Shown here: positions 1 to 64,000 of the stretch, piece by piece | Numbering within the stretch: position 1 is the first letter of the stretch | How the letters are laid out: each line of letters opens with the position of its first letter | Assembly: GCF_031656915.1 (NCBI RefSeq) | Contig: NZ_CP134227.1 | Location: 372,001-436,000 of the forward strand | Origin: Nocardioides marmorisolisilvae | GTDB taxonomy: Bacteria; Actinomycetota; Actinomycetes; Propionibacteriales; Nocardioidaceae | Direction of reading: 5' to 3' | DNA: 64,000 nucleotides | Notes under the pieces: model-generated | Database searches by the model: none | Told to the model about the DNA's origin: nothing | Seen by the model: the letters and a program-made list of their open reading frames with translations, nothing else | Translations under genes and position numbers: made by a program

Positions 1-1
1 G

Positions 2-220
2 CGGGTGTTCACCAAGTTCTGGAAGTCCGGTGTCAGCGGGGGATCCGGCCTCGGCATGTACATCGTCAATGGCCTGACTCGGGTCCACGGCGGCACCGTC
101 GAGATCCTCGACGGGCCTCGCGGTGGCGCACGGGTACGGGTGCTGTGGCCGACCGCCCCGGCCGACGACGAGGGGCCGGCCGACGAATCCGGTTCGCGGG
201 CCGGGCGCCCGGCTTCCTAG
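2..220 (+). CDS. sensor histidine kinase, C-terminal fragment
   Basis: The last 72 residues of a protein whose start lies left of the window. The stretch [19 protein letters not shown] is the G2 box and following helix of the HATPase_c (GHKL) ATP-binding domain of sensor kinases, and an aromatic F-box segment (FTKFW) lies just before it. It should bind ATP and phosphorylate a His in the missing part. A disordered acidic tail follows the domain. Streptomyces species carry a PAS-type sensor kinase just upstream of pheS, so this is probably its counterpart; its signal and response regulator cannot be inferred here. Confidence 0.85.
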
Positions 221-279
221 ACTGCCCCCTGCAGCCCGCCGGCGAACCGCGTCGGCACGCAAGCGTCGAAAGGCAGTCG

Positions 280-1383
280 ATGTCGGGTCCCAACTCCGAG
301 TACGACCCGGTCCAGGTGACCCCCCTCGAAGCGGTGGAGGTCGACCGGATGCGTGACGACGCCCTGGCTGCGATCGACGCTGCTGCCGACCTGGCTGCCC
401 TCAAGCAGGTCCGCCAGGCCCACGCCGGTGATCGCTCGCCGCTCGCCCTGGCCAATCGCGAGATCGGCGCGCTTCCGCCCGCCGCGCGCAAGGAGGCCGG
501 CCTGCGGGTCGGGCAGGCCCGCGGCGCGGTCGGCCAGGCCCTCGCCGCCCGGCAGGAGGTGCTCGAGGCCGCGGCCGAGGAGCAGATGCTGGTCGAGGAG
601 ACAGTCGACGTGACGCTGCCGTGGGACCGCCAGGCACGAGGCGCCCGGCACCCGATCACCACCTTCTCGGAGCGGATCGCCGACGTCTTCGTCGCGATGG
701 GGTGGGAGGTAGCGGAGGGCCCGCTGATCGAGGCCGAGTGGCTCAACTTCGACGCGCTCAACCTCGGTCCGGACCACCCCGCCCGGACCATGCAGGACAC
801 CTTCTGGACCGAGCCGGCCGAGGACCACGTCGTGCTCCGCACGCACACCTCGCCGGTGCAGGCGCGCACGATGCTCACCCGGACCCCGCCGATCTACGTG
901 GTCTGTCCGGGGCGCGTCTTCCGGACCGACGAGTACGACGCCACCCACAGCCCGGTCTTCCACCAGGTGGAGGGCCTCGTGATCGACGAAGGCATCACGA
1001 TGGCCCACCTGCGAGGGTCCCTGGACCACATGCTTCAGGCTCTCTTCGGTCCGGGGATCACCACGCGGTTCCGGCCGTCGTACTTCCCGTTCACCGAGCC
1101 GTCCGCGGAGATGGACATGGTCTGCTTCGTCTGCCGTGGCGCGGCCCCGGCCGTCGACTCGTGCCGCACCTGCCGTGGCGAGGGCTGGATCGAGCTCGGC
1201 GGCTGCGGCGTGGTGAACCCGCGCGTGCTGACCGCCTGTGGGGTCGACGCCGAGCGCTACACCGGCTTCGCCTTCGGCTTCGGCATCGACCGGATGCTGA
1301 TGTTCCGGCACGGCATCGAGGACCTCCGTGACCTCTTCGAGGGCGACGTCCGCTTCACCACTGCGTTCGGACAGGAGATCTGA
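280..1383 (+). CDS. pheS: phenylalanyl-tRNA synthetase alpha subunit
   Basis: Catalytic alpha subunit of the (alpha-beta)2 class II enzyme that charges tRNA-Phe. The 367-aa product has an N-terminal coiled coil (about residues 20-105), a motif 2 region with [13 protein letters not shown] (about 210-232) and motif 3 GFGIDR near the C-terminus. An insertion with two CxxC pairs (C282/C285 and C295/C298) sits after the [13 protein letters not shown] stretch and looks like a zinc knuckle; from memory actinobacterial PheS proteins carry it and the E. coli enzyme does not. ATG 280 has AAAGG upstream. A -10-like TAGACT at 218-223 overlaps the kinase stop. The stop TGA overlaps the pheT ATG by one base. 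Confidence 0.96.
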
Positions 1384-3884
1384 TGCGCGCCCCCGTCTCA
1401 TGGATCCGCGAGTACGTCGACCTTCCGGACGACGTCACCGCCGCGGACCTGGCCGCCCGACTCACCGCACTCGGCCTCAAGCTCGAAGCGCTCGACCGGC
1501 CCGGCCACGACATCACCGGACCGCTGGTGATCGGCCGGGTGCTCAGCCGCGAGCCCGAGCCGCAGAAGAACGGCAAGACCATCAACTGGTGCCAGGTCGA
1601 CGTCGGCGTCGCCAACGGCACCGGCGAGCCCCAGGGCATCGTCTGTGGAGCGCACAACTTCGAGGTCGGCGATCTCGTCGTCGTCGTGCTGCCCGGGGGC
1701 GTGCTGCCAGGGAGCCAAGGGTCGGGCCCGGTGGAGATCTCCGCGCGGAAGACCTACGGGCACCTCTCCGCGGGGATGATCTGCTCCGCGAAGGAGCTGG
1801 GCCTGGGTGATGACCACTCCGGCATCATCGTGCTCCCCGCCGACGCGGGTCAGCCCGGCGACGACGTCTTCGAGCTCCTGCAGCTGCGTGACGAGGTCAT
1901 CGAGTTCGAGATCAACCCCGATCGCGCCTATGCGCTGTCGCTGCGGGGGATCGCCCGCGAGGCCGCCCTGGCGTACGACGTGCCCCTCCGCGACCCGGCC
2001 GAACGTGACACCCCGGCCGGCAACGACCAGGGGCAGCCCGTGGTCGTTGACGACCCCGGCGGCTGCCCCGTCTTCGTGACCCGCACCGTGACCGGCTTCG
2101 ACCCCGCCGCGCCGACGCCCCGCTGGATGGCTCGTCGGGTCCAGCTCGCCGGGATGCGCCCGATCAGCCTCGCGGTGGACATCACCAACTACGTGATGCT
2201 GGAGATCGGACAGCCCATCCACGGCTACGACCGTGACCGGCTGACCGGCCCGATCCGGGTGCGGCGTGCCGGCGAGGGAGAGCGGCTGACCACCCTCGAC
2301 GGGGTGGACCGGCGGCTGAGCGTCGAGGACCTGCTGATCACCGACGACACCGGGCCGATCGGGCTCGCCGGCGTGATGGGCGGTCGGACGACCGAGCTGT
2401 CCTCGACCACCACCAACATCGTGATCGAGGCCGCCCACTTCGAGCCGGTCAGCATCTTCCGGACCCAGAGGCGTCACAAGCTGCCGAGTGAGGCGTCCAA
2501 GCGATTCGAGCGTGGCGTCGACCCGACCGTGCCCCAGGCGGCGGCGGACCGGGTCGCCGAGCTGCTGGTCAGGTACGGCGGCGGCACGGTCGATCCTGGG
2601 GTGACCGTGGTCGGCGCTCCGCCGCCGGCGCGGACCGTCACCGCGACCACCGACCTTCCCGCCCGGGTGACCGGGATGCCGATCGACGCAGCCACCACGG
2701 TTGCTCACCTCGAGGCAGTCGGGTGCGCGGTCACCGTGGACGGTGCCGTGCTGACGGCCACCGTCCCACCGTGGCGGCCGGACCTGAGCGACCCCTTCGA
2801 CCTGGTCGAGGAGGTCGCCCGGATCGTCGGGTACGACCAGGTGCCGTCGGTCGTCCCGCGGCCGACCGCGGGCAAGGGGCTCACCCGGGAGCAGCGACTG
2901 CGTCGTCGGGTCGGTCGGTTCCTGGCCGGGGCCGGCGCGGTCGAGGTGCTCAACTTCCCGTTCGTGGGCGAGGCGGCCCTGGACGCACTGGGCCTTCCAG
3001 AGGGCGACCCGTGGCGGCGGACGGTGCGGCTGGCCAACCCGATCTCGAGCGAGGAGCCGTCGTACACCTCGACGCTGCTGCCCGGCGTGCTGCGCACGGC
3101 GGCTCGCAACCTGGGTCGGGGCGCGGCCGGTGTGGCGCTGTTCGAGACCGGCACGGTCGCGGTTCCGGTGGACCGGGGACCAGCACCGATCTACGGAGTG
3201 CAGATCCGCCCCTCATACGCCGAGGTCGGCAAGCTCGAGGAGGCGCTGCCCAGTCAGCCCTTGCACCTCGCGGTCGTGCTCGCCGGCGAGCACGACCGGT
3301 CCGGCTGGTGGGGCGCGGGCCGGACGGCCGGATGGGCGGACGCTGTCGGACTGGTCCGCGACCTCGCGACCGAGCTCGGAGTCAGTGCGGCGACGCGGAC
3401 CGCCTCACGGATGCCGTGGCACCCAGGCCGGTGTGCCGCGCTGGTGCTGGACGGCGGTGCTGAGCTCGGTCATGCGGGCGAGCTGCACCCACGGGTCTGC
3501 GCCGCCTTCGGCCTGCCACGCGGTACGGCGGCCCTGGAGATCGACCTCGACCTGCTCATGGCCGCAGCCGTCGACATCGTGCCCGCCCCGACGTTCTCCA
3601 CCTATCCGCTGGCCAAGGAGGACGTCGCGCTCGTGGTCGCCGACGACGTCCCGGCCGCGGACGTGGCGGCGACGCTGCGGGCCGGTGCCGGTGCGCTCTG
3701 CGAGTCGGTGCGGCTCTTCGATGTGTTCACCGGAGAGCAGGTGGGCGAGGGGCGCAAGTCGCTGGCCTTCGCGCTTCGCTTCCGCGCCTCGGATCGCACG
3801 CTGACCGAGGCGGAGACGGCTGCCGCGCGCGACGCCGCGGTGGCGCTGGCCGCCGAGCGGCACGCAGCCGTCCAACGGGTCTGA
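1383..3884 (+). CDS. pheT: phenylalanyl-tRNA synthetase beta subunit
   Basis: Beta subunit (833 aa, full length) of phenylalanyl-tRNA synthetase, responsible for tRNA binding and editing of misacylated Tyr. Domain order expected and visible: OB-fold tRNA-binding domain (about 40-150), B3/B4 editing domain (about 215-375; contains PSEASKRFERGVDP), B5, a catalytic-like core, and a C-terminal anticodon-binding FDX-ACB domain (about 740-833; STYPLAKEDVALVV). The ATG shares its A with the pheS stop (TGATG), so the two subunits should be translationally coupled. It converges on the next gene with only 9 nt between the two stops. Confidence 0.96.
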   Translation: MRAPVSWIREYVDLPDDVTAADLAARLTALGLKLEALDRPGHDITGPLVIGRVLSREPEPQKNGKTINWCQVDVGVANGTGEPQGIVCGAHNFEVGDLVVVVLPGGVLPGSQGSGPVEISARKTYGHLSAGMICSAKELGLGDDHSGIIVLPADAGQPGDDVFELLQLRDEVIEFEINPDRAYALSLRGIAREAALAYDVPLRDPAERDTPAGNDQGQPVVVDDPGGCPVFVTRTVTGFDPAAPTPRWMARRVQLAGMRPISLAVDITNYVMLEIGQPIHGYDRDRLTGPIRVRRAGEGERLTTLDGVDRRLSVEDLLITDDTGPIGLAGVMGGRTTELSSTTTNIVIEAAHFEPVSIFRTQRRHKLPSEASKRFERGVDPTVPQAAADRVAELLVRYGGGTVDPGVTVVGAPPPARTVTATTDLPARVTGMPIDAATTVAHLEAVGCAVTVDGAVLTATVPPWRPDLSDPFDLVEEVARIVGYDQVPSVVPRPTAGKGLTREQRLRRRVGRFLAGAGAVEVLNFPFVGEAALDALGLPEGDPWRRTVRLANPISSEEPSYTSTLLPGVLRTAARNLGRGAAGVALFETGTVAVPVDRGPAPIYGVQIRPSYAEVGKLEEALPSQPLHLAVVLAGEHDRSGWWGAGRTAGWADAVGLVRDLATELGVSAATRTASRMPWHPGRCAALVLDGGAELGHAGELHPRVCAAFGLPRGTAALEIDLDLLMAAAVDIVPAPTFSTYPLAKEDVALVVADDVPAADVAATLRAGAGALCESVRLFDVFTGEQVGEGRKSLAFALRFRASDRTLTEAETAAARDAAVALAAERHAAVQRV

Positions 3885-3893
3885 CCGGCGCGG

Positions 3894-6140
<2,247 letters not shown>

Positions 6141-6156
6141 GCAGAAGGATCCATCG

Positions 6157-7308
6157 ATGAGCATCACCCACCCCCGGGGCTTTCGGGCCGCCGGCGTCGC
6201 CGCCGGGCTGAAGGCCAGCGGAGCCCCCGACATGGCGTTGGTCGTCAACGACGGCCCGACCCACGACAACGCCACCGTCTTCACCAGCAACCGCTGCAAG
6301 GCCAACCCTGTGCTCTGGAGCGAGCAGGTCGTCAAGGACGGCACCGTGCGTGCGGTCGTGCTGAACTCCGGCGGGGCGAACTGCTATACGGGTCCGGACG
6401 GCTTCCAGACGACCCACGCCGTCGCCGAGCAGGTGGCCGGGGCCATCGGCGCAGGCGCGATCGACGTGGTCGTCTGCTCGACCGGCCTGATCGGCCTCGC
6501 CAACGACCGCAGCCGGCTGCTCGACGGGGTGACGGCCCTGCACGGCGCGTTGTCGGAGGACGGCGGTCACGACGCGGCCACCGCGATCATGACGACCGAC
6601 ACCGTGCCGAAGGAGGTCGTCGTCGAAGGCGCCGGCTGGTCGATCGGCGGGATGGCCAAGGGGGCCGGCATGCTGGCCCCGCAGCTGGCCACCATGTTGG
6701 TGGTGCTGACCACGGACGCCGTCGTACCCGCCGCGGACCTCGACACCGCGCTGCGGGCGGCCACCCGGGTCAGCTTCGACCGTCTGGACTCCGACGGCTG
6801 CATGTCGACCAACGACACGGTGACCCTGCTGGCCAGCGGGGCGAGCGGGATCACGCCCACGGTGGAGGACTTCACCCGGGCGCTGACCCAGACGTGCAGC
6901 GACCTGGCCATGCAGCTGCTCGGCGACGCCGAGGGCGCGGACCACGAGATCGCGATCACCGTGCTCAACGCGGCCAGCGAGCAGGATGCCGTCGACGTCG
7001 GCCGCAGCATCGCGCGCAGCAACCTGTTCAAGGCCGCGGTCTTCGGAAAGGACCCCAACTGGGGCCGCGTACTGGCCAGCATCGGGACCACGGCCGCCGC
7101 GTTCGACCCCGCCGACCTCGACGTCGCGATGAACGGTGTGTGGGTCTGCCGAAGCTCCACCCCGTACGCCGACCCGGCCGAGGTCGACCTCGCACCCCGT
7201 GAGGTGACGGTGACCGTCGACCTCAAGGCGGGCCAGGAGCGTGCGACCGTCTGGACCAACGACCTGACGCACGCCTACGTCCACGAGAACAGCGCGTACT
7301 CCTCATGA
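6157..7308 (+). CDS. argJ: bifunctional ornithine acetyltransferase / N-acetylglutamate synthase
   Basis: ArgJ (383 aa) transfers the acetyl group of N-acetylornithine back to glutamate and, in bifunctional forms, also uses acetyl-CoA. The self-cleavage site ATML is present, with the nucleophilic Thr at residue 179, and is preceded by KGAGMLAP. The precursor should split into alpha and beta chains. A good Shine-Dalgarno sequence (AGAAGGA, 6142-6148) precedes ATG 6157. The stop overlaps the argB start (ATGA). A cyclic (recycling) arginine pathway is implied by argJ with no argE or separate argA in this cluster. Confidence 0.96.
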
Positions 7309-8249
7309 CGACCTCACCAACGGGCGACGAGCCCGATCTGCGCCCGGCGGTCGACCCCACGAAGGCCGTCACGCTGGCGGCCGCGCTGCCGTGGCTGATG
7401 CGGTACCACGGCAAGGTCGTCGTGGTGAAGTACGGCGGCAACGCGATGACCGACGACGCTTTGAAGCGGGCGTTCGCCGAGGATGTCGTCTTCCTGCGGT
7501 ACGCCGGCTTCAAGCCCGTCGTGGTGCACGGGGGAGGACCGCAGATCTCCCAGATGCTCGACCGCCTGGGCATCCACAGCGAGTTCAAGGGCGGCCTGCG
7601 CGTCACCACCGACGAGGCCATGGACGTGGTCCGGATGGTGCTGGTCGGTCAGGTCCAGCGGGAGCTGGTCGGCCTGATCAATGCGCACGGCCCGCTGGCG
7701 GTCGGACTGTCCGGCGAGGACGGCGGGCTGTTCACCGCTCGCCGTACGGGCACGGTCGTGGACGGCGAGGAGGTCGACCTCGGCCTGGTCGGCGAGGTCG
7801 CGTCCGTGCAGCCCGAGGCGGTGCTGGACGTGATCGAGGCGGGTCGGATCCCGGTGATCTCCTCGGTGGCCCCGGATCCGGGCGGAGCGGTGCACAACGT
7901 CAATGCCGACACGGCCGCCGCAGCCCTCGCGATCGCCCTGCGGGCCGAGAAGCTGCTGGTGCTCACCGACGTGGAGGGCCTCTACCGCGACTGGCCGGAC
8001 AGCGAGGACGTCATCGGCGAGATCAGCCCGGAGGCACTGGCCGAGCTGATGCCGCGACTCGCCAGCGGGATGGTCCCGAAGATGCAGGCGTGCCTGAATG
8101 CAGTGACCGGCGGGGTGCCGCGCGCCACGGTCGTCGACGGCCGCGAGCCACACGCGGTGCTGCTGGAGATCTTCACCGACGAGGGCGTCGGCACCCAGGT
8201 CCTGCCCGGGGTGGACACCAAGATCAGGAAGGCCAAGGCCCATGACTGA
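7305..8249 (+). CDS. argB: acetylglutamate kinase
   Basis: Phosphorylates N-acetylglutamate, normally the arginine-inhibited step in organisms that use ArgJ. The 314-aa product has the amino-acid-kinase motifs KYGGNAM (about residue 43) and [10 protein letters not shown], and ends with a C-terminal [15 protein letters not shown] segment typical of the family. The N-terminal extension of about 25 residues before the kinase core is of the type associated with hexameric, arginine-sensitive enzymes (family knowledge). ATG 7305 overlaps the argJ stop by 4 nt, and argD begins 8 nt before its end. Confidence 0.96.
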
Positions 8250-9420
8250 CCTGCAGGAGCGGTACGCCGCCTCGCTGATGAACACCTTCGGCCAGCCGCT
8301 GCTGGTGCTGGCCCGGGGCCGCGGAGCGCACGTCTGGGACACCGACGGCAAGGAGTACGTCGACCTGCTCGGCGGGATCGCCGTCAATGCGCTCGGGCAC
8401 GCCCACCCGCGTCTCGTCGAGGCCGTCACCGGACAGCTGCAGACGCTCGGCCACGTCTCGAACTTCTTCACCACCGAGCCCCAGGTCGCGCTCGCCGAGA
8501 AGCTGATCGCACTGCTCGGCACCCCGGGCAAGGCGTTCTTCACCAACTCCGGCACCGAGGCCAACGAGGCCGCTCTCAAGCTGACCCGGCGGACCGGCCG
8601 CACCCATCTCGTCGCCGGCGAGGGCGCGTTCCACGGACGGACGATGGGCGCGCTGGCGCTGACCGCGAAGGCGGCGTACCGCGAGCCCTTCGAGCCGCTG
8701 CCTGGCGACGTCTCCTTCGTGCCGTACGGCGACGCCGAGGCGCTCGCCGGGGCGGTGACCGATCGCACCGCGGCTGTCGTCCTGGAGCCGATCCAGGGCG
8801 AGGCCGGTGTGGTCGTCCCACCCGACGGCTACCTCGCCGCCGCCCGGGAGCTCACGCGAGAGCGCGGCGCGCTGCTCTGGCTCGATGAGGTGCAGACCGG
8901 GATGGGCCGGACCGGCGGCTGGTTCGCCGCCGCAGACCAGCCGACCATCGCACCTGACGTGGTCACCCTGGCCAAGGGGCTGGCCGGCGGGTTCCCGATC
9001 GGCGCCTGCCTCGCCACCGGGGCAGCTGCCGACCTGCTCCAGCCCGGCAACCACGGCACCACCTTCGGCGGCAACCCGGTGGCCTGCGCGGCCGCGTTAG
9101 CGGTGATCGAGACCATCGAGGACGAGGGCCTGCTCGAGCACGCGGCGACCCTCGGTCACACGCTGACAGAGGGCCTCGCAGCCGACCCACGGGTGGCCGA
9201 GGTGCGCGGGGAGGGCCTGCTGATCGGGCTGGACCTGACCGAGTCGAGGTCGGCCGAGGTGACCGCCGCCGCACGGCAGGCGGGCTTCATCATCAACAAC
9301 CCGACACCCGCGCGGATCCGGCTCGCGCCACCGTTGGTGCTCACCGAGCAGGACGTCGCGGACTTCCTCGCGGCCTGGCCCGGCATCCTCGACGCCGCGA
9401 TAACGGAGGCCGGTCGATGA
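8242..9420 (+). CDS. argD: acetylornithine aminotransferase
   Basis: PLP-dependent class III aminotransferase (392 aa) that converts N-acetylglutamate semialdehyde to N-acetylornithine. Key segments are [16 protein letters not shown], the cofactor-binding [10 protein letters not shown], and the Schiff-base Lys245 in [15 protein letters not shown]. Length and motifs are ordinary for ArgD. It starts within the last 8 nt of argB and its stop overlaps the argF ATG (ATGA). Confidence 0.95.
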
Positions 9421-10336
9421 GGAGCTTCTTGCGCGACGACGACCTGACTCCGGAGGAGCAGCACGCCCTCCTCGACCTGGCCGTCCGGATGAAGTCCGCC
9501 CCCTTCGGCCATCGGCCGCTGGCCGGCCCGGAGACGGTCGCGATGATCTTCGACAAGCCGACCCTGCGCACCCAGGCGTCCTTCGCGGCGGGCATCGCCG
9601 AGCTCGGCGGCCACCCCATGCTGGTCGACGGCACCCTCGCCGGGATCGGGGTGCGGGAGTCGATCGCCGACGTCGCTCGTGTCCTGGGACGACAGGCCGG
9701 CATCATCGTCTGGCGCACCGGCGACCAGTCCCGGATCGACGAGATGGCGGCGTACGCCGGCGTCCCGGTCGTGAACGCGTTGACCGACCAATTCCATCCC
9801 TGCCAGCTGCTCGCGGACCTGCTCACCGTCCGCGAGCACCACGGGTCGCTCGAAGGGCGTTCGGTGGCCTTCGTGGGCGACGTCGGCTGCAACATGGGCC
9901 ACTCCTGGCTGCTCGCCGGGGCGACCGCCGGCATGCATGTCCGGGTCAGCGGCCCCAGCGGCTACGAGCCCGACCCCGACGTGCTGGCGGCTGCGCAGCA
10001 GATCGCCGCGGGAACCGGGGGATCCGCGACCGTCGTCGCCGACCCCCGGGATGCCGCCGAGGCAGCCGACGTCCTCGTGACGGACACCTGGGTCTCGATG
10101 GGCAAGGAGGACGAGGCCGCCGCGCGGGCGGCGGCATTCGGGCCCTGGCAGCTCAACGCGGAGCTGCTGGCCCTGGCCGACCCGGCCGCCCTGGTGCTGC
10201 ACTGCCTTCCCGCCTACCGGGGCAAGGAGATCACCGCGGAGGTGCTCGACGGTCCTCGAAGCGCGGTGTGGGACGAGGCCGAGAACCGTCGGCACGCCCA
10301 GAAGGCGGTGCTCGCCTGGCTCTCGGAGCAGCGCCG

Positions 10337-10340
<4 letters not shown>
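9417..10340 (+). CDS. argF: ornithine carbamoyltransferase with altered carbamoyl-phosphate motif
   Basis: Makes citrulline from ornithine and carbamoyl phosphate. The 307-aa product has the ornithine/carbamoyl motif FHPCQ, the catalytic HCLPAYRG loop and the family C-terminus [13 protein letters not shown]. The usual carbamoyl-phosphate loop STRTR reads T49-L-R-T-Q53: the central Arg51 and Thr52 remain, while Ser, Thr and the last Arg are replaced. As the only carbamoyltransferase in an otherwise complete cluster it is almost certainly the functional ArgF, but the substitution may alter kinetics. It overlaps argD and argR by 4 nt each. Confidence 0.92.
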
Positions 10341-12817
<2,477 letters not shown>

Positions 12818-12907
12818 CCCGGTCGACCGTGCACCGACCGGGCCTTGACGAGCCGCGGGCCGCACCCGAGGCTGATCGGGTCCGGCACGGCACTGGAAGG
12901 TGGCACC

Positions 12908-13204
12908 ATGGCCCAGCTCATCGTCCTCTACGGGCATCCCACGGACCCGTCGGCCTTCGACGACCACTACACCGGTCACCACGTGCCGCTCGCGAAGACC
13001 GTTCCCGGTTGCCGGGCGATGAGCTGGGGCCATCTGACCACCCTCGACGGGAGCCGGCCGGACTACTACCTCAGTGCGGTGCTCACGTTCGACTCCGTGG
13101 AGTCGCTCAAGCGCTCGCTGGCCACTCCCGAGGGTCAGGCGGTCGCCGCCGACGTCGGGACGTTCGCTACCGGCGGGGCCACGGTCCTCGTCCAAGAGGA
13201 CTGA
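12908..13204 (+). CDS. EthD-family dimeric alpha-beta barrel protein
   Basis: A 98-aa protein with the EthD/ferredoxin-like alpha+beta barrel pattern: MAQLIVLYGHPTDPSAFDDHYTGHHVPLAKTVPG at the N-terminus, where the paired His (HYTGHH) and the LAKTVPG turn are typical. Family members are small dimers, some involved in degradation of ethers or polyketide-like rings, but most have no known reaction. GGAAGG lies just before ATG 12908. It is followed 7 nt later by a thioesterase gene, so the two are likely co-expressed. Confidence 0.8.
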   Translation: MAQLIVLYGHPTDPSAFDDHYTGHHVPLAKTVPGCRAMSWGHLTTLDGSRPDYYLSAVLTFDSVESLKRSLATPEGQAVAADVGTFATGGATVLVQED

Positions 13205-13211
13205 GTACGCC

Positions 13212-13616
13212 GTGCCGCTCGACACCGCCAGCCTGAACCAGCTGATGCCGTTCGGTGCCCACCTGGGTCTCGACCTGGTCTCCGCTACGCCCGAGGAGGT
13301 GGTCGCCACGCTCTCGTGGCGTGCCGAGCTGTGCACTGCAGGAGGCCTCTTGCACGGAGGTGCGTTGATGGGCCTCACCGACTCCGTCGGTGGCGTGGTC
13401 GCGTTCCTCAACCTGCCCGAGGGCGTCACCACGTCCACCATCTCATCCAGCTCGGTGTTCCTCCGCGGTGCGCGCGAGGGGCTCGTCACGGCGACGGGCC
13501 GTCGACTGCACCGCGGACGCAGCACGATCGTCGTCGAGACCACAGTGACCGACGAGCAGGGGCGTGCGCTCGTCCGGACCACCCAGACCCAGGCCGTCCT
13601 CGTCCCCACCAGCTGA
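13212..13616 (+). CDS. PaaI-family hotdog thioesterase
   Basis: A 134-aa single hotdog domain. The segment ELCTAGGLLHGGALMGLTDSVGG contains the HGGxxxxLxD signature whose residues activate the thioester in PaaI/4HBT-type acyl-CoA thioesterases. The C-terminal strands GREGLVTATGRRLHRGRSTIVVETTV complete the fold. The acyl substrate is unknown. GTG 13212 was chosen because the upstream part of the frame lies inside the EthD gene. tyrS follows after 68 nt. Confidence 0.88.
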   Translation: MPLDTASLNQLMPFGAHLGLDLVSATPEEVVATLSWRAELCTAGGLLHGGALMGLTDSVGGVVAFLNLPEGVTTSTISSSSVFLRGAREGLVTATGRRLHRGRSTIVVETTVTDEQGRALVRTTQTQAVLVPTS

Positions 13617-13684
13617 ACCCGTTGGCCCGGCCCGCGGCCGATGGGTGAGGATGGGACGACAGCACTGACCCGGAAAGGCCCGAT

Positions 13685-14944
13685 GTGTCCATCGACCCCC
13701 ACCTCCTCGACGATCTCGAGTGGCGCGGACTGATCGCGCACGCGACGGACCGCGATGCCCTGCGCGAAGCGCTCACGACGGGCAGCGTGCGGTTCTACGT
13801 GGGGTTCGACCCGACCGCCCCGAGCCTGCACATGGGCCACCTCGTCCAGATCCTCACCGCAAAGCGGCTCCAGCAGGCGGGACACACGCCGTACGCACTG
13901 GTCGGCGGCGCCACCGGGATGATCGGCGACCCGAGGGAGTCGGGCGAACGGACCCTCAACGACCTCGACACGGTCAAGCAGTGGGTCGACCGCGTGCGCC
14001 ACCAGATCGAGCCGTTCTTGTCCTTCGAGGGCGAGAACGCCGCGACGATGGTGAACAACTACGACTGGACGGCCAGCCTGTCGACGATCGACTTCCTGCG
14101 TGACATCGGCAAGCATTTCCCGGTCAACCGGATGCTGGCCCGAGACGTGGTGCGCAGCCGGCTGGAGGCGGGCATCAGCTACACCGAGTTCAGCTACGTC
14201 CTGCTGCAGTCGATGGACTTCTTGAACCTCTACCGCGACCACGGCGTACGGCTGCAGTTCGGCGGCTCCGACCAGTGGGGCAACCTCACCGCCGGCGTGG
14301 ACCTGATCAGGCGGAGCGTCGGCGGGCAGGCGCACGCGATCGCCACACCGCTGATGACCCGGTCGGACGGCACGAAGTACGGCAAGACCGAGGGCGGCGC
14401 CCTGTGGCTGGACTCCGACATGATGTCGCCGTACGCCTTCCACCAGTTCTGGCTCAACGTCGAGGATGCCAAGGTCGGCGAGCTGCTCCGGGTGTTCACC
14501 TTCCTGCCCAGGGACGAGATCGAGTCGCTCGAGGCGCAGACGGACGAGAAGCCCTTCCTGCGGGCCGGCCAGAAGGCACTCGCGGACGAGGTCACCACCC
14601 TGGTCCACGGCGAGAAGGAGACGGCGCAGGCGAAGGCTGCGGCGTCCGCCCTCTTCGGTGGCGGTGAGCTCCGCGCGCTGAGCCCGACGACCCTGTCCGC
14701 CGCGCTCACCGAGGCCGGCGCTGCGGCCGCGCCACTGGGGACGCCGTACGTCGACCTGCTGGTGGCCGCCGGCCTGGCGAAGAGCAAGGGGGAGGCGCGT
14801 CGGACGATCAGCGAAGGCGGGGCCTACCTCAACAACGAGCGGGTGACCGACCCGGATCTCGTCCCCTGCGCCGACGACCTGATCGACGGCTGGGCAGTGC
14901 TGCGTCGCGGCAAGAAGCACCTCGCGGGCGTCAGACTGGGCTGA
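13685..14944 (+). CDS. tyrS: tyrosyl-tRNA synthetase
   Basis: Class I synthetase charging tRNA-Tyr (419 aa). The HIGH-type motif reads H49-M-G-H52 after FDPTAPSL, and the KMSKS-type loop reads K231-Y-G-K-T, the bacterial TyrRS form. A C-terminal S4-like RNA-binding domain (KGEARRTISEGGAYLNNERV, about 350-415) recognises the tRNA variable arm. The start is GTG 13685, with GGAAAGG at 13672-13678; the ATG at 13683 is in another frame. The stop shares its A with the ATG that opens the next, damaged gene. Confidence 0.95.
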   Translation: MSIDPHLLDDLEWRGLIAHATDRDALREALTTGSVRFYVGFDPTAPSLHMGHLVQILTAKRLQQAGHTPYALVGGATGMIGDPRESGERTLNDLDTVKQWVDRVRHQIEPFLSFEGENAATMVNNYDWTASLSTIDFLRDIGKHFPVNRMLARDVVRSRLEAGISYTEFSYVLLQSMDFLNLYRDHGVRLQFGGSDQWGNLTAGVDLIRRSVGGQAHAIATPLMTRSDGTKYGKTEGGALWLDSDMMSPYAFHQFWLNVEDAKVGELLRVFTFLPRDEIESLEAQTDEKPFLRAGQKALADEVTTLVHGEKETAQAKAAASALFGGGELRALSPTTLSAALTEAGAAAAPLGTPYVDLLVAAGLAKSKGEARRTISEGGAYLNNERVTDPDLVPCADDLIDGWAVLRRGKKHLAGVRLG

Positions 14945-16009
14945 TGGTCGGGACCTGGCAGGAGGACCTCGCCGCACGAGCACGGGCCACGCTGCCGGCC
15001 GCCCGCGTGGGAGTACGTCGTGACGGGCGCCCGGGAGGGCGTCACCGCCTCGGAGGCGCATGCCGCGTGGGCGTCGTACCGGCTCTGGCCGCGGATGCTC
15101 CGCGACGTGTCGGCAGTGGCCACCTCGACCACGCTGCTCGGCACCACCTACGGGATCCCCCTCGGGGTGGCCCCGACGTCGTTGCAGCGGTGCGCCGATC
15201 CGGAGGGCGAGCGGGCGATGGCGCGTGCCACCCGGACGGCCGGCGCACCCCACGTCGTGTCCAGCAACGCCGGCTTCCCCTTCGCCGCGATCGCCGCGGT
15301 CGGCGGTCCGTGGTGGCTGCAGGCCTACCTCACGACGGACCGCGCCGCCTGCTTGCCGATGCTCGAGGCCGCGGTGGCAGCCGGGGCGGAGGCCGTCGTG
15401 CTCACCGTCGACACTCCCTTCCCGGGCACCAAGTACGGCGTCGCGGACGCGGACTGGGTCGGCGTGGACCTGTCCTGGCACCGGTGCAACTACCCGAGCG
15501 GCACCGCTGCCGGGCAGCGCGGGGACTGGGCGCGGGACGTGGGGCCCGAGGACCTCGCGTGGCTCGCCGAGCAGACCGGTGTCCCCGTCGTGGTCAAGGG
15601 GATCCTGCGACCGGACGACGCGGACACCTGTGTCCAGGCCGGCGCGGCGGCGGTCTGGGTGTCCAACCACGGCGGTCGCCAGCTCGACCGGTCGGTCGCG
15701 ACCGCGCACGTGCTGCCCACCGTCGTCGAGGCGGTCGACGGCCGTGCCGAGGTCTACGTCGACGGCGGCGTAGGTTCCGGTATCGATCTGGTCACGGCAC
15801 TCGCCCTCGGCGCGGACGCGGCCTTCGTCGGGAGACTCCCCTGGCTGGCCCTGGCGGCCGGAGGCGAGTCCGAGGTACGGGCCGTTCTCGGCCGGCTGAC
15901 CGAGGAACTGGTGGAGACGATGCGTCTCGCGGGCAGTGCGGACCCGGCCTCCTGCCGCGGCCTGACCGGGCCCGCAGAGGGGCCGTCCGAGGCCCGGATC
16001 GGCCGCTGA
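14944..16009 (+). pseudogene. FMN-dependent alpha-hydroxyacid oxidase/dehydrogenase, frameshifted
   Basis: Two frames together encode one lldD/glycolate-oxidase-type protein. From ATG 14944 the frame reads MVGTWQEDLAARARATLPAA; one base later in phase the sequence continues WEYVVTGAREGVTASEA and stays open to 16009. Dropping one C in the CCC run at 15002-15004 would restore LPAAAWEYV. The body keeps LTVDTPFPGTKYG, KGILRPDDA and the catalytic SNHGGRQLD. A protein begun at GTG 15020 would lack the conserved active-site Tyr at 15014-15016. The FMN-phosphate Arg in DGGVRRG is also changed (DGGVGSG). It is either a recent pseudogene or a base-call error. Confidence 0.75.
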
Positions 16010-16052
16010 CCTGCGTGAACAGGCACTGTGACCGGGGCCACCCCGGGCCGAT

Positions 16053-16080
16053 TTGACGGCCGCCTCGGCGGCTGTCTAAT
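16053..16080 (+). promoter_or_regulatory. rRNA operon promoter P1
   Basis: TTGACG (16053-16058), a 16-nt spacer and TCTAAT (16075-16080) match the primary-sigma consensus at 5 of 6 positions in each hexamer. It is the first of two promoters ahead of the rRNA genes. Confidence 0.7.
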
Positions 16081-16113
16081 GTTCTGCTCTGTCGCCACGG
16101 AGCGGCGGGACGC

Positions 16114-16319
16114 AAGGCCGAGAGGCCGGGCGGCCGGCCCGAGGCGAAACCCCCTTCACGACACCTCAGCCGAGGTGGTTCGAGTGCGCGCTCTGTCGGC
16201 CTCGGATCGGCTCGGAGCTTGGTCATGTGCGGGGAGCTGGGCAGGAAGCCCCGATTTGACTCGGGTTGGGTGGCCCGGTAAGTTTGCTCAGGTTGCCCCA
16301 GCGGGAAGGCCGAGAGGCC
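16114..16319 (+). repeat. repeated GNRA-loop hairpin in the rRNA leader
   Basis: The 14-mer AAGGCCGAGAGGCC occurs at 16114-16127 and 16306-16319, once after each rrn promoter. Each folds as GGCC-GAGA-GGCC, a stem closed by a GNRA tetraloop. The placement suggests that each promoter start was duplicated together with its leader hairpin. Confidence 0.6.
16256..16284 (+). promoter_or_regulatory. rRNA operon promoter P2
   Basis: TTGACT (16256-16261), an exact 17-nt spacer and TAAGTT (16279-16284). This arrangement is common for actinobacterial rrn promoters. It lies about 200 nt downstream of P1. Confidence 0.7.
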
Positions 16320-16544
16320 TGACTCTGGTGCGCGCTTGATCCTTGAGAACTCAACAGTGTGCCAAAAGTCGACGAATTAGTTTGACCCGTCCGACTCAGC
16401 CCCTCGATCCGCCTCGGCGGTGAGAGAAGAGTCGACGGTTCCTTTGGTAAGAAACGATGATTCTGACAACTATGTCAGTGTCTTCCTCTTGCCAGGACAC
16501 TCCAAGAATTGGCGCGTGGCTCTCGAGTCGTGCGTCGCTAGATT
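16320..16544 (+). other. rRNA leader with antitermination/processing sequences
   Basis: Non-coding leader between P2 and 16S. It contains CTTGAGAACTCAACAGTGTG (16342-16361), a sequence also present in altered form before 23S (CTTGAGAACTACACAGTGGA, from 18398). Such boxes are typical of actinobacterial rrn leaders and are linked to antitermination and RNase III processing. No reading frame of interest. Confidence 0.5.
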
Positions 16545-21542
<4,998 letters not shown>

Positions 21543-21620
21543 AAAGATGTTGCGCGTCCACTGTGTGGTTCCCGAGTTACGGTCGGGAGCCTGATGGCTT
21601 TGATTTGATAACTCCATAGA

Positions 21621-21739
21621 GTTTCGGCGGCCATAGCGAAGGGGAAATACCCGGCTCCATTCCGAACCCGGAAGTCAAGCCCTTCAGCGCCGATGGTACT
21701 GCAACCGGGAGGTTGTGGGAGAGTAGGACGCCGCCGGAC
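21621..21739 (+). rRNA. rrf: 5S ribosomal RNA
   Basis: About 118 nt. The ends CGGCGGC and GCCGCCG pair as helix I, and the interior has CCATTCCGAACCCGGAAGTC, the standard 5S loop. It lies about 80 nt after 23S and directly before a strong terminator. Confidence 0.96.
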
Positions 21740-21751
21740 ATAACTTTGATG

Positions 21752-21784
21752 ACAAGGGCCGCTCCCGTGTGGAGCGGCCCTTGT
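21752..21784 (+). terminator. rRNA operon terminator
   Basis: A perfect stem of at least 12 bp, AAGGGCCGCTCC / GGAGCGGCCCTT with loop CGTGT, extended by outer C-G and A-T pairs and followed by TTGTTGC. It ends the rRNA transcript 13 nt after 5S. Confidence 0.9.
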
Positions 21785-21854
21785 TGCATTCTTGGCTGCA
21801 TCGACGAACGGGTACGACGAAGCGGCGCGGCATGCGCCGGGTGAGGAGCAGGAC

Positions 21855-22784
21855 GTGGCGGATCAGCGTGGTGGTGGGTCGCGGCCGGCCGGAGGGTCGA
21901 GTCGCGGCGGCGCCCGGAGCAGTGGCTCATCCGTGCCCGGGGCATCGCGGGACCGCGGCCGCGGTGCGGTCGGGCGTCCTGGCCGCGACACCCGCGGCGG
22001 CTCTGGCCGCGACACCCGCGGCGGGGGTCGTGATGCCGGTCGCCCTGCCAGGGCGCCGCGACGGGACGAGGCGGAGCGTTCCGCGGACCAGCAACGCTAC
22101 GACGGCCCGCCGATCCCGGAGCACATCACCGGCAAGGAGCTGGACCGGGGGGTGGCCACCCAGCTGAAGTCGCTGCCGGAGAAGCTGGGCCTTCGGGTGG
22201 CCCGGCACCTGGTGGCTGCCGGCCTGACCCTGGAATCCGACCCGACGACGGCCTACCAGCACACGCTGGCGGCGCGGGCACGGGCGGGCCGGCTCGCGGT
22301 GGTCCGTGAGGCTGTCGGCGAGGCAGCGTATGCGGCGGGGGAGTACGCCGAGGCGCTCCAGGAGCTGCGTGCGGCACGCCGGATGAACGGCTCTCCGGAC
22401 TACCTGGCGATCATGGCCGACTGCGAACGCGCCCTGAAGCGGCCCGACCGTGCCCTCCGACTGCTCAAGGACGCGCCGCGCGCCCGGCTCTCCTCCGACC
22501 AACAGGCTGAGCTGACCATCGTCGAGGCCGGTGCGCGGCGGGACCGTGGCGAGACCGATGCCGCTCTCCGCCTGCTCGAGCAGGCACCCATCGACTCCCG
22601 GTCGCGGGCCCCCTGGGTCGCTCGGCTCCGGTACGTGTACGCCGACACGCTCGTCGAGGCCGGCCGGACCGCGGACGCGCTGGAGTGGTTCCACCGCGCT
22701 GAAGCCGTGGACGGGGAGGGCCTGACGGACGCCGCCGACCGGGCCGCCGAGATCGAGGCACAGACCGCTCCCGAGGGCGAGTGA
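21855..22784 (+). CDS. TPR-like repeat protein with Gly/Arg-rich N-terminus
   Basis: A 309-aa protein. The first ~80 residues are low-complexity Gly, Arg and Ser with repeats of RDTRGG, suggesting a disordered RNA- or protein-binding tail. From about residue 85 (PPIPEHITGKELDRGVATQL) it is helical, with TPR-like pairs such as AAYAAGEYAEALQELRAARRMNG and YADTLVEAGRTADALEWFHRAEAVD. Proteins with this layout are widespread in actinobacteria and have no established function. GTG 21855 follows GAGGAG with good spacing; a TTG at 21792 would lie only 8 nt after the rrn terminator. Confidence 0.8.
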   Translation: MADQRGGGSRPAGGSSRGGARSSGSSVPGASRDRGRGAVGRPGRDTRGGSGRDTRGGGRDAGRPARAPRRDEAERSADQQRYDGPPIPEHITGKELDRGVATQLKSLPEKLGLRVARHLVAAGLTLESDPTTAYQHTLAARARAGRLAVVREAVGEAAYAAGEYAEALQELRAARRMNGSPDYLAIMADCERALKRPDRALRLLKDAPRARLSSDQQAELTIVEAGARRDRGETDAALRLLEQAPIDSRSRAPWVARLRYVYADTLVEAGRTADALEWFHRAEAVDGEGLTDAADRAAEIEAQTAPEGE

Positions 22785-22925
22785 CGCGAGGGTCGCGCGA
22801 GGCGCGTACGACCGACCCGTAGTCGTCCACAGGCCGCCCCCCGGGACGGCGTTCCACAGGCTCGCTCGCTCCGCCGCTCGGCCGGGGCCGGTCGACGCAA
22901 CCCTGCCGTGCAGGAGGTGGTCGCC

Positions 22926-23339
22926 GTGACCCGACAAGGACAGCAGATCGATGAAGACGAGCGCGCCGAGGAGCCCGCACCGAACCAGGTGGTGCTCACC
23001 GGGCGGTTGACCCGTGCGCCGGAGCTGCGCGAACTGCCCAGCGGGGACAGCCTGGTGACCTTCCGGCTGAGCGTGCCGCGGTCCGCGCCGACGCGCACCG
23101 GGCGACGTGCCGCGGACTGGTTCGACTGTGCGGTGTGGACCGGACGACTGAGGACGAGCACGTCCCGGTGGCTTCCAGGCGATGAGGTGACCGTGAGCGG
23201 TGCGCTGCGGCGCCGGCACTTCCGGGTGGCTGGGGGAGTGCCACGGACCACGGTCGAGGTCGAGGTGCTCGCGGCCCGCAGGCTCACACGGGGCCGGCGG
23301 CCCGATCGGGCACAATCGGTGCGTGCTTCGCCCCAGTGA
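22926..23339 (+). CDS. SSB-like OB-fold protein lacking the acidic tail
   Basis: A 137-aa protein with one OB domain of the single-stranded-DNA-binding family: NQVVLTGRLTRAPELRELPSG at about 22-42, then TFRLSVPR, DWFDCAVW and a GDEVTVSGALRRR strand. Canonical SSB ends in an acidic DDIPF-like tip that recruits partner proteins; this one ends in a basic, Ser-rich tail. It is therefore more likely a secondary SSB paralogue, as in competence or repair roles, than the replicative SSB. AGGAGGT (22912-22918) sits 7 nt before GTG 22926. Its end overlaps the start of the HAD gene by 17 nt. Confidence 0.85.
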   Translation: MTRQGQQIDEDERAEEPAPNQVVLTGRLTRAPELRELPSGDSLVTFRLSVPRSAPTRTGRRAADWFDCAVWTGRLRTSTSRWLPGDEVTVSGALRRRHFRVAGGVPRTTVEVEVLAARRLTRGRRPDRAQSVRASPQ

Positions 23340-24333
23340 ACAGCCGCTTTCCTCGGCGTACGACTTGGCCGTCCTCGACCTCGACGGTGTCGTCTACGTC
23401 GGTGGCACGGCGGTCGACCACGCAGCGGATGTGCTGGACCGCACCCGGTCGGCAGGGTTGCAGGTGGCCTTCGTGACCAACAACGCGGCCCGTACGCCGA
23501 TGTCTGTGGCCGAGCACCTGGCCGAGCTGGGGATCAGGGCGGAGCCCGGCGACGTGGTGACCAGCGCCCAGGCGGCAGCGGGATTGCTCGCTCGCCAGCT
23601 CGACCCGGGCGCATCGGTGTTCGTGATCGGCGACGACGGGCTCAGCTGGGCGGTGCGCGAACGCGGACTGGTCCCGGTGACAGAGGCCGCGGAGCACATC
23701 GCCGCGGTCGTCCAGGGCTACGGGCCACAGATGCCGTGGCGCCGAGTGGTCGACGGCGCGCTGCTGGTCCGAGCCGGGCTGCCGTGGGTGGCGACCAACA
23801 TGGATCTGACCCTTCCCACTCCCCGCGGACCGGGGCCGGGCAATGGAACCCTCGTGGAGCTCGTCGCGACGTATGCCGGACGGTCGCCGCAGGTCGCCGG
23901 CAAGCCCGAGCCGGCGCTGTTCGAGGAGACCGTCGAGCGCGTCGGCGGCGAGCACCCATTGGTGGTCGGTGACCGGCTCGACACCGACATCGCAGGTGCC
24001 ACCCGGGTCGGCTGGGACAGCCTGCTGGTCCTGACCGGTGTGACCGGGCTTCCCGAGCTGGTCGGGGCCGGCACGGACGGGCGGCCGACCTTCCTGGGCA
24101 GCGACCTGCGGTCCCTGGAGCGTGCGCACGGTGTGCCGGAGCACGCCGAGGGCGCGTGGCGGCTCGGCGGTTGGAGCGCCTCGGTGGCGGACCGGAAGCT
24201 GACCGTGAGCGGAGCCGGCGAGGTCGACGACTGGTGGCGCGTAGTCGCCGTTGCCGCGTGGGAGCAGCTCGATCGCGGCACCGGGCCAGTCGAGACCGGG
24301 GACCTCCGTCCACCGGGGTCGGCATCCCGGTAG
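23323..24333 (+). CDS. HAD-superfamily phosphatase (NagD-like)
   Basis: A 336-aa haloacid-dehalogenase-type hydrolase of the NagD/PGP group. Motif I is DLDGVVYVGG with the nucleophile Asp, motif II FVTNNAART, motif III Lys in AGKPEPALF and motif IV GDRLDTDIAGA. The large C2 cap lies between motifs II and III. Members dephosphorylate sugar phosphates, nucleotides or pyridoxal phosphate; the substrate here is unknown. GTG 23323 lies 6 nt after CACAAT (23311-23316), so it may be translated from a leaderless transcript starting inside the preceding gene. The last ~90 residues are an extra domain not needed for catalysis. Confidence 0.88.
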   Translation: MLRPSEQPLSSAYDLAVLDLDGVVYVGGTAVDHAADVLDRTRSAGLQVAFVTNNAARTPMSVAEHLAELGIRAEPGDVVTSAQAAAGLLARQLDPGASVFVIGDDGLSWAVRERGLVPVTEAAEHIAAVVQGYGPQMPWRRVVDGALLVRAGLPWVATNMDLTLPTPRGPGPGNGTLVELVATYAGRSPQVAGKPEPALFEETVERVGGEHPLVVGDRLDTDIAGATRVGWDSLLVLTGVTGLPELVGAGTDGRPTFLGSDLRSLERAHGVPEHAEGAWRLGGWSASVADRKLTVSGAGEVDDWWRVVAVAAWEQLDRGTGPVETGDLRPPGSASR

Positions 24334-24343
24334 GTTGCTGGCC

Positions 24344-24655
24344 ATGAGCGACGTCCAGGACGACACGCCACCGGTGGACCCGGCGGCCGAGCCGGCGGAT
24401 CCGGAGTCGGACGTGGCAGCACGACCCGGCAGCCAGGTGTCTCCGCCCGACGGCGGGGTCGAGGTCCGCACGCCGGTCGACGAGGTTGACCCTGCCGAGC
24501 ACCCCGCGGTGACCGCGGTGCTCAGCTCCCTGGACAGGCTTGCCGGCCTGCCCGTCGACGAGCACGTCACCGTGTTCGAGGAGAGCCACGAGGCGCTGCG
24601 CAAGGCGCTCTCAGAGGCTCGGAACGACCTGCCGGGCCCGGGCCCCGGAGCCTGA
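24344..24655 (+). CDS. conserved hypothetical acidic protein upstream of tlyA
   Basis: A 103-aa acidic protein without recognised domain. Residues 1-55 are Pro/Asp/Glu-rich and probably disordered; the C-terminal part (HPAVTAVLSSLDRLAGLPVDEHVTVFEESHEALRKALSEA) should form two or three helices. From memory a similar small gene precedes tlyA in many actinobacteria. It lies 10 nt after the HAD gene and is separated from the tlyA TTG by a single base, so the three are probably one transcript. Confidence 0.75.
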   Translation: MSDVQDDTPPVDPAAEPADPESDVAARPGSQVSPPDGGVEVRTPVDEVDPAEHPAVTAVLSSLDRLAGLPVDEHVTVFEESHEALRKALSEARNDLPGPGPGA

Positions 24656-24656
24656 C

Positions 24657-25493
24657 TTGTCGCCCCGGCGCCTTCGCCTCGACGCCGAGCTGGTCCGCCG
24701 GTCGATGGCACGTTCCCGCGAGCACGCCTCGCGGCTCATCGCCGAGGGCCGGGTGAGCGTGAACGGCCGACAGGCGACCAAGCCGGCGACCGCGGTCGGC
24801 ACCGACGCCGACCTGGTCGTCCGGGCCGACCCCCGGGACACGACCGAGTATGCGAGCAGGGGTGGTCACAAGCTGGCGGGCGCGCTCGAGGTGTTCGGCG
24901 CGCGAGGGCTGAGCGTGCGCGGTCGCCGCTGCCTCGACGCCGGCGCGTCCACGGGTGGGTTCACCGACGTGCTGCTGCGGGCCGGGGCAGCCGAGGTCGT
25001 CGCGGTCGACGTGGGATACGGCCAGCTCGCGTGGCCGCTGCGCAACGACCCTCGTGTCGAGGTGCACGACCGCACCAACATCCGCAGCCTCACCCTGGAG
25101 CAGATCGGCCTGCCCGTCGATGTCGTGGTGGGGGACCTGTCGTTCATCTCCCTCCGGCTGGTGCTGGACGCGCTCATCGGGGTCACGGACCCGGAGGGCG
25201 ACCTGGCGCTGATGGTCAAGCCGCAGTTCGAGGTCGGCAAGGATCGGCTCGGCAAGGGCGGGGTGGTGCGCGACCCCGGTCTTCGCGCGGAGGCGGTCAC
25301 CTCCGTAGCGGAGGCGGCCGACGACCGGGGCTGGGGCGCCCGTGCGGTGACGACCAGCCCGCTGCCCGGCCCCTCGGGCAACGTCGAGTTCTTCCTCTGG
25401 CTGCGCCGCGGGCCCTCGAGGGTGACGTCGGCGGACATCCTCGCCGAGGCGGCCACCGCGGCGGGGGTGCCGGATGAGAGGCTGGATCGGTGA
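24657..25493 (+). CDS. tlyA: TlyA-type 16S/23S rRNA 2'-O-methyltransferase
   Basis: A 278-aa protein with an N-terminal S4 RNA-binding domain (LDAELVRRSMARSREHASRLIAEG) and a Rossmann methyltransferase domain with the SAM motif CLDAGASTGGFTDVLL; DLSFISL and VKPQFEVGK follow. TlyA modifies 16S C1409 and 23S C1920 in mycobacteria, and its loss gives capreomycin resistance (family knowledge). Close similarity over the full length to the mycobacterial protein. TTG 24657 is the first start in frame. The stop overlaps the nadK GTG (GTGA). Confidence 0.94.
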   Translation: MSPRRLRLDAELVRRSMARSREHASRLIAEGRVSVNGRQATKPATAVGTDADLVVRADPRDTTEYASRGGHKLAGALEVFGARGLSVRGRRCLDAGASTGGFTDVLLRAGAAEVVAVDVGYGQLAWPLRNDPRVEVHDRTNIRSLTLEQIGLPVDVVVGDLSFISLRLVLDALIGVTDPEGDLALMVKPQFEVGKDRLGKGGVVRDPGLRAEAVTSVAEAADDRGWGARAVTTSPLPGPSGNVEFFLWLRRGPSRVTSADILAEAATAAGVPDERLDR

Positions 25494-26421
25494 CCAGCAC
25501 CCGTCCGACCCGCCGCATCCTGGTCCTTGCCCACACCGGCCGGGACGAGGCCCGAGGCATCGCGCGCCAGGTCGTCGACGCCCTCCGGCAGCACGGTCTG
25601 TCGGTACGGCTTCTGGCCGACGAGGCGGCGGACCTCGGCCTCGCCGAGGGTGACGGGCTGGAGCTCGTCGACACCGACGCCGATCGCGACTGCGAGCTGG
25701 TCATCGTGCTGGGAGGCGACGGCACCATCCTGCGCGCTGCGGAGCTCACCCACGACTCCGGGATCCCGCTGCTCGGCGTCAACCTCGGGCACGTCGGCTT
25801 CCTCGCCGAGGCGGAGAGCGAGGACGTCGACTCGATGATCGACGCGGTGGTGTCCCGTCGCTACACGATCGAGGAGCGGCTGTCCCTCGACGTGATGGTC
25901 TACCGCGGCAAGGAGCTGGTCAAGGCGACCTGGGCGCTCAACGAGGCAAGCGTCGAGAAGGCCGCTCGGGAGCGGATGCTGCAGGTCGTGATCGGTGTGG
26001 ACGGCCGCCCGCTGAGCCGGTTCGGCTGCGACGGCGTGGTCTGCGCCACGCCGACCGGCTCGACGGCGTACAACTTCTCCGCAGGTGGTCCGGTCGTCTG
26101 GCCGAGCGTGGAGGCCCTGCTGATGGTCCCGATCAGCGCGCATGCCCTGTTCGCCCGACCGCTCGTGGTGGCGCCCACCTCGGTGCTCGCCGTCGAGGTC
26201 CTCGAGGACAACGACGGGTCCGGCGTGCTCTGGTGCGACGGGCGGCGTCCGGTGGACCTGCCTCCGGGGGCGCATATCGAGGTGCGCCGCGGCCGCAGCC
26301 CGGTGAGGCTCATCAGGCTCCATCAGGCGCCCTTCACCGACCGACTGGTCGCGAAGTTCGACCTTCCCGTCGAGGGCTGGCGCGGCGCCCAGCAGCGCCG
26401 CCGTCGCAACGGGAGCAGCGC

Positions 26422-26425
<4 letters not shown>
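25490..26425 (+). CDS. nadK: NAD kinase
   Basis: Phosphorylates NAD to NADP (311 aa). The GGDGT motif (LGGDGTILRAAE) and the NE-containing substrate segment LNEASVEK are present, as are TPTGSTAYNFSAGGP and the Gly-rich core. It sits in the conserved actinobacterial set tlyA-nadK-recN with 4-nt overlaps on both sides. Confidence 0.95.
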
Positions 26426-30450
<4,025 letters not shown>

Positions 30451-30482
30451 CCCTCACGGCACGCTGCCGCGTCGTCAGCCGG

Positions 30483-32315
30483 TCAGTTCGTGACCGGCAG
30501 GGTGAGCCGCTGCCCGCTCCCGGCTGCGATCGTCACCGGTGTGGCGGGCAGGCCGCCGCGGTAGTTCTGGCTGCCCGCCGCCACCACGAGCGCGAGTCGG
30601 TGACCCGGCGCGAACCGGTGCACGATCGCCGGCATCCGCACGGTGAAGGGCTCGCGCACGTCAGGGATCCGGACCGGCGCGATCTCGCCGTTGAGCATGC
30701 TCGCCTTGCCGCCGGCGTCGACGTCGACGACCTTGAGGAAGAGGACCACCTTCCCGGCAGCGCCCGCGGCCTGGCTCAGCACCGCGGTCGGGGCGTCCAC
30801 CTTCAGACGCACGGTCGGCGCGCCCACCACGTCGAGCGGGCTGGAGAGCGGTGCCGTGGTCCACGTTGCCGTCGTACCAGGCAGGGAGGTGTTCGGCAGC
30901 TGGTTGGCGCCGGAAAAGAACAGCGCCGCCGCATCGGTCGGGTCGATCGACGTGGGCAGGCCGGCCGGCGGCGTCGTCACCCGCTGGGAGCCCGCCACGA
31001 CCTGCTTCGTCGAGGTCACCAGCGAGGAGGCGGAGAGGAACCACGTCCGGTTCTGCCCGACGGGGTACGCCGAGGACGCGGCGTACGCCGGAGTGGCGAT
31101 GCCGGTGTAGTCCACCCAGGGGCGGAAGTAGCTGAACGCCGGGCCGGTGGAGACCGTGGGCCGATCGAGGAGGTAGTGGGTGAACCAGTCGAGCACCCGC
31201 TTGGTCTCGTACTGCGTGGTCGGGTCGGGGTTGTCCAGGTCGATCTCGCCGGGTGCCGCGGTCAACGAGGAGTGTCCCCACGACTGCCAGATCATCTTCA
31301 CCGGGGTCCCCTGGGCGCGCAGCGCGCGGTAGGTCGCCGCCGCCTCGTTGAGGTTGAACAGCGTGTCGTTCTCTCCTTGCATCAGCAGCACCGGGATCCG
31401 AATCCTCGGCATGTAGGTCACCACCGAGGCGTGCCGCAGCGCGGCGATCGCGCTCGGCTGGAAGAAGCCGGTCGAGCCCGCGGTGACCAGCGCGGGGCAG
31501 ACGAAGGTTGCGAAGTTCGGGCAACCCGGGATCCGGCTGGGGTCCGTCTGCATGCCTTCGATGCCGTCGGCCACACCCTCGGCGCTGAAGCCCAGGCCCC
31601 AGACCAGTTTGGTCGCACCGGGCGTGGACGGCGTGACGCCTGCGTCGAGCGAGGTGTTGTTGGGTGCCAGAGAGTAGGACAGGTCGTTCCAAGTGATGAT
31701 CGGCACGATGGTGTCCACCCGCGGGTCGATGGCCGCAGTCGCGAACTGGATCTCGCCGCCGTACGAGCCACCGACCATCCCGACGCGAGGGTCGTGTGCG
31801 ACGTGCCTGCCCGCATGGTCGACCCCGTCGAGGCGGACCACGTTGAGGACCGGAGCGGGGGTGGTGTGCTTGGCGTCGGTGAAGGCGATGCCGCTCGCGC
31901 CGCCGAGGTAGCTGACCAGCTGGCTCGCCGCCCGGCCATCGGTCGACGGGTCGTCCAGGGTGATCTTGCACCCGGAGCCGCCGAAGCCCAGCCCGGAGTA
32001 GGAGAGCACCTCGAATCCCCGGGTAGCGAACGCCTTGCCGATGCCGGCCTGGTCGTCCTTGGAGCCACCGAACCCGTTGGTGGTCAGGATCGCGGGGACC
32101 CGGTGCGTCGGGCTCGCCACCGCCGGTGTGTAGAGGTCGCCGATGATGTCGCAGTTCTGCGGATCGCCCATCGAGTTGGGGCCGAGGTGGACCGCGAAGT
32201 GCAGCGTCGTCACGGTGTACGGCGCAGGAGTGGCGCCGGCCGTGGTGGTCGCCGCCGCCACGGTGAGCGGGGTGCCGAGCAGCAGGGCGGTGATGAGGGC
32301 GGTGGCGCGGCGCAT
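30483..32315 (-). CDS. secreted CocE/X-prolyl-dipeptidyl-peptidase family hydrolase
   Basis: A 610-aa protein with a Sec signal peptide (about 1-28, RRATALITALLLGTPLTVAAA). The alpha/beta-hydrolase domain has the nucleophile elbow GGSYGG, an acid in QGENDTLFN and the His in SWGHSS. The C-terminal half is the jelly-roll domain of the CocE/PepX group (SPLDVVGAPTVRLKV; HRFAPGHRLALVVAAGS). Likely an extracellular esterase or peptidase; the substrate is not predictable. It is a lone minus-strand gene between plus-strand operons, and ald starts 160 nt away in the other direction. Confidence 0.85.
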   Translation of the reverse strand: MRRATALITALLLGTPLTVAAATTTAGATPAPYTVTTLHFAVHLGPNSMGDPQNCDIIGDLYTPAVASPTHRVPAILTTNGFGGSKDDQAGIGKAFATRGFEVLSYSGLGFGGSGCKITLDDPSTDGRAASQLVSYLGGASGIAFTDAKHTTPAPVLNVVRLDGVDHAGRHVAHDPRVGMVGGSYGGEIQFATAAIDPRVDTIVPIITWNDLSYSLAPNNTSLDAGVTPSTPGATKLVWGLGFSAEGVADGIEGMQTDPSRIPGCPNFATFVCPALVTAGSTGFFQPSAIAALRHASVVTYMPRIRIPVLLMQGENDTLFNLNEAAATYRALRAQGTPVKMIWQSWGHSSLTAAPGEIDLDNPDPTTQYETKRVLDWFTHYLLDRPTVSTGPAFSYFRPWVDYTGIATPAYAASSAYPVGQNRTWFLSASSLVTSTKQVVAGSQRVTTPPAGLPTSIDPTDAAALFFSGANQLPNTSLPGTTATWTTAPLSSPLDVVGAPTVRLKVDAPTAVLSQAAGAAGKVVLFLKVVDVDAGGKASMLNGEIAPVRIPDVREPFTVRMPAIVHRFAPGHRLALVVAAGSQNYRGGLPATPVTIAAGSGQRLTLPVTN

Positions 32316-32474
32316 GGTGCCTCCCGGGCACGGGGAGTGGGTCCTTGCCGGATCAACGATTCGGGCGCGGATGAAGTTACCCCCGCGTAACCGCGCTGCG
32401 TCGACGAGCGGGCCTAGACTCGGCAGTGCGGTCACGGTCGGGTGCGCCGCGAGCAGGTCCGAGAGGGAGCCCGG

Positions 32475-33611
32475 GTGAGGGTCGGCGTACCGAAGGAAGT
32501 CAAGAACAGCGAGTACCGCGTGGCGATCACGCCGATCGGCGTTCACGAGCTGGTCGCGCACGGCCACGAGGTGGCCGTCGAACGTGGCGCGGGGATCGGC
32601 TCGTCGATCTCGGACCAGGAGTACGCCGACGCAGGCGCCCAGATCATCGACGGTGCCGACGAGGTGTGGGATCGCTCCGAGCTGCTGCTCAAGGTCAAGG
32701 AGCCAGTGCCGGAGGAGTACCACCGGCTGCGCGAGGGCCTGGTGCTGTTCACCTACCTTCACCTGGCCGCCGACCGCGCGCTCACCGAGGAGCTGCTCAG
32801 GCGCCGGGTGACCGCGATCGCCTACGAGACGGTGCAGCTGCCGTCGGGCTCGCTGCCGTTGCTCTACCCCATGTCCGAGGTGGCCGGCTGTCTGGCGCCG
32901 CAGGTCGGGGCGCACGCATTGCTCAAGGCCCAGGGCGGCCGGGGCACGCTGCTCGGCGGGGTCGGAGGAGTGGCGAACGCCAAGGTCGTGGTGATCGGCG
33001 CCGGGGTCGCCGGTCAGAATGCCGCGAACATCGCGCTGGGCATGGGTGCCGACGTGACCCTGCTCGACACTGACCTGGACAAGCTGCGGATGTCGTTCTG
33101 GCGCTACAACAACCGGGTGCATGGTCTGGCTTCGTCCCAACTCGCGATCCGGCAGCAGGTGCTCGAAGCCGACCTCGTCATCGGCGCTGTCCTGATCCCC
33201 GGGGCGCGAGCGCCGAAGCTGGTGTCCAACGACCTGGTCGCGGAGATGAAGCCCGGGTCCGTGCTGGTCGACATCGCGGTCGACCAGGGTGGCTGCTTCG
33301 ACGACACGCGCCCGACCACCCACGAGGACCCGACCTTCACCGTCCACGACTCGGTCTTCTACTGCGTGGCGAACATGCCCGGCGCGGTGCCGAACACCTC
33401 CACCTATGCGCTCACCAACGCCACCCTGCCCTACGCCGTGGCGCTCTCGAACCGCGGCTGGAGGGAGGCCTGCCGGGTCGACCGGTCCTTGGGGCTGGGG
33501 CTCAACGCCCATGCCGGGACGCTGACGAACGCGGCGGTCGCCGAGGCCCATCAGCTGGCGTCGGTGCCGGTGGAGCAGGCCCTGAGGGAGAGCGGGGAGG
33601 TGCCGTCCTGA
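32475..33611 (+). CDS. ald: alanine dehydrogenase
   Basis: Reversible NAD-dependent deamination of alanine to pyruvate (378 aa). The N-terminal [17 protein letters not shown] motif, Lys in LLKVKEP, and the NAD-binding [22 protein letters not shown] are typical, as is the active-site HL in [14 protein letters not shown] 32475 was chosen to match the usual N-terminus, with GAGAGGGAG just upstream. Its stop codon overlaps the presumed CTG start of xerD. Confidence 0.94.
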
Positions 33612-34612
33612 GTGCCGCGACCCCGGAGGCGACCGGCACCGGTCCGGACGACCTGGTCCGGGCGATCCGGACCTATCTCGACCACCTCGGCGTCGAGCGC
33701 GGCCTCGCCGACAACACCTTGAAGTCCTACCGACGCGACCTGCGCCGCTACCTCGAGCACCTGCGTGCCGAAGGCATCGAGGACCTCGACCAGATCACCG
33801 AGCAGACCGTCACCGGGTTTCTGATGGCGCTGCGCGAGGGCACGACCGAGCACCCGCCGCTCGGCGCCTCCTCGGCCGCCCGCGCCGTGGTTGCGGTGCG
33901 GGGGTTCCACAAGTTCGCTGTCCGCGACGGGCTCATCGGCACCGACCCATCGTCAGCAGTGCGCCCTCCGGCGCCCGCGAAGCGGCTGCCCAAGGCGCTG
34001 AGCATCAGCCAGGTCGAGGCGATCCTCGAAGCCGCCGGTGCGCCGGGGACCGTGCTTGCACTACGCGACCGGGCCCTGCTCGAGCTGCTCTACGGCACCG
34101 GCGCCCGGATCTCGGAGGTCGTCGGCCTGGACGTCGACGACGTCGACCTCGGTCCCGGCGCCGTCGACGCGGACGTCGCGCCGCCGGAGACCACCGTCCT
34201 CCTGCGCGGCAAGGGCTCCAAGGAGCGGATCGTCCCGGTGGGCAGCTACGCACGCGAGGCCTTGGCGGCGTACCTCGTGCGGGGCCGACCTCAGCTGGTC
34301 GCGGCCTCGACGGGCGCCGCCGGCCCGCGGGGCGCGATGTTCCTCAACGCGCGCGGCGGCCGGCTCTCCCGGCAGAGTGCGTGGGCGGTGATGGTCCGGG
34401 CCGCCGAGCGCGCCGGCGTCCGCGCCGAGGTGTCGCCCCACACCCTGCGGCACTCGTTCGCGACCCACCTCCTCGAGGGCGGCGCCGACGTCCGGGTGGT
34501 CCAGGAGCTGCTCGGGCACGCCTCGGTGACGACCACGCAGGTCTACACCCTGGTCACGGTCGACAACCTGCGTGAAGTGTTCGCTGCAGCCCACCCGCGG
34601 GCCCTGGGCTGA
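33608..34612 (+). CDS. xerD: tyrosine recombinase XerD, probable CTG start
   Basis: Chromosome dimer resolution recombinase (334 aa from CTG 33608). The catalytic set is R167 ([12 protein letters not shown]), H278/R281 in HTLRHS, H304 in LLGHASV and nucleophile Y313. The SAM-like N-terminal DNA-binding domain ([30 protein letters not shown]) is intact only when read upstream of TTG 33719, the first ATG/GTG/TTG in frame. CTG 33608 lies 7 nt after GGGAGG (33595-33600) and overlaps the ald stop as CTGA, mirroring the ATGA/GTGA junctions seen elsewhere here. A TTG 33719 start would delete 37 conserved residues. Confidence 0.9.
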
Positions 34613-34632
34613 GGTGCGGATGTGGACCGTCC

Positions 34633-34672
34633 GTGCACAGGTTTGTCCCCAGCCAGTCGGGGTCCTGTGCAC
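34633..34672. repeat. nested inverted repeat in the xerD-parA gap
   Basis: GTGCACAGG (34633-34641) pairs with CCTGTGCAC (34664-34672), enclosing CCCC (34647-34650) and GGGG (34659-34662) around an 8-nt loop. No T-run follows, so a simple terminator is unlikely; an operator or RNA hairpin in the parA leader is possible. The rest of the 292-nt gap (34613-34904) shows no gene. Confidence 0.5.
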
Positions 34673-34904
34673 GCCGAGCCTGCAATGAGACACACGGTTT
34701 CCCCAGATCTGATGGACTTCATGGAATGTGCGCCTCCCGGATTGTGGTCGTCCTTCGGCGACACATAGAGTCGGCCCGGCGTGGCGGTATGTCGACAAAG
34801 CGCGCGCGGCGTAGCGTCGGCAGCAGGACGGCTCGAGGTGGACCCGAAGCGGCCCCCGGAAGCGGTAGGGCTGCCCGACAACCTTTCTGGGAGGTCACAA
34901 AACG

Positions 34905-36008
34905 ATGAGCGGTGCCGACGGATCCTTCGGTCACTACGGCAGCAGCGCACCGGAGGTGCCGCCGCTGGGCTACGTTCCTCGTGATCGAGCCACGGACGTG
35001 GTGACGAGCACGGTCTCCCCGCTGGTGCCCCCGGCCGGGGCCCCCGTGCAGACACAGGACGCTGCCGGCACCGACGGCGCGTCCGAGGCCGGCCCGGCCG
35101 AACTCGACCTCGGAACGGACAACAGCATCGACACGCTCGTCGACGAGCCGGTGGAGGAGCCCGAGGTCGCGCTGGGACCGACGGGTCGGCCGATGCCGGA
35201 GCTGCCCGAGCCGACGCCGATCACCGTGCACGGCAACGCCCGTGTGGTGTCGATGTGCAACCAGAAGGGTGGCGTCGGGAAGACCACCACCACGATCAAC
35301 CTCGGTGCGGCCCTCGCGGAGTACGGCCGCAAGGTGCTGCTGGTCGACTTCGACCCGCAGGGCTCGCTGTCGGTCGGGCTCGGCCTCAACCCACATCAGA
35401 TGGACCTGACGGTCTACAACCTGCTGATGCAGCGCGACGTGACGCTCGACGAGGTCGTCGTCCCCTCCGGCGTCCCCGGCATGGACCTGCTGCCGTCCAA
35501 CATCGACCTCTCGGCCGCCGAGGTGCAGCTGGTCCACGAGGTCGCCCGCGAACAGACCCTGCAGCGGCTCCTCGCCCCGGCCATCGAGAAGTACGACGTC
35601 ATCCTGATCGACTGCCAGCCTTCGTTGGGACTGCTGACCGTGAACGCGCTGACCGCCTCCGACGGCGTGATCGTGCCCCTGGAGTGTGAGTACTTCGCCC
35701 TGCGTGGGGTGGCGCTGCTCAAGACCACCATCGACAAGGTCCGCGAGCGGCTCAATCCCAAGCTGCAGATCGACGGCGTCCTCGGCACCATGTACGACGG
35801 CCGCACGTTGCACGGCCGCGAGGTCATGCAACGGCTCGTCGAGGCCTGGGGAGACACGGTGTTCCACACTGTGATCCGCCGGACGGTCAAGTTCTCCGAC
35901 TCCACGGTGGCCGGGGAGCCGATCACGAACTACGCGTCCACCTCCGCCGGTGCGGAGTCCTACCGCCAGCTCGCCAGGGAGGTGCTGTCGCGTTGTCTCG
36001 ACGGGTGA
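34905..36008 (+). CDS. parA: ParA-family ATPase
   Basis: A 367-aa Soj/ParA-like ATPase. A disordered acidic N-terminal extension of ~105 residues precedes the deviant Walker A CNQKGGVGKTT; DFDPQGSLS and the Walker B DVILIDCQPSLGLLT follow. There is no ParB next to it; this is the conserved parA-scpA-scpB locus, distinct from the oriC-linked parAB. The ATPase may support chromosome organisation with condensin. ATG 34905 has GGGAGGT about ten nt upstream. Its stop overlaps the next GTG. Confidence 0.92.
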   Translation: MSGADGSFGHYGSSAPEVPPLGYVPRDRATDVVTSTVSPLVPPAGAPVQTQDAAGTDGASEAGPAELDLGTDNSIDTLVDEPVEEPEVALGPTGRPMPELPEPTPITVHGNARVVSMCNQKGGVGKTTTTINLGAALAEYGRKVLLVDFDPQGSLSVGLGLNPHQMDLTVYNLLMQRDVTLDEVVVPSGVPGMDLLPSNIDLSAAEVQLVHEVAREQTLQRLLAPAIEKYDVILIDCQPSLGLLTVNALTASDGVIVPLECEYFALRGVALLKTTIDKVRERLNPKLQIDGVLGTMYDGRTLHGREVMQRLVEAWGDTVFHTVIRRTVKFSDSTVAGEPITNYASTSAGAESYRQLAREVLSRCLDG

Positions 36009-36367
36009 GCATGCCGACCGCGGACGACCTGTTCCGCCGTACCGCTGAGGAAGCCTCGGGTGAGACCACGGACCGCGCCCGGCTGGCGCCCGCACCCGAG
36101 CCGGGCGAGCGGCGCGGTGGGAACCGTGCCGACGAGACGTCGCCGCGCCGGCCGAGCGGGCGCGTGCGGCACGACGAGAAGATGACCGTCTACGTCACCG
36201 CCGATGAGCTGCTCGACATCGAGCACGCCCGCCTTGCGCTGCGGCGCGACCAGGGCCTCGCTGTGGATCGTGGCCGGCTGGTCCGCGAGGCGATCGCGCT
36301 CGCGCTCGCCGACCTCGACGAGCACGGCGACGAGAGCGCCATCGTGCAGAGGCTCATGACGTCTTGA
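36005..36367 (+). CDS. small RHH-like protein between parA and scpA
   Basis: A 120-aa protein. Residues 1-60 are polar and disordered; residues 62-108 (KMTVYVTADELLDIEHARLA, then GRLVREAIALALADL) resemble a ribbon-helix-helix unit, a strand followed by two helices, as in CopG or plasmid ParB-like regulators. This could serve as the DNA-binding partner for the adjacent ParA. GTG 36005 overlaps the parA stop and its own end overlaps the scpA TTG. Function unproven; the RHH assignment is from pattern only. Confidence 0.7.
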   Translation: MSMPTADDLFRRTAEEASGETTDRARLAPAPEPGERRGGNRADETSPRRPSGRVRHDEKMTVYVTADELLDIEHARLALRRDQGLAVDRGRLVREAIALALADLDEHGDESAIVQRLMTS

Positions 36368-37290
36368 GCACCGCTGCGTCCGGCGTCGGCACGACTGAGG
36401 GTCCCGCCGGCGGTCCCACCGAGGCCCGAGCCGACGCCTCCGACCGGCCGACGGAGGCCCCGGCCTTCGCGGTACGGCTGGACAACTTCGAGGGACCCTT
36501 CGACCTGCTGCTGAGCCTGATCGGCAAGCACAAGCTCGACATCACCGAGATCGCACTGTCGCGGGTCACCGACGAGTTCGTCGCGCACATCAAGGCCGCC
36601 AGCGTCGACGACGTGTGGGACCTGGAGCAGACCACCTCGTTCCTGCTCGTCGCGGCGACCCTGCTCGACCTCAAGGCAGCGCGGCTGCTGCCCCAGGGCG
36701 ACATCGAGGACGAGGAGGACCTCGCCCTGCTGGAGGCGCGCGACCTGCTCTTCGCACGGCTGCTGCAGTACCGGGCCTACAAGCAGGTCGCCGGCGTCCT
36801 CGAGCGGCGCCTGGAGTCCGAGACCCGGCGGTATCCGCGCTCGGTCGGCCTCGAGGAGCGGTTCTCCACGCTGCTCCCCGAGGTGCTGATCGGGCTCGGG
36901 CTGGAGGAGTTCGCCCACTTGGCGGCGACAGCGCTGGAACCCAAGCCTGAGCTGCAGCTCAACTTGAACCACATCCACGCTCCCACGGTCAGCGTGCGCG
37001 AGCAGGCTGCGATCGTGATCAGCTCGCTGAAGGACCGGGGCACGATGACGTTCCGGACGCTGGCCGCCGACGCACCGGACACGATGACCCGGGTGGCCCG
37101 ATTCCTGGCGCTGCTCGAGCTGTTCCGCGAGGGCGTGGTGGCGTTCGATCAGGTGACGCCGCTCGGCGAGCTCACCATCCGCTGGACCGGCGACGAGGAT
37201 GCCGACGTGGAGATCACCGACGAGTTCGACGGGGAGACCCCGCTGCCGCAGGCGGCGGCCGAGGCCGAGGAGAGGGACACCGCATCGTGA
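36364..37290 (+). CDS. scpA: segregation and condensation protein A
   Basis: Kleisin subunit of bacterial condensin (308 aa), which links the SMC head domains. The N-terminal LDNFEGPFDLLLSLIGKHKLDI and a C-terminal winged helix (TMTFRTLAADAPDTMTRVARFLALLELFREGVV) are characteristic. It begins with TTG in a TTGA overlap and ends overlapping scpB. Confidence 0.94.
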   Translation: MSTAASGVGTTEGPAGGPTEARADASDRPTEAPAFAVRLDNFEGPFDLLLSLIGKHKLDITEIALSRVTDEFVAHIKAASVDDVWDLEQTTSFLLVAATLLDLKAARLLPQGDIEDEEDLALLEARDLLFARLLQYRAYKQVAGVLERRLESETRRYPRSVGLEERFSTLLPEVLIGLGLEEFAHLAATALEPKPELQLNLNHIHAPTVSVREQAAIVISSLKDRGTMTFRTLAADAPDTMTRVARFLALLELFREGVVAFDQVTPLGELTIRWTGDEDADVEITDEFDGETPLPQAAAEAEERDTAS

Positions 37291-38015
37291 CCGAGACACT
37301 GCCTGACACCACCGACGAGACCGCCGAGGAGGCCGCCGAGGAGGCCGCCGCACAAGAGACGTCAGCGGCTGGCGCAGACACGGATGCCGAGTCGGTTGCC
37401 GACACCCTCGCCGTACCGGTGGCCGAGCTGCGCCCGGCCCTCGAGGCGGTGCTGATGGTGGCCGACCAGCCGCTCGACCAGGTCTCGCTCGCCTCGGTGC
37501 TCGGCTATCCCGTGCCCCAGGTCGTCGAGGCGCTGACCGGCCTGGCAGCGGAGTACGACGAGCAGGGGCGCGGCTTCGAGCTGCGCAACGTGGCCGGTGG
37601 CTGGCGGTTCTACACCCGTGAGGAGTTCGCCGCCGTGGTCGAGAGGTTCGTGCTCGACGGTCAACAGGCCCGGCTCACCCAGGCGGCCCTGGAGACCCTC
37701 GCGGTGGTGGCCTACAGGCAGCCGGTGAGCCGCGCCCGGATCTCAGCGATCCGCGGCGTCAACGTCGATGGCGTGGTCCGCACCCTGGTCAACCGCGGCT
37801 TGGTCGAGGACGCGGGCACCGACCAGGAGACCGGCGCCCACCTCTACCGGACGACCAGCTACTTCCTGGAGCGGATCGGGGTCACGTCGCTGGACGAGCT
37901 GCCCGAGCTGGCACCGTTCATGCCCGAGATGGACGATCTCGATCTCGACGAGGCTCTCACCGGCGCGGTCGCCGAGGCGCCGCACGGTGAGACGGGACCG
38001 GGCCCGGCGGAGTGA
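37287..38015 (+). CDS. scpB: segregation and condensation protein B
   Basis: ScpB (242 aa) binds ScpA in the Smc complex. Two winged-helix domains are present: LRPALEAVLMVADQPLDQVSLA and the second with LTQAALETLAVVAYRQPVSRARISAIRGVNVDGVVRTL. An Ala/Glu-rich leader and an acidic C-terminal tail flank them. GTG 37287 overlaps scpA and its stop overlaps rluB. Confidence 0.94.
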   Translation: MTETLPDTTDETAEEAAEEAAAQETSAAGADTDAESVADTLAVPVAELRPALEAVLMVADQPLDQVSLASVLGYPVPQVVEALTGLAAEYDEQGRGFELRNVAGGWRFYTREEFAAVVERFVLDGQQARLTQAALETLAVVAYRQPVSRARISAIRGVNVDGVVRTLVNRGLVEDAGTDQETGAHLYRTTSYFLERIGVTSLDELPELAPFMPEMDDLDLDEALTGAVAEAPHGETGPGPAE

Positions 38016-38761
38016 CCGACGACGACGGGCTGGTCCGGCTGCAGAAGCTGCTGGCCCAGTCGGGGGTGGCCAGCCGCCGCAAGTGCGAGGAGCTGATGCT
38101 CGCCGGCCTGGTGGAGGTGGACGGTGAAGTGGTCACTCGGTTGGGCACCAAGGTCGACCCGCGGACCGCGGTGATCCGGGTCGACGGCAAGCGGCTGCCG
38201 CCGGTCAGCTCGCACGTCTACCTGGTGCTGAACAAGCCTCGCGGCGTCGTCTCCACCATGTCGGACCCGCAGGGGCGCCCGACGCTGGCCGAGTTCGTCG
38301 CGGACCGGGGCGAGAGGCTCTTCCACGTGGGGCGGCTGGACACCGACACCGACGGGCTGATCATCCTCACCAATGATGGCGACTTCGCACAGAAGCTTGC
38401 GCACCCGTCGTATGAGGTGGACAAGACCTACGTGGCCGAGGTCGAGGGACTGCCGACCACGGCGACCTTGAAGAGACTGCGCGACACCGTCACGCTCGAG
38501 GACGGACCGGTGCCGGTCTCGAAGGTCAAGGTGCTCTCGCGACACGGCGCCCCCGGCCACCAGCGCGCCATCATCGAGCTGGTCATCCACGAGGGCCGCA
38601 ACCGGATCGTCCGCCGGCTGCTGGACCACGTCGGCCACCCGGTACGCCGGCTCACCCGCACCCGGATCGGCCCGGTCACGGTCGGTCAGCTGCGCACCGG
38701 CTCGCTGCGCGAGCTCACTGCAGACGAGGTCGGCGCCCTCTTGGACATCGCCGGACTCTGA
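38012..38761 (+). CDS. rluB: rRNA pseudouridine synthase (RluB/RsuA family)
   Basis: A 249-aa enzyme with an N-terminal S4 domain (RLQKLLAQSGVASRRKCEELML) and the catalytic Asp in GRLDTDTDGLIILTNDG, the RsuA-group signature. The usual modified site is a uridine in 23S helix 89-90 for RluB; the exact site is not derivable here. GTG 38012 overlaps scpB. The end leaves 83 nt to the next gene. Confidence 0.93.
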   Translation: MTDDDGLVRLQKLLAQSGVASRRKCEELMLAGLVEVDGEVVTRLGTKVDPRTAVIRVDGKRLPPVSSHVYLVLNKPRGVVSTMSDPQGRPTLAEFVADRGERLFHVGRLDTDTDGLIILTNDGDFAQKLAHPSYEVDKTYVAEVEGLPTTATLKRLRDTVTLEDGPVPVSKVKVLSRHGAPGHQRAIIELVIHEGRNRIVRRLLDHVGHPVRRLTRTRIGPVTVGQLRTGSLRELTADEVGALLDIAGL

Positions 38762-38844
38762 GCGTTCCATCTCGCGGCGATGTGGTTGGCTCGGACCGAC
38801 AGCAGCCGAGGACTAGGGTCGTTCGGGACGGAAGGAGGCGTGTC

Positions 38845-39240
38845 GTGGCGATGCGCGCGGTGCGAGGGGCCACCCAGCTCGAGGTCGACGAACGCGATCA
38901 TCTGCTCGCCAGGGTGGCCGAGATGGTCCGTGACGTGATGACGTCCAACGACCTGGCGGTCGACGACTTCGTAAGCATCATCTTCACCGCCACGTCGGAT
39001 GTGCACGCGGAGTTCCCGGCGTACGCCGCCCGTCAGCTGGGGTTCCACGACGTTCCGCTGATCTGCGCTCGCGAGCTGGAGATCGAGGGGTCGATGCCGC
39101 GGGTCATCAGGATGATGGCGCACGTCGAGACCGGCCTGTCCCGAGCTGACGTCACGCACGTCTACCTGCACGGCGCCGCAGCCCTGCGCCGCGACCTCAC
39201 CAGGGTGCACGCCGTCCCGGACGAGCCCGCCGATGGCTGA
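38845..39240 (+). CDS. aroH: chorismate mutase, AroH type
   Basis: A 131-aa AroH-fold (trimeric alpha/beta barrel) chorismate mutase making prephenate. RAVRGATQLEVDERDHL at the N-terminus, FTATSDVHAEFPAYAAR and the C-terminal THVYLHGAAALR are family hallmarks, including active-site Arg and Glu. AGGAGG (38833-38838) sits 6 nt before GTG 38845, preferred over ATG 38851. It overlaps tyrA by 8 nt, which coordinates prephenate production with its use. Confidence 0.94.
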   Translation: MAMRAVRGATQLEVDERDHLLARVAEMVRDVMTSNDLAVDDFVSIIFTATSDVHAEFPAYAARQLGFHDVPLICARELEIEGSMPRVIRMMAHVETGLSRADVTHVYLHGAAALRRDLTRVHAVPDEPADG

Positions 39241-40312
39241 GCTCACCGGGCCGGTCCACGTGGTCGGTGCCGGCCTCCTCGGGACGTCGATCGGGATGGC
39301 CCTGACCGGAGCCGGGATCCCGGTGTGGCTCAGCGACATGAACCACGAGCACGTCCGGACCGCCAGCGGGCTCGGCGCCGGTGCGCCTACGCCAGCCGGG
39401 GGCGTGGCGCAGCTGGTCGTCGTGGCCGTGCCCCCCGACCACATCGCCGACGCCGTCGTGGAGGCGCTCGACTCCGGCGCGGTGGTCACCGACGTCGGCT
39501 CGGTCAAGGGCCGGCCTCTGGCCGAGATCACCGACCGGGTCGGGGAGTCCCGGCTCGCGAACTACGTGGGCAGCCACCCGATGGCCGGCAGCGAGCGGTC
39601 GGGCCCACTGGCGGCGAGCGCCGCGATGTTCGACGGCCGGCCGTGGGCGATCACGCCCCACGTCCATGCGGCCCCTGAGGCGGTCGCCCTTGTCGAGGAG
39701 CTGGCCCGGCTGTGTCGCGCCGAGCCGGTCCGACTGTCGCCGGTGGAGCACGACCGCTCCGTGGCCCGTACCTCCCACCTGCCGCATCTGCTCGCGGTGC
39801 TCGCGGCCAGCCAGCTCGCCGAGGCGCTGCCCGAGCAGCTGCTGCTGACCGGGCAGGGGGTCCGCGACGTCACCCGGGTGGCCGCGGGGGATCCCGACCT
39901 CTACGGCCAGATCATCCGTGCCAACCGTGAGGCGGTCGCCGAGCTCCTCGCCGACGTACGACGGGACCTGGACCGGGTCATCGAGGCGATGGCCGAGTCC
40001 GGTGAGGAGGAGGCCACCGAGGCCCTCGGGCTGATCCTCGCGCGCGGGGTCGCAGGAACCCGGGCGATCCCCGGCAAGCACGGTGGCCCCAGCCTGGACA
40101 CGGCCGCGGTGTTCGTCGCCGTGCCCGACACACCCGGCGAGCTGGCCCGGCTGCTGTCGGACGTGGGAGAGATCGGGGTCAACATCGAGGACCTGCACAT
40201 CGACCACGACCCGGCCCGTCCGGTCGGTCATGTGGAGCTCGCCGTCGGGGCCGCTGCTGCCGAGGACCTGCGTGAAGCGCTCGAGGCAAGGAATTGGACC
40301 ACCCACCGGTAG
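39233..40312 (+). CDS. tyrA: prephenate dehydrogenase
   Basis: Oxidatively decarboxylates prephenate to 4-hydroxyphenylpyruvate for tyrosine. The 359-aa product has an NAD-binding Rossmann motif VVGAGLLGTSIGMAL, the active-site GSHPMAGSERSG, and a C-terminal ACT-like domain (VAVPDTPGELARLLSDVGEIGVNIEDL, about 288-355) probably mediating feedback by tyrosine. The TAG stop is part of the TAGGAT -10 element of the following gene. Confidence 0.94.
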   Translation: MAELTGPVHVVGAGLLGTSIGMALTGAGIPVWLSDMNHEHVRTASGLGAGAPTPAGGVAQLVVVAVPPDHIADAVVEALDSGAVVTDVGSVKGRPLAEITDRVGESRLANYVGSHPMAGSERSGPLAASAAMFDGRPWAITPHVHAAPEAVALVEELARLCRAEPVRLSPVEHDRSVARTSHLPHLLAVLAASQLAEALPEQLLLTGQGVRDVTRVAAGDPDLYGQIIRANREAVAELLADVRRDLDRVIEAMAESGEEEATEALGLILARGVAGTRAIPGKHGGPSLDTAAVFVAVPDTPGELARLLSDVGEIGVNIEDLHIDHDPARPVGHVELAVGAAAAEDLREALEARNWTTHR

Positions 40313-40322
40313 GATCCGCCGG

Positions 40323-40988
40323 GTGTCAGCAGAGAGCGGGTCCGTGGTCGTGGCGATGGACGGGCCCTCCGGATCCGGCAAGTCCAGCACGGCCCGCGGC
40401 GTTGCCGCGCGGCTGGGACTGCGCTACCTCGACACCGGTGCCCAGTTCCGGGCGATGACGGTGTGGATGCTGCGGCACCACGTCGACCTGTCCGACCCGG
40501 AGGCGGTGGCCGCTGCCGCGGACCGACCGGAGCTGGCGTCGGGCACCGACCCCCGGCACCCCACGATCTGCGTCGATGGCGAGGACGTCGCCGAGTCGAT
40601 CCGGAGCGACGAGACCACCCGGTCGGTGAGTGCCGTCGCGTCGGTGCCGGCGGTGCGCAAGCGGCTGCTGGAGCTGCAGCGCTCGATCATCGGCGCCGGC
40701 GGAATCGTCGTGGAGGGCCGCGACATCGGCTCCGTGGTCGCGCCTGATGCCGACGTCAAGATCTACCTGACGGCCGACTCGGCGGCGCGGGCCGCTCGCC
40801 GTACCGCCGAGCAACGAGGCGCCGACGTCGCCGCCACCGAGGCTGACCTGCAGCGTCGCGACCGGATCGACTCCACCCGGGCGGCGGCCCCACTGACGAT
40901 CCCCGACGACGCCGTGCACATCGACACCACGCCGTACACCCTCGCCGAGGTGATCGACCAGGTCGTCGCCCTGGTTCGCGAATCATGA
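40323..40988 (+). CDS. cmk: cytidylate kinase
   Basis: Phosphorylates CMP and dCMP (221 aa). The P-loop [11 protein letters not shown] and the [24 protein letters not shown] and [15 protein letters not shown] segments are typical. TAGGAT (40310-40315) ends 7 nt before GTG 40323, so a leaderless mRNA is plausible in addition to read-through from tyrA. The stop overlaps plsC (ATGA). Confidence 0.95.
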
Positions 40989-41731
40989 GCGTCAGCCTCC
41001 CGGGCGAGATGTTTCCGGGCAGCGCGACGGATCTGCCGCGTACCGACGGCGTACAGCACCCGGCGACGTCGCTGCTGTACCGAGGCCGGCCGACCGCTGC
41101 GCGCCTGGTACGCCGGCACTTCCGAGTCGAGGAGCGGGGTCGGGAGCGCGTGCCCATGGACGGCCCGGTGATCATGGTCGCCAACCACGTGGGGTTCATC
41201 GACGGGCCGCTGATGGCGATCCTGGCGCCGCGTCCGGTGCACTCCCTGACGAAGGTCGAGATGTTCAGCGGCCCGATGGGACGGTTCCTGCGCGCCTCCG
41301 GCCAGATCCCGGTGCGCCGTCACGAGCCCGACATCCGCGCAGTGCGTGTGTCGCTGAAGGTGCTCCGCGCCGGCGGCGTTGTCGGGGTGTTCCCGGAGGG
41401 CTCTCGCGGCGGTGGCGAGTGCAAGCGCGCGGAGCCGGGGGCCGCCTACCTGGCCATCGCCAGCGGCGCCCCGGTGGTTCCGGTGATCTACCTCGGCACC
41501 CGGCTTCCCGGGTCGAGGCTCAGCTCGATCCCGCCCCGCGGGTCGCGGGTCGCGATGACGTACGGCGAGCCGCTGATCTTCCCTGCCCACGGCTGGCCGC
41601 GCCGGCGGGGCGAGGTGCGGGAGATCACCGAGCAGATCCGGAATGCCCTGTTGGACACCAGACGTTGTGCCGAGGATGCCACCGGGATGTCGCTGCCCGG
41701 CCCGGCTCCCGATGGAGAGGTCGAGGAATGA
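40985..41731 (+). CDS. 1-acylglycerol-3-phosphate acyltransferase family protein
   Basis: A 248-aa PlsC-like acyltransferase. Motif I reads NHVGFID, a variant of the usual NHxxxxD that should still place the Asp; motif III is [10 protein letters not shown] and motif [11 protein letters not shown]. It would acylate lysophosphatidate or a similar acceptor at the membrane. cmk-plsC-der is a conserved actinobacterial order. The stop overlaps the der ATG. Confidence 0.88.
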
Positions 41732-43071
41732 GCACCGGAACGCACCCCGAGGCGGTGCCCACCCCGATCCTCGCGGTGATCGGCCGCCCCAACGTGGGCA
41801 AGTCGACCCTGGTGAACAGGCTGATCGGTCGCCGTGAGGCTGTGGTCCAGGACGTGCCGGGCGTGACCCGCGACCGGGTGTCCTATGACGCCACCTGGAA
41901 CGGGCGGGCGTTCACCGTGGTCGACACCGGAGGCTGGGACCCCGATGCGCGCGGCCTCGCCGAGCGCATCGCCGCCCAGGCCGAGATCGCCGTGAACGTC
42001 GCCGACGCGGTGCTGTTCGTGGTCGACGCGACGGTCGGGATCACCGACTCCGACGAGGCCGTGGTGCGGATCCTGCGCAAGGCCGGCAAGCCGGTAGTGC
42101 TGGCCGCGAACAAGGTGGACGACGCCCGTTCCGAGGCCGAGTCGCACGCTTTGTGGAACCTCGGCTTGGGGGAGCCCTATCCGGTCTCGGCGCTGCACGG
42201 GCGCGGTTCGGGTGACCTGCTGGACGCCGTACTGGAGGCGCTGCCCGAACTGCCCGCCCAGTCGTTCGAGGCCGCCGGCGGCCCGCGCCGGGTGGCGATC
42301 ATCGGGCGTCCCAACGTCGGCAAGTCCTCGCTGCTGAACAAGCTCGCCGGCGCGGACCGAGTGGTGGTCGACGACGCCTCCGGGACGACCGTCGACCCGG
42401 TCGACGAGCTGGTCGAGCTCGGCGGTCGTACCTGGCGGTTCATCGACACCGCCGGGATCCGCAAACGGGTGAAGACCGCATCCGGCCACGAGTACTACGC
42501 GTCGCTGCGTACCGCGACCGCCATCGAGCGGGCCGAGGTCGCGGTGCTGGTCATCGACGGGTCCCAGTCGATCTCCGAGCAGGACATGCGGATCATCCAG
42601 ACGGTCCGGGACTCCGGGCGCGCGCTGGTGGTGGCCTTCAACAAGTGGGACCTGGTCGACGAGGAGCGCCGCTACTACCTCGACCGTGAGGTCGAGCGCG
42701 ACCTGGTGCAGGTGCAGTGGGCGCCGCGGATCAACGTCACCGCCCGGACCGGCTGGCACGTCGACCGGCTGGTGCCGGCGCTCGACGCTGCGCTCGAAGG
42801 TTGGGAGACCCGGATCGGCACTGGTGCGTTCAACGCGTTCCTGGGCCGGCTGGTGGCCGAGCACCCGCACCCGGTGCGGGGCGGGAAGCAGCCCCGGATT
42901 CTCTTCGGCACCCAGGCCGCCACGGCCCCGCCGACGTTCATCCTCTTCACCACCGGCAAGCTCGACGCCGGCTACGAGCGGTACGTCGAGCGCCGGCTGC
43001 GCGAGGAGTTCGGCTTCGTCGGCACCCCGATCTCGTTGCAGGTGCGCCCCCGGGAGAAGCGCAAGCGCTGA
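41728..43071 (+). CDS. der: ribosome assembly GTPase Der (EngA)
   Basis: A 447-aa double-GTPase needed for 50S maturation. The first G domain has [14 protein letters not shown] and NKVD; the second has [14 protein letters not shown] and NKWD. A C-terminal KH-like domain follows ([19 protein letters not shown]). ATG 41728 overlaps plsC. No clear terminator lies before the iron-box at 43110. Confidence 0.96.
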
Positions 43072-43109
43072 GGCGGTGCTCGCGGTCGTGATGCAGGTCA
43101 TGCTCGCAA

Positions 43110-43128
43110 TGAGGTAAGGCTTGCCTTA
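43110..43128 (+). promoter_or_regulatory. IdeR/DtxR-type iron box ahead of bfd-bfr
   Basis: TGAGGTAAGGCTTGCCTTA matches the 19-bp DtxR/IdeR consensus at about 14 positions; the core TAAGGC-TT-GCCTTA is a perfect inverted repeat. A possible -10 TATGAT (43127-43132) overlaps its end. In mycobacteria IdeR can repress or activate, and activation of bfr genes is known; which applies here is open. Confidence 0.75.
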
Positions 43129-43163
43129 TGATCAGTGGAATCTGCTGAGGACAGGAGCCCCCG

Positions 43164-43370
43164 ATGATCGTCTGTCACTGCGCCGTGGTGCGTTGCGGCG
43201 ACGTGCGCGAGGCAGCCGACAGGGGAGCGTCCACGGTGGCCCAGGTGTGCGGTGCGACGGGCGCCGGCCGGGACTGCGGAGCGTGCGTGTTCGCCTTGAA
43301 GCGGGTGCTGTGCGAGCATCAGGACTCGATGTCCGTCCCGCTTCCGGAGGTTGAAGGTGCAGCCAGCTGA
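43164..43370 (+). CDS. bfd: bacterioferritin-associated ferredoxin
   Basis: A 68-aa [2Fe-2S] protein with ligands at C4, C6, C38 and C41, the same positions as in E. coli Bfd. It reduces the stored ferric core of bacterioferritin through the haem to release Fe2+. AGGAG precedes ATG 43164, and the iron box lies 36 nt upstream. The end overlaps bfr by 14 nt. Confidence 0.93.
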   Translation: MIVCHCAVVRCGDVREAADRGASTVAQVCGATGAGRDCGACVFALKRVLCEHQDSMSVPLPEVEGAAS

Positions 43371-43845
43371 CCCACGCGTCGTCGAGCTCCTCAACGACGC
43401 GCTCACGCTCGAACTGACCGTCACCAACAGCTACTTCCTGCATGCCCGGATGCTTGATAACTGGGGCTTCACGAAGTTGGGCAAGGTCTTCTACGACATC
43501 TCGATCGGAGAGATGCGTGATGCCGATTCCCTGATCAACCGGATCCTGATGTACGACGGGCACCCGAACCTGCAGCGGCTCGGCTCGATCACCACGGGGG
43601 AGACTCCGGGGGAGATGCTCCGGCTGGCCTTCGAGAGCGAGCAGGCTGCCGTTGCCCAGTTCACCGCGAGCGCGCTGGAGTGCCGCAACCTCGGTGACTC
43701 CGGGACCGCTGCGGTCTTCGAGCAGATGGTGCTCGACGAGGAGGGGCACGCCGACTGGTTCGAGAGCCAGCTCGACGCCATCGCTCAGGTGGGGATCCAG
43801 GGCTACCTGGCGCAGCAGATCGAGGCCGGCGCCGGGCCAGAGTGA
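43357..43845 (+). CDS. bfr: bacterioferritin with changed ferroxidase ligand
   Basis: A 162-aa four-helix ferritin. Ferroxidase ligands E19, E52, the later Glu in AFESEQ, and E/H of DEEGHADW are present; haem ligand M53 is in GEMRD. The usual His of the EMxHA motif (His54 in E. coli) is Asp55 here, so site 1 or 2 geometry may differ. GTG 43357 fits the CGGAGG upstream better than TTG 43351. Bfd lies directly upstream and is presumably the iron-release partner. Confidence 0.92.
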   Translation: MQPADPRVVELLNDALTLELTVTNSYFLHARMLDNWGFTKLGKVFYDISIGEMRDADSLINRILMYDGHPNLQRLGSITTGETPGEMLRLAFESEQAAVAQFTASALECRNLGDSGTAAVFEQMVLDEEGHADWFESQLDAIAQVGIQGYLAQQIEAGAGPE

Positions 43846-43923
43846 GTCGGCGGGCCGATTCTGCCCCCGTCGTAGGGCTGCGGTAGGGTTCCATCCGGTT
43901 CACCCGCCGCGGCGGGCACCGTT

Positions 43924-43998
<75 letters not shown>

Positions 43999-44002
43999 AA
44001 AT

Positions 44003-44038
44003 CGGCTCTGACCTGTTTCTGCAGGTCAGAGCCGTTTT
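44003..44038. terminator. bidirectional terminator at attL
   Basis: Perfect 13-bp stem CGGCTCTGACCTG / CAGGTCAGAGCCG with a 6-nt loop and TTTTAA after it. It ends the tRNA transcript and, read on the other strand, the integrase; the integrase stop codon (44026-44028) lies inside the stem. It is element-borne. Confidence 0.85.
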
Positions 44039-45258
44039 AATGCCCCGGCTCGGCCGCCCTCGATCACGCCCAGGGCCGGCTGTTCCGGACCATTCCCGGA
44101 CCACCACGTCGAGAATGCGGTCCCTGCATCGATCACGGCCTTCGTGTCCGGGTGCAAATAGCGACTCGTGACGGCCGGATCCTGATGGCCTGCAACCCGT
44201 TGGAGTAGGTGCAGTTCGACGCCTGCGTCAGCCATCCATGTCAGCGCCGTGTGCCGCAGTCCGTGACGGACAAGGCCGGGGATGCCGAGCTGGTCCACGA
44301 GCTCGTCCCAGCCGGTCGCGTCGCGCAGCGTGGCGGTCGTGATGACGCCGCCACGGGGGCCGGTGACCAGAAGTTCACCGTCCGCGCGGCCGACCGTGAG
44401 CCGTGCCAGTGTGGGCCTCAGCGGCTCGATGATCGGCACGGTGCGGCGACGCCGGCCCTTGGTCGCCTTGGTGCCCAGGCCGCCACGTCCCGGGTAGGTC
44501 TGACGGCTCACGTGCAAGAGTCCGCGGTCCAGGTCGACGTCGCCGACGAGGAGTCCGGAGACTTCGCTGATGCGGAGGGCCGTGGTCGCCAGGATCGTCA
44601 CCACGTCGCCGTACGACGCGTGGCCGCCGGCCTCGATCACCCGGGCCACCAGACGCTCGAGGGTGGCCACATCGGGCAGCGCGAGGTCACGTGGACTCGT
44701 GGGGCCCTCATCGACGGGGGAGCGCCCCACGGACCTTCGCCGGGCGCGGTCCTTGGCCGGATTGCGAACGATGAGCCCGTCGCGCACGGCCTCGTCGAGG
44801 ACCAGCACCAGAGCGGCCACGGAGTTCTTCACCGTCGATCGCCCGTAGTGCTGCTCCCAGTCGTCGATGGCCCGGTCGACGAGGCCGGCGGTGATCATCA
44901 CGACCGGGAGGTGGCCGAGGGCTGGTAGGACGCGGCGCTTGAGGCCGGCGGCGTACGGGTCGTACGTCGACGTCGGGTCAATCCCACGAGTCCAGCGGTC
45001 GCCGATGTTGGTGAGATACGTCGCCAGCGTCTGGCCCTCGTCGAAGCCGGTCCTGGCCGCGCTTTGCATCCGATCGATCCACGCCTCGGCGGCATCCATC
45101 GAGGTGTGGCTTCGCTTCACACCAACGCGGCGGTGTGTGAGTGGATCGCTCCACCGCACGCGTGCCCAGTACCGCGTCCCGCGGGCGCCATCGAGCACTT
45201 CGATGTCGACCTTGAGCCGTACACCGAGGGGAGGAAGTTTCGGCTCCCGAGGTGCCAT
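44026..45258 (-). CDS. int: tyrosine-type site-specific integrase
   Basis: A 410-aa phage-type integrase. An N-terminal arm-binding region (VKVDIEVLDGARGTRYWARVRW) is followed by a core-binding SAM-like domain and the catalytic domain with Arg in TTALRISEVSGLL, Lys in TKATKGRRRRTVP, HGLRHT, GHQDP and Tyr in SRYLHPDT. It should catalyse integration and excision at tRNA-Pro. ATG 45258 was chosen; GTG 45267 and TTG 45288 are alternatives. No separate recombination directionality factor is obvious, although the HTH gene at 45951 is excisionase-like. Confidence 0.93.
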   Translation of the reverse strand: MAPREPKLPPLGVRLKVDIEVLDGARGTRYWARVRWSDPLTHRRVGVKRSHTSMDAAEAWIDRMQSAARTGFDEGQTLATYLTNIGDRWTRGIDPTSTYDPYAAGLKRRVLPALGHLPVVMITAGLVDRAIDDWEQHYGRSTVKNSVAALVLVLDEAVRDGLIVRNPAKDRARRRSVGRSPVDEGPTSPRDLALPDVATLERLVARVIEAGGHASYGDVVTILATTALRISEVSGLLVGDVDLDRGLLHVSRQTYPGRGGLGTKATKGRRRRTVPIIEPLRPTLARLTVGRADGELLVTGPRGGVITTATLRDATGWDELVDQLGIPGLVRHGLRHTALTWMADAGVELHLLQRVAGHQDPAVTSRYLHPDTKAVIDAGTAFSTWWSGNGPEQPALGVIEGGRAGALKRL

Positions 45259-45402
45259 GGGATCCACGATGCCACGACGATGCGACAAGCCGACAGGGTC
45301 GCTTGTGGCGTTGTGTGTCGTGCTGGTGACGACCGTTCCATCGCGTCCCGTGACGACTCGGGGGAGTGTGATCGAAACGTTACCGATGGGCGCCTGGCCG
45401 GT

Positions 45403-45951
45403 CTATCGGCGCAAGATCGCAGCGGCTCGTGGCGCATCCCGTTCGAGGCTGTCCAACACGTCGGAGGCGCTGGCGCCCTTGTCGCGCCACGCAGCAGCGA
45501 TGTCGTCGACGACCCGGTGCAGCGTCAGGGCATCGAGGTGGAACTGGTCGACGAGGAAGTCGTCGGGGTGCCTGGCCTCGATGTCCCAACTGGCGAGCAC
45601 CTCCGAGGGGAAGTCCTTGAGATTCGCCGTGACGATGACCTGTGCCTTGGCCTTGATCGCCGCGGCCAGGACGTGGCGATCGTCAGGATCCGGAAGGGTT
45701 AGATTCTCGATCAGCCCTTCGTAGCCGCTCACGCTGACGTCACGGATCGATTCGCTCATCAAGGTTCGTGTCCTGGCGAGGAGGGTGGCTTTGAGGTCAG
45801 GCCGGTTTGCACCCAAGTTGCGAAAGACCTCGTCGAGGATCCGGTCGGTCCACTTGGCCTGCGCCAGTCCGCTGGTGGCAACGCGGATGAGCACGTCACG
45901 CAGGGTTGCGGGGTAGAGCACGTTCGCGTCGTACAGGACGACGAAGGGCAT
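45403..45951 (-). CDS. PIN-domain toxin (VapC-like ribonuclease)
   Basis: A 182-aa PIN protein. The acidic residues of the metal site are D8 (FVVLYDANVLYP), a central Glu and the DDRH pair (LPDPDDRHVLAAAIKA), with TANLKDFP closing the domain. A C-terminal helical extension (~130-182) is longer than in classic VapC. It likely cleaves RNA when freed from its antitoxin. The start ATG overlaps the antitoxin stop by one base. Confidence 0.85.
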   Translation of the reverse strand: MPFVVLYDANVLYPATLRDVLIRVATSGLAQAKWTDRILDEVFRNLGANRPDLKATLLARTRTLMSESIRDVSVSGYEGLIENLTLPDPDDRHVLAAAIKAKAQVIVTANLKDFPSEVLASWDIEARHPDDFLVDQFHLDALTLHRVVDDIAAAWRDKGASASDVLDSLERDAPRAAAILRR

Positions 45952-46412
45952 CAGGCGACGCCGAGATCGTGCGTGAGTGCCGCCAGTTCGTCCGCGACCT
46001 TGGCCCGCTTCGCATCGTCGAGGCGCATATAGCGAACCAACGAGTCAGCGAGCACTCGACGGTGGGTGCCAACCAGTCGGTGCTCGATCTCGCCGGTTTC
46101 GAGGAGCCTGATCAGGAACGGTCGGGAGACGTTGAGCATGTCCGCAGCCTGCTGCGTCGTCAGTTCGGCGTTGGCTGGCACCAGCGTCACCCCTTGGCCA
46201 TTGGCCATGTGTGCGAGCACTTGGCTCAGCAAATCGAGAACCGACCTCGGTACGACGATCTCGTCCTCAGAGTCTGGAACGGTCAGCCGCACTGGGTCGT
46301 GAGGTCCATGGCCCTTCCCGACCTCGAGCGTTGCCCGCATGTGGTCGAGCGCGACCCTGGCCAGATCGGCGTCGTTCGCCTCGGGGATAAGGGAAGAGAG
46401 TGTTGCAGACAT
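45951..46412 (-). CDS. HTH antitoxin, excisionase-like DNA-binding domain
   Basis: A 153-aa protein. A helical N-terminal half is followed by a MerR/excisionase-type winged helix (about 85-130: ELTTQQAADMLNVSRPFLIRLLETGEIEHRLVGTHRR). Pairs of such proteins with PIN toxins are common in actinobacteria and the HTH protein is presumed to be the antitoxin and repressor. Three 9-bp repeats at its promoter suit autoregulation. It may alternatively double as an excision factor for the element. Confidence 0.8.
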   Translation of the reverse strand: MSATLSSLIPEANDADLARVALDHMRATLEVGKGHGPHDPVRLTVPDSEDEIVVPRSVLDLLSQVLAHMANGQGVTLVPANAELTTQQAADMLNVSRPFLIRLLETGEIEHRLVGTHRRVLADSLVRYMRLDDAKRAKVADELAALTHDLGVA

Positions 46413-46423
46413 GGTCGAATCTT

Positions 46424-46450
46424 AACGCAATAAACGCAACAAACGAATCG
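46424..46450. repeat. three 9-bp direct repeats at the TA promoter
   Basis: AACGCAATA, AACGCAACA and AACGAATCG follow each other without gaps, 12 nt before the antitoxin start. On the minus strand TTCGTT-N17-TAAGAT forms a possible promoter over them. The likely role is operator sites for the HTH antitoxin. Confidence 0.6.
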
Positions 46451-46513
46451 TTCGACGCTCGAGGACGAGCGCGGGAGGCAAGCCCGGCCGGGTAGGAAGC
46501 CTTCGGCGCGTAG

Positions 46514-46740
46514 TTGACGTCATGTCCAAGGCTTGAGCGGATCGCGTCCCTGCCGGACGTCTGCCATGGGCAGCCGGCCGTCCGAGGCCTGCGCCATCCG
46601 GTGCAGGTGCTCCTCGAGCTCCTGTCGTCCGACATCACGATGGATGACCTACTGACGGACTACCGGACCTGGAATGCGACGATCTGGCGGCAGCCCTTGA
46701 GTTCGGCGCGCTCACCAGCGGTGGCCGCCAGTCCGAGTAG
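46514..46740 (+). pseudogene. DUF433 antitoxin-like gene, frameshifted
   Basis: The frame RLERIASLPDVCHGQPAVRG through LLELLSSDITMDDLLTDY is a DUF433 domain. It then derails, but the reading frame one base over continues PDLECDDLAAALEFGALTSGG to a TAG at 46738-46740, exactly the expected family ending. One missing C in the run after GACTAC (near 46663) explains it. DUF433 proteins normally partner a PIN-like (DUF5615) toxin; none follows. Confidence 0.8.
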
Positions 46741-46958
46741 GAGTCCCAAATGGATCCCTGCCAACCCTCGACTGAACCTCAGCCACGTTAACCAAGACCT
46801 TGATGTGAGATGGGTAGGACCTGAGTCACTGAAGGTTGTTCACCTACGAGATGGGAGTTGTCACACCTCTTGCACCAAGGTGGCGACCAGCGTCGCCAGG
46901 CTCGCCAGATCCGCCCGGAAGTGCCGATGTGCGGCCCGGATAGCCGTAGGCTGCTCAC

Positions 46959-47138
46959 GTGGTCTTCCCTGTTGGTTCCCTGGCCGAGCTGCTCACCATC
47001 GGCGTGTTCGTGCTGCTGTGCGTGTGGGCCGTTTTCTGGCTGATTCGGCTAGCGGTGAGGTCCGGCGTGAGCGACGCGTTGAGGATGAACCGCAAGTGGC
47101 TGGAATCCACCAAGGAACGCGACCGAGAGTCGCCGTAG
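46959..47138 (+). CDS. small single-span membrane protein
   Basis: A 59-aa reading frame from GTG 46959: short N-terminus, a hydrophobic span of ~23 residues (LLTIGVFVLLCVWAVFWLIRLAV, shortened here to LLTIGVFVLLCVWAVFWL), then a basic cytoplasmic tail with KWLEST. TAGGCT (46947-46952) lies 6 nt before the GTG, implying a leaderless transcript. No homologue recognised. It belongs to the element's cargo. Confidence 0.6.
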   Translation: MVFPVGSLAELLTIGVFVLLCVWAVFWLIRLAVRSGVSDALRMNRKWLESTKERDRESP

Positions 47139-47175
47139 AAAGCGCACGCTCATGCCGCGATTCGCGCCGTCCCGG

Positions 47176-47204
47176 TTGTCGCCCTCAGGAGCCGCACCTA
47201 CGCT
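47176..47204 (+). promoter_or_regulatory. leaderless promoter for the UPF0158 gene
   Basis: TTGTCG (47176-47181), a 17-nt spacer and TACGCT (47199-47204), followed by 6 nt and GTG 47211. Confidence 0.6.
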
Positions 47205-47210
47205 GATTCC

Positions 47211-47681
47211 GTGCTCGAGCTCAGCAGGCTGGACGTTGATGAGATCGCGAATGCGCTGGCGGATCAGACCGATTACGACCACCAGTGGCTGATCGATCCG
47301 GAAACGGGAGAGCTCGCGTTCTGGACTTCGGACACCGGCATCGATGGAGAGAACCCTGTCGACATCGACGACTTGGACCTGGTGCCGATCGAGGCGCTGC
47401 CGTCGTACATCTGGTACCAGGACATGGCCGATTTCGCTGACGGGATCGGTAACGAAGGCGCGGCCCGGCGTTTGGCGAGGGCTCTGGACGGCAAGGGAGC
47501 GTTTCGTCGATTCAAACGCGAGCTCTATGAGGAGTACCCCGGGCTTGTTGCCTCGTGGCATGCATTCCGCGACACGAGGGCACAGCGTCGAGCCGTTGAG
47601 TGGCTGGCGGGGGAGAAGCTCATCGACAAGGACGTTGCGGCGCAGTTCTTCGACGAAAACCCAGACCCCGACCTGCCGTGA
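47211..47681 (+). CDS. UPF0158 family protein
   Basis: A 156-aa acidic protein. The N-terminal LDVDEIANALADQTDYDHQWLIDPETGELAFW and the segment YIWYQDMADFADGIGNEGAARRLARALDGKGAFRRFKREL fit the UPF0158 family. No enzymatic motif; function unknown. It is the last gene before attR and is probably expressed independently from its own leaderless promoter. Cargo of many small islands is defensive or stress-related, but nothing in the sequence shows that here. Confidence 0.8.
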   Translation: MLELSRLDVDEIANALADQTDYDHQWLIDPETGELAFWTSDTGIDGENPVDIDDLDLVPIEALPSYIWYQDMADFADGIGNEGAARRLARALDGKGAFRRFKRELYEEYPGLVASWHAFRDTRAQRRAVEWLAGEKLIDKDVAAQFFDENPDPDLP

Positions 47682-47799
47682 AAAGTGCGGACCAAAACAC
47701 GGACCAAAACAGCGCGAAGAATGCGGGACTGAGCGTGACCGCGGCCATCGATCGAACCCATGCGGACGTCGTTCCACGCTCAAATCGCCAACCCCTCAA

Positions 47800-47842
47800 A
47801 CTGGGGGTCAAGGGTCGCAGGTTCAAATCCTGTCAGCCCGAC
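47800..47842 (+). repeat. attR: duplicated 3' end of tRNA-Pro
   Basis: Matches 43955-43998 except for one G fewer in the variable loop (GGG, not GGGG). Acceptor and D arms are absent, so it is not a functional tRNA. Confidence 0.9.
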
Positions 47843-47866
47843 CATGTGATGTCTCAGGACATCGGA

Positions 47867-47903
47867 GACACCCGGACCCATGGAAACGTGGGTTCGGGTG
47901 TTC
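47867..47903 (+). terminator. probable original tRNA-Pro terminator
   Basis: GACACCCGGACCCA (47867-47880) pairs with TGGGTTCGGGTGTTC (47889-47903) with one G-T wobble, followed by TTCTTC. It lies 24 nt after attR, at the distance expected from an uninterrupted tRNA. Confidence 0.65.
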
Positions 47904-47904
47904 T

Positions 47905-48050
47905 TCATCTGGGGGTTCGTGGCTGGTAGTCCTTGCTGGGGTCGATGGTGAGCTCGCGGAGGAGTTCGCCGGTGATGGTGTTGACGACTCTGAGGTGCAG
48001 GTCTTGGACGAGCAGGGTGACGTGGGTTCCTCGTAGGGTTCGGTGAGTGG
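47905..48050 (-). pseudogene. C-terminal remnant of an IS481-type transposase
   Basis: The minus strand reads TLRGTHVTLLVQDLHLRVVN, then TITGELLRELTIDPSKDYQP to a TGA at 47905-47907. The ELLRELTIDPxxDYQP tail is typical of IS481-family transposases in actinobacteria. The rest of the gene and any terminal repeats are missing; the next gene begins at 48058. Confidence 0.7.
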
Positions 48051-48057
48051 GCGTTCG

Positions 48058-48684
48058 TCAGGGCTCTGCGCGCAGGTGGTTATCAACCGGACGGCTGTCC
48101 CCAGCCTCAAAGCCGGTCATGCGGATGAGTTTGGCCGGCACCCCGGCGACGATCGCATGGGCAGGCACGTCCTTCGTGACGACCGCGCCAGCGCCGACGA
48201 TTGCGCCGTCACCGATTCTCACTCCTGGAACGACTGTGACCGAGGCGCCCAGCCAGACCTTGCGCCCGATGTTGATCGGCGCCGGAATCATGTCGCCTCG
48301 CCGGTCGGGGTCGATTCCGTGGTCAATGGTCGTGAGCGTGCTGCCGTGTCCGATGAGCGAGCCGTCGCCGATGGTGATGCCTCCCGTGTCCTGGAACCGA
48401 CATCCCATGTTGATGAAGATGTCCTTGCCCAGGGTCAGGTTCGTGCCGAACTCACTGTGGAACGGCGGGAAGACTTCGACCGACTCGTCGATGGGCTTAC
48501 CGGTCAGGTCACCCAAGAGCGCCCGAACTTCCTCGGGCGGGTGATAGCTCGAGTTGAGCTGGGCAACGACCCTGAGCGCTTCTTGGGCACTGTCGTGCAT
48601 GAAGCGGTGGTGGTCTGAGCCAGCCGTGATCGGCATGCCACGGTTCACATGATCGAGGAAGTCCTTCAATCGCACGCTGGTCAC
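48058..48684 (-). CDS. sugar O-acetyltransferase (LacA/Maa family)
   Basis: A 208-aa hexapeptide-repeat acetyltransferase. The catalytic His is in TTIDHGID, and left-handed beta-helix turns run through [50 protein letters not shown], followed by AGVPAKLIR. An N-terminal helical part resembles maltose/galactoside acetyltransferases. Acetyl-CoA is the donor; the acceptor is unknown. GTG 48684 follows GAGAAAGGG. It lies among genes that look horizontally acquired near the element. Confidence 0.88.
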
Positions 48685-48836
48685 GTGGTCCCTTTCTCAG
48701 TAACGCTTGTTGTCGGCGAGAACGGCAATGGCGGCGTTGGTCGCATCGGGCAAGCCTGCCAGGACGTCGGCTTTCGGCTCGCCTTCTGTTGTCTGCCGCT
48801 GGTGGTGAGCTTCATCGGCATAGCTTGTTGGCGCTC

Positions 48837-49283
48837 TCAGGCGCTGTGCTCCTCGGTGACGTGGTCGGCGCTCTTCGTCAAGGTGCCGTACGCCTCGTCG
48901 GTGACCGGCTCCAGCCATTCGTTGCTGACATCCGTGCCGGGTGTGATGAAGGCAATGTGGGAGAACCAGGAGTCCGCCTTTGCGCCGTGCCAGTGCTTGG
49001 TCCCGGCGGGGACGCGGACCACGGTGCCGGGCTCCATGCTGATCGGGTCCTCGCCGTCGGCCTGGTACCAGCCGCTGCCCGCCGTGCACATCAGGATCTG
49101 GTCACCCCCGCCTTCGGTGCCGTGGTGGATGTGCCAGTTGTTGCGGCAGCCCGGCTCGAAGGAGATGTTGTTGACGGGAACGCTGCCTGCGGCGAGCGAG
49201 GCGTTGTAGCTCTGGCCGATGAAGTACTGGGCGTAGGCGTCGTTCTTCTCGCCGATCGGGAAGATCTGGTTGAAGTCGTTCAT
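48837..49283 (-). CDS. cupin-domain protein
   Basis: A 148-aa single cupin. The metal-binding motif runs through GCRNNWHIHHGTEGGGDQIL and continues in GTVVRVPAGTKHWHGAK. Homologues are commonly encoded with carboxymuconolactone decarboxylase-like proteins and alcohol dehydrogenases, as here. Reaction unknown. ATG 49283 has AAAGGAC upstream. A stretch of 152 nt without a recognisable gene separates it from the acetyltransferase; a reading frame ending at 48697 crosses that stretch without a recognisable match. Confidence 0.85.
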   Translation of the reverse strand: MNDFNQIFPIGEKNDAYAQYFIGQSYNASLAAGSVPVNNISFEPGCRNNWHIHHGTEGGGDQILMCTAGSGWYQADGEDPISMEPGTVVRVPAGTKHWHGAKADSWFSHIAFITPGTDVSNEWLEPVTDEAYGTLTKSADHVTEEHSA

Positions 49284-49332
49284 GTTCAAGTCCTTTCTGA
49301 GGATTGGTTGCATGTGAGCTGGGAGGGTTGGG

Positions 49333-49680
49333 TTAGGCGTCAGGCTCGCCTTCGATGATGTTCTTGAGCACCGTTGTCGCGCCCATTCCATTGGGCCAGC
49401 CGGCGTAGAAGGCGAGCTGCAGGAGCGCTTCCTTCAGCTCTTCGTCGGTGACGCCATTGCGCCGGGCAAACGCCAGGTGGAATTGCAGCTGATCCATCTT
49501 CCCGAGGGCTGTCAGTGCGGCGATCGTCACCAGGCTGCGATCGCGCTTGGACAGTTCCTTGCGCTCCCAGACCTCATCGAAGAGGACCCTGTCGGTGTAG
49601 TGCACCATTCCGGGCGCGAAGTCCCCGAAGGCGTTCCGTCCGCCAGTCCAGCCGGCGTTCTCGTTCTGGGTGTCGCTCAT
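49333..49680 (-). CDS. carboxymuconolactone decarboxylase family protein
   Basis: A 115-aa helical protein of the CMD/AhpD group (ERKELSKRDRSLVTIAALTALGKMDQLQFHLAFARRNGVTDEELKEALLQLAFYAGWP). The two redox Cys of AhpD are absent, so it is closer to the CMD-type members. Its start overlaps the dehydrogenase stop (ATGA on the minus strand). Confidence 0.87.
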   Translation of the reverse strand: MSDTQNENAGWTGGRNAFGDFAPGMVHYTDRVLFDEVWERKELSKRDRSLVTIAALTALGKMDQLQFHLAFARRNGVTDEELKEALLQLAFYAGWPNGMGATTVLKNIIEGEPDA

Positions 49681-50726
49681 GCCAGCACACTCACCTTCAC
49701 CAACGACTTGATGACGCGGCGCTCGTCCATGGCTGCGTAGGCCTCGGCGATGTTGTCGAGGTCGAAGCTCTGGTCGAAGACCTTGCCGGGATTGATCTCG
49801 CCGTTCAGGACGGCCTTGAGCAGCTCCGGCTGGTAGTGCCGGGCCGGGGCGGGACCACCGCGCATGCCAACGTTGCGATAGAACGTGCCCGCGGCGTCGA
49901 CCTCGGCGTCGTGCGGTACGCCGACTCGGCCAACGATGGCGCCGGCCTTGGCGATCGCGAACGCCGTCGCGGTCGAGTCCTTGGTGCCGACGCACTCCAG
50001 GACAGCGTCCGCGCCGTAGCCGTCGGTGAGGTCCTGCAGCTGCTTGACGGCGGCATCACCGCGGTCGGTGATGATATCGGTGGCGCCCCACTGGCGTGCC
50101 AGCGCGTGCCGGGACTCGGTCTTGCTGCCCAGCACGATGGTCCGCTCGGCGCCCAGCATCTTTGCCGACAAGACGCCGGACAGGCCGACGGCCCCGTCAC
50201 CCACGACGGCGACAGTGTCACCAGCGTTGACCTCGGCGCTGACTGCGGCGTGGTAGCCGGTGGCCATGACGTCGGTCAGTGCCAGTAGCGAGGCCATGGT
50301 CTCCTCAGAGAAGTCGGTGCCGGGGACCTTGAGCAGGGTGCCGTTGGCCTGGGGGACCCGGACGAACTCAGCCTGGCCACCGTCGCCGTCGCCGCCCTGG
50401 CCGAAGAACCCCCCGTGGACGCAGGCGGTCTGGAAGCCGGCCTCGCAGTTCTTGCAGGTGCCGTCACTGAACGAGAACGGTGCGATGACGAAGTCGCCGG
50501 TAGCCACGTCGGTCACGTCGCTTCCAATCTCGTCGACCACGCCGATGAACTCGTGACCAACGCCGCCGTGCGGCAAATCGGAGATGCCGCGGTAGAACCA
50601 GAGATCCGAGCCGCAGACGCAGGCCAGGACGACACGCACGATCGCATCGGTCGGCTCACTGATGGTCGGCTTCGGGCGATCCTCGATAGCGATGTTGCCC
50701 TTGCCCTTGAAGATTGCTGTCTTCAT
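49677..50726 (-). CDS. zinc-dependent alcohol dehydrogenase
   Basis: A 349-aa medium-chain dehydrogenase. The catalytic zinc residues are Cys in VLACVCGSDLWFYRG and the GHE of GVGHEFIGVV; the NAD(P) motif is GDGAVGLSG. The structural-zinc lobe has only three of the four Cys (GTCKNCEAGFQTAC, with Asp or Gly instead of the first). With the CMD-like and cupin proteins it forms a set often induced by electrophilic or aromatic compounds in actinobacteria. ATG 50726 with GGAGCAAC upstream. Confidence 0.9.
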   Translation of the reverse strand: MKTAIFKGKGNIAIEDRPKPTISEPTDAIVRVVLACVCGSDLWFYRGISDLPHGGVGHEFIGVVDEIGSDVTDVATGDFVIAPFSFSDGTCKNCEAGFQTACVHGGFFGQGGDGDGGQAEFVRVPQANGTLLKVPGTDFSEETMASLLALTDVMATGYHAAVSAEVNAGDTVAVVGDGAVGLSGVLSAKMLGAERTIVLGSKTESRHALARQWGATDIITDRGDAAVKQLQDLTDGYGADAVLECVGTKDSTATAFAIAKAGAIVGRVGVPHDAEVDAAGTFYRNVGMRGGPAPARHYQPELLKAVLNGEINPGKVFDQSFDLDNIAEAYAAMDERRVIKSLVKVSVLA

Positions 50727-50837
50727 GATCGTTGCTCCTTGATTGCTGGTTGCTGATGAAGTCGTTGTGGCCCGGCAGTCAGTGAATGCCGAGTACCGTG
50801 GGCCCTTGTTGTTGCTCATGGAGTCCGCCTTACGGTC

Positions 50838-52208
50838 CTATTGCTGCGGCAGCCGCAAGCCGGCGATGGCGGTGATGAGCAGCACTGCTGCTGCGAGCAG
50901 CAGGCTGTCGCGCACGCCGTTGATGAAGGTGGAGCTGTCGGCCAGCAGCGCACCGAACACCGCAACTGCCATGGCGCCGCCCAGTTGACGGCTGGTGTTG
51001 AACACGCCGGTGGCCACGCCGGTTGACTGGGCCGGCACGTGATTGAGCAGCACCGCGGTCATCGGCGGCATCGCGAGCGGCCCACCGAGGCCGACCAGCA
51101 CCATCACAAGCGACAGCCCCCACAGCGAGGCCGCCTCCGGCAGCACCGCAAACGTCGTCAGGCCGATAGTCATGGCGAGCAGTCCGGCGCAGATCGGGAT
51201 CCGGGCACCAAAGCGCTCGACGATGCGGGCTGAGAACGGCGTCAGCGCCAGTCCGATCAACATCATCGGCAGAAACACGATGCCTGTCTCCAACGACGTC
51301 AGGCCGCGCTGACCCTGCAGGTAGAGACTCGCGACGAACGGCAGGCCGTAGTAGCCGACCATGAACGCGAACCCGGTACCCAATGCGATTCGGAACGTGC
51401 GGGAGCCGAAGAGGTCGAGCGGCATCATCGGGTGCTGGACGCGGCCCTGCGCCACGACGAATGCCAGCACGCTCAGCACGGCCACCAGGAACGCTAGGAG
51501 CACCCTCGGATCAGTCAGACCGCCTGAACCCGCCTCGATCGCGCCGAAGACAAGCGCCGTCATAGCGACCACGGCGGTGATCTGTCCGATCCAATCGAAG
51601 GGCACTGAGCGCTGCGGCGAGCGTGCGGTGCACCGAAGCAGCACCAGTGCCAGCGCTCCGACCGGCACGTTGATGAAGAAGATCAGCCGCCAATCGACCA
51701 GCGTCAGTACGCCACCCAGCAGCGGCCCCGCCGTCGACGCCACCGAGCCACCGAGTGCCCAGATTGCAACCGCCCGCCCACGCTGAACCCTGTCCTCGTA
51801 AGCCTGGCTGATCAGCGTCAGCGAGGCCGGCATGATGATGGCCGCCGCGGTGCCTTGGACGAACCGAGCTGCAACGAGGAGCCCGATCGTTGGCGCAGCC
51901 CCGCAGGCGATCGATGCCGCACCGAAGAGCCCGATGCCGAGACCGAACGCGCTCCGCGCACCGATCCGGTCCGCGAGGGAGCCAGCGGACAAGAGCAGTG
52001 CTGCGAACATCAAGGTGTAGCCGTCCACGACCCACTGCAGCCCGGTGATGCCGCCGCCCAGACCGCTGCGGATCGAGGGCAGCGCCACGTTCACCACCAC
52101 CGCGTCCAGGGTAACGACGAAGAACCCGAGCACGGCGGCCGCCAACGCGAAGCCAGGACTCGCGCTGCGAGCCTTCACCGTCGTCATATCGGCTGTCGTG
52201 ACGGCCAT
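50838..52208 (-). CDS. MFS drug exporter, DHA2 family
   Basis: A 456-aa integral membrane protein with roughly 13-14 helices. Motif A (GSLADRIGARSAFGLGI) and motif C (WALGGSVASTAGPLLGGVL) of the drug:proton antiporter subfamily are present. GGAGGAG lies just before ATG 52208. It is divergent from the tetR gene across a large palindrome and is its presumed main target. Confidence 0.9.
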   Translation of the reverse strand: MAVTTADMTTVKARSASPGFALAAAVLGFFVVTLDAVVVNVALPSIRSGLGGGITGLQWVVDGYTLMFAALLLSAGSLADRIGARSAFGLGIGLFGAASIACGAAPTIGLLVAARFVQGTAAAIIMPASLTLISQAYEDRVQRGRAVAIWALGGSVASTAGPLLGGVLTLVDWRLIFFINVPVGALALVLLRCTARSPQRSVPFDWIGQITAVVAMTALVFGAIEAGSGGLTDPRVLLAFLVAVLSVLAFVVAQGRVQHPMMPLDLFGSRTFRIALGTGFAFMVGYYGLPFVASLYLQGQRGLTSLETGIVFLPMMLIGLALTPFSARIVERFGARIPICAGLLAMTIGLTTFAVLPEAASLWGLSLVMVLVGLGGPLAMPPMTAVLLNHVPAQSTGVATGVFNTSRQLGGAMAVAVFGALLADSSTFINGVRDSLLLAAAVLLITAIAGLRLPQQ

Positions 52209-52343
52209 GGTGCTACTCCTCCAGCCACGGCTGAGGCGATCAGGCACAGCGGGCTTGTCCAAGAGGATCCGTGCGCAAGCGTTTCAGGACCCGATGTGAT
52301 CTGCGCGGACGATCCGGATATCTCTCATCCACTTACCTCTAAG

Positions 52344-52384
52344 GTAGCACGTAAGCGGATACTGTCAATCCGGTTACGTGCTAC
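52344..52384. promoter_or_regulatory. 41-bp palindromic operator between the MFS and TetR genes
   Basis: Left arm GTAGCACGTAAGCGGAT (52344-52360) and right arm ATCCGGTTACGTGCTAC (52368-52384) are complementary at 16 of 17 positions around ACTGTCA. On the minus strand TTGACA (52363-52368) with TACCTT 16 nt on serves the MFS gene. On the plus strand TACGCT (52382-52387) lies 6 nt before the tetR ATG. One bound repressor would block both. Confidence 0.8.
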
Positions 52385-52393
52385 GCTGATCAC

Positions 52394-53119
52394 ATGTCAG
52401 AGGCGACTCCCCGAGCACTACGCAAGGACGCCGCGATCAACCGCGAGCGCCTCCTTGCTGCTGCTCGCGAGCTGTTTGCCGAGCGGGGTCTCAACGTCAC
52501 TCTGAACGAGATCGCCCATCACGCCGGCGTCGGCGTCGGCACGGCGTACCGGCGCTTCGCCAACAAGGAGGAGGTCATCGACGCGCTCTTCGAGGAAGGC
52601 CTGCAGGACATCGCGGCCGCAGCCAAGGATGCGCTCGCGGACCCCGACGCCTGGTCGGGCCTGGTCGGCTTCCTGGAACGCTCACTGCACATGCAGTTCG
52701 GAGATCGTGGACTCAACGAGATCATCAACAACCCGGCCCTCGGGGACGTACGTGTCGCCGATGCACGGGAGCGCATCGCGCCGCTCATCCACGAGCTGGT
52801 TGAACGTGCGCAAGCTCAAGGCGTCGTGCGGCCGGACCTGGATCAGTCCGATCTGATCTTCGCGCAGCTTGGACTCTCGGCGATCATGGAGAGCAGCCGA
52901 TCGATCGAACCCGAGCTGTATCGACGCTACTTGGCGATCTTCCTCGACGGCATTCGAGCGGACCGGTCCGTGCTCACGAGGTTGCCGGTCGACGCGCTGA
53001 GCGCCCATGACACGCACTCCGCGATGACTCGGAGACGACAGCCGGCCACGCCGGCAACAACGTCGTCCTCTCGGGAACGTCCGCAGAGATCGTCGCCCGC
53101 CGCACACCCTGACCGGTGA
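52394..53119 (+). CDS. TetR-family transcriptional regulator
   Basis: A 241-aa regulator. The N-terminal HTH (LFAERGLNVTLNEIAHHAGVGVGTAYRRFANKEEVIDALF) is typical, followed by a helical ligand domain. The last ~45 residues are Ser/Arg/Pro-rich and not part of the fold. ATG 52394 is 6 nt from a -10 TACGCT, so the mRNA is probably leaderless. It likely represses itself and the divergent pump. Confidence 0.9.
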   Translation: MSEATPRALRKDAAINRERLLAAARELFAERGLNVTLNEIAHHAGVGVGTAYRRFANKEEVIDALFEEGLQDIAAAAKDALADPDAWSGLVGFLERSLHMQFGDRGLNEIINNPALGDVRVADARERIAPLIHELVERAQAQGVVRPDLDQSDLIFAQLGLSAIMESSRSIEPELYRRYLAIFLDGIRADRSVLTRLPVDALSAHDTHSAMTRRRQPATPATTSSSRERPQRSSPAAHPDR

Positions 53120-53474
53120 GAACTCGTCTACCTCCATCGGAGAGTGACGGGACCGAGCTGTCGCGACGCGACACCGGCCCAGGGTCTGGATCCTCTCGGG
53201 TGGCATGGCCGGCACGAGGGAATGACCACCGAGACCCTTCCTGAGGGGCGTCATCGATGCCCGAGGACCGGGGCGTTGTCGAGGGAGCGTGCAGGGGGAG
53301 GGCGGCGACGATGACCCGGGGGCGCTAGCGGCGGCGGCCCACGACGTCGACGCCGTTCACCGAGGGCCCCGGAGTGCCACCGATCCGGCTTCTCGATGGT
53401 GAGGTTCTGTCGAGTTTGGGTACGTCGCCCCTGCCGAGGCTCCGAGCGGCGGGGCCGGGGTGCGGGAGCGATCG
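53120..53474. other. intergenic region, no gene recognised
   Basis: 355 nt. Open frames exist on the minus strand but none shows a recognisable domain or ribosome site. No hairpin terminator or repeat was seen. Confidence 0.4.
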
Positions 53475-54218
53475 ATGAGGATGTTCTGGCCGGAACCGCG
53501 AGGTCTGTCCACGGGCGGAGTGCCCGACGGAATGCCGATCCTGTCCCCGGGCAGACATCGGAGCCCCGCCACCGGCGGATGCTTCATGGAGATGGCGTCC
53601 TACCTCGCTGGCGAGACCTGGTCCGACCATCCGCGGTGCACGAATCCCACGCTGGCGCTGCTGGCCCGTGAGGTCAATGACCGCGTCGACGACGATCATC
53701 GGCGGCTGCTCGCACCGATGGTGCCTGACGTGGTCGGGATCGGGACGACGGATCCGCTAGCCCCGACCACGGTCGCCCGCGCATGCGCTTTGGCGGGCCT
53801 GGACGCGGGGGTCACGGGCACTCGGGCGCAGGCTGTGGGGTTGCTCCGCTGCGAGGCCGTGTTCAACGGAGTCACGGTCGCTGGTGAGCCGATGTTGTCC
53901 TCGGATGCCGAGGCGGCGCTCGCGGCCCGGCCCGTCGAACGTGCCTGGGCCGAACGGTTCGTCGCCGCAGCCTCCGGGGCCGGGTATCTCGCACCGCTTG
54001 AGTCCCCTCTGGACCATCACTCGGCCTCGGTGATCGTGGGCGCCGCGGTAACCGGGTTGGCGGCCGTCCCCGGCGGCAGCGCGCGCCTGGTCGACCTGCT
54101 CCGCTCCGCCATCACCAGCTGTCGGTCGGCCGCGGCGGCCCGGGCGGGCGACGTGGCGTGCGATCGGCGCCAGCGCCACCCGTTTCCACCCCGCTCGGAC
54201 GCCGCAGGTGCCAGTTGA
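53475..54218 (+). CDS. conserved actinobacterial hypothetical protein
   Basis: A 247-aa protein without known function. Its most distinctive part is GGCFMEMASYLAGETWSDHPRCTNP followed by LLAREVNDRVDDDHRRLLAPMVPDVVG, which I recall from uncharacterised actinobacterial proteins. The C-terminal ~40 residues are Arg/Ala-rich. ATG 53475 follows GGGAG; ATG 53481 is an alternative. It may be unlinked to the peptide operon, which begins 137 nt later. Confidence 0.7.
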   Translation: MRMFWPEPRGLSTGGVPDGMPILSPGRHRSPATGGCFMEMASYLAGETWSDHPRCTNPTLALLAREVNDRVDDDHRRLLAPMVPDVVGIGTTDPLAPTTVARACALAGLDAGVTGTRAQAVGLLRCEAVFNGVTVAGEPMLSSDAEAALAARPVERAWAERFVAAASGAGYLAPLESPLDHHSASVIVGAAVTGLAAVPGGSARLVDLLRSAITSCRSAAAARAGDVACDRRQRHPFPPRSDAAGAS

Positions 54219-54354
54219 GGCGGTTCGGCCCCGGTCCAGCGGATGGACATCGTGGCCCCTGAAGGTCGGCCCCGGTCAGCGCCTTGACCGCGGCACAGGT
54301 GTCAGCCCACGATCACAGGGGTACGACGGAGGAAACCCGTCGAGAGGAGCTCAG

Positions 54355-54564
54355 ATGACCACCACCCCTGAAGAGCCGTTGTCCGACCAGGACATCGAGG
54401 CCACCGACGCAACGGCCGGGTCGACGACCGGGACCCAGGACGCTGACGGCGTCGACGGTGACAGCACCGACACCGTCGACGGCGACAGCACCGACGGCGA
54501 CAGCACCGACACCGTCGACGGTGACGGCACCGATGGCGGCGACGCCGACGGCACGGACGCCTGA
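54355..54564 (+). CDS. 69-aa Asp/Gly/Thr repeat peptide, possible modified-peptide precursor
   Basis: A 69-aa acidic peptide. Residues 1-28 form a leader-like part (MTTTPEEPLSDQDIEATDAT). Residues 29-69 are almost only Asp, Gly, Ser, Thr and Val in repeats: GDSTDTV twice, GDSTD between them and a degenerate GDGTDGGDADGTDA end. AGAGGAG lies 6 nt before ATG 54355. No hydrophobic or Cys residue is present. It is followed 12 nt later by a JmjC-type oxygenase gene, then an Fe-S protein and an exporter, an arrangement suggestive of a ribosomally made, oxygenase-modified peptide. Alternative: a calcium-binding or disordered acidic protein. Confidence 0.65.
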   Translation: MTTTPEEPLSDQDIEATDATAGSTTGTQDADGVDGDSTDTVDGDSTDGDSTDTVDGDGTDGGDADGTDA

Positions 54565-54576
54565 GGCGCGGGCGCA

Positions 54577-55719
54577 GTGCCCGCACTGAACGGCACCGCG
54601 CTCGACCTGCTCACCGGCGACGCCCAGACCTTCATCGACAAGGTCTGGGCGTCGCGGGTGCACCTGCACCAGGTCGATCGGTCCGCCCTGGTCGACATCC
54701 TCGCGCTGGACGACGTCGACCGTCTTGTCACCGCATCCGGGCTGCGCACGCCGGCGCTGCGGGTGGTCCGGGACGGCCAGGTCTGCTCGTCGTCGGAATT
54801 CACCCGACAGGCCACCATCGCTGGCTCGCCGCTGACCGGACTGGTCGACGGCCGCAAGGCACTGGCGATGTACGACGACGGAGCGACCCTCGTGCTGCAG
54901 GGTCTGCACCGCTACTGGCCACCCCTGACGCAGCTGGTCCGTGAGCTCGAGCTCGCCCTGGGACACCCCTGCCAGGCCAACGCCTACCTGACCCCGCCGG
55001 GTTCGCAGGGCTTCGCCCGGCACAGCGACACCCACGACGTCTTCGTCTTCCAGACCCACGGACACAAGCAGTGGGAGATCGTCGAGGACGACACCGCGCG
55101 CGACATCGTCATGGAGCCCGGCCTGAGCATGTACCTGCCCACCGGCACGCCGCACTCCGCGCGCAGCCAGGCCGAGTCGTCCCTTCACGTGACCATCGGG
55201 GTCAACCGGACGACGTGGCGCGACCTCCTGCGTCGACGCGTCGATGCCGTGCTCGCCGACGACCGATACGACACACCGCTTCCCGCCGGCTTCATCGAGG
55301 ACCCCGACCGCCTCGCCGGACCGCTGGAGGCTGAGCTCGCCGGACTGGTCGACCGACTCGCGGCCCTTGCCGCCGACGATGTGGCGACCCTGACGGCCGA
55401 GCGGTTCCTGCGGGACCGCGCCCCGGCGATGCTCGGCGCACTGGGCGACCGGGTCCGGCTTCCCCAGCTCGACGACCTGACCCGGCTGGAGCGCCGTCCG
55501 ACCGCGGCCTGCCTGCTGCGCGACGACGGCGACCGGCTCCGGGTGCTGCTCGGCGATCGGGAGCTGCGGATGCCGATCAGGCTCAGACCGGCCATGGAGA
55601 TGGTGCGCGACCAGGCCTCGTTCGTGGTCGGCGACCTGTCCGCGTGCCTCGACCCGCAGAGCCGCCTGGTGCTCTGCCGACGGCTGGTGCGCGAGGGCTT
55701 GCTGCGGTTCCCGCGGTGA
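54577..55719 (+). CDS. JmjC/cupin 2-oxoglutarate Fe(II) oxygenase
   Basis: A 380-aa member of the RoxA/NO66 oxygenase group. The Fe ligands are H149 and D151 in RHSDTHDVFVFQTHGHKQWE and H193 in YLPTGTPHSAR; a helical N-terminal part precedes the jelly roll and a C-terminal winged-helix-like part follows. Family members hydroxylate ribosomal proteins. Here the neighbour is a repeat peptide rich in Asp, so Asp beta-hydroxylation is an attractive but untested idea. GTG 54577 has GAGGCG upstream. The stop overlaps the next GTG. Confidence 0.85.
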   Translation: MPALNGTALDLLTGDAQTFIDKVWASRVHLHQVDRSALVDILALDDVDRLVTASGLRTPALRVVRDGQVCSSSEFTRQATIAGSPLTGLVDGRKALAMYDDGATLVLQGLHRYWPPLTQLVRELELALGHPCQANAYLTPPGSQGFARHSDTHDVFVFQTHGHKQWEIVEDDTARDIVMEPGLSMYLPTGTPHSARSQAESSLHVTIGVNRTTWRDLLRRRVDAVLADDRYDTPLPAGFIEDPDRLAGPLEAELAGLVDRLAALAADDVATLTAERFLRDRAPAMLGALGDRVRLPQLDDLTRLERRPTAACLLRDDGDRLRVLLGDRELRMPIRLRPAMEMVRDQASFVVGDLSACLDPQSRLVLCRRLVREGLLRFPR

Positions 55720-56612
55720 GCGGCGCCGATCCGGCCTTCCGTTGCACCCGCTCGGAGGAGGACACCGGCGCCGATCCCGCCGGCAGCGCTTCGACGGTGC
55801 GTGCGTTCCTCCTCGTGGAGCTCGAGGGAGCCTGGGGGACCGATGCGCTGGCTGCTGCCCGGCTTCCCGCATCGGTACGGCGAATGCTGCGACGACTGGA
55901 GCCCGAGCACCGGGTCCGCCCGTTGATGATCCGCCGCCAGGGCCGGCGTACCGAAGGTGGCGGCGTGCACGTGTTCGCCGCCTGCACGGTGCCCGGCCGC
56001 CGCTGGGTCGAGCACGCTCGGATGGACGGCCACCAGGACCTTCTCGGGCTCGACCTCGCCGGCATGGTCGACGGGCACCGTCCCGGCCTCCCGGCGTACG
56101 ACGAGCCGCTGTTCTGCGTGTGCACCCATGGTCGTCACGACGCCTGCTGCGCCGAGCGCGGCCGGCCGGTCTGGGAGGCTCTGCGAGCGGTGGCACCGGA
56201 GCACACCTGGCAGGTCTCCCACATCGGTGGGGACCGGTTCGCCGGCAATGTGCTGGTGCTTCCCGACGGGCTCTACTACGGGCGGATGCAGCCGGCCGAC
56301 GCGGCCGATCTGGTGGCTGCCCATGCGCAGGGCGAGCTGCTGCTCGACCGGCTGCGCGGTCGAACTGCGCAGCCCTTCCCGGTGCAGGCGGCCGAGATCT
56401 ACCTGCGTCGTGCGCTGGGCCTCCTCGGTCGGGACGCCGTCCGGTTCGTCGGCCACCACCGCGATGGCGAGGTGACCGACGTGGATCTCGAGACCTCCGA
56501 GGGCCGGCACCTGGTGCGGGTGCGCAGCGCGCCCGGCCCTGCCCGCCAGCTGACCTGCCGGGCCGAAGGCCCGGGCCGGCCGCTGATCCACGAGCTGCTG
56601 TCGATCGGCTGA
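55716..56612 (+). CDS. sucrase/ferredoxin-like (Suc/Fer) protein
   Basis: A 298-aa protein of the Suc/Fer-like family (PF06999). The Cys-rich CVCTHGRHDACCAERG is the thioredoxin-like [2Fe-2S] ferredoxin motif, and HIGGDRFAGNVLVLPDG is the family's other hallmark. It probably carries electrons or an Fe-S cluster. It could supply reducing equivalents to the adjacent oxygenase, but that link is inferred from gene order. GTG 55716 overlaps the oxygenase stop. Confidence 0.85.
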   Translation: MSGADPAFRCTRSEEDTGADPAGSASTVRAFLLVELEGAWGTDALAAARLPASVRRMLRRLEPEHRVRPLMIRRQGRRTEGGGVHVFAACTVPGRRWVEHARMDGHQDLLGLDLAGMVDGHRPGLPAYDEPLFCVCTHGRHDACCAERGRPVWEALRAVAPEHTWQVSHIGGDRFAGNVLVLPDGLYYGRMQPADAADLVAAHAQGELLLDRLRGRTAQPFPVQAAEIYLRRALGLLGRDAVRFVGHHRDGEVTDVDLETSEGRHLVRVRSAPGPARQLTCRAEGPGRPLIHELLSIG

Positions 56613-56618
56613 GCGTCG

Positions 56619-58007
56619 ATGGAGCAGCCGACCGCGGACGGGTTGCGCCGGACGACGGCGCTGCTCTCGGTCGCGGTGCTCGGCTTCGCGGTCCAGCAGA
56701 CCGCGGTGGTGCCCGCGATCCAGGACATCGAGAGGTCGCTGCATGCACCACCGGAGTGGTCGGCGTGGCTGGTCACGCTCTACCTGGTGGTCGCCACTGT
56801 CGCGACGTTGGCACTGGGCCGATTGGCAGATCTCCACGGTCGGCGCCGGATGCTGCTGGTCGGAATGGTGGTCTTCGCGGTGGCGTCGGTCGGCGCAGCG
56901 GTCGCCCCGAGCATCCTCGTGCTGCTGCTCTGCCGGGCGCTGCAGGGGATCGGCGGCGCGGTTTACCCGCTGGCGCTGTCGATCGCCCGCGCACACGCAC
57001 CCGAGGGCGCGGCGACGACCGCGATCGCCCTGCTCACCGCTGCGTTCGGGGTCGGTACGGCGGTGGGCTTCGTGGCCGGCGGCCTGCTCTCCAGCTACGC
57101 GTCCTGGCGTTGGATCTTTGTGCTCGGAGCCGTGCTCGTTGGTGCGGGCGTGTTGATGCTCTGGCGGGGATTGGAGGAGACCGAGGGTCGTGCCACCGGC
57201 CGATTCGACCTGATCGGCACGGCGGTCCTCGCGCTGAGCACAGTCGGGCTGCTCGCCGCGCTGACGCTCGCAGCCGGGGCCGGTTGGAGTTCCCCCGAGG
57301 TGGTCGGCCTGCTGGTGCTCTCGGCCGGGTCCGCCGGCGGCTGGATCGCGATGCAACGTCGGGCGGTGGACCCGCTCATCGACCTGCACGTGCTGTCGAA
57401 CCGGTCGGTGGCTGCGGCCAACCTCGCCACGGTGGCGATCGGGTGGTCGATGTTCAGCGCGTTCCTCCTGGTGCCGCGGTTCGCCCGTCTCACTCCGGAG
57501 CACTCCGCCTACGGGCTCGGGGCGGACAGCGCCATGGTGGGGCTGATCCTGCTGCCGATCGCCGTCGGCCAGATCGTGGCGTCACTCGCCGCCGGCCGGT
57601 TGATCGGACGGGTGGGCGCGACGGTCGTGCTGGGCACTGCGCTGCTCGTCCTGGCCGCGGCGGGCGCGGTCCTTGCCGTGGACCGGACCAGTGTCCCGCT
57701 GACACTGCTGGGCACCCTCCTGCTCGGCCTGGGAGCCGGATCCGGCCTCCAGTCGGGCAGCGCGGTGGCGACCGAGGCAGTGGCCCCGGACGTAGCCGGC
57801 ATCTCAGCCTCGGTGAACAGCACCACCCGACGACTCGCCGGTGGCGTCGGAGGACAGGTGAGCGTTCTGGTGCTGACCGCGTTCGCTGCCGGCTCGACAC
57901 TACGGCCGTCGGGCTTCACCATCGCCTATCTGGTCGGCGTCGGTCTCTGCGTGGTGGGGGTGACGGTGACGGTGAGCGTGCGGTTGTTCGCCCGGTCCAC
58001 CGCCTGA
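56619..58007 (+). CDS. MFS exporter, DHA2 family
   Basis: A 462-aa multispan transporter (about 13-14 helices). Motif A is LGRLADLHGRRRMLLVG and motif C TAAFGVGTAVGFVAGGLL. It begins 6 nt after the Suc/Fer gene and is probably the last gene of that operon, a plausible exporter for a product of the upstream genes. Its 3' end overlaps the convergent gene by 82 nt. Confidence 0.9.
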   Translation: MEQPTADGLRRTTALLSVAVLGFAVQQTAVVPAIQDIERSLHAPPEWSAWLVTLYLVVATVATLALGRLADLHGRRRMLLVGMVVFAVASVGAAVAPSILVLLLCRALQGIGGAVYPLALSIARAHAPEGAATTAIALLTAAFGVGTAVGFVAGGLLSSYASWRWIFVLGAVLVGAGVLMLWRGLEETEGRATGRFDLIGTAVLALSTVGLLAALTLAAGAGWSSPEVVGLLVLSAGSAGGWIAMQRRAVDPLIDLHVLSNRSVAAANLATVAIGWSMFSAFLLVPRFARLTPEHSAYGLGADSAMVGLILLPIAVGQIVASLAAGRLIGRVGATVVLGTALLVLAAAGAVLAVDRTSVPLTLLGTLLLGLGAGSGLQSGSAVATEAVAPDVAGISASVNSTTRRLAGGVGGQVSVLVLTAFAAGSTLRPSGFTIAYLVGVGLCVVGVTVTVSVRLFARSTA

Positions 58008-58282
58008 CGGGCCATCACGATCGTCGTCACCACGATCGCGACTCCGGTCAGCGCCCACCAGAACGCGCGGTGCCCGGACCGTCGTACGCCGTGCAGCGTG
58101 TCACCCACCGTCACGACCGGGCTCGTCGGGTAGGCCTCGCGTGCGCTCTCCTCCGCCGACTCCCGATCGTCGAACCCGTGCGAGGCGACCAGCGGCTCGA
58201 CGGAGAAGTCGTCGGGCAGCCACCGCCACCGCCACGTCCCGTCCGGCTGGCGCGCCACCTCGATGCGTCCCGGTGTGCTCAT
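57926..58282 (-). CDS. hypothetical membrane protein at the end of the qcr operon
   Basis: A 118-aa protein: soluble N-terminal ~70 residues (IEVARQPDGTWRWRWLPDDF), then one membrane span (FWWALTGVAIVVTTIVMARQ) and a Thr-rich tail. ATG 58282 has GAGGGG 6 nt upstream; ATG 58288 is too near it. It starts 3 nt from the qcrB stop. Function unknown. Confidence 0.7.
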   Translation of the reverse strand: MSTPGRIEVARQPDGTWRWRWLPDDFSVEPLVASHGFDDRESAEESAREAYPTSPVVTVGDTLHGVRRSGHRAFWWALTGVAIVVTTIVMARQAVDRANNRTLTVTVTPTTQRPTPTR

Positions 58283-58284
58283 CG

Positions 58285-59769
58285 TCATCCCCTCACGGAC
58301 TGGTCGGTGCTGGGCTCCTCGTCCTGCTGCGACTCCGCGTCGCCGACGTCGTCCTCGTCGTGTTCCTCGTCCTCGTCCTGCGGGCCCCAGCGGATCCACA
58401 GCGGACTCTCGGTGAGCTCCCGCTCGGTCTCGTCGGACTCCTCCTGCTGCTCGGCCGCCTCGCGGCGCACGTGGTTGCTCGCGGCGCGGTGGGCCAGCAG
58501 CGCCGCCACCACCGGCAGCACGAGCACGCACACGCGCAGGGTGTCGCGGACCGTCTCGATGGTGGCGCCGCTGAGCTGGACGATGAGCTCCTCGCCCGCG
58601 GCGAGCAGCAGGATCGAGTAGAAGCCGATCGCCCAGACGCCGATCGCGAAGCGGCGCGGGCTCGACATCGGCCCTGCGGCAATGTGGTGGGTGCCCCGGT
58701 CGCCGGTGAGGCGTCGGTCGATGAACGGCCAGAGATAGAGCACTGCGAAGGTGAGCCCGGGCAGCAGGACCGCGGGCCAGAACTGGTCTGGGATCGTGAA
58801 GCCCCAGAAATGCAGCTCGACGGGCGGGAACATCCGCAGCGCTCCCTCGACCCAGGCGATGTACCAGTCCGCCACCGACGGCGACATGATCGTCGAGCTC
58901 TTGAACTCGCCCCAGACCCAGACCGGGTTGATCTGCACCAGGCCGCCCATCAGGAAGCACACCGCGGCGACGACGGAGAACAACGACAGAGACCGCAGGG
59001 CGTACGACGGCCACATCCGCGACCCGACGACGTTGGAGTCGCGGTGCCCGGGCCCCGCGAAGTGGCTGTGCTTCTGCCGAATCAGCACGGCGAGGTGGAT
59101 CCCGATGAGCCCGGCGATCGCCACCGGCACCACGAAGACGTGCAGGATGTAGAGCCGGCCGATGATGTACGGCCCGGGGAAGCCCGCGCCGAAGACCAGG
59201 TAGGCGAGCCAGCCCCCGACGAACGGCACCGCCTCCAGCGTGGAGTAGAAGATGTGCAGCCCCGTGCCGGAGAGCAGGTCGTCGGGCAGGGAGTAGCCGG
59301 CGAACGAGGTGAAGATGGCCGCGACGAACAGGGTCAGGCCGACCGTCCAGTTCAGCTCGCGCGGCTTGCGGAACATGCCGGTGAAGAAGATCCGGCAGAG
59401 GTGGAGCGTGATGGCCGCGATGAAGATCAGCGCGGCCCAGTGGTGCACCTGCCGCATCAGCAGGCCGCCTCGGACGTCCCAGCTGAGCTGCACGGTGGAG
59501 GCGAACGCCGACGAGACGTCCTCACCGTGCAGGGGTTGGTAGCTACCGTCGTACACCTTCAGCGAGCTGCTCGGGTCGAAGAAGATGGCAAGGAAGGTGC
59601 CGGTGGCGACCAGCACCACGAAGCAGTAGAGCGCGATCTCGCCGAGCATGAAGGACCAGTGGTCGGGAAAGACCTTCCCGAGCGCGGTGCGCGCCATGTC
59701 GGCGTACCCGAGCCGTTCGTCGAGCCGCCGCAGGGTTCGGTCGCGGGCGGCGTCCACTGGTCCGCGCAT
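58285..59769 (-). CDS. qcrB: cytochrome bc complex cytochrome b subunit
   Basis: A 494-aa membrane protein with the two haem-b His pairs: RQVHHWAALIFIAAITLHL and HVFVVPVAIAGLIGIHLAV. The quinol-site PEWY-like region and the C-terminal helices follow, and an acidic, Gln/Glu-rich cytoplasmic tail ends it. ATG 59769 overlaps the qcrA stop. It takes part in quinol oxidation coupled to cytochrome c reduction. Confidence 0.94.
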   Translation of the reverse strand: MRGPVDAARDRTLRRLDERLGYADMARTALGKVFPDHWSFMLGEIALYCFVVLVATGTFLAIFFDPSSSLKVYDGSYQPLHGEDVSSAFASTVQLSWDVRGGLLMRQVHHWAALIFIAAITLHLCRIFFTGMFRKPRELNWTVGLTLFVAAIFTSFAGYSLPDDLLSGTGLHIFYSTLEAVPFVGGWLAYLVFGAGFPGPYIIGRLYILHVFVVPVAIAGLIGIHLAVLIRQKHSHFAGPGHRDSNVVGSRMWPSYALRSLSLFSVVAAVCFLMGGLVQINPVWVWGEFKSSTIMSPSVADWYIAWVEGALRMFPPVELHFWGFTIPDQFWPAVLLPGLTFAVLYLWPFIDRRLTGDRGTHHIAAGPMSSPRRFAIGVWAIGFYSILLLAAGEELIVQLSGATIETVRDTLRVCVLVLPVVAALLAHRAASNHVRREAAEQQEESDETERELTESPLWIRWGPQDEDEEHDEDDVGDAESQQDEEPSTDQSVRG

Positions 59770-60629
59770 CACCACCCCCACCAGGCGGCGCCGGGCGCGC
59801 GAGTGAACTCGCCGGTGGCGATCAGGTAGCCCTCGCTGTCCAGGGCGAGGGGGAGCTGGGGGAGCGGGTGCGCGGCGGGGCCCTCCACGGGCTTGCCGCC
59901 GTCGAGGACGTCGAAGACCGAGTGGTGGCAGGGACAGAGCAGTTGGGCGGACTCGTCGGAGTAGAGGCCCACCGGGCATCCGGCGTGGGTGCACAGCTTG
60001 GAGTAGGCGATCACCCCGTCCGCCACCCAGTCCCGGCGCGAGGCGGGCAGCTCGAGCTGCTCCGGGTCGACCCGGATCAGGAGGGTGGCACCAGCGGACT
60101 GGCGAGGGTCCCAGGTCGCCGGGAAGACGGTGAGCACCGACCCCACGGCGAGGTCGTCGGGTCGGACCTGCTCGCCACCCTCGGTCACCACGGCGTCGCC
60201 GGCCCTCCACGGGCTGTCCGACAGCAGCGCGTGCGCCCCCGGCCCGAGGTTCCGGGTGGGGAAGAGCGAGCGCAACGGGAACAGCGCCGCCAGGCCGATC
60301 GAGCCCGCCGCAACGCCGAGCATCGACCAGAGCACTCCGGAGCGCGGCACCTTCTGCTCGGTGAGCGCGGTGCGGAACCGCTCGAAGCCGGTGTCGTCGG
60401 TCGGCCCGACCGCGCGCTCCTCGACGTAGTCGGGCTCGTCCTCGTCGATCAGCTGCGCCCAGATGCCCAGGCCGATGCCGAGGAACAGCAGCGCCCAGCC
60501 CAGGGACGCGCCGTAGGCCCGGTTCCCCCAGTCCATGACGTACGACGTCGCGAAGGCGGCCGCCCCGAGCACGGAGAGGGCGAAGCAGATCAGCACGCTG
60601 CGAGGTGCGTGTGCGTCCCGGTCGGTCAT
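59769..60629 (-). CDS. qcrA: Rieske iron-sulfur subunit
   Basis: A 286-aa Rieske protein. Three N-terminal membrane spans (the actinobacterial form) precede the [2Fe-2S] domain with CTHAGC and CPCHHS. Its start overlaps the qcrC stop (ATGA). Confidence 0.95.
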   Translation of the reverse strand: MTDRDAHAPRSVLICFALSVLGAAAFATSYVMDWGNRAYGASLGWALLFLGIGLGIWAQLIDEDEPDYVEERAVGPTDDTGFERFRTALTEQKVPRSGVLWSMLGVAAGSIGLAALFPLRSLFPTRNLGPGAHALLSDSPWRAGDAVVTEGGEQVRPDDLAVGSVLTVFPATWDPRQSAGATLLIRVDPEQLELPASRRDWVADGVIAYSKLCTHAGCPVGLYSDESAQLLCPCHHSVFDVLDGGKPVEGPAAHPLPQLPLALDSEGYLIATGEFTRAPGAAWWGW

Positions 60630-61438
60630 TGCTTCCTCCGTCGGCCGAGCAGCAGCAGGACGATGATCAGGATCGGCACCGGGACCGCCCAGGCGAAACT
60701 GCCCTCGAGGATCGGGCCGTATTGGTCGAGGCCGCCGCCGCCCCGGATCTGCCGGTTGCCGAGCATGGAGACGTAGCTGACCACGTCGTCGAGCTGGTCG
60801 TCGCTGAGCTGTCCGCGAGTGAACGGCGGCATCGGTCCGGGGCCGAGCCGCATCGCCTCCGCCACCTCGCGTGGGTCGTCGGCGAACAGTGACGGGACGA
60901 TCGTGCCGTCGGTGAGCACGACTCCGGTCCCCGAGGAGGAGTGGCAGGCGGCGCAGTTGCTGATGAACAGCGACTGGCCCTCCGCGACGTCGCCCGGCCG
61001 CACCTCGGGGATCGGCTCGCCTCCGCTGCCGAGCGAGTCGACGAAGCCGACGATCCGGCCGATCGTCGCCGCGTCGTACGCCGGCTTGTGCCGGCGCACC
61101 GTCTCGTCGGGCGAGCTGAGCGGCATCCGGCCCGTGCGTAGGTAGAAGTCGAGGGCAGCGGGCCCCTTGTCGGAGAGTCGGGGTGCCACCGAGGTGCCCT
61201 GCGCCTGCTGGCCGTGGCACCACGCGCAGTCCCGCAGGTAGACCTCCCGCCCAGACATCGACGGCGACGAGGTCGTCCGGGCGGTGGCAGGAGCGACGGC
61301 GCCATCGGTGCGTGCCGGGCCGTCGGGCGCCCGGGTGCTGGTCAGGACGAGGGCCACGAGTGCGATGACGGCGAGCACGCCCCCGGCCCGCAGCGCGCGG
61401 GCGCTGCGGGGACTGGTCGTCGTGGTCGTCCGGGTCAT
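60626..61438 (-). CDS. qcrC: dihaem cytochrome c subunit
   Basis: A 270-aa membrane-anchored dihaem cytochrome c. Haem sites are CAWCH (71-75) and CAACH (162-166); spans lie near 18-33 and 245-265. It replaces both cytochrome c1 and soluble cytochrome c in the actinobacterial bcc-aa3 supercomplex. Confidence 0.93.
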   Translation of the reverse strand: MTRTTTTTSPRSARALRAGGVLAVIALVALVLTSTRAPDGPARTDGAVAPATARTTSSPSMSGREVYLRDCAWCHGQQAQGTSVAPRLSDKGPAALDFYLRTGRMPLSSPDETVRRHKPAYDAATIGRIVGFVDSLGSGGEPIPEVRPGDVAEGQSLFISNCAACHSSSGTGVVLTDGTIVPSLFADDPREVAEAMRLGPGPMPPFTRGQLSDDQLDDVVSYVSMLGNRQIRGGGGLDQYGPILEGSFAWAVPVPILIIVLLLLGRRRKQ

Positions 61439-61439
61439 C

Positions 61440-61829
61440 TCACCTCAGGGTGTAGAGGTAGGCGGTGATGTCGATGGCGTCGCGGTGCGTCACGCCGAGG
61501 TCGGGCATGGCGTTCCCGGGCACCACCGACTGGGGGTCCTCGATCCAGTGCTCGAGGTTCTGCTCGGAGTTGGGCAGCACGCCGGCGACGTACCCGCGCC
61601 GGGAGAAGTGGGTCAGCGGCGGCCCGACGAGCCCGTCCGCGCCGGCGACGCCCGGGACCTCGTGGCAGCTACCGCACCCGTAGTGGCTGATCAGCGCGGC
61701 ACCGCGGCCCGGATCGCCGGTCCGCATCTGCTGCGGAGGGGCCTGACTGCTCTCGGGTCCAGCGCACCCGGCCGCGACGGCGGCCGCGGCCACCAGCGTG
61801 ACGAGCAGGACGAGGACGTTTCGCCTCAT
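61440..61829 (-). CDS. c-type cytochrome lipoprotein
   Basis: A 129-aa lipoprotein. The lipobox AAGC puts the lipidated Cys at 22; a haem site CGSCH (52-56) and the axial Met near 108 (GNAMPD) follow. Monohaem, smaller than QcrC. It may be an electron carrier within or beside the bcc-aa3 complex. The stop ends 2 nt before the qcrC ATG. Confidence 0.88.
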   Translation of the reverse strand: MRRNVLVLLVTLVAAAAVAAGCAGPESSQAPPQQMRTGDPGRGAALISHYGCGSCHEVPGVAGADGLVGPPLTHFSRRGYVAGVLPNSEQNLEHWIEDPQSVVPGNAMPDLGVTHRDAIDITAYLYTLR

Positions 61830-62665
61830 CGGATCCTCCCCAAGTCGGGACGGACGTCGGTCGTGTCCAAGAACAGCGCCCGTGCAGGATGGTCGCGGTC
61901 GAGGCCGCGCAGCCAGGAGGCGAACAGCACGATCGCTCCCAGCACGTACCCGAAGTCCATGGGGGCCCACATCACCAGCGCGCCGAGGTGCTGGTCGAGC
62001 ATCGGGTCGAGGCCCACTGCGCGTGCAGCGGCCGCCTGGGCCGGGTAGATCGGGTGCTGCGGAAACGTGAGCACGGCTCCGAGCGCGGCACCTGGCGGGA
62101 CCGCCACGACGAGGTAGAGGACGGCTTGCAGCCCGGTCAGGCGCCGCGGAGAGTCGCCCAGCAGGTGCCACCAGAACCACCACGCGGTGAGCAGGAAGGT
62201 GGCGTGCTCGCTCAGATGCACCAGCTCGTTGCGCACCGCGAGGTCGTAGGCGGCCGGCAGGTGCCAGGCCCACATCGAGCCGATGTGCAGCAGCCAGGCC
62301 AGTGGGGCCGCCAGCAGCAGCCCGGACGGAAGGTGGTGCGCGACCTTCACCACCGGACGACGGACCCCGGCCGGCAGCCCGGCGAGCAGTACCCGGCCCG
62401 GAGAGGACCAGGCCAGCAGCGGGCCGCAGACCATGATCAGGACGACGTGCTGGAGCATGTGGGTCCACAGCCGCTCCTCGAGGAGCTCGCCGAGTGGTGA
62501 GCCTGCCACCAGCACCAGCACGGCCACCGCGGTGGCCAGCGCCCACGGCCTGCCGCGCTGGGCTCGCCGGCCCTGGGCATGCCGGCGGAACCGGACGAGG
62601 CCGCGCAGGTAGCAGACCCACAGCACGAGCGACCCGGCCAGCAGCACGACCTCGACGATCCGCAT
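61826..62665 (-). CDS. CtaG-like (caa3) cytochrome oxidase assembly protein
   Basis: A 279-aa protein with about seven membrane helices. Conserved His-containing segments such as WTHMLQHVVLIMVCGPLLAW and LGALVMWAPMDFGYVLGA, and HLSEHATF, mark the caa3-type CtaG family that assembles the Cu site of the oxidase. ATG 62665 overlaps the previous stop by one base; GTG 62671 is an alternative. The 3' end overlaps the cytochrome lipoprotein by 4 nt. Confidence 0.85.
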   Translation of the reverse strand: MRIVEVVLLAGSLVLWVCYLRGLVRFRRHAQGRRAQRGRPWALATAVAVLVLVAGSPLGELLEERLWTHMLQHVVLIMVCGPLLAWSSPGRVLLAGLPAGVRRPVVKVAHHLPSGLLLAAPLAWLLHIGSMWAWHLPAAYDLAVRNELVHLSEHATFLLTAWWFWWHLLGDSPRRLTGLQAVLYLVVAVPPGAALGAVLTFPQHPIYPAQAAAARAVGLDPMLDQHLGALVMWAPMDFGYVLGAIVLFASWLRGLDRDHPARALFLDTTDVRPDLGRIR

Positions 62666-63036
62666 CAGCACGGCTCCACCACCAGCAGCCCGATCGCGCC
62701 GGCCGTGATCGCGACCAGCGCCATCACGTCGAGGAAGAGCCCCATGACCAGCATCAGCCCGGTCCGGCCGGCGGCGAGGACGTCAGGGTCGAGGGCCCGC
62801 AGCCGGCGCCGTACGGCGAGGTTGGTGATCACCGCGGCGAGCGCGAGCAGCCACGGCAGCACCGTCGCTCCGGCCTCCACCCAGCCCGCGGTGGCACCGC
62901 GGCCCGCTCGCTGGAGGATGTTGCCGTCCAGCGAGCCGTAGCAGGACACCTCGGCGACGCTCCAGGCGATGCCCAGGTGCAGGGCCCACGCGAGCACGCC
63001 GCCCCCAGTGGCGAACCAGATCATCCACGCCTTCAT
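62665..63036 (-). CDS. small membrane protein of the oxidase cluster
   Basis: A 123-aa protein with three or four membrane segments (WFATGGGVLAWALHLGIAW; LPWLLALAAVITNLAV; LMLVMGLFLDVMALVAITAG). No motif identifies a reaction. ATG 63036 lies 10 nt after the ctaE stop. Confidence 0.75.
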   Translation of the reverse strand: MKAWMIWFATGGGVLAWALHLGIAWSVAEVSCYGSLDGNILQRAGRGATAGWVEAGATVLPWLLALAAVITNLAVRRRLRALDPDVLAAGRTGLMLVMGLFLDVMALVAITAGAIGLLVVEPC

Positions 63037-63046
63037 CCCGATCGCC

Positions 63047-63688
63047 TCACACGTGCGGAGAGATGTAGACGGTGAGGTAGACCGCGACGGCGAGCACCGA
63101 CAGGAAGTACCAGTACATCGCCACGACGGCACCGGCCCCACCCTGCGCCCTCCGCGGGCCGCGGAGCAGGGAGCCCAGCGCCAGCAGGCCGAGCATCAGG
63201 ACGCCGAGGATCACGTGTACGGCGTGCAGACCGGTGATGGTGTACAGCATCGAGCCGTAGGCGTCCTTGCTCATCGTCGACGCCGGCCACTCCTCGGTCC
63301 AGTCGATCCACTGCAGGACGACGAAGGCGATCCCGCCCAGCGCTGCCACGAGGGTCAGCAGGGCGGTGCCACGGGGTCGGCGGCGCGCGCTGCGCACGGA
63401 GAGGAACATCGGCACGCAGCTGAGCAGCAGGATGCCGGTGCCGATGGACGAGACCAGCAGGTGCGGCGGCTTGTCCCCGGTGGGCGGCCACGGACCCTGG
63501 TGGCCGAACCGCAGGTAGAAGTAGCTCGCCAGGAAGGCGGCGAACATGGCGGCCTCCGTCGCGATGAACAGCGCCATCGCCCACCAGCCCGTCGTCCGGC
63601 CGACAGGGGCCTCCGGCACCACGGTCGGTGTCCGGCGGGCACTGGCCTCGGTGCTGTCCAGGCTGTCCAGGCTGTCAAGGCTCGTCAT
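63047..63688 (-). CDS. ctaE: cytochrome c oxidase subunit III
   Basis: A 213-aa subunit III of a haem-copper oxidase: five or so membrane helices, with TGWWAMALFIATEAAMFAAF, GLHAVHVILGVLMLGLL and the C-terminal VAMYWYFLSVLAVAVYLTVY. It overlaps the preceding small gene by 4 nt. Confidence 0.92.
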   Translation of the reverse strand: MTSLDSLDSLDSTEASARRTPTVVPEAPVGRTTGWWAMALFIATEAAMFAAFLASYFYLRFGHQGPWPPTGDKPPHLLVSSIGTGILLLSCVPMFLSVRSARRRPRGTALLTLVAALGGIAFVVLQWIDWTEEWPASTMSKDAYGSMLYTITGLHAVHVILGVLMLGLLALGSLLRGPRRAQGGAGAVVAMYWYFLSVLAVAVYLTVYISPHV

Positions 63689-63972
63689 GGCGCGACCGTC
63701 CTCGTGGCTTCCCGGCGAGGTCGCGGGAGGTCGTGGATCGACTCGGGCTCGTCGATCTCGGGCCGCTGCCACATCCACCAGCCGATGGTCGCGGCCATCA
63801 GGGCGAAGGAGACGCCGGCCGCGACGTACCAGCCGACCAACAGCAGCACTACGCTGCCGGTGAGGAAGATCGCCACGATCAGGGGCTGCATGGTCTCGCC
63901 CGGCATCGCCATGATCCGCTCGATGCGGCCGTCGAGCTCGCTGGTGCGCAGCGCCTGGTGGTGGTCGGTCAT
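63685..63972 (-). CDS. small membrane protein, possible oxidase subunit IV
   Basis: A 95-aa protein with two membrane spans (MQPLIVAIFLTGSVVLLLVGW; AAGVSFALMAATIGWWMW). Its place directly before ctaE fits the small subunit IV of actinobacterial oxidases, but the sequence match is by position and topology only. Its ATG overlaps the stop of a gene continuing off the window. Confidence 0.6.
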   Translation of the reverse strand: MTDHHQALRTSELDGRIERIMAMPGETMQPLIVAIFLTGSVVLLLVGWYVAAGVSFALMAATIGWWMWQRPEIDEPESIHDLPRPRREATRTVAP

Positions 63973-64000
63973 CGTGCGTTCCGGATCGTCACGGTGGTCG
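63969..64000 (-). CDS. C-terminal end of an upstream gene, possibly ctaD
   Basis: Only ten codons remain before the TGA (TTVTIRNAR at the end). The frame meets the next start in an ATGA overlap. Oxidase subunit I would be expected here; the fragment is too short to prove it. Confidence 0.4.
   Translation of the reverse strand, partial: TTVTIRNAR

Follow-up and report, generated by a model that had tools for sequence, protein, structure and literature searches.

A conserved pairing of an acidic repeat peptide with a JmjC oxygenase in Actinomycetota suggests a RiPP-like modification system

Leader proteases and exporters are usual in RiPP clusters, an RRE domain is common in RiPP systems without being required, and Asp beta-hydroxylation in RiPPs is familiar from CinX (cinnamycin) and CanE (canucin). 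JmjC enzymes also act on such precursors. Namely, BipG/BpmG of the biphenomycin pathway is a JmjC 2-oxoglutarate (2OG) oxygenase that hydroxylates a ribosomal RiPP precursor peptide (PMC12707348, PMC12257519). BipG modifies Orn at a late stage, and the MNIO/B12-rSAM cluster to which it belongs comprises several enzymes and a protease. RRE-JmjC (PF08007) fusions, which join JmjC_2 to an RRE-like bbb-aaa domain, appear in the accessible text of the RRE-Finder 2025 report, with bacterial homologues in RiPP-like contexts (PMC12710340); that text names no precursor, Asp-repeat peptide or Suc/Fer partner. In a graspetide, Asp beta-hydroxylation is attributed to the RiPP oxygenase SmaO (as cited in PMC13097080), and hydroxylation of several residues in a row by a single alpha-ketoglutarate (aKG) enzyme is also on record (PMC12636437).

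We analysed a locus within a window of 64,000 nucleotides of Nocardioides marmorisolisilvae DNA, where a sequence-only reading had proposed that a JmjC oxygenase modifies a repeat peptide encoded just ahead of it. ORF reading and Pfam searches reproduced the four ORFs, spacing and motifs of that reading, with HxD...H intact (E-values 5e-20 for PF08007 JmjC_2, 3e-19 for PF06999 Suc_Fer-like and 8e-41 for PF07690 MFS_1). The peptide stop lies 12 nt from the JmjC gene, which overlaps the Suc/Fer-like gene by 4 nt; a further 6 nt lead to the MFS gene. No Rfam elements were found near the cassette. Its features, in window coordinates, are as follows.

54344..54349, + strand: Shine-Dalgarno-like GAGGAG, 5 nt 5' of the peptide start, seen in the sequence
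54355..54564, + strand: acidic repeat peptide ORF, 69 aa, MTTTPEEPLSDQDIEATDATAGSTTGTQDADGVDGDSTDTVDGDSTDGDSTDTVDGDGTDGGDADGTDA; precursor-like, putative substrate, with a homologous ORF in 80/81 relatives
54379..54405, + strand: putative leader (recognition) motif LSDQDIEAT; family form L-x-D-[DE]-[DE]-[IM]-x-T
54436..54561, + strand: Asp-rich repeat core QDADGVDGDSTDTVDGDSTDGDSTDTVDGDGTDGGDADGTDA, 39-bp period, 2.2 copies, 91% match
54577..55719, + strand: JmjC_2 2-oxoglutarate oxygenase, 380 aa, PF08007, GTG start
55021..55029, + strand: Fe(II) ligands H149-x-D151, invariant in 34/34 homologues
55153..55155, + strand: Fe(II) ligand H193, invariant in 34/34 homologues
55483..55710, + strand: C-terminal winged-helix/RRE-like domain, residues 303-378, putatively leader-binding (AF2 and Foldseek)
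55716..56612, + strand: Suc/Fer-like (thioredoxin-like ferredoxin) protein, PF06999, GTG start, putative [2Fe-2S] redox partner
56121..56234, + strand: putative cluster-ligand region C136-X8-C145 ... H169-X3-D173 in the Suc/Fer-like protein
56619..58007, + strand: MFS transporter gene, PF07690 MFS_1

Family members were defined as JmjC relatives with a profile score of at least 300 and at least 200 nt of upstream sequence (n=81), and an upstream ORF was called Asp-rich at 12% D or more within its last ~50 codons. Such an ORF, nearly always repetitive, lies directly upstream of the JmjC gene in 80/81 members versus 29/322 control genes; when at least 20% D is required, the counts are 58/81 and 2/322. 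None of 11 weaker, non-member JmjC homologues has one (maximum 12% D). The earlier proposal had been staked on a search for JmjC homologues without an adjacent acidic repeat peptide, and it stood: across Actinomycetota, the acidic repeat peptide and the JmjC oxygenase occur together as a conserved pair. The cassette is patchily distributed: at genus level 11/24 genomes carry it, the culturable N. zhouii among the carriers, and across the phylum about 51/396 do (~13% of sampled Actinomycetota). No PF08007 protein other than the cassette's JmjC enzyme was found in this genome, and a search for phage copies found none. The tree requires 5 changes and has long branches, leaving monophyly, and with it a single origin of the peptide-linked enzymes, unsupported. 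One exceptional locus (L077) lies at a contig end.

The Suc/Fer-like [2Fe-2S]-type protein, likewise picked out from the sequence as a cassette neighbour, is indeed the next gene in 73/82 members; nine lack it. It shares the Pfam family (PF06999) and CX8C with the Apd1/Aim32 thioredoxin-like ferredoxins, CX8C/HX3H being the motif of Aim32 (PMC8482512). Bis-His HX3H was not found in the cassette-linked proteins, where Asp replaces its second His: HX3D is present in 66 of the Suc/Fer-like copies found, and HX3H only in unlinked paralogues. The MFS gene, by contrast with its earlier casting as the cassette's exporter, was rejected as a system component, since phmmer found no MFS homologue in the loci of ~80 relatives; the closest relative (72% JmjC identity, 6.8 kb of downstream sequence) also lacks one, and the 'exporter' label came from MFS homology alone. 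Apart from the peptide, JmjC and Suc/Fer-like genes, no gene family was seen repeatedly around the cassette, the usual RiPP leader protease and exporter included. An S9 peptidase and an ABC transporter lie nearby in the S. clavuligerus variant only.

The window peptide has no family match in Pfam, NCBIfam or PHROGs. Nearly all of its homologues are preceded by Shine-Dalgarno sites like the window's GAGGAG. Across 80 peptides, length is very variable (48-244 aa), median net charge is -24 with Asp-dense repeats, Cys is absent from every peptide and Tyr is almost absent. The cores are Asp/Gly/Ala/Thr repeats that vary between members: all 80 cores (100%) contain D and A, 99% contain G and 98% contain T, and Asp is the only reactive residue common to all. 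In one exceptional member (L116), the upstream ORF is acidic yet without repeats. A set of 21 peptides with less acidic, Gly-rich EGPADGG-type cores goes with one JmjC clade (support 95/98). Because that clade includes Nocardioidaceae genomes (L147, L115) whose relatives have the other peptide type, repeat type tracks the enzyme tree and not the species.

The leader peptide of the window precursor is MTTTPEEPLSDQDIEAT. The strict leader motif [DE][DE][DE][IM]xT is present in 59/80 peptides versus 0.2 expected from shuffles, a count whose regex does not catch the window's LSDQDIEAT, a variant copy; a loose motif is found in 70/80 versus 5.5 expected. We used the two clean, ungapped leader groups of five (two were misaligned and another short) to obtain a pN/pS of 0.25-0.33, which places the leader under purifying selection. 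The locus has the layout of a ribosomal precursor gene: an acidic ORF, conserved in its leader and variable in its core, sits just upstream of the enzyme.

On the enzyme side, the JmjC protein shows the hallmark of JmjC_2 (PF08007), a double-stranded beta-helix carrying the HxD...H iron site, and its H149-x-D151...H193 triad is invariant in 34/34 homologues. Its AF2 model (pLDDT 92) finds its best PDB folds in NO66, MINA53, YcfD and YxbC, and its closest solved structural relatives are side-chain hydroxylases. Foldseek of the C-terminal domain (AF2 pLDDT 92, bbbb-aaa order) returned the NO66 family first, then ThcOx, LynD, PbtF-RRE, PqqD, McbB and TbiB1; once NO66/MINA53/YcfD are set aside, RiPP leader-binding (RRE/PqqD) domains make up most of the top structural matches. 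These RRE matches (E 0.016-0.3, probability up to 0.99) rank below the NO66 winged helix, and sequence searches (Pfam, PDB profile search) gave no PqqD/RRE match, so that the resemblance is one of fold comparison only. RRE-likeness is no proof of leader binding, because ribosomal oxygenases carry a winged helix too and need no leader. In four members whose leader motif is missing or degenerate, the winged helix lacks P333, D327, the D359-S362 loop and E373; this co-loss is confined to one clade and perhaps reflects a single event.

At a probability of roughly 0.6, we read the locus as a RiPP-like pair: the JmjC enzyme would bind the leader and hydroxylate residues of the repeats, with Asp beta-carbons the likeliest target. 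The small gene would encode a precursor in which a short N-terminal leader (L-x-D-D-D-I-x-T) precedes a core of Asp/Gly/Ala/Thr repeats without Cys. We infer that the C-terminal winged-helix (RRE-like) domain would bind this leader while the Fe(II)/2-oxoglutarate site repeatedly hydroxylates the core, probably at Asp, although it could instead act on the backbone at Ala or Gly. The Suc/Fer-like protein may have an accessory redox role as a [2Fe-2S] protein, perhaps by maintaining the enzyme's iron, or iron held by the product, in reduced form. The product itself would be a polyhydroxylated peptide of strong negative charge that probably binds metal. The conserved cassette encodes neither an export nor a proteolysis step. 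Cassette conservation, the leader motif, an intact active site, the RRE-like fold and the way peptide types segregate with enzyme clades support this reading; against it, protease and transporter are not conserved, unlike in most RiPP clusters.

Similar to BipG, the enzyme is a JmjC protein paired with a ribosomal precursor; unlike in the BipG cluster, no second modifying enzyme is conserved beside it, and the Asp-repeat core lacks Arg/Orn. The 2OG-dependent precursor Asp beta-hydroxylation of SmaO, CinX and CanE matches the proposed chemistry; their substrates present one or few Asp in a compact core, whereas here dozens of Asp stand in tandem repeats. Full-text literature searches (repeat strings; RiPP/JmjC/cupin/Suc_Fer combinations) found no description of the cassette. 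With no matching library family or publication found, the peptide fits no named RiPP class that we came across, as had been suspected, and seems to represent a hitherto undescribed kind of modified bacterial peptide.

A RiPP-like pair whose JmjC chemistry is not Asp hydroxylation (but backbone C-alpha hydroxylation or cleavage at Gly or Ala, oxidative decarboxylation or a cross-link) is unlikely. Gly and Ala are as universal in the cores as Asp, and RiPP aKG enzymes perform backbone cleavage and Cys-Tyr cross-linking (PMC12636437), but the solved structural relatives hydroxylate side chains and the peptides offer no Cys and almost no Tyr. We think it rather improbable that the peptide stays unmodified and serves the oxygenase and Fe-S protein as a disordered, acidic partner that buffers or delivers metal (Fe or Ca). 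The charge, the lack of Cys, the Asp-dense repeats and two iron proteins in one cassette would suit such a role; a conserved N-terminal motif beside a leader-binding-like enzyme domain is instead a precursor layout, EGPADGG-type cores are Gly-rich and less acidic, and IdeR, Zur and Fur site patterns upstream of 78 peptides showed no excess over shuffles.

The sequence-only reading had offered a ribosomal oxygenase beside unrelated genes as its alternative. An ordinary RoxA/NO66-type enzyme acting on a ribosomal protein, with the peptide as bystander or regulator, now has only a slim chance. NO66, MINA53 and YcfD are the closest solved relatives and share the fold, HxD...H site and C-terminal winged helix, but they act on ribosomal proteins, whereas this enzyme has a dedicated upstream peptide gene, linked in 80/81 relatives, and its clades track peptide type. 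Its accessory distribution, patchy in genus and phylum alike, is unlike that of a housekeeping ribosomal modification and departs from the distribution half of the RoxA/NO66 definition, which asks for a broadly conserved housekeeping gene. A translational attenuator or coupling leader for JmjC, whose codon runs sense Asp/Gly/Thr tRNA charging, would fit a short ORF directly upstream (12 nt or overlapping) and rich in one amino acid, but is highly improbable given peptides of up to 244 aa, an N-terminal motif conserved at the amino-acid level, core types that differ in residues, a JmjC gene outside any amino-acid pathway and no Rfam element.

More tentatively, and with the odds against it, the RiPP-like pair may represent a phylum-wide undescribed class in which tandem Asp repeats are poly-beta-hydroxylated by a single RRE-JmjC enzyme; the resulting polyhydroxy-aspartate peptide, devoid of Cys, would bind iron or calcium and work with a variant (HX3D) thioredoxin-like ferredoxin. 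If the RiPP-like reading is right, a well-mined phylum would hold a common, unnamed peptide-modification system, probably overlooked because the small ORF of its precursor is of low complexity and its enzyme carries only the annotation 'cupin domain-containing protein'. With just two genes, it would allow three ideas to be examined: that JmjC enzymes modify RiPPs, that the winged helix shared with NO66 and MINA53 has an RRE-like role, and that hydroxylation can follow a repeat template. A ferredoxin-like subfamily whose ligand motif is altered would also gain a cellular role.

Four closely packed genes occupy the forward strand of the window, which lies in a complete 4.23-Mb genome; their coordinates, strand and spacing (12 nt, a 4-nt overlap, then 6 nt) agree with the sequence-only reading.

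54355-54564, +, Asp-repeat peptide ORF (ORF call), with no family match in Pfam, NCBIfam or PHROGs
54577-55719, +, JmjC gene, Pfam JmjC_2 (PF08007)
55716-56612, +, Suc/Fer gene, Pfam Suc_Fer-like (PF06999)
56619-58007, +, MFS gene, Pfam MFS_1

Upstream, an ORF at 53460-54218 (+) has no Pfam match, nor does its product from an inner start (~53685). Downstream, at 58285-62671 (−), the genes look by eye like a cytochrome bc1/cytochrome c oxidase cluster, with ORFs resembling cytochrome b, Rieske and cytochrome c among them.

We searched for the JmjC gene in 58 relatives and 396 genomes sampled across Actinomycetota, fetching 4–5 kb per match. The sequence-only reading had set as its test whether this gene is consistently preceded by a short Asp/Gly repeat ORF; it is. 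Among members scoring at least 300 bits against a profile built without one doubtful row and retaining at least 200 nt upstream (n = 81), 80 follow an Asp-rich ORF (at least 12% Asp across its final 50 codons, with its end no more than 200 nt from the JmjC gene), and 58 of 81 reach at least 20% Asp. By the same measure, 29 of 322 other genes in these loci reach 12% and 2 reach 20%; upstream of 11 weaker JmjC homologues, Asp never exceeds 12%. Homologues thus separate sharply by profile score into those with and without a linked peptide. Read by eye, 79–80 upstream ORFs are repeat peptides; one (locus L116) is acidic without repeats, and two loci (L077 and L113) have upstream regions cut off by a contig end. 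About 51 of the 396 sampled genomes carry a peptide-linked member (counted from the search table), and the enzyme-bearing relatives with names are all Nocardioides or Nocardioidaceae. At L144 (genome G024) the JmjC frame is broken, with matches in two or three frames beside an intact peptide and Suc/Fer gene, reflecting sequencing error or decay.

The peptides, whose start codons are assignable from good Shine-Dalgarno sites, share an N-terminal leader motif (for example LSDDDIETV, LGDDEMTTE and LTDEDIETV). A strict pattern, [DE][DE][DE][IM]xT, matches 59 of 80 peptides versus 0.2 expected in shuffles, and a loose one 70 of 80 versus 5.5; the window peptide carries a variant, LSDQDIEAT, that fits neither. 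In two ungapped groups, purifying selection acts on this region (pN/pS 0.25 and 0.33). Core type varies by clade: Nocardioidaceae carry DADGTDGDSTD, and others carry EGPADGGADGTPGVSDGGADGG or EGPADGGSNPGGHDGGADGT. Across all 80, length is 48–244 aa (median 82), median net charge is −24 and Cys is absent. Every core contains D and A, 99% contain G and 98% contain T; Asp is thus the sole residue with a reactive side chain common to all. Unusual cores at L072, L073 and L120, loci without a Suc/Fer gene, comprise AGDGAGDAAG, SADGTDQGVEGGTYGPRDAS and PTEDDENLDAPGEHSQDTGDE repeats.

Peptide type goes with the enzyme. The 21 pattern-detected EGPADGG-type peptides all accompany enzymes of a single clade (95/98 support), as far as those enzymes were placed in the tree (L150 was excluded as too short). 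The clade takes in genomes from the genus and family to which the window belongs (L147, L115); relatives of these bear the other peptide type. By this tree, which has five label changes and long branches, the peptide-linked enzymes are not shown to share one origin.

All 34 aligned homologues of the enzyme keep H149-x-D151 and H193. The AlphaFold2 model (pLDDT 92) most closely resembles NO66, MINA53, YcfD and Bacillus subtilis YxbC, the same proteins returned by profile search. A housekeeping ribosomal oxygenase is nonetheless unlikely, since just 11 of 24 genomes of the genus have the gene and it encodes the only PF08007 protein found here. Modelled separately, the C-terminal 99 residues (pLDDT 92) match the NO66/MINA53/YcfD winged helix first; the next matches are nearly all RiPP leader-binding domains (ThcOx, LynD, PbtF RRE, PqqD, McbB and TbiB1), a likeness that sequence searches alone did not pick up. 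Where the leader motif is missing or degenerate (L115, L117, L118 and L146), the winged helix has lost P333, D327, the D359-S362 loop and E373, positions that hardly vary among the other members; as these four form one clade, the losses may represent one event.

Of the 82 members whose sequence extends far enough, 73 have a Suc/Fer-like gene next; none of the 12 others does. Its absence from nine members suggests that it is probably accessory. Its conserved residues include C136-X8-C145, a CX8C motif shared with Aim32 (PMC8482512), whereas 66 cassette copies carry HX3D in place of the HX3H of the Apd1/Aim32 family. The His is retained in unlinked paralogues, both at L033 and L034 and elsewhere in the window's genome; at L033 and L034 this second gene, with its canonical HX3H, occupies ~3835-4548 and precedes the JmjC stop by ~2.2 kb.

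The MFS protein, which the sequence-only reading had included in the system as an exporter, is ruled out as a cassette member, having no homologue in any relative's locus. Clustering of neighbouring genes revealed no other recurrent family, so no exporter or protease is conserved. The only exception seen is distant: on Streptomyces clavuligerus plasmid pF1D18A (L151:2655-4050), a 48-aa Asp/Pro-rich ORF (annotated hypothetical) precedes a JmjC 'cupin' gene, an S9 peptidase and an ABC transporter, which may be a variant cassette including processing and export. On Streptantibioticus cattleyicolor pSCAT (L152:2340-6135), a more distant JmjC domain shares a 596-aa ORF with an apparent second oxygenase domain. 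That ORF is flanked on one side by a short ORF ending MSISLESIDVEVENQSFGMITASTGCFSNIGGPSC and on the other by a radical SAM protein; this is a probable further RiPP cluster.

JmjC enzymes are already known in RiPP pathways (BipG, PMC12707348; BpmG, PMC12257519). The field has come near this cassette: RRE-Finder 2025 notes PF08007-RRE fusions and places bacterial homologues in RiPP-like contexts (PMC12710340). Among papers outside subscription, our search found none naming the Asp-repeat precursor or the cassette; an earlier description may exist. With modification inferred and neither protease nor exporter conserved, RiPP membership is unproved. Linkage, leader motif, fold and active site are demonstrated here, whereas leader binding, the chemistry with its target residue, and the biological role are inferred. 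In the most likely mechanism, the leader is held by the winged helix while the JmjC site hydroxylates the repeat residues, with Asp beta-carbons the likeliest target; the Suc/Fer protein would aid redox. The cassette would work like a RiPP system.
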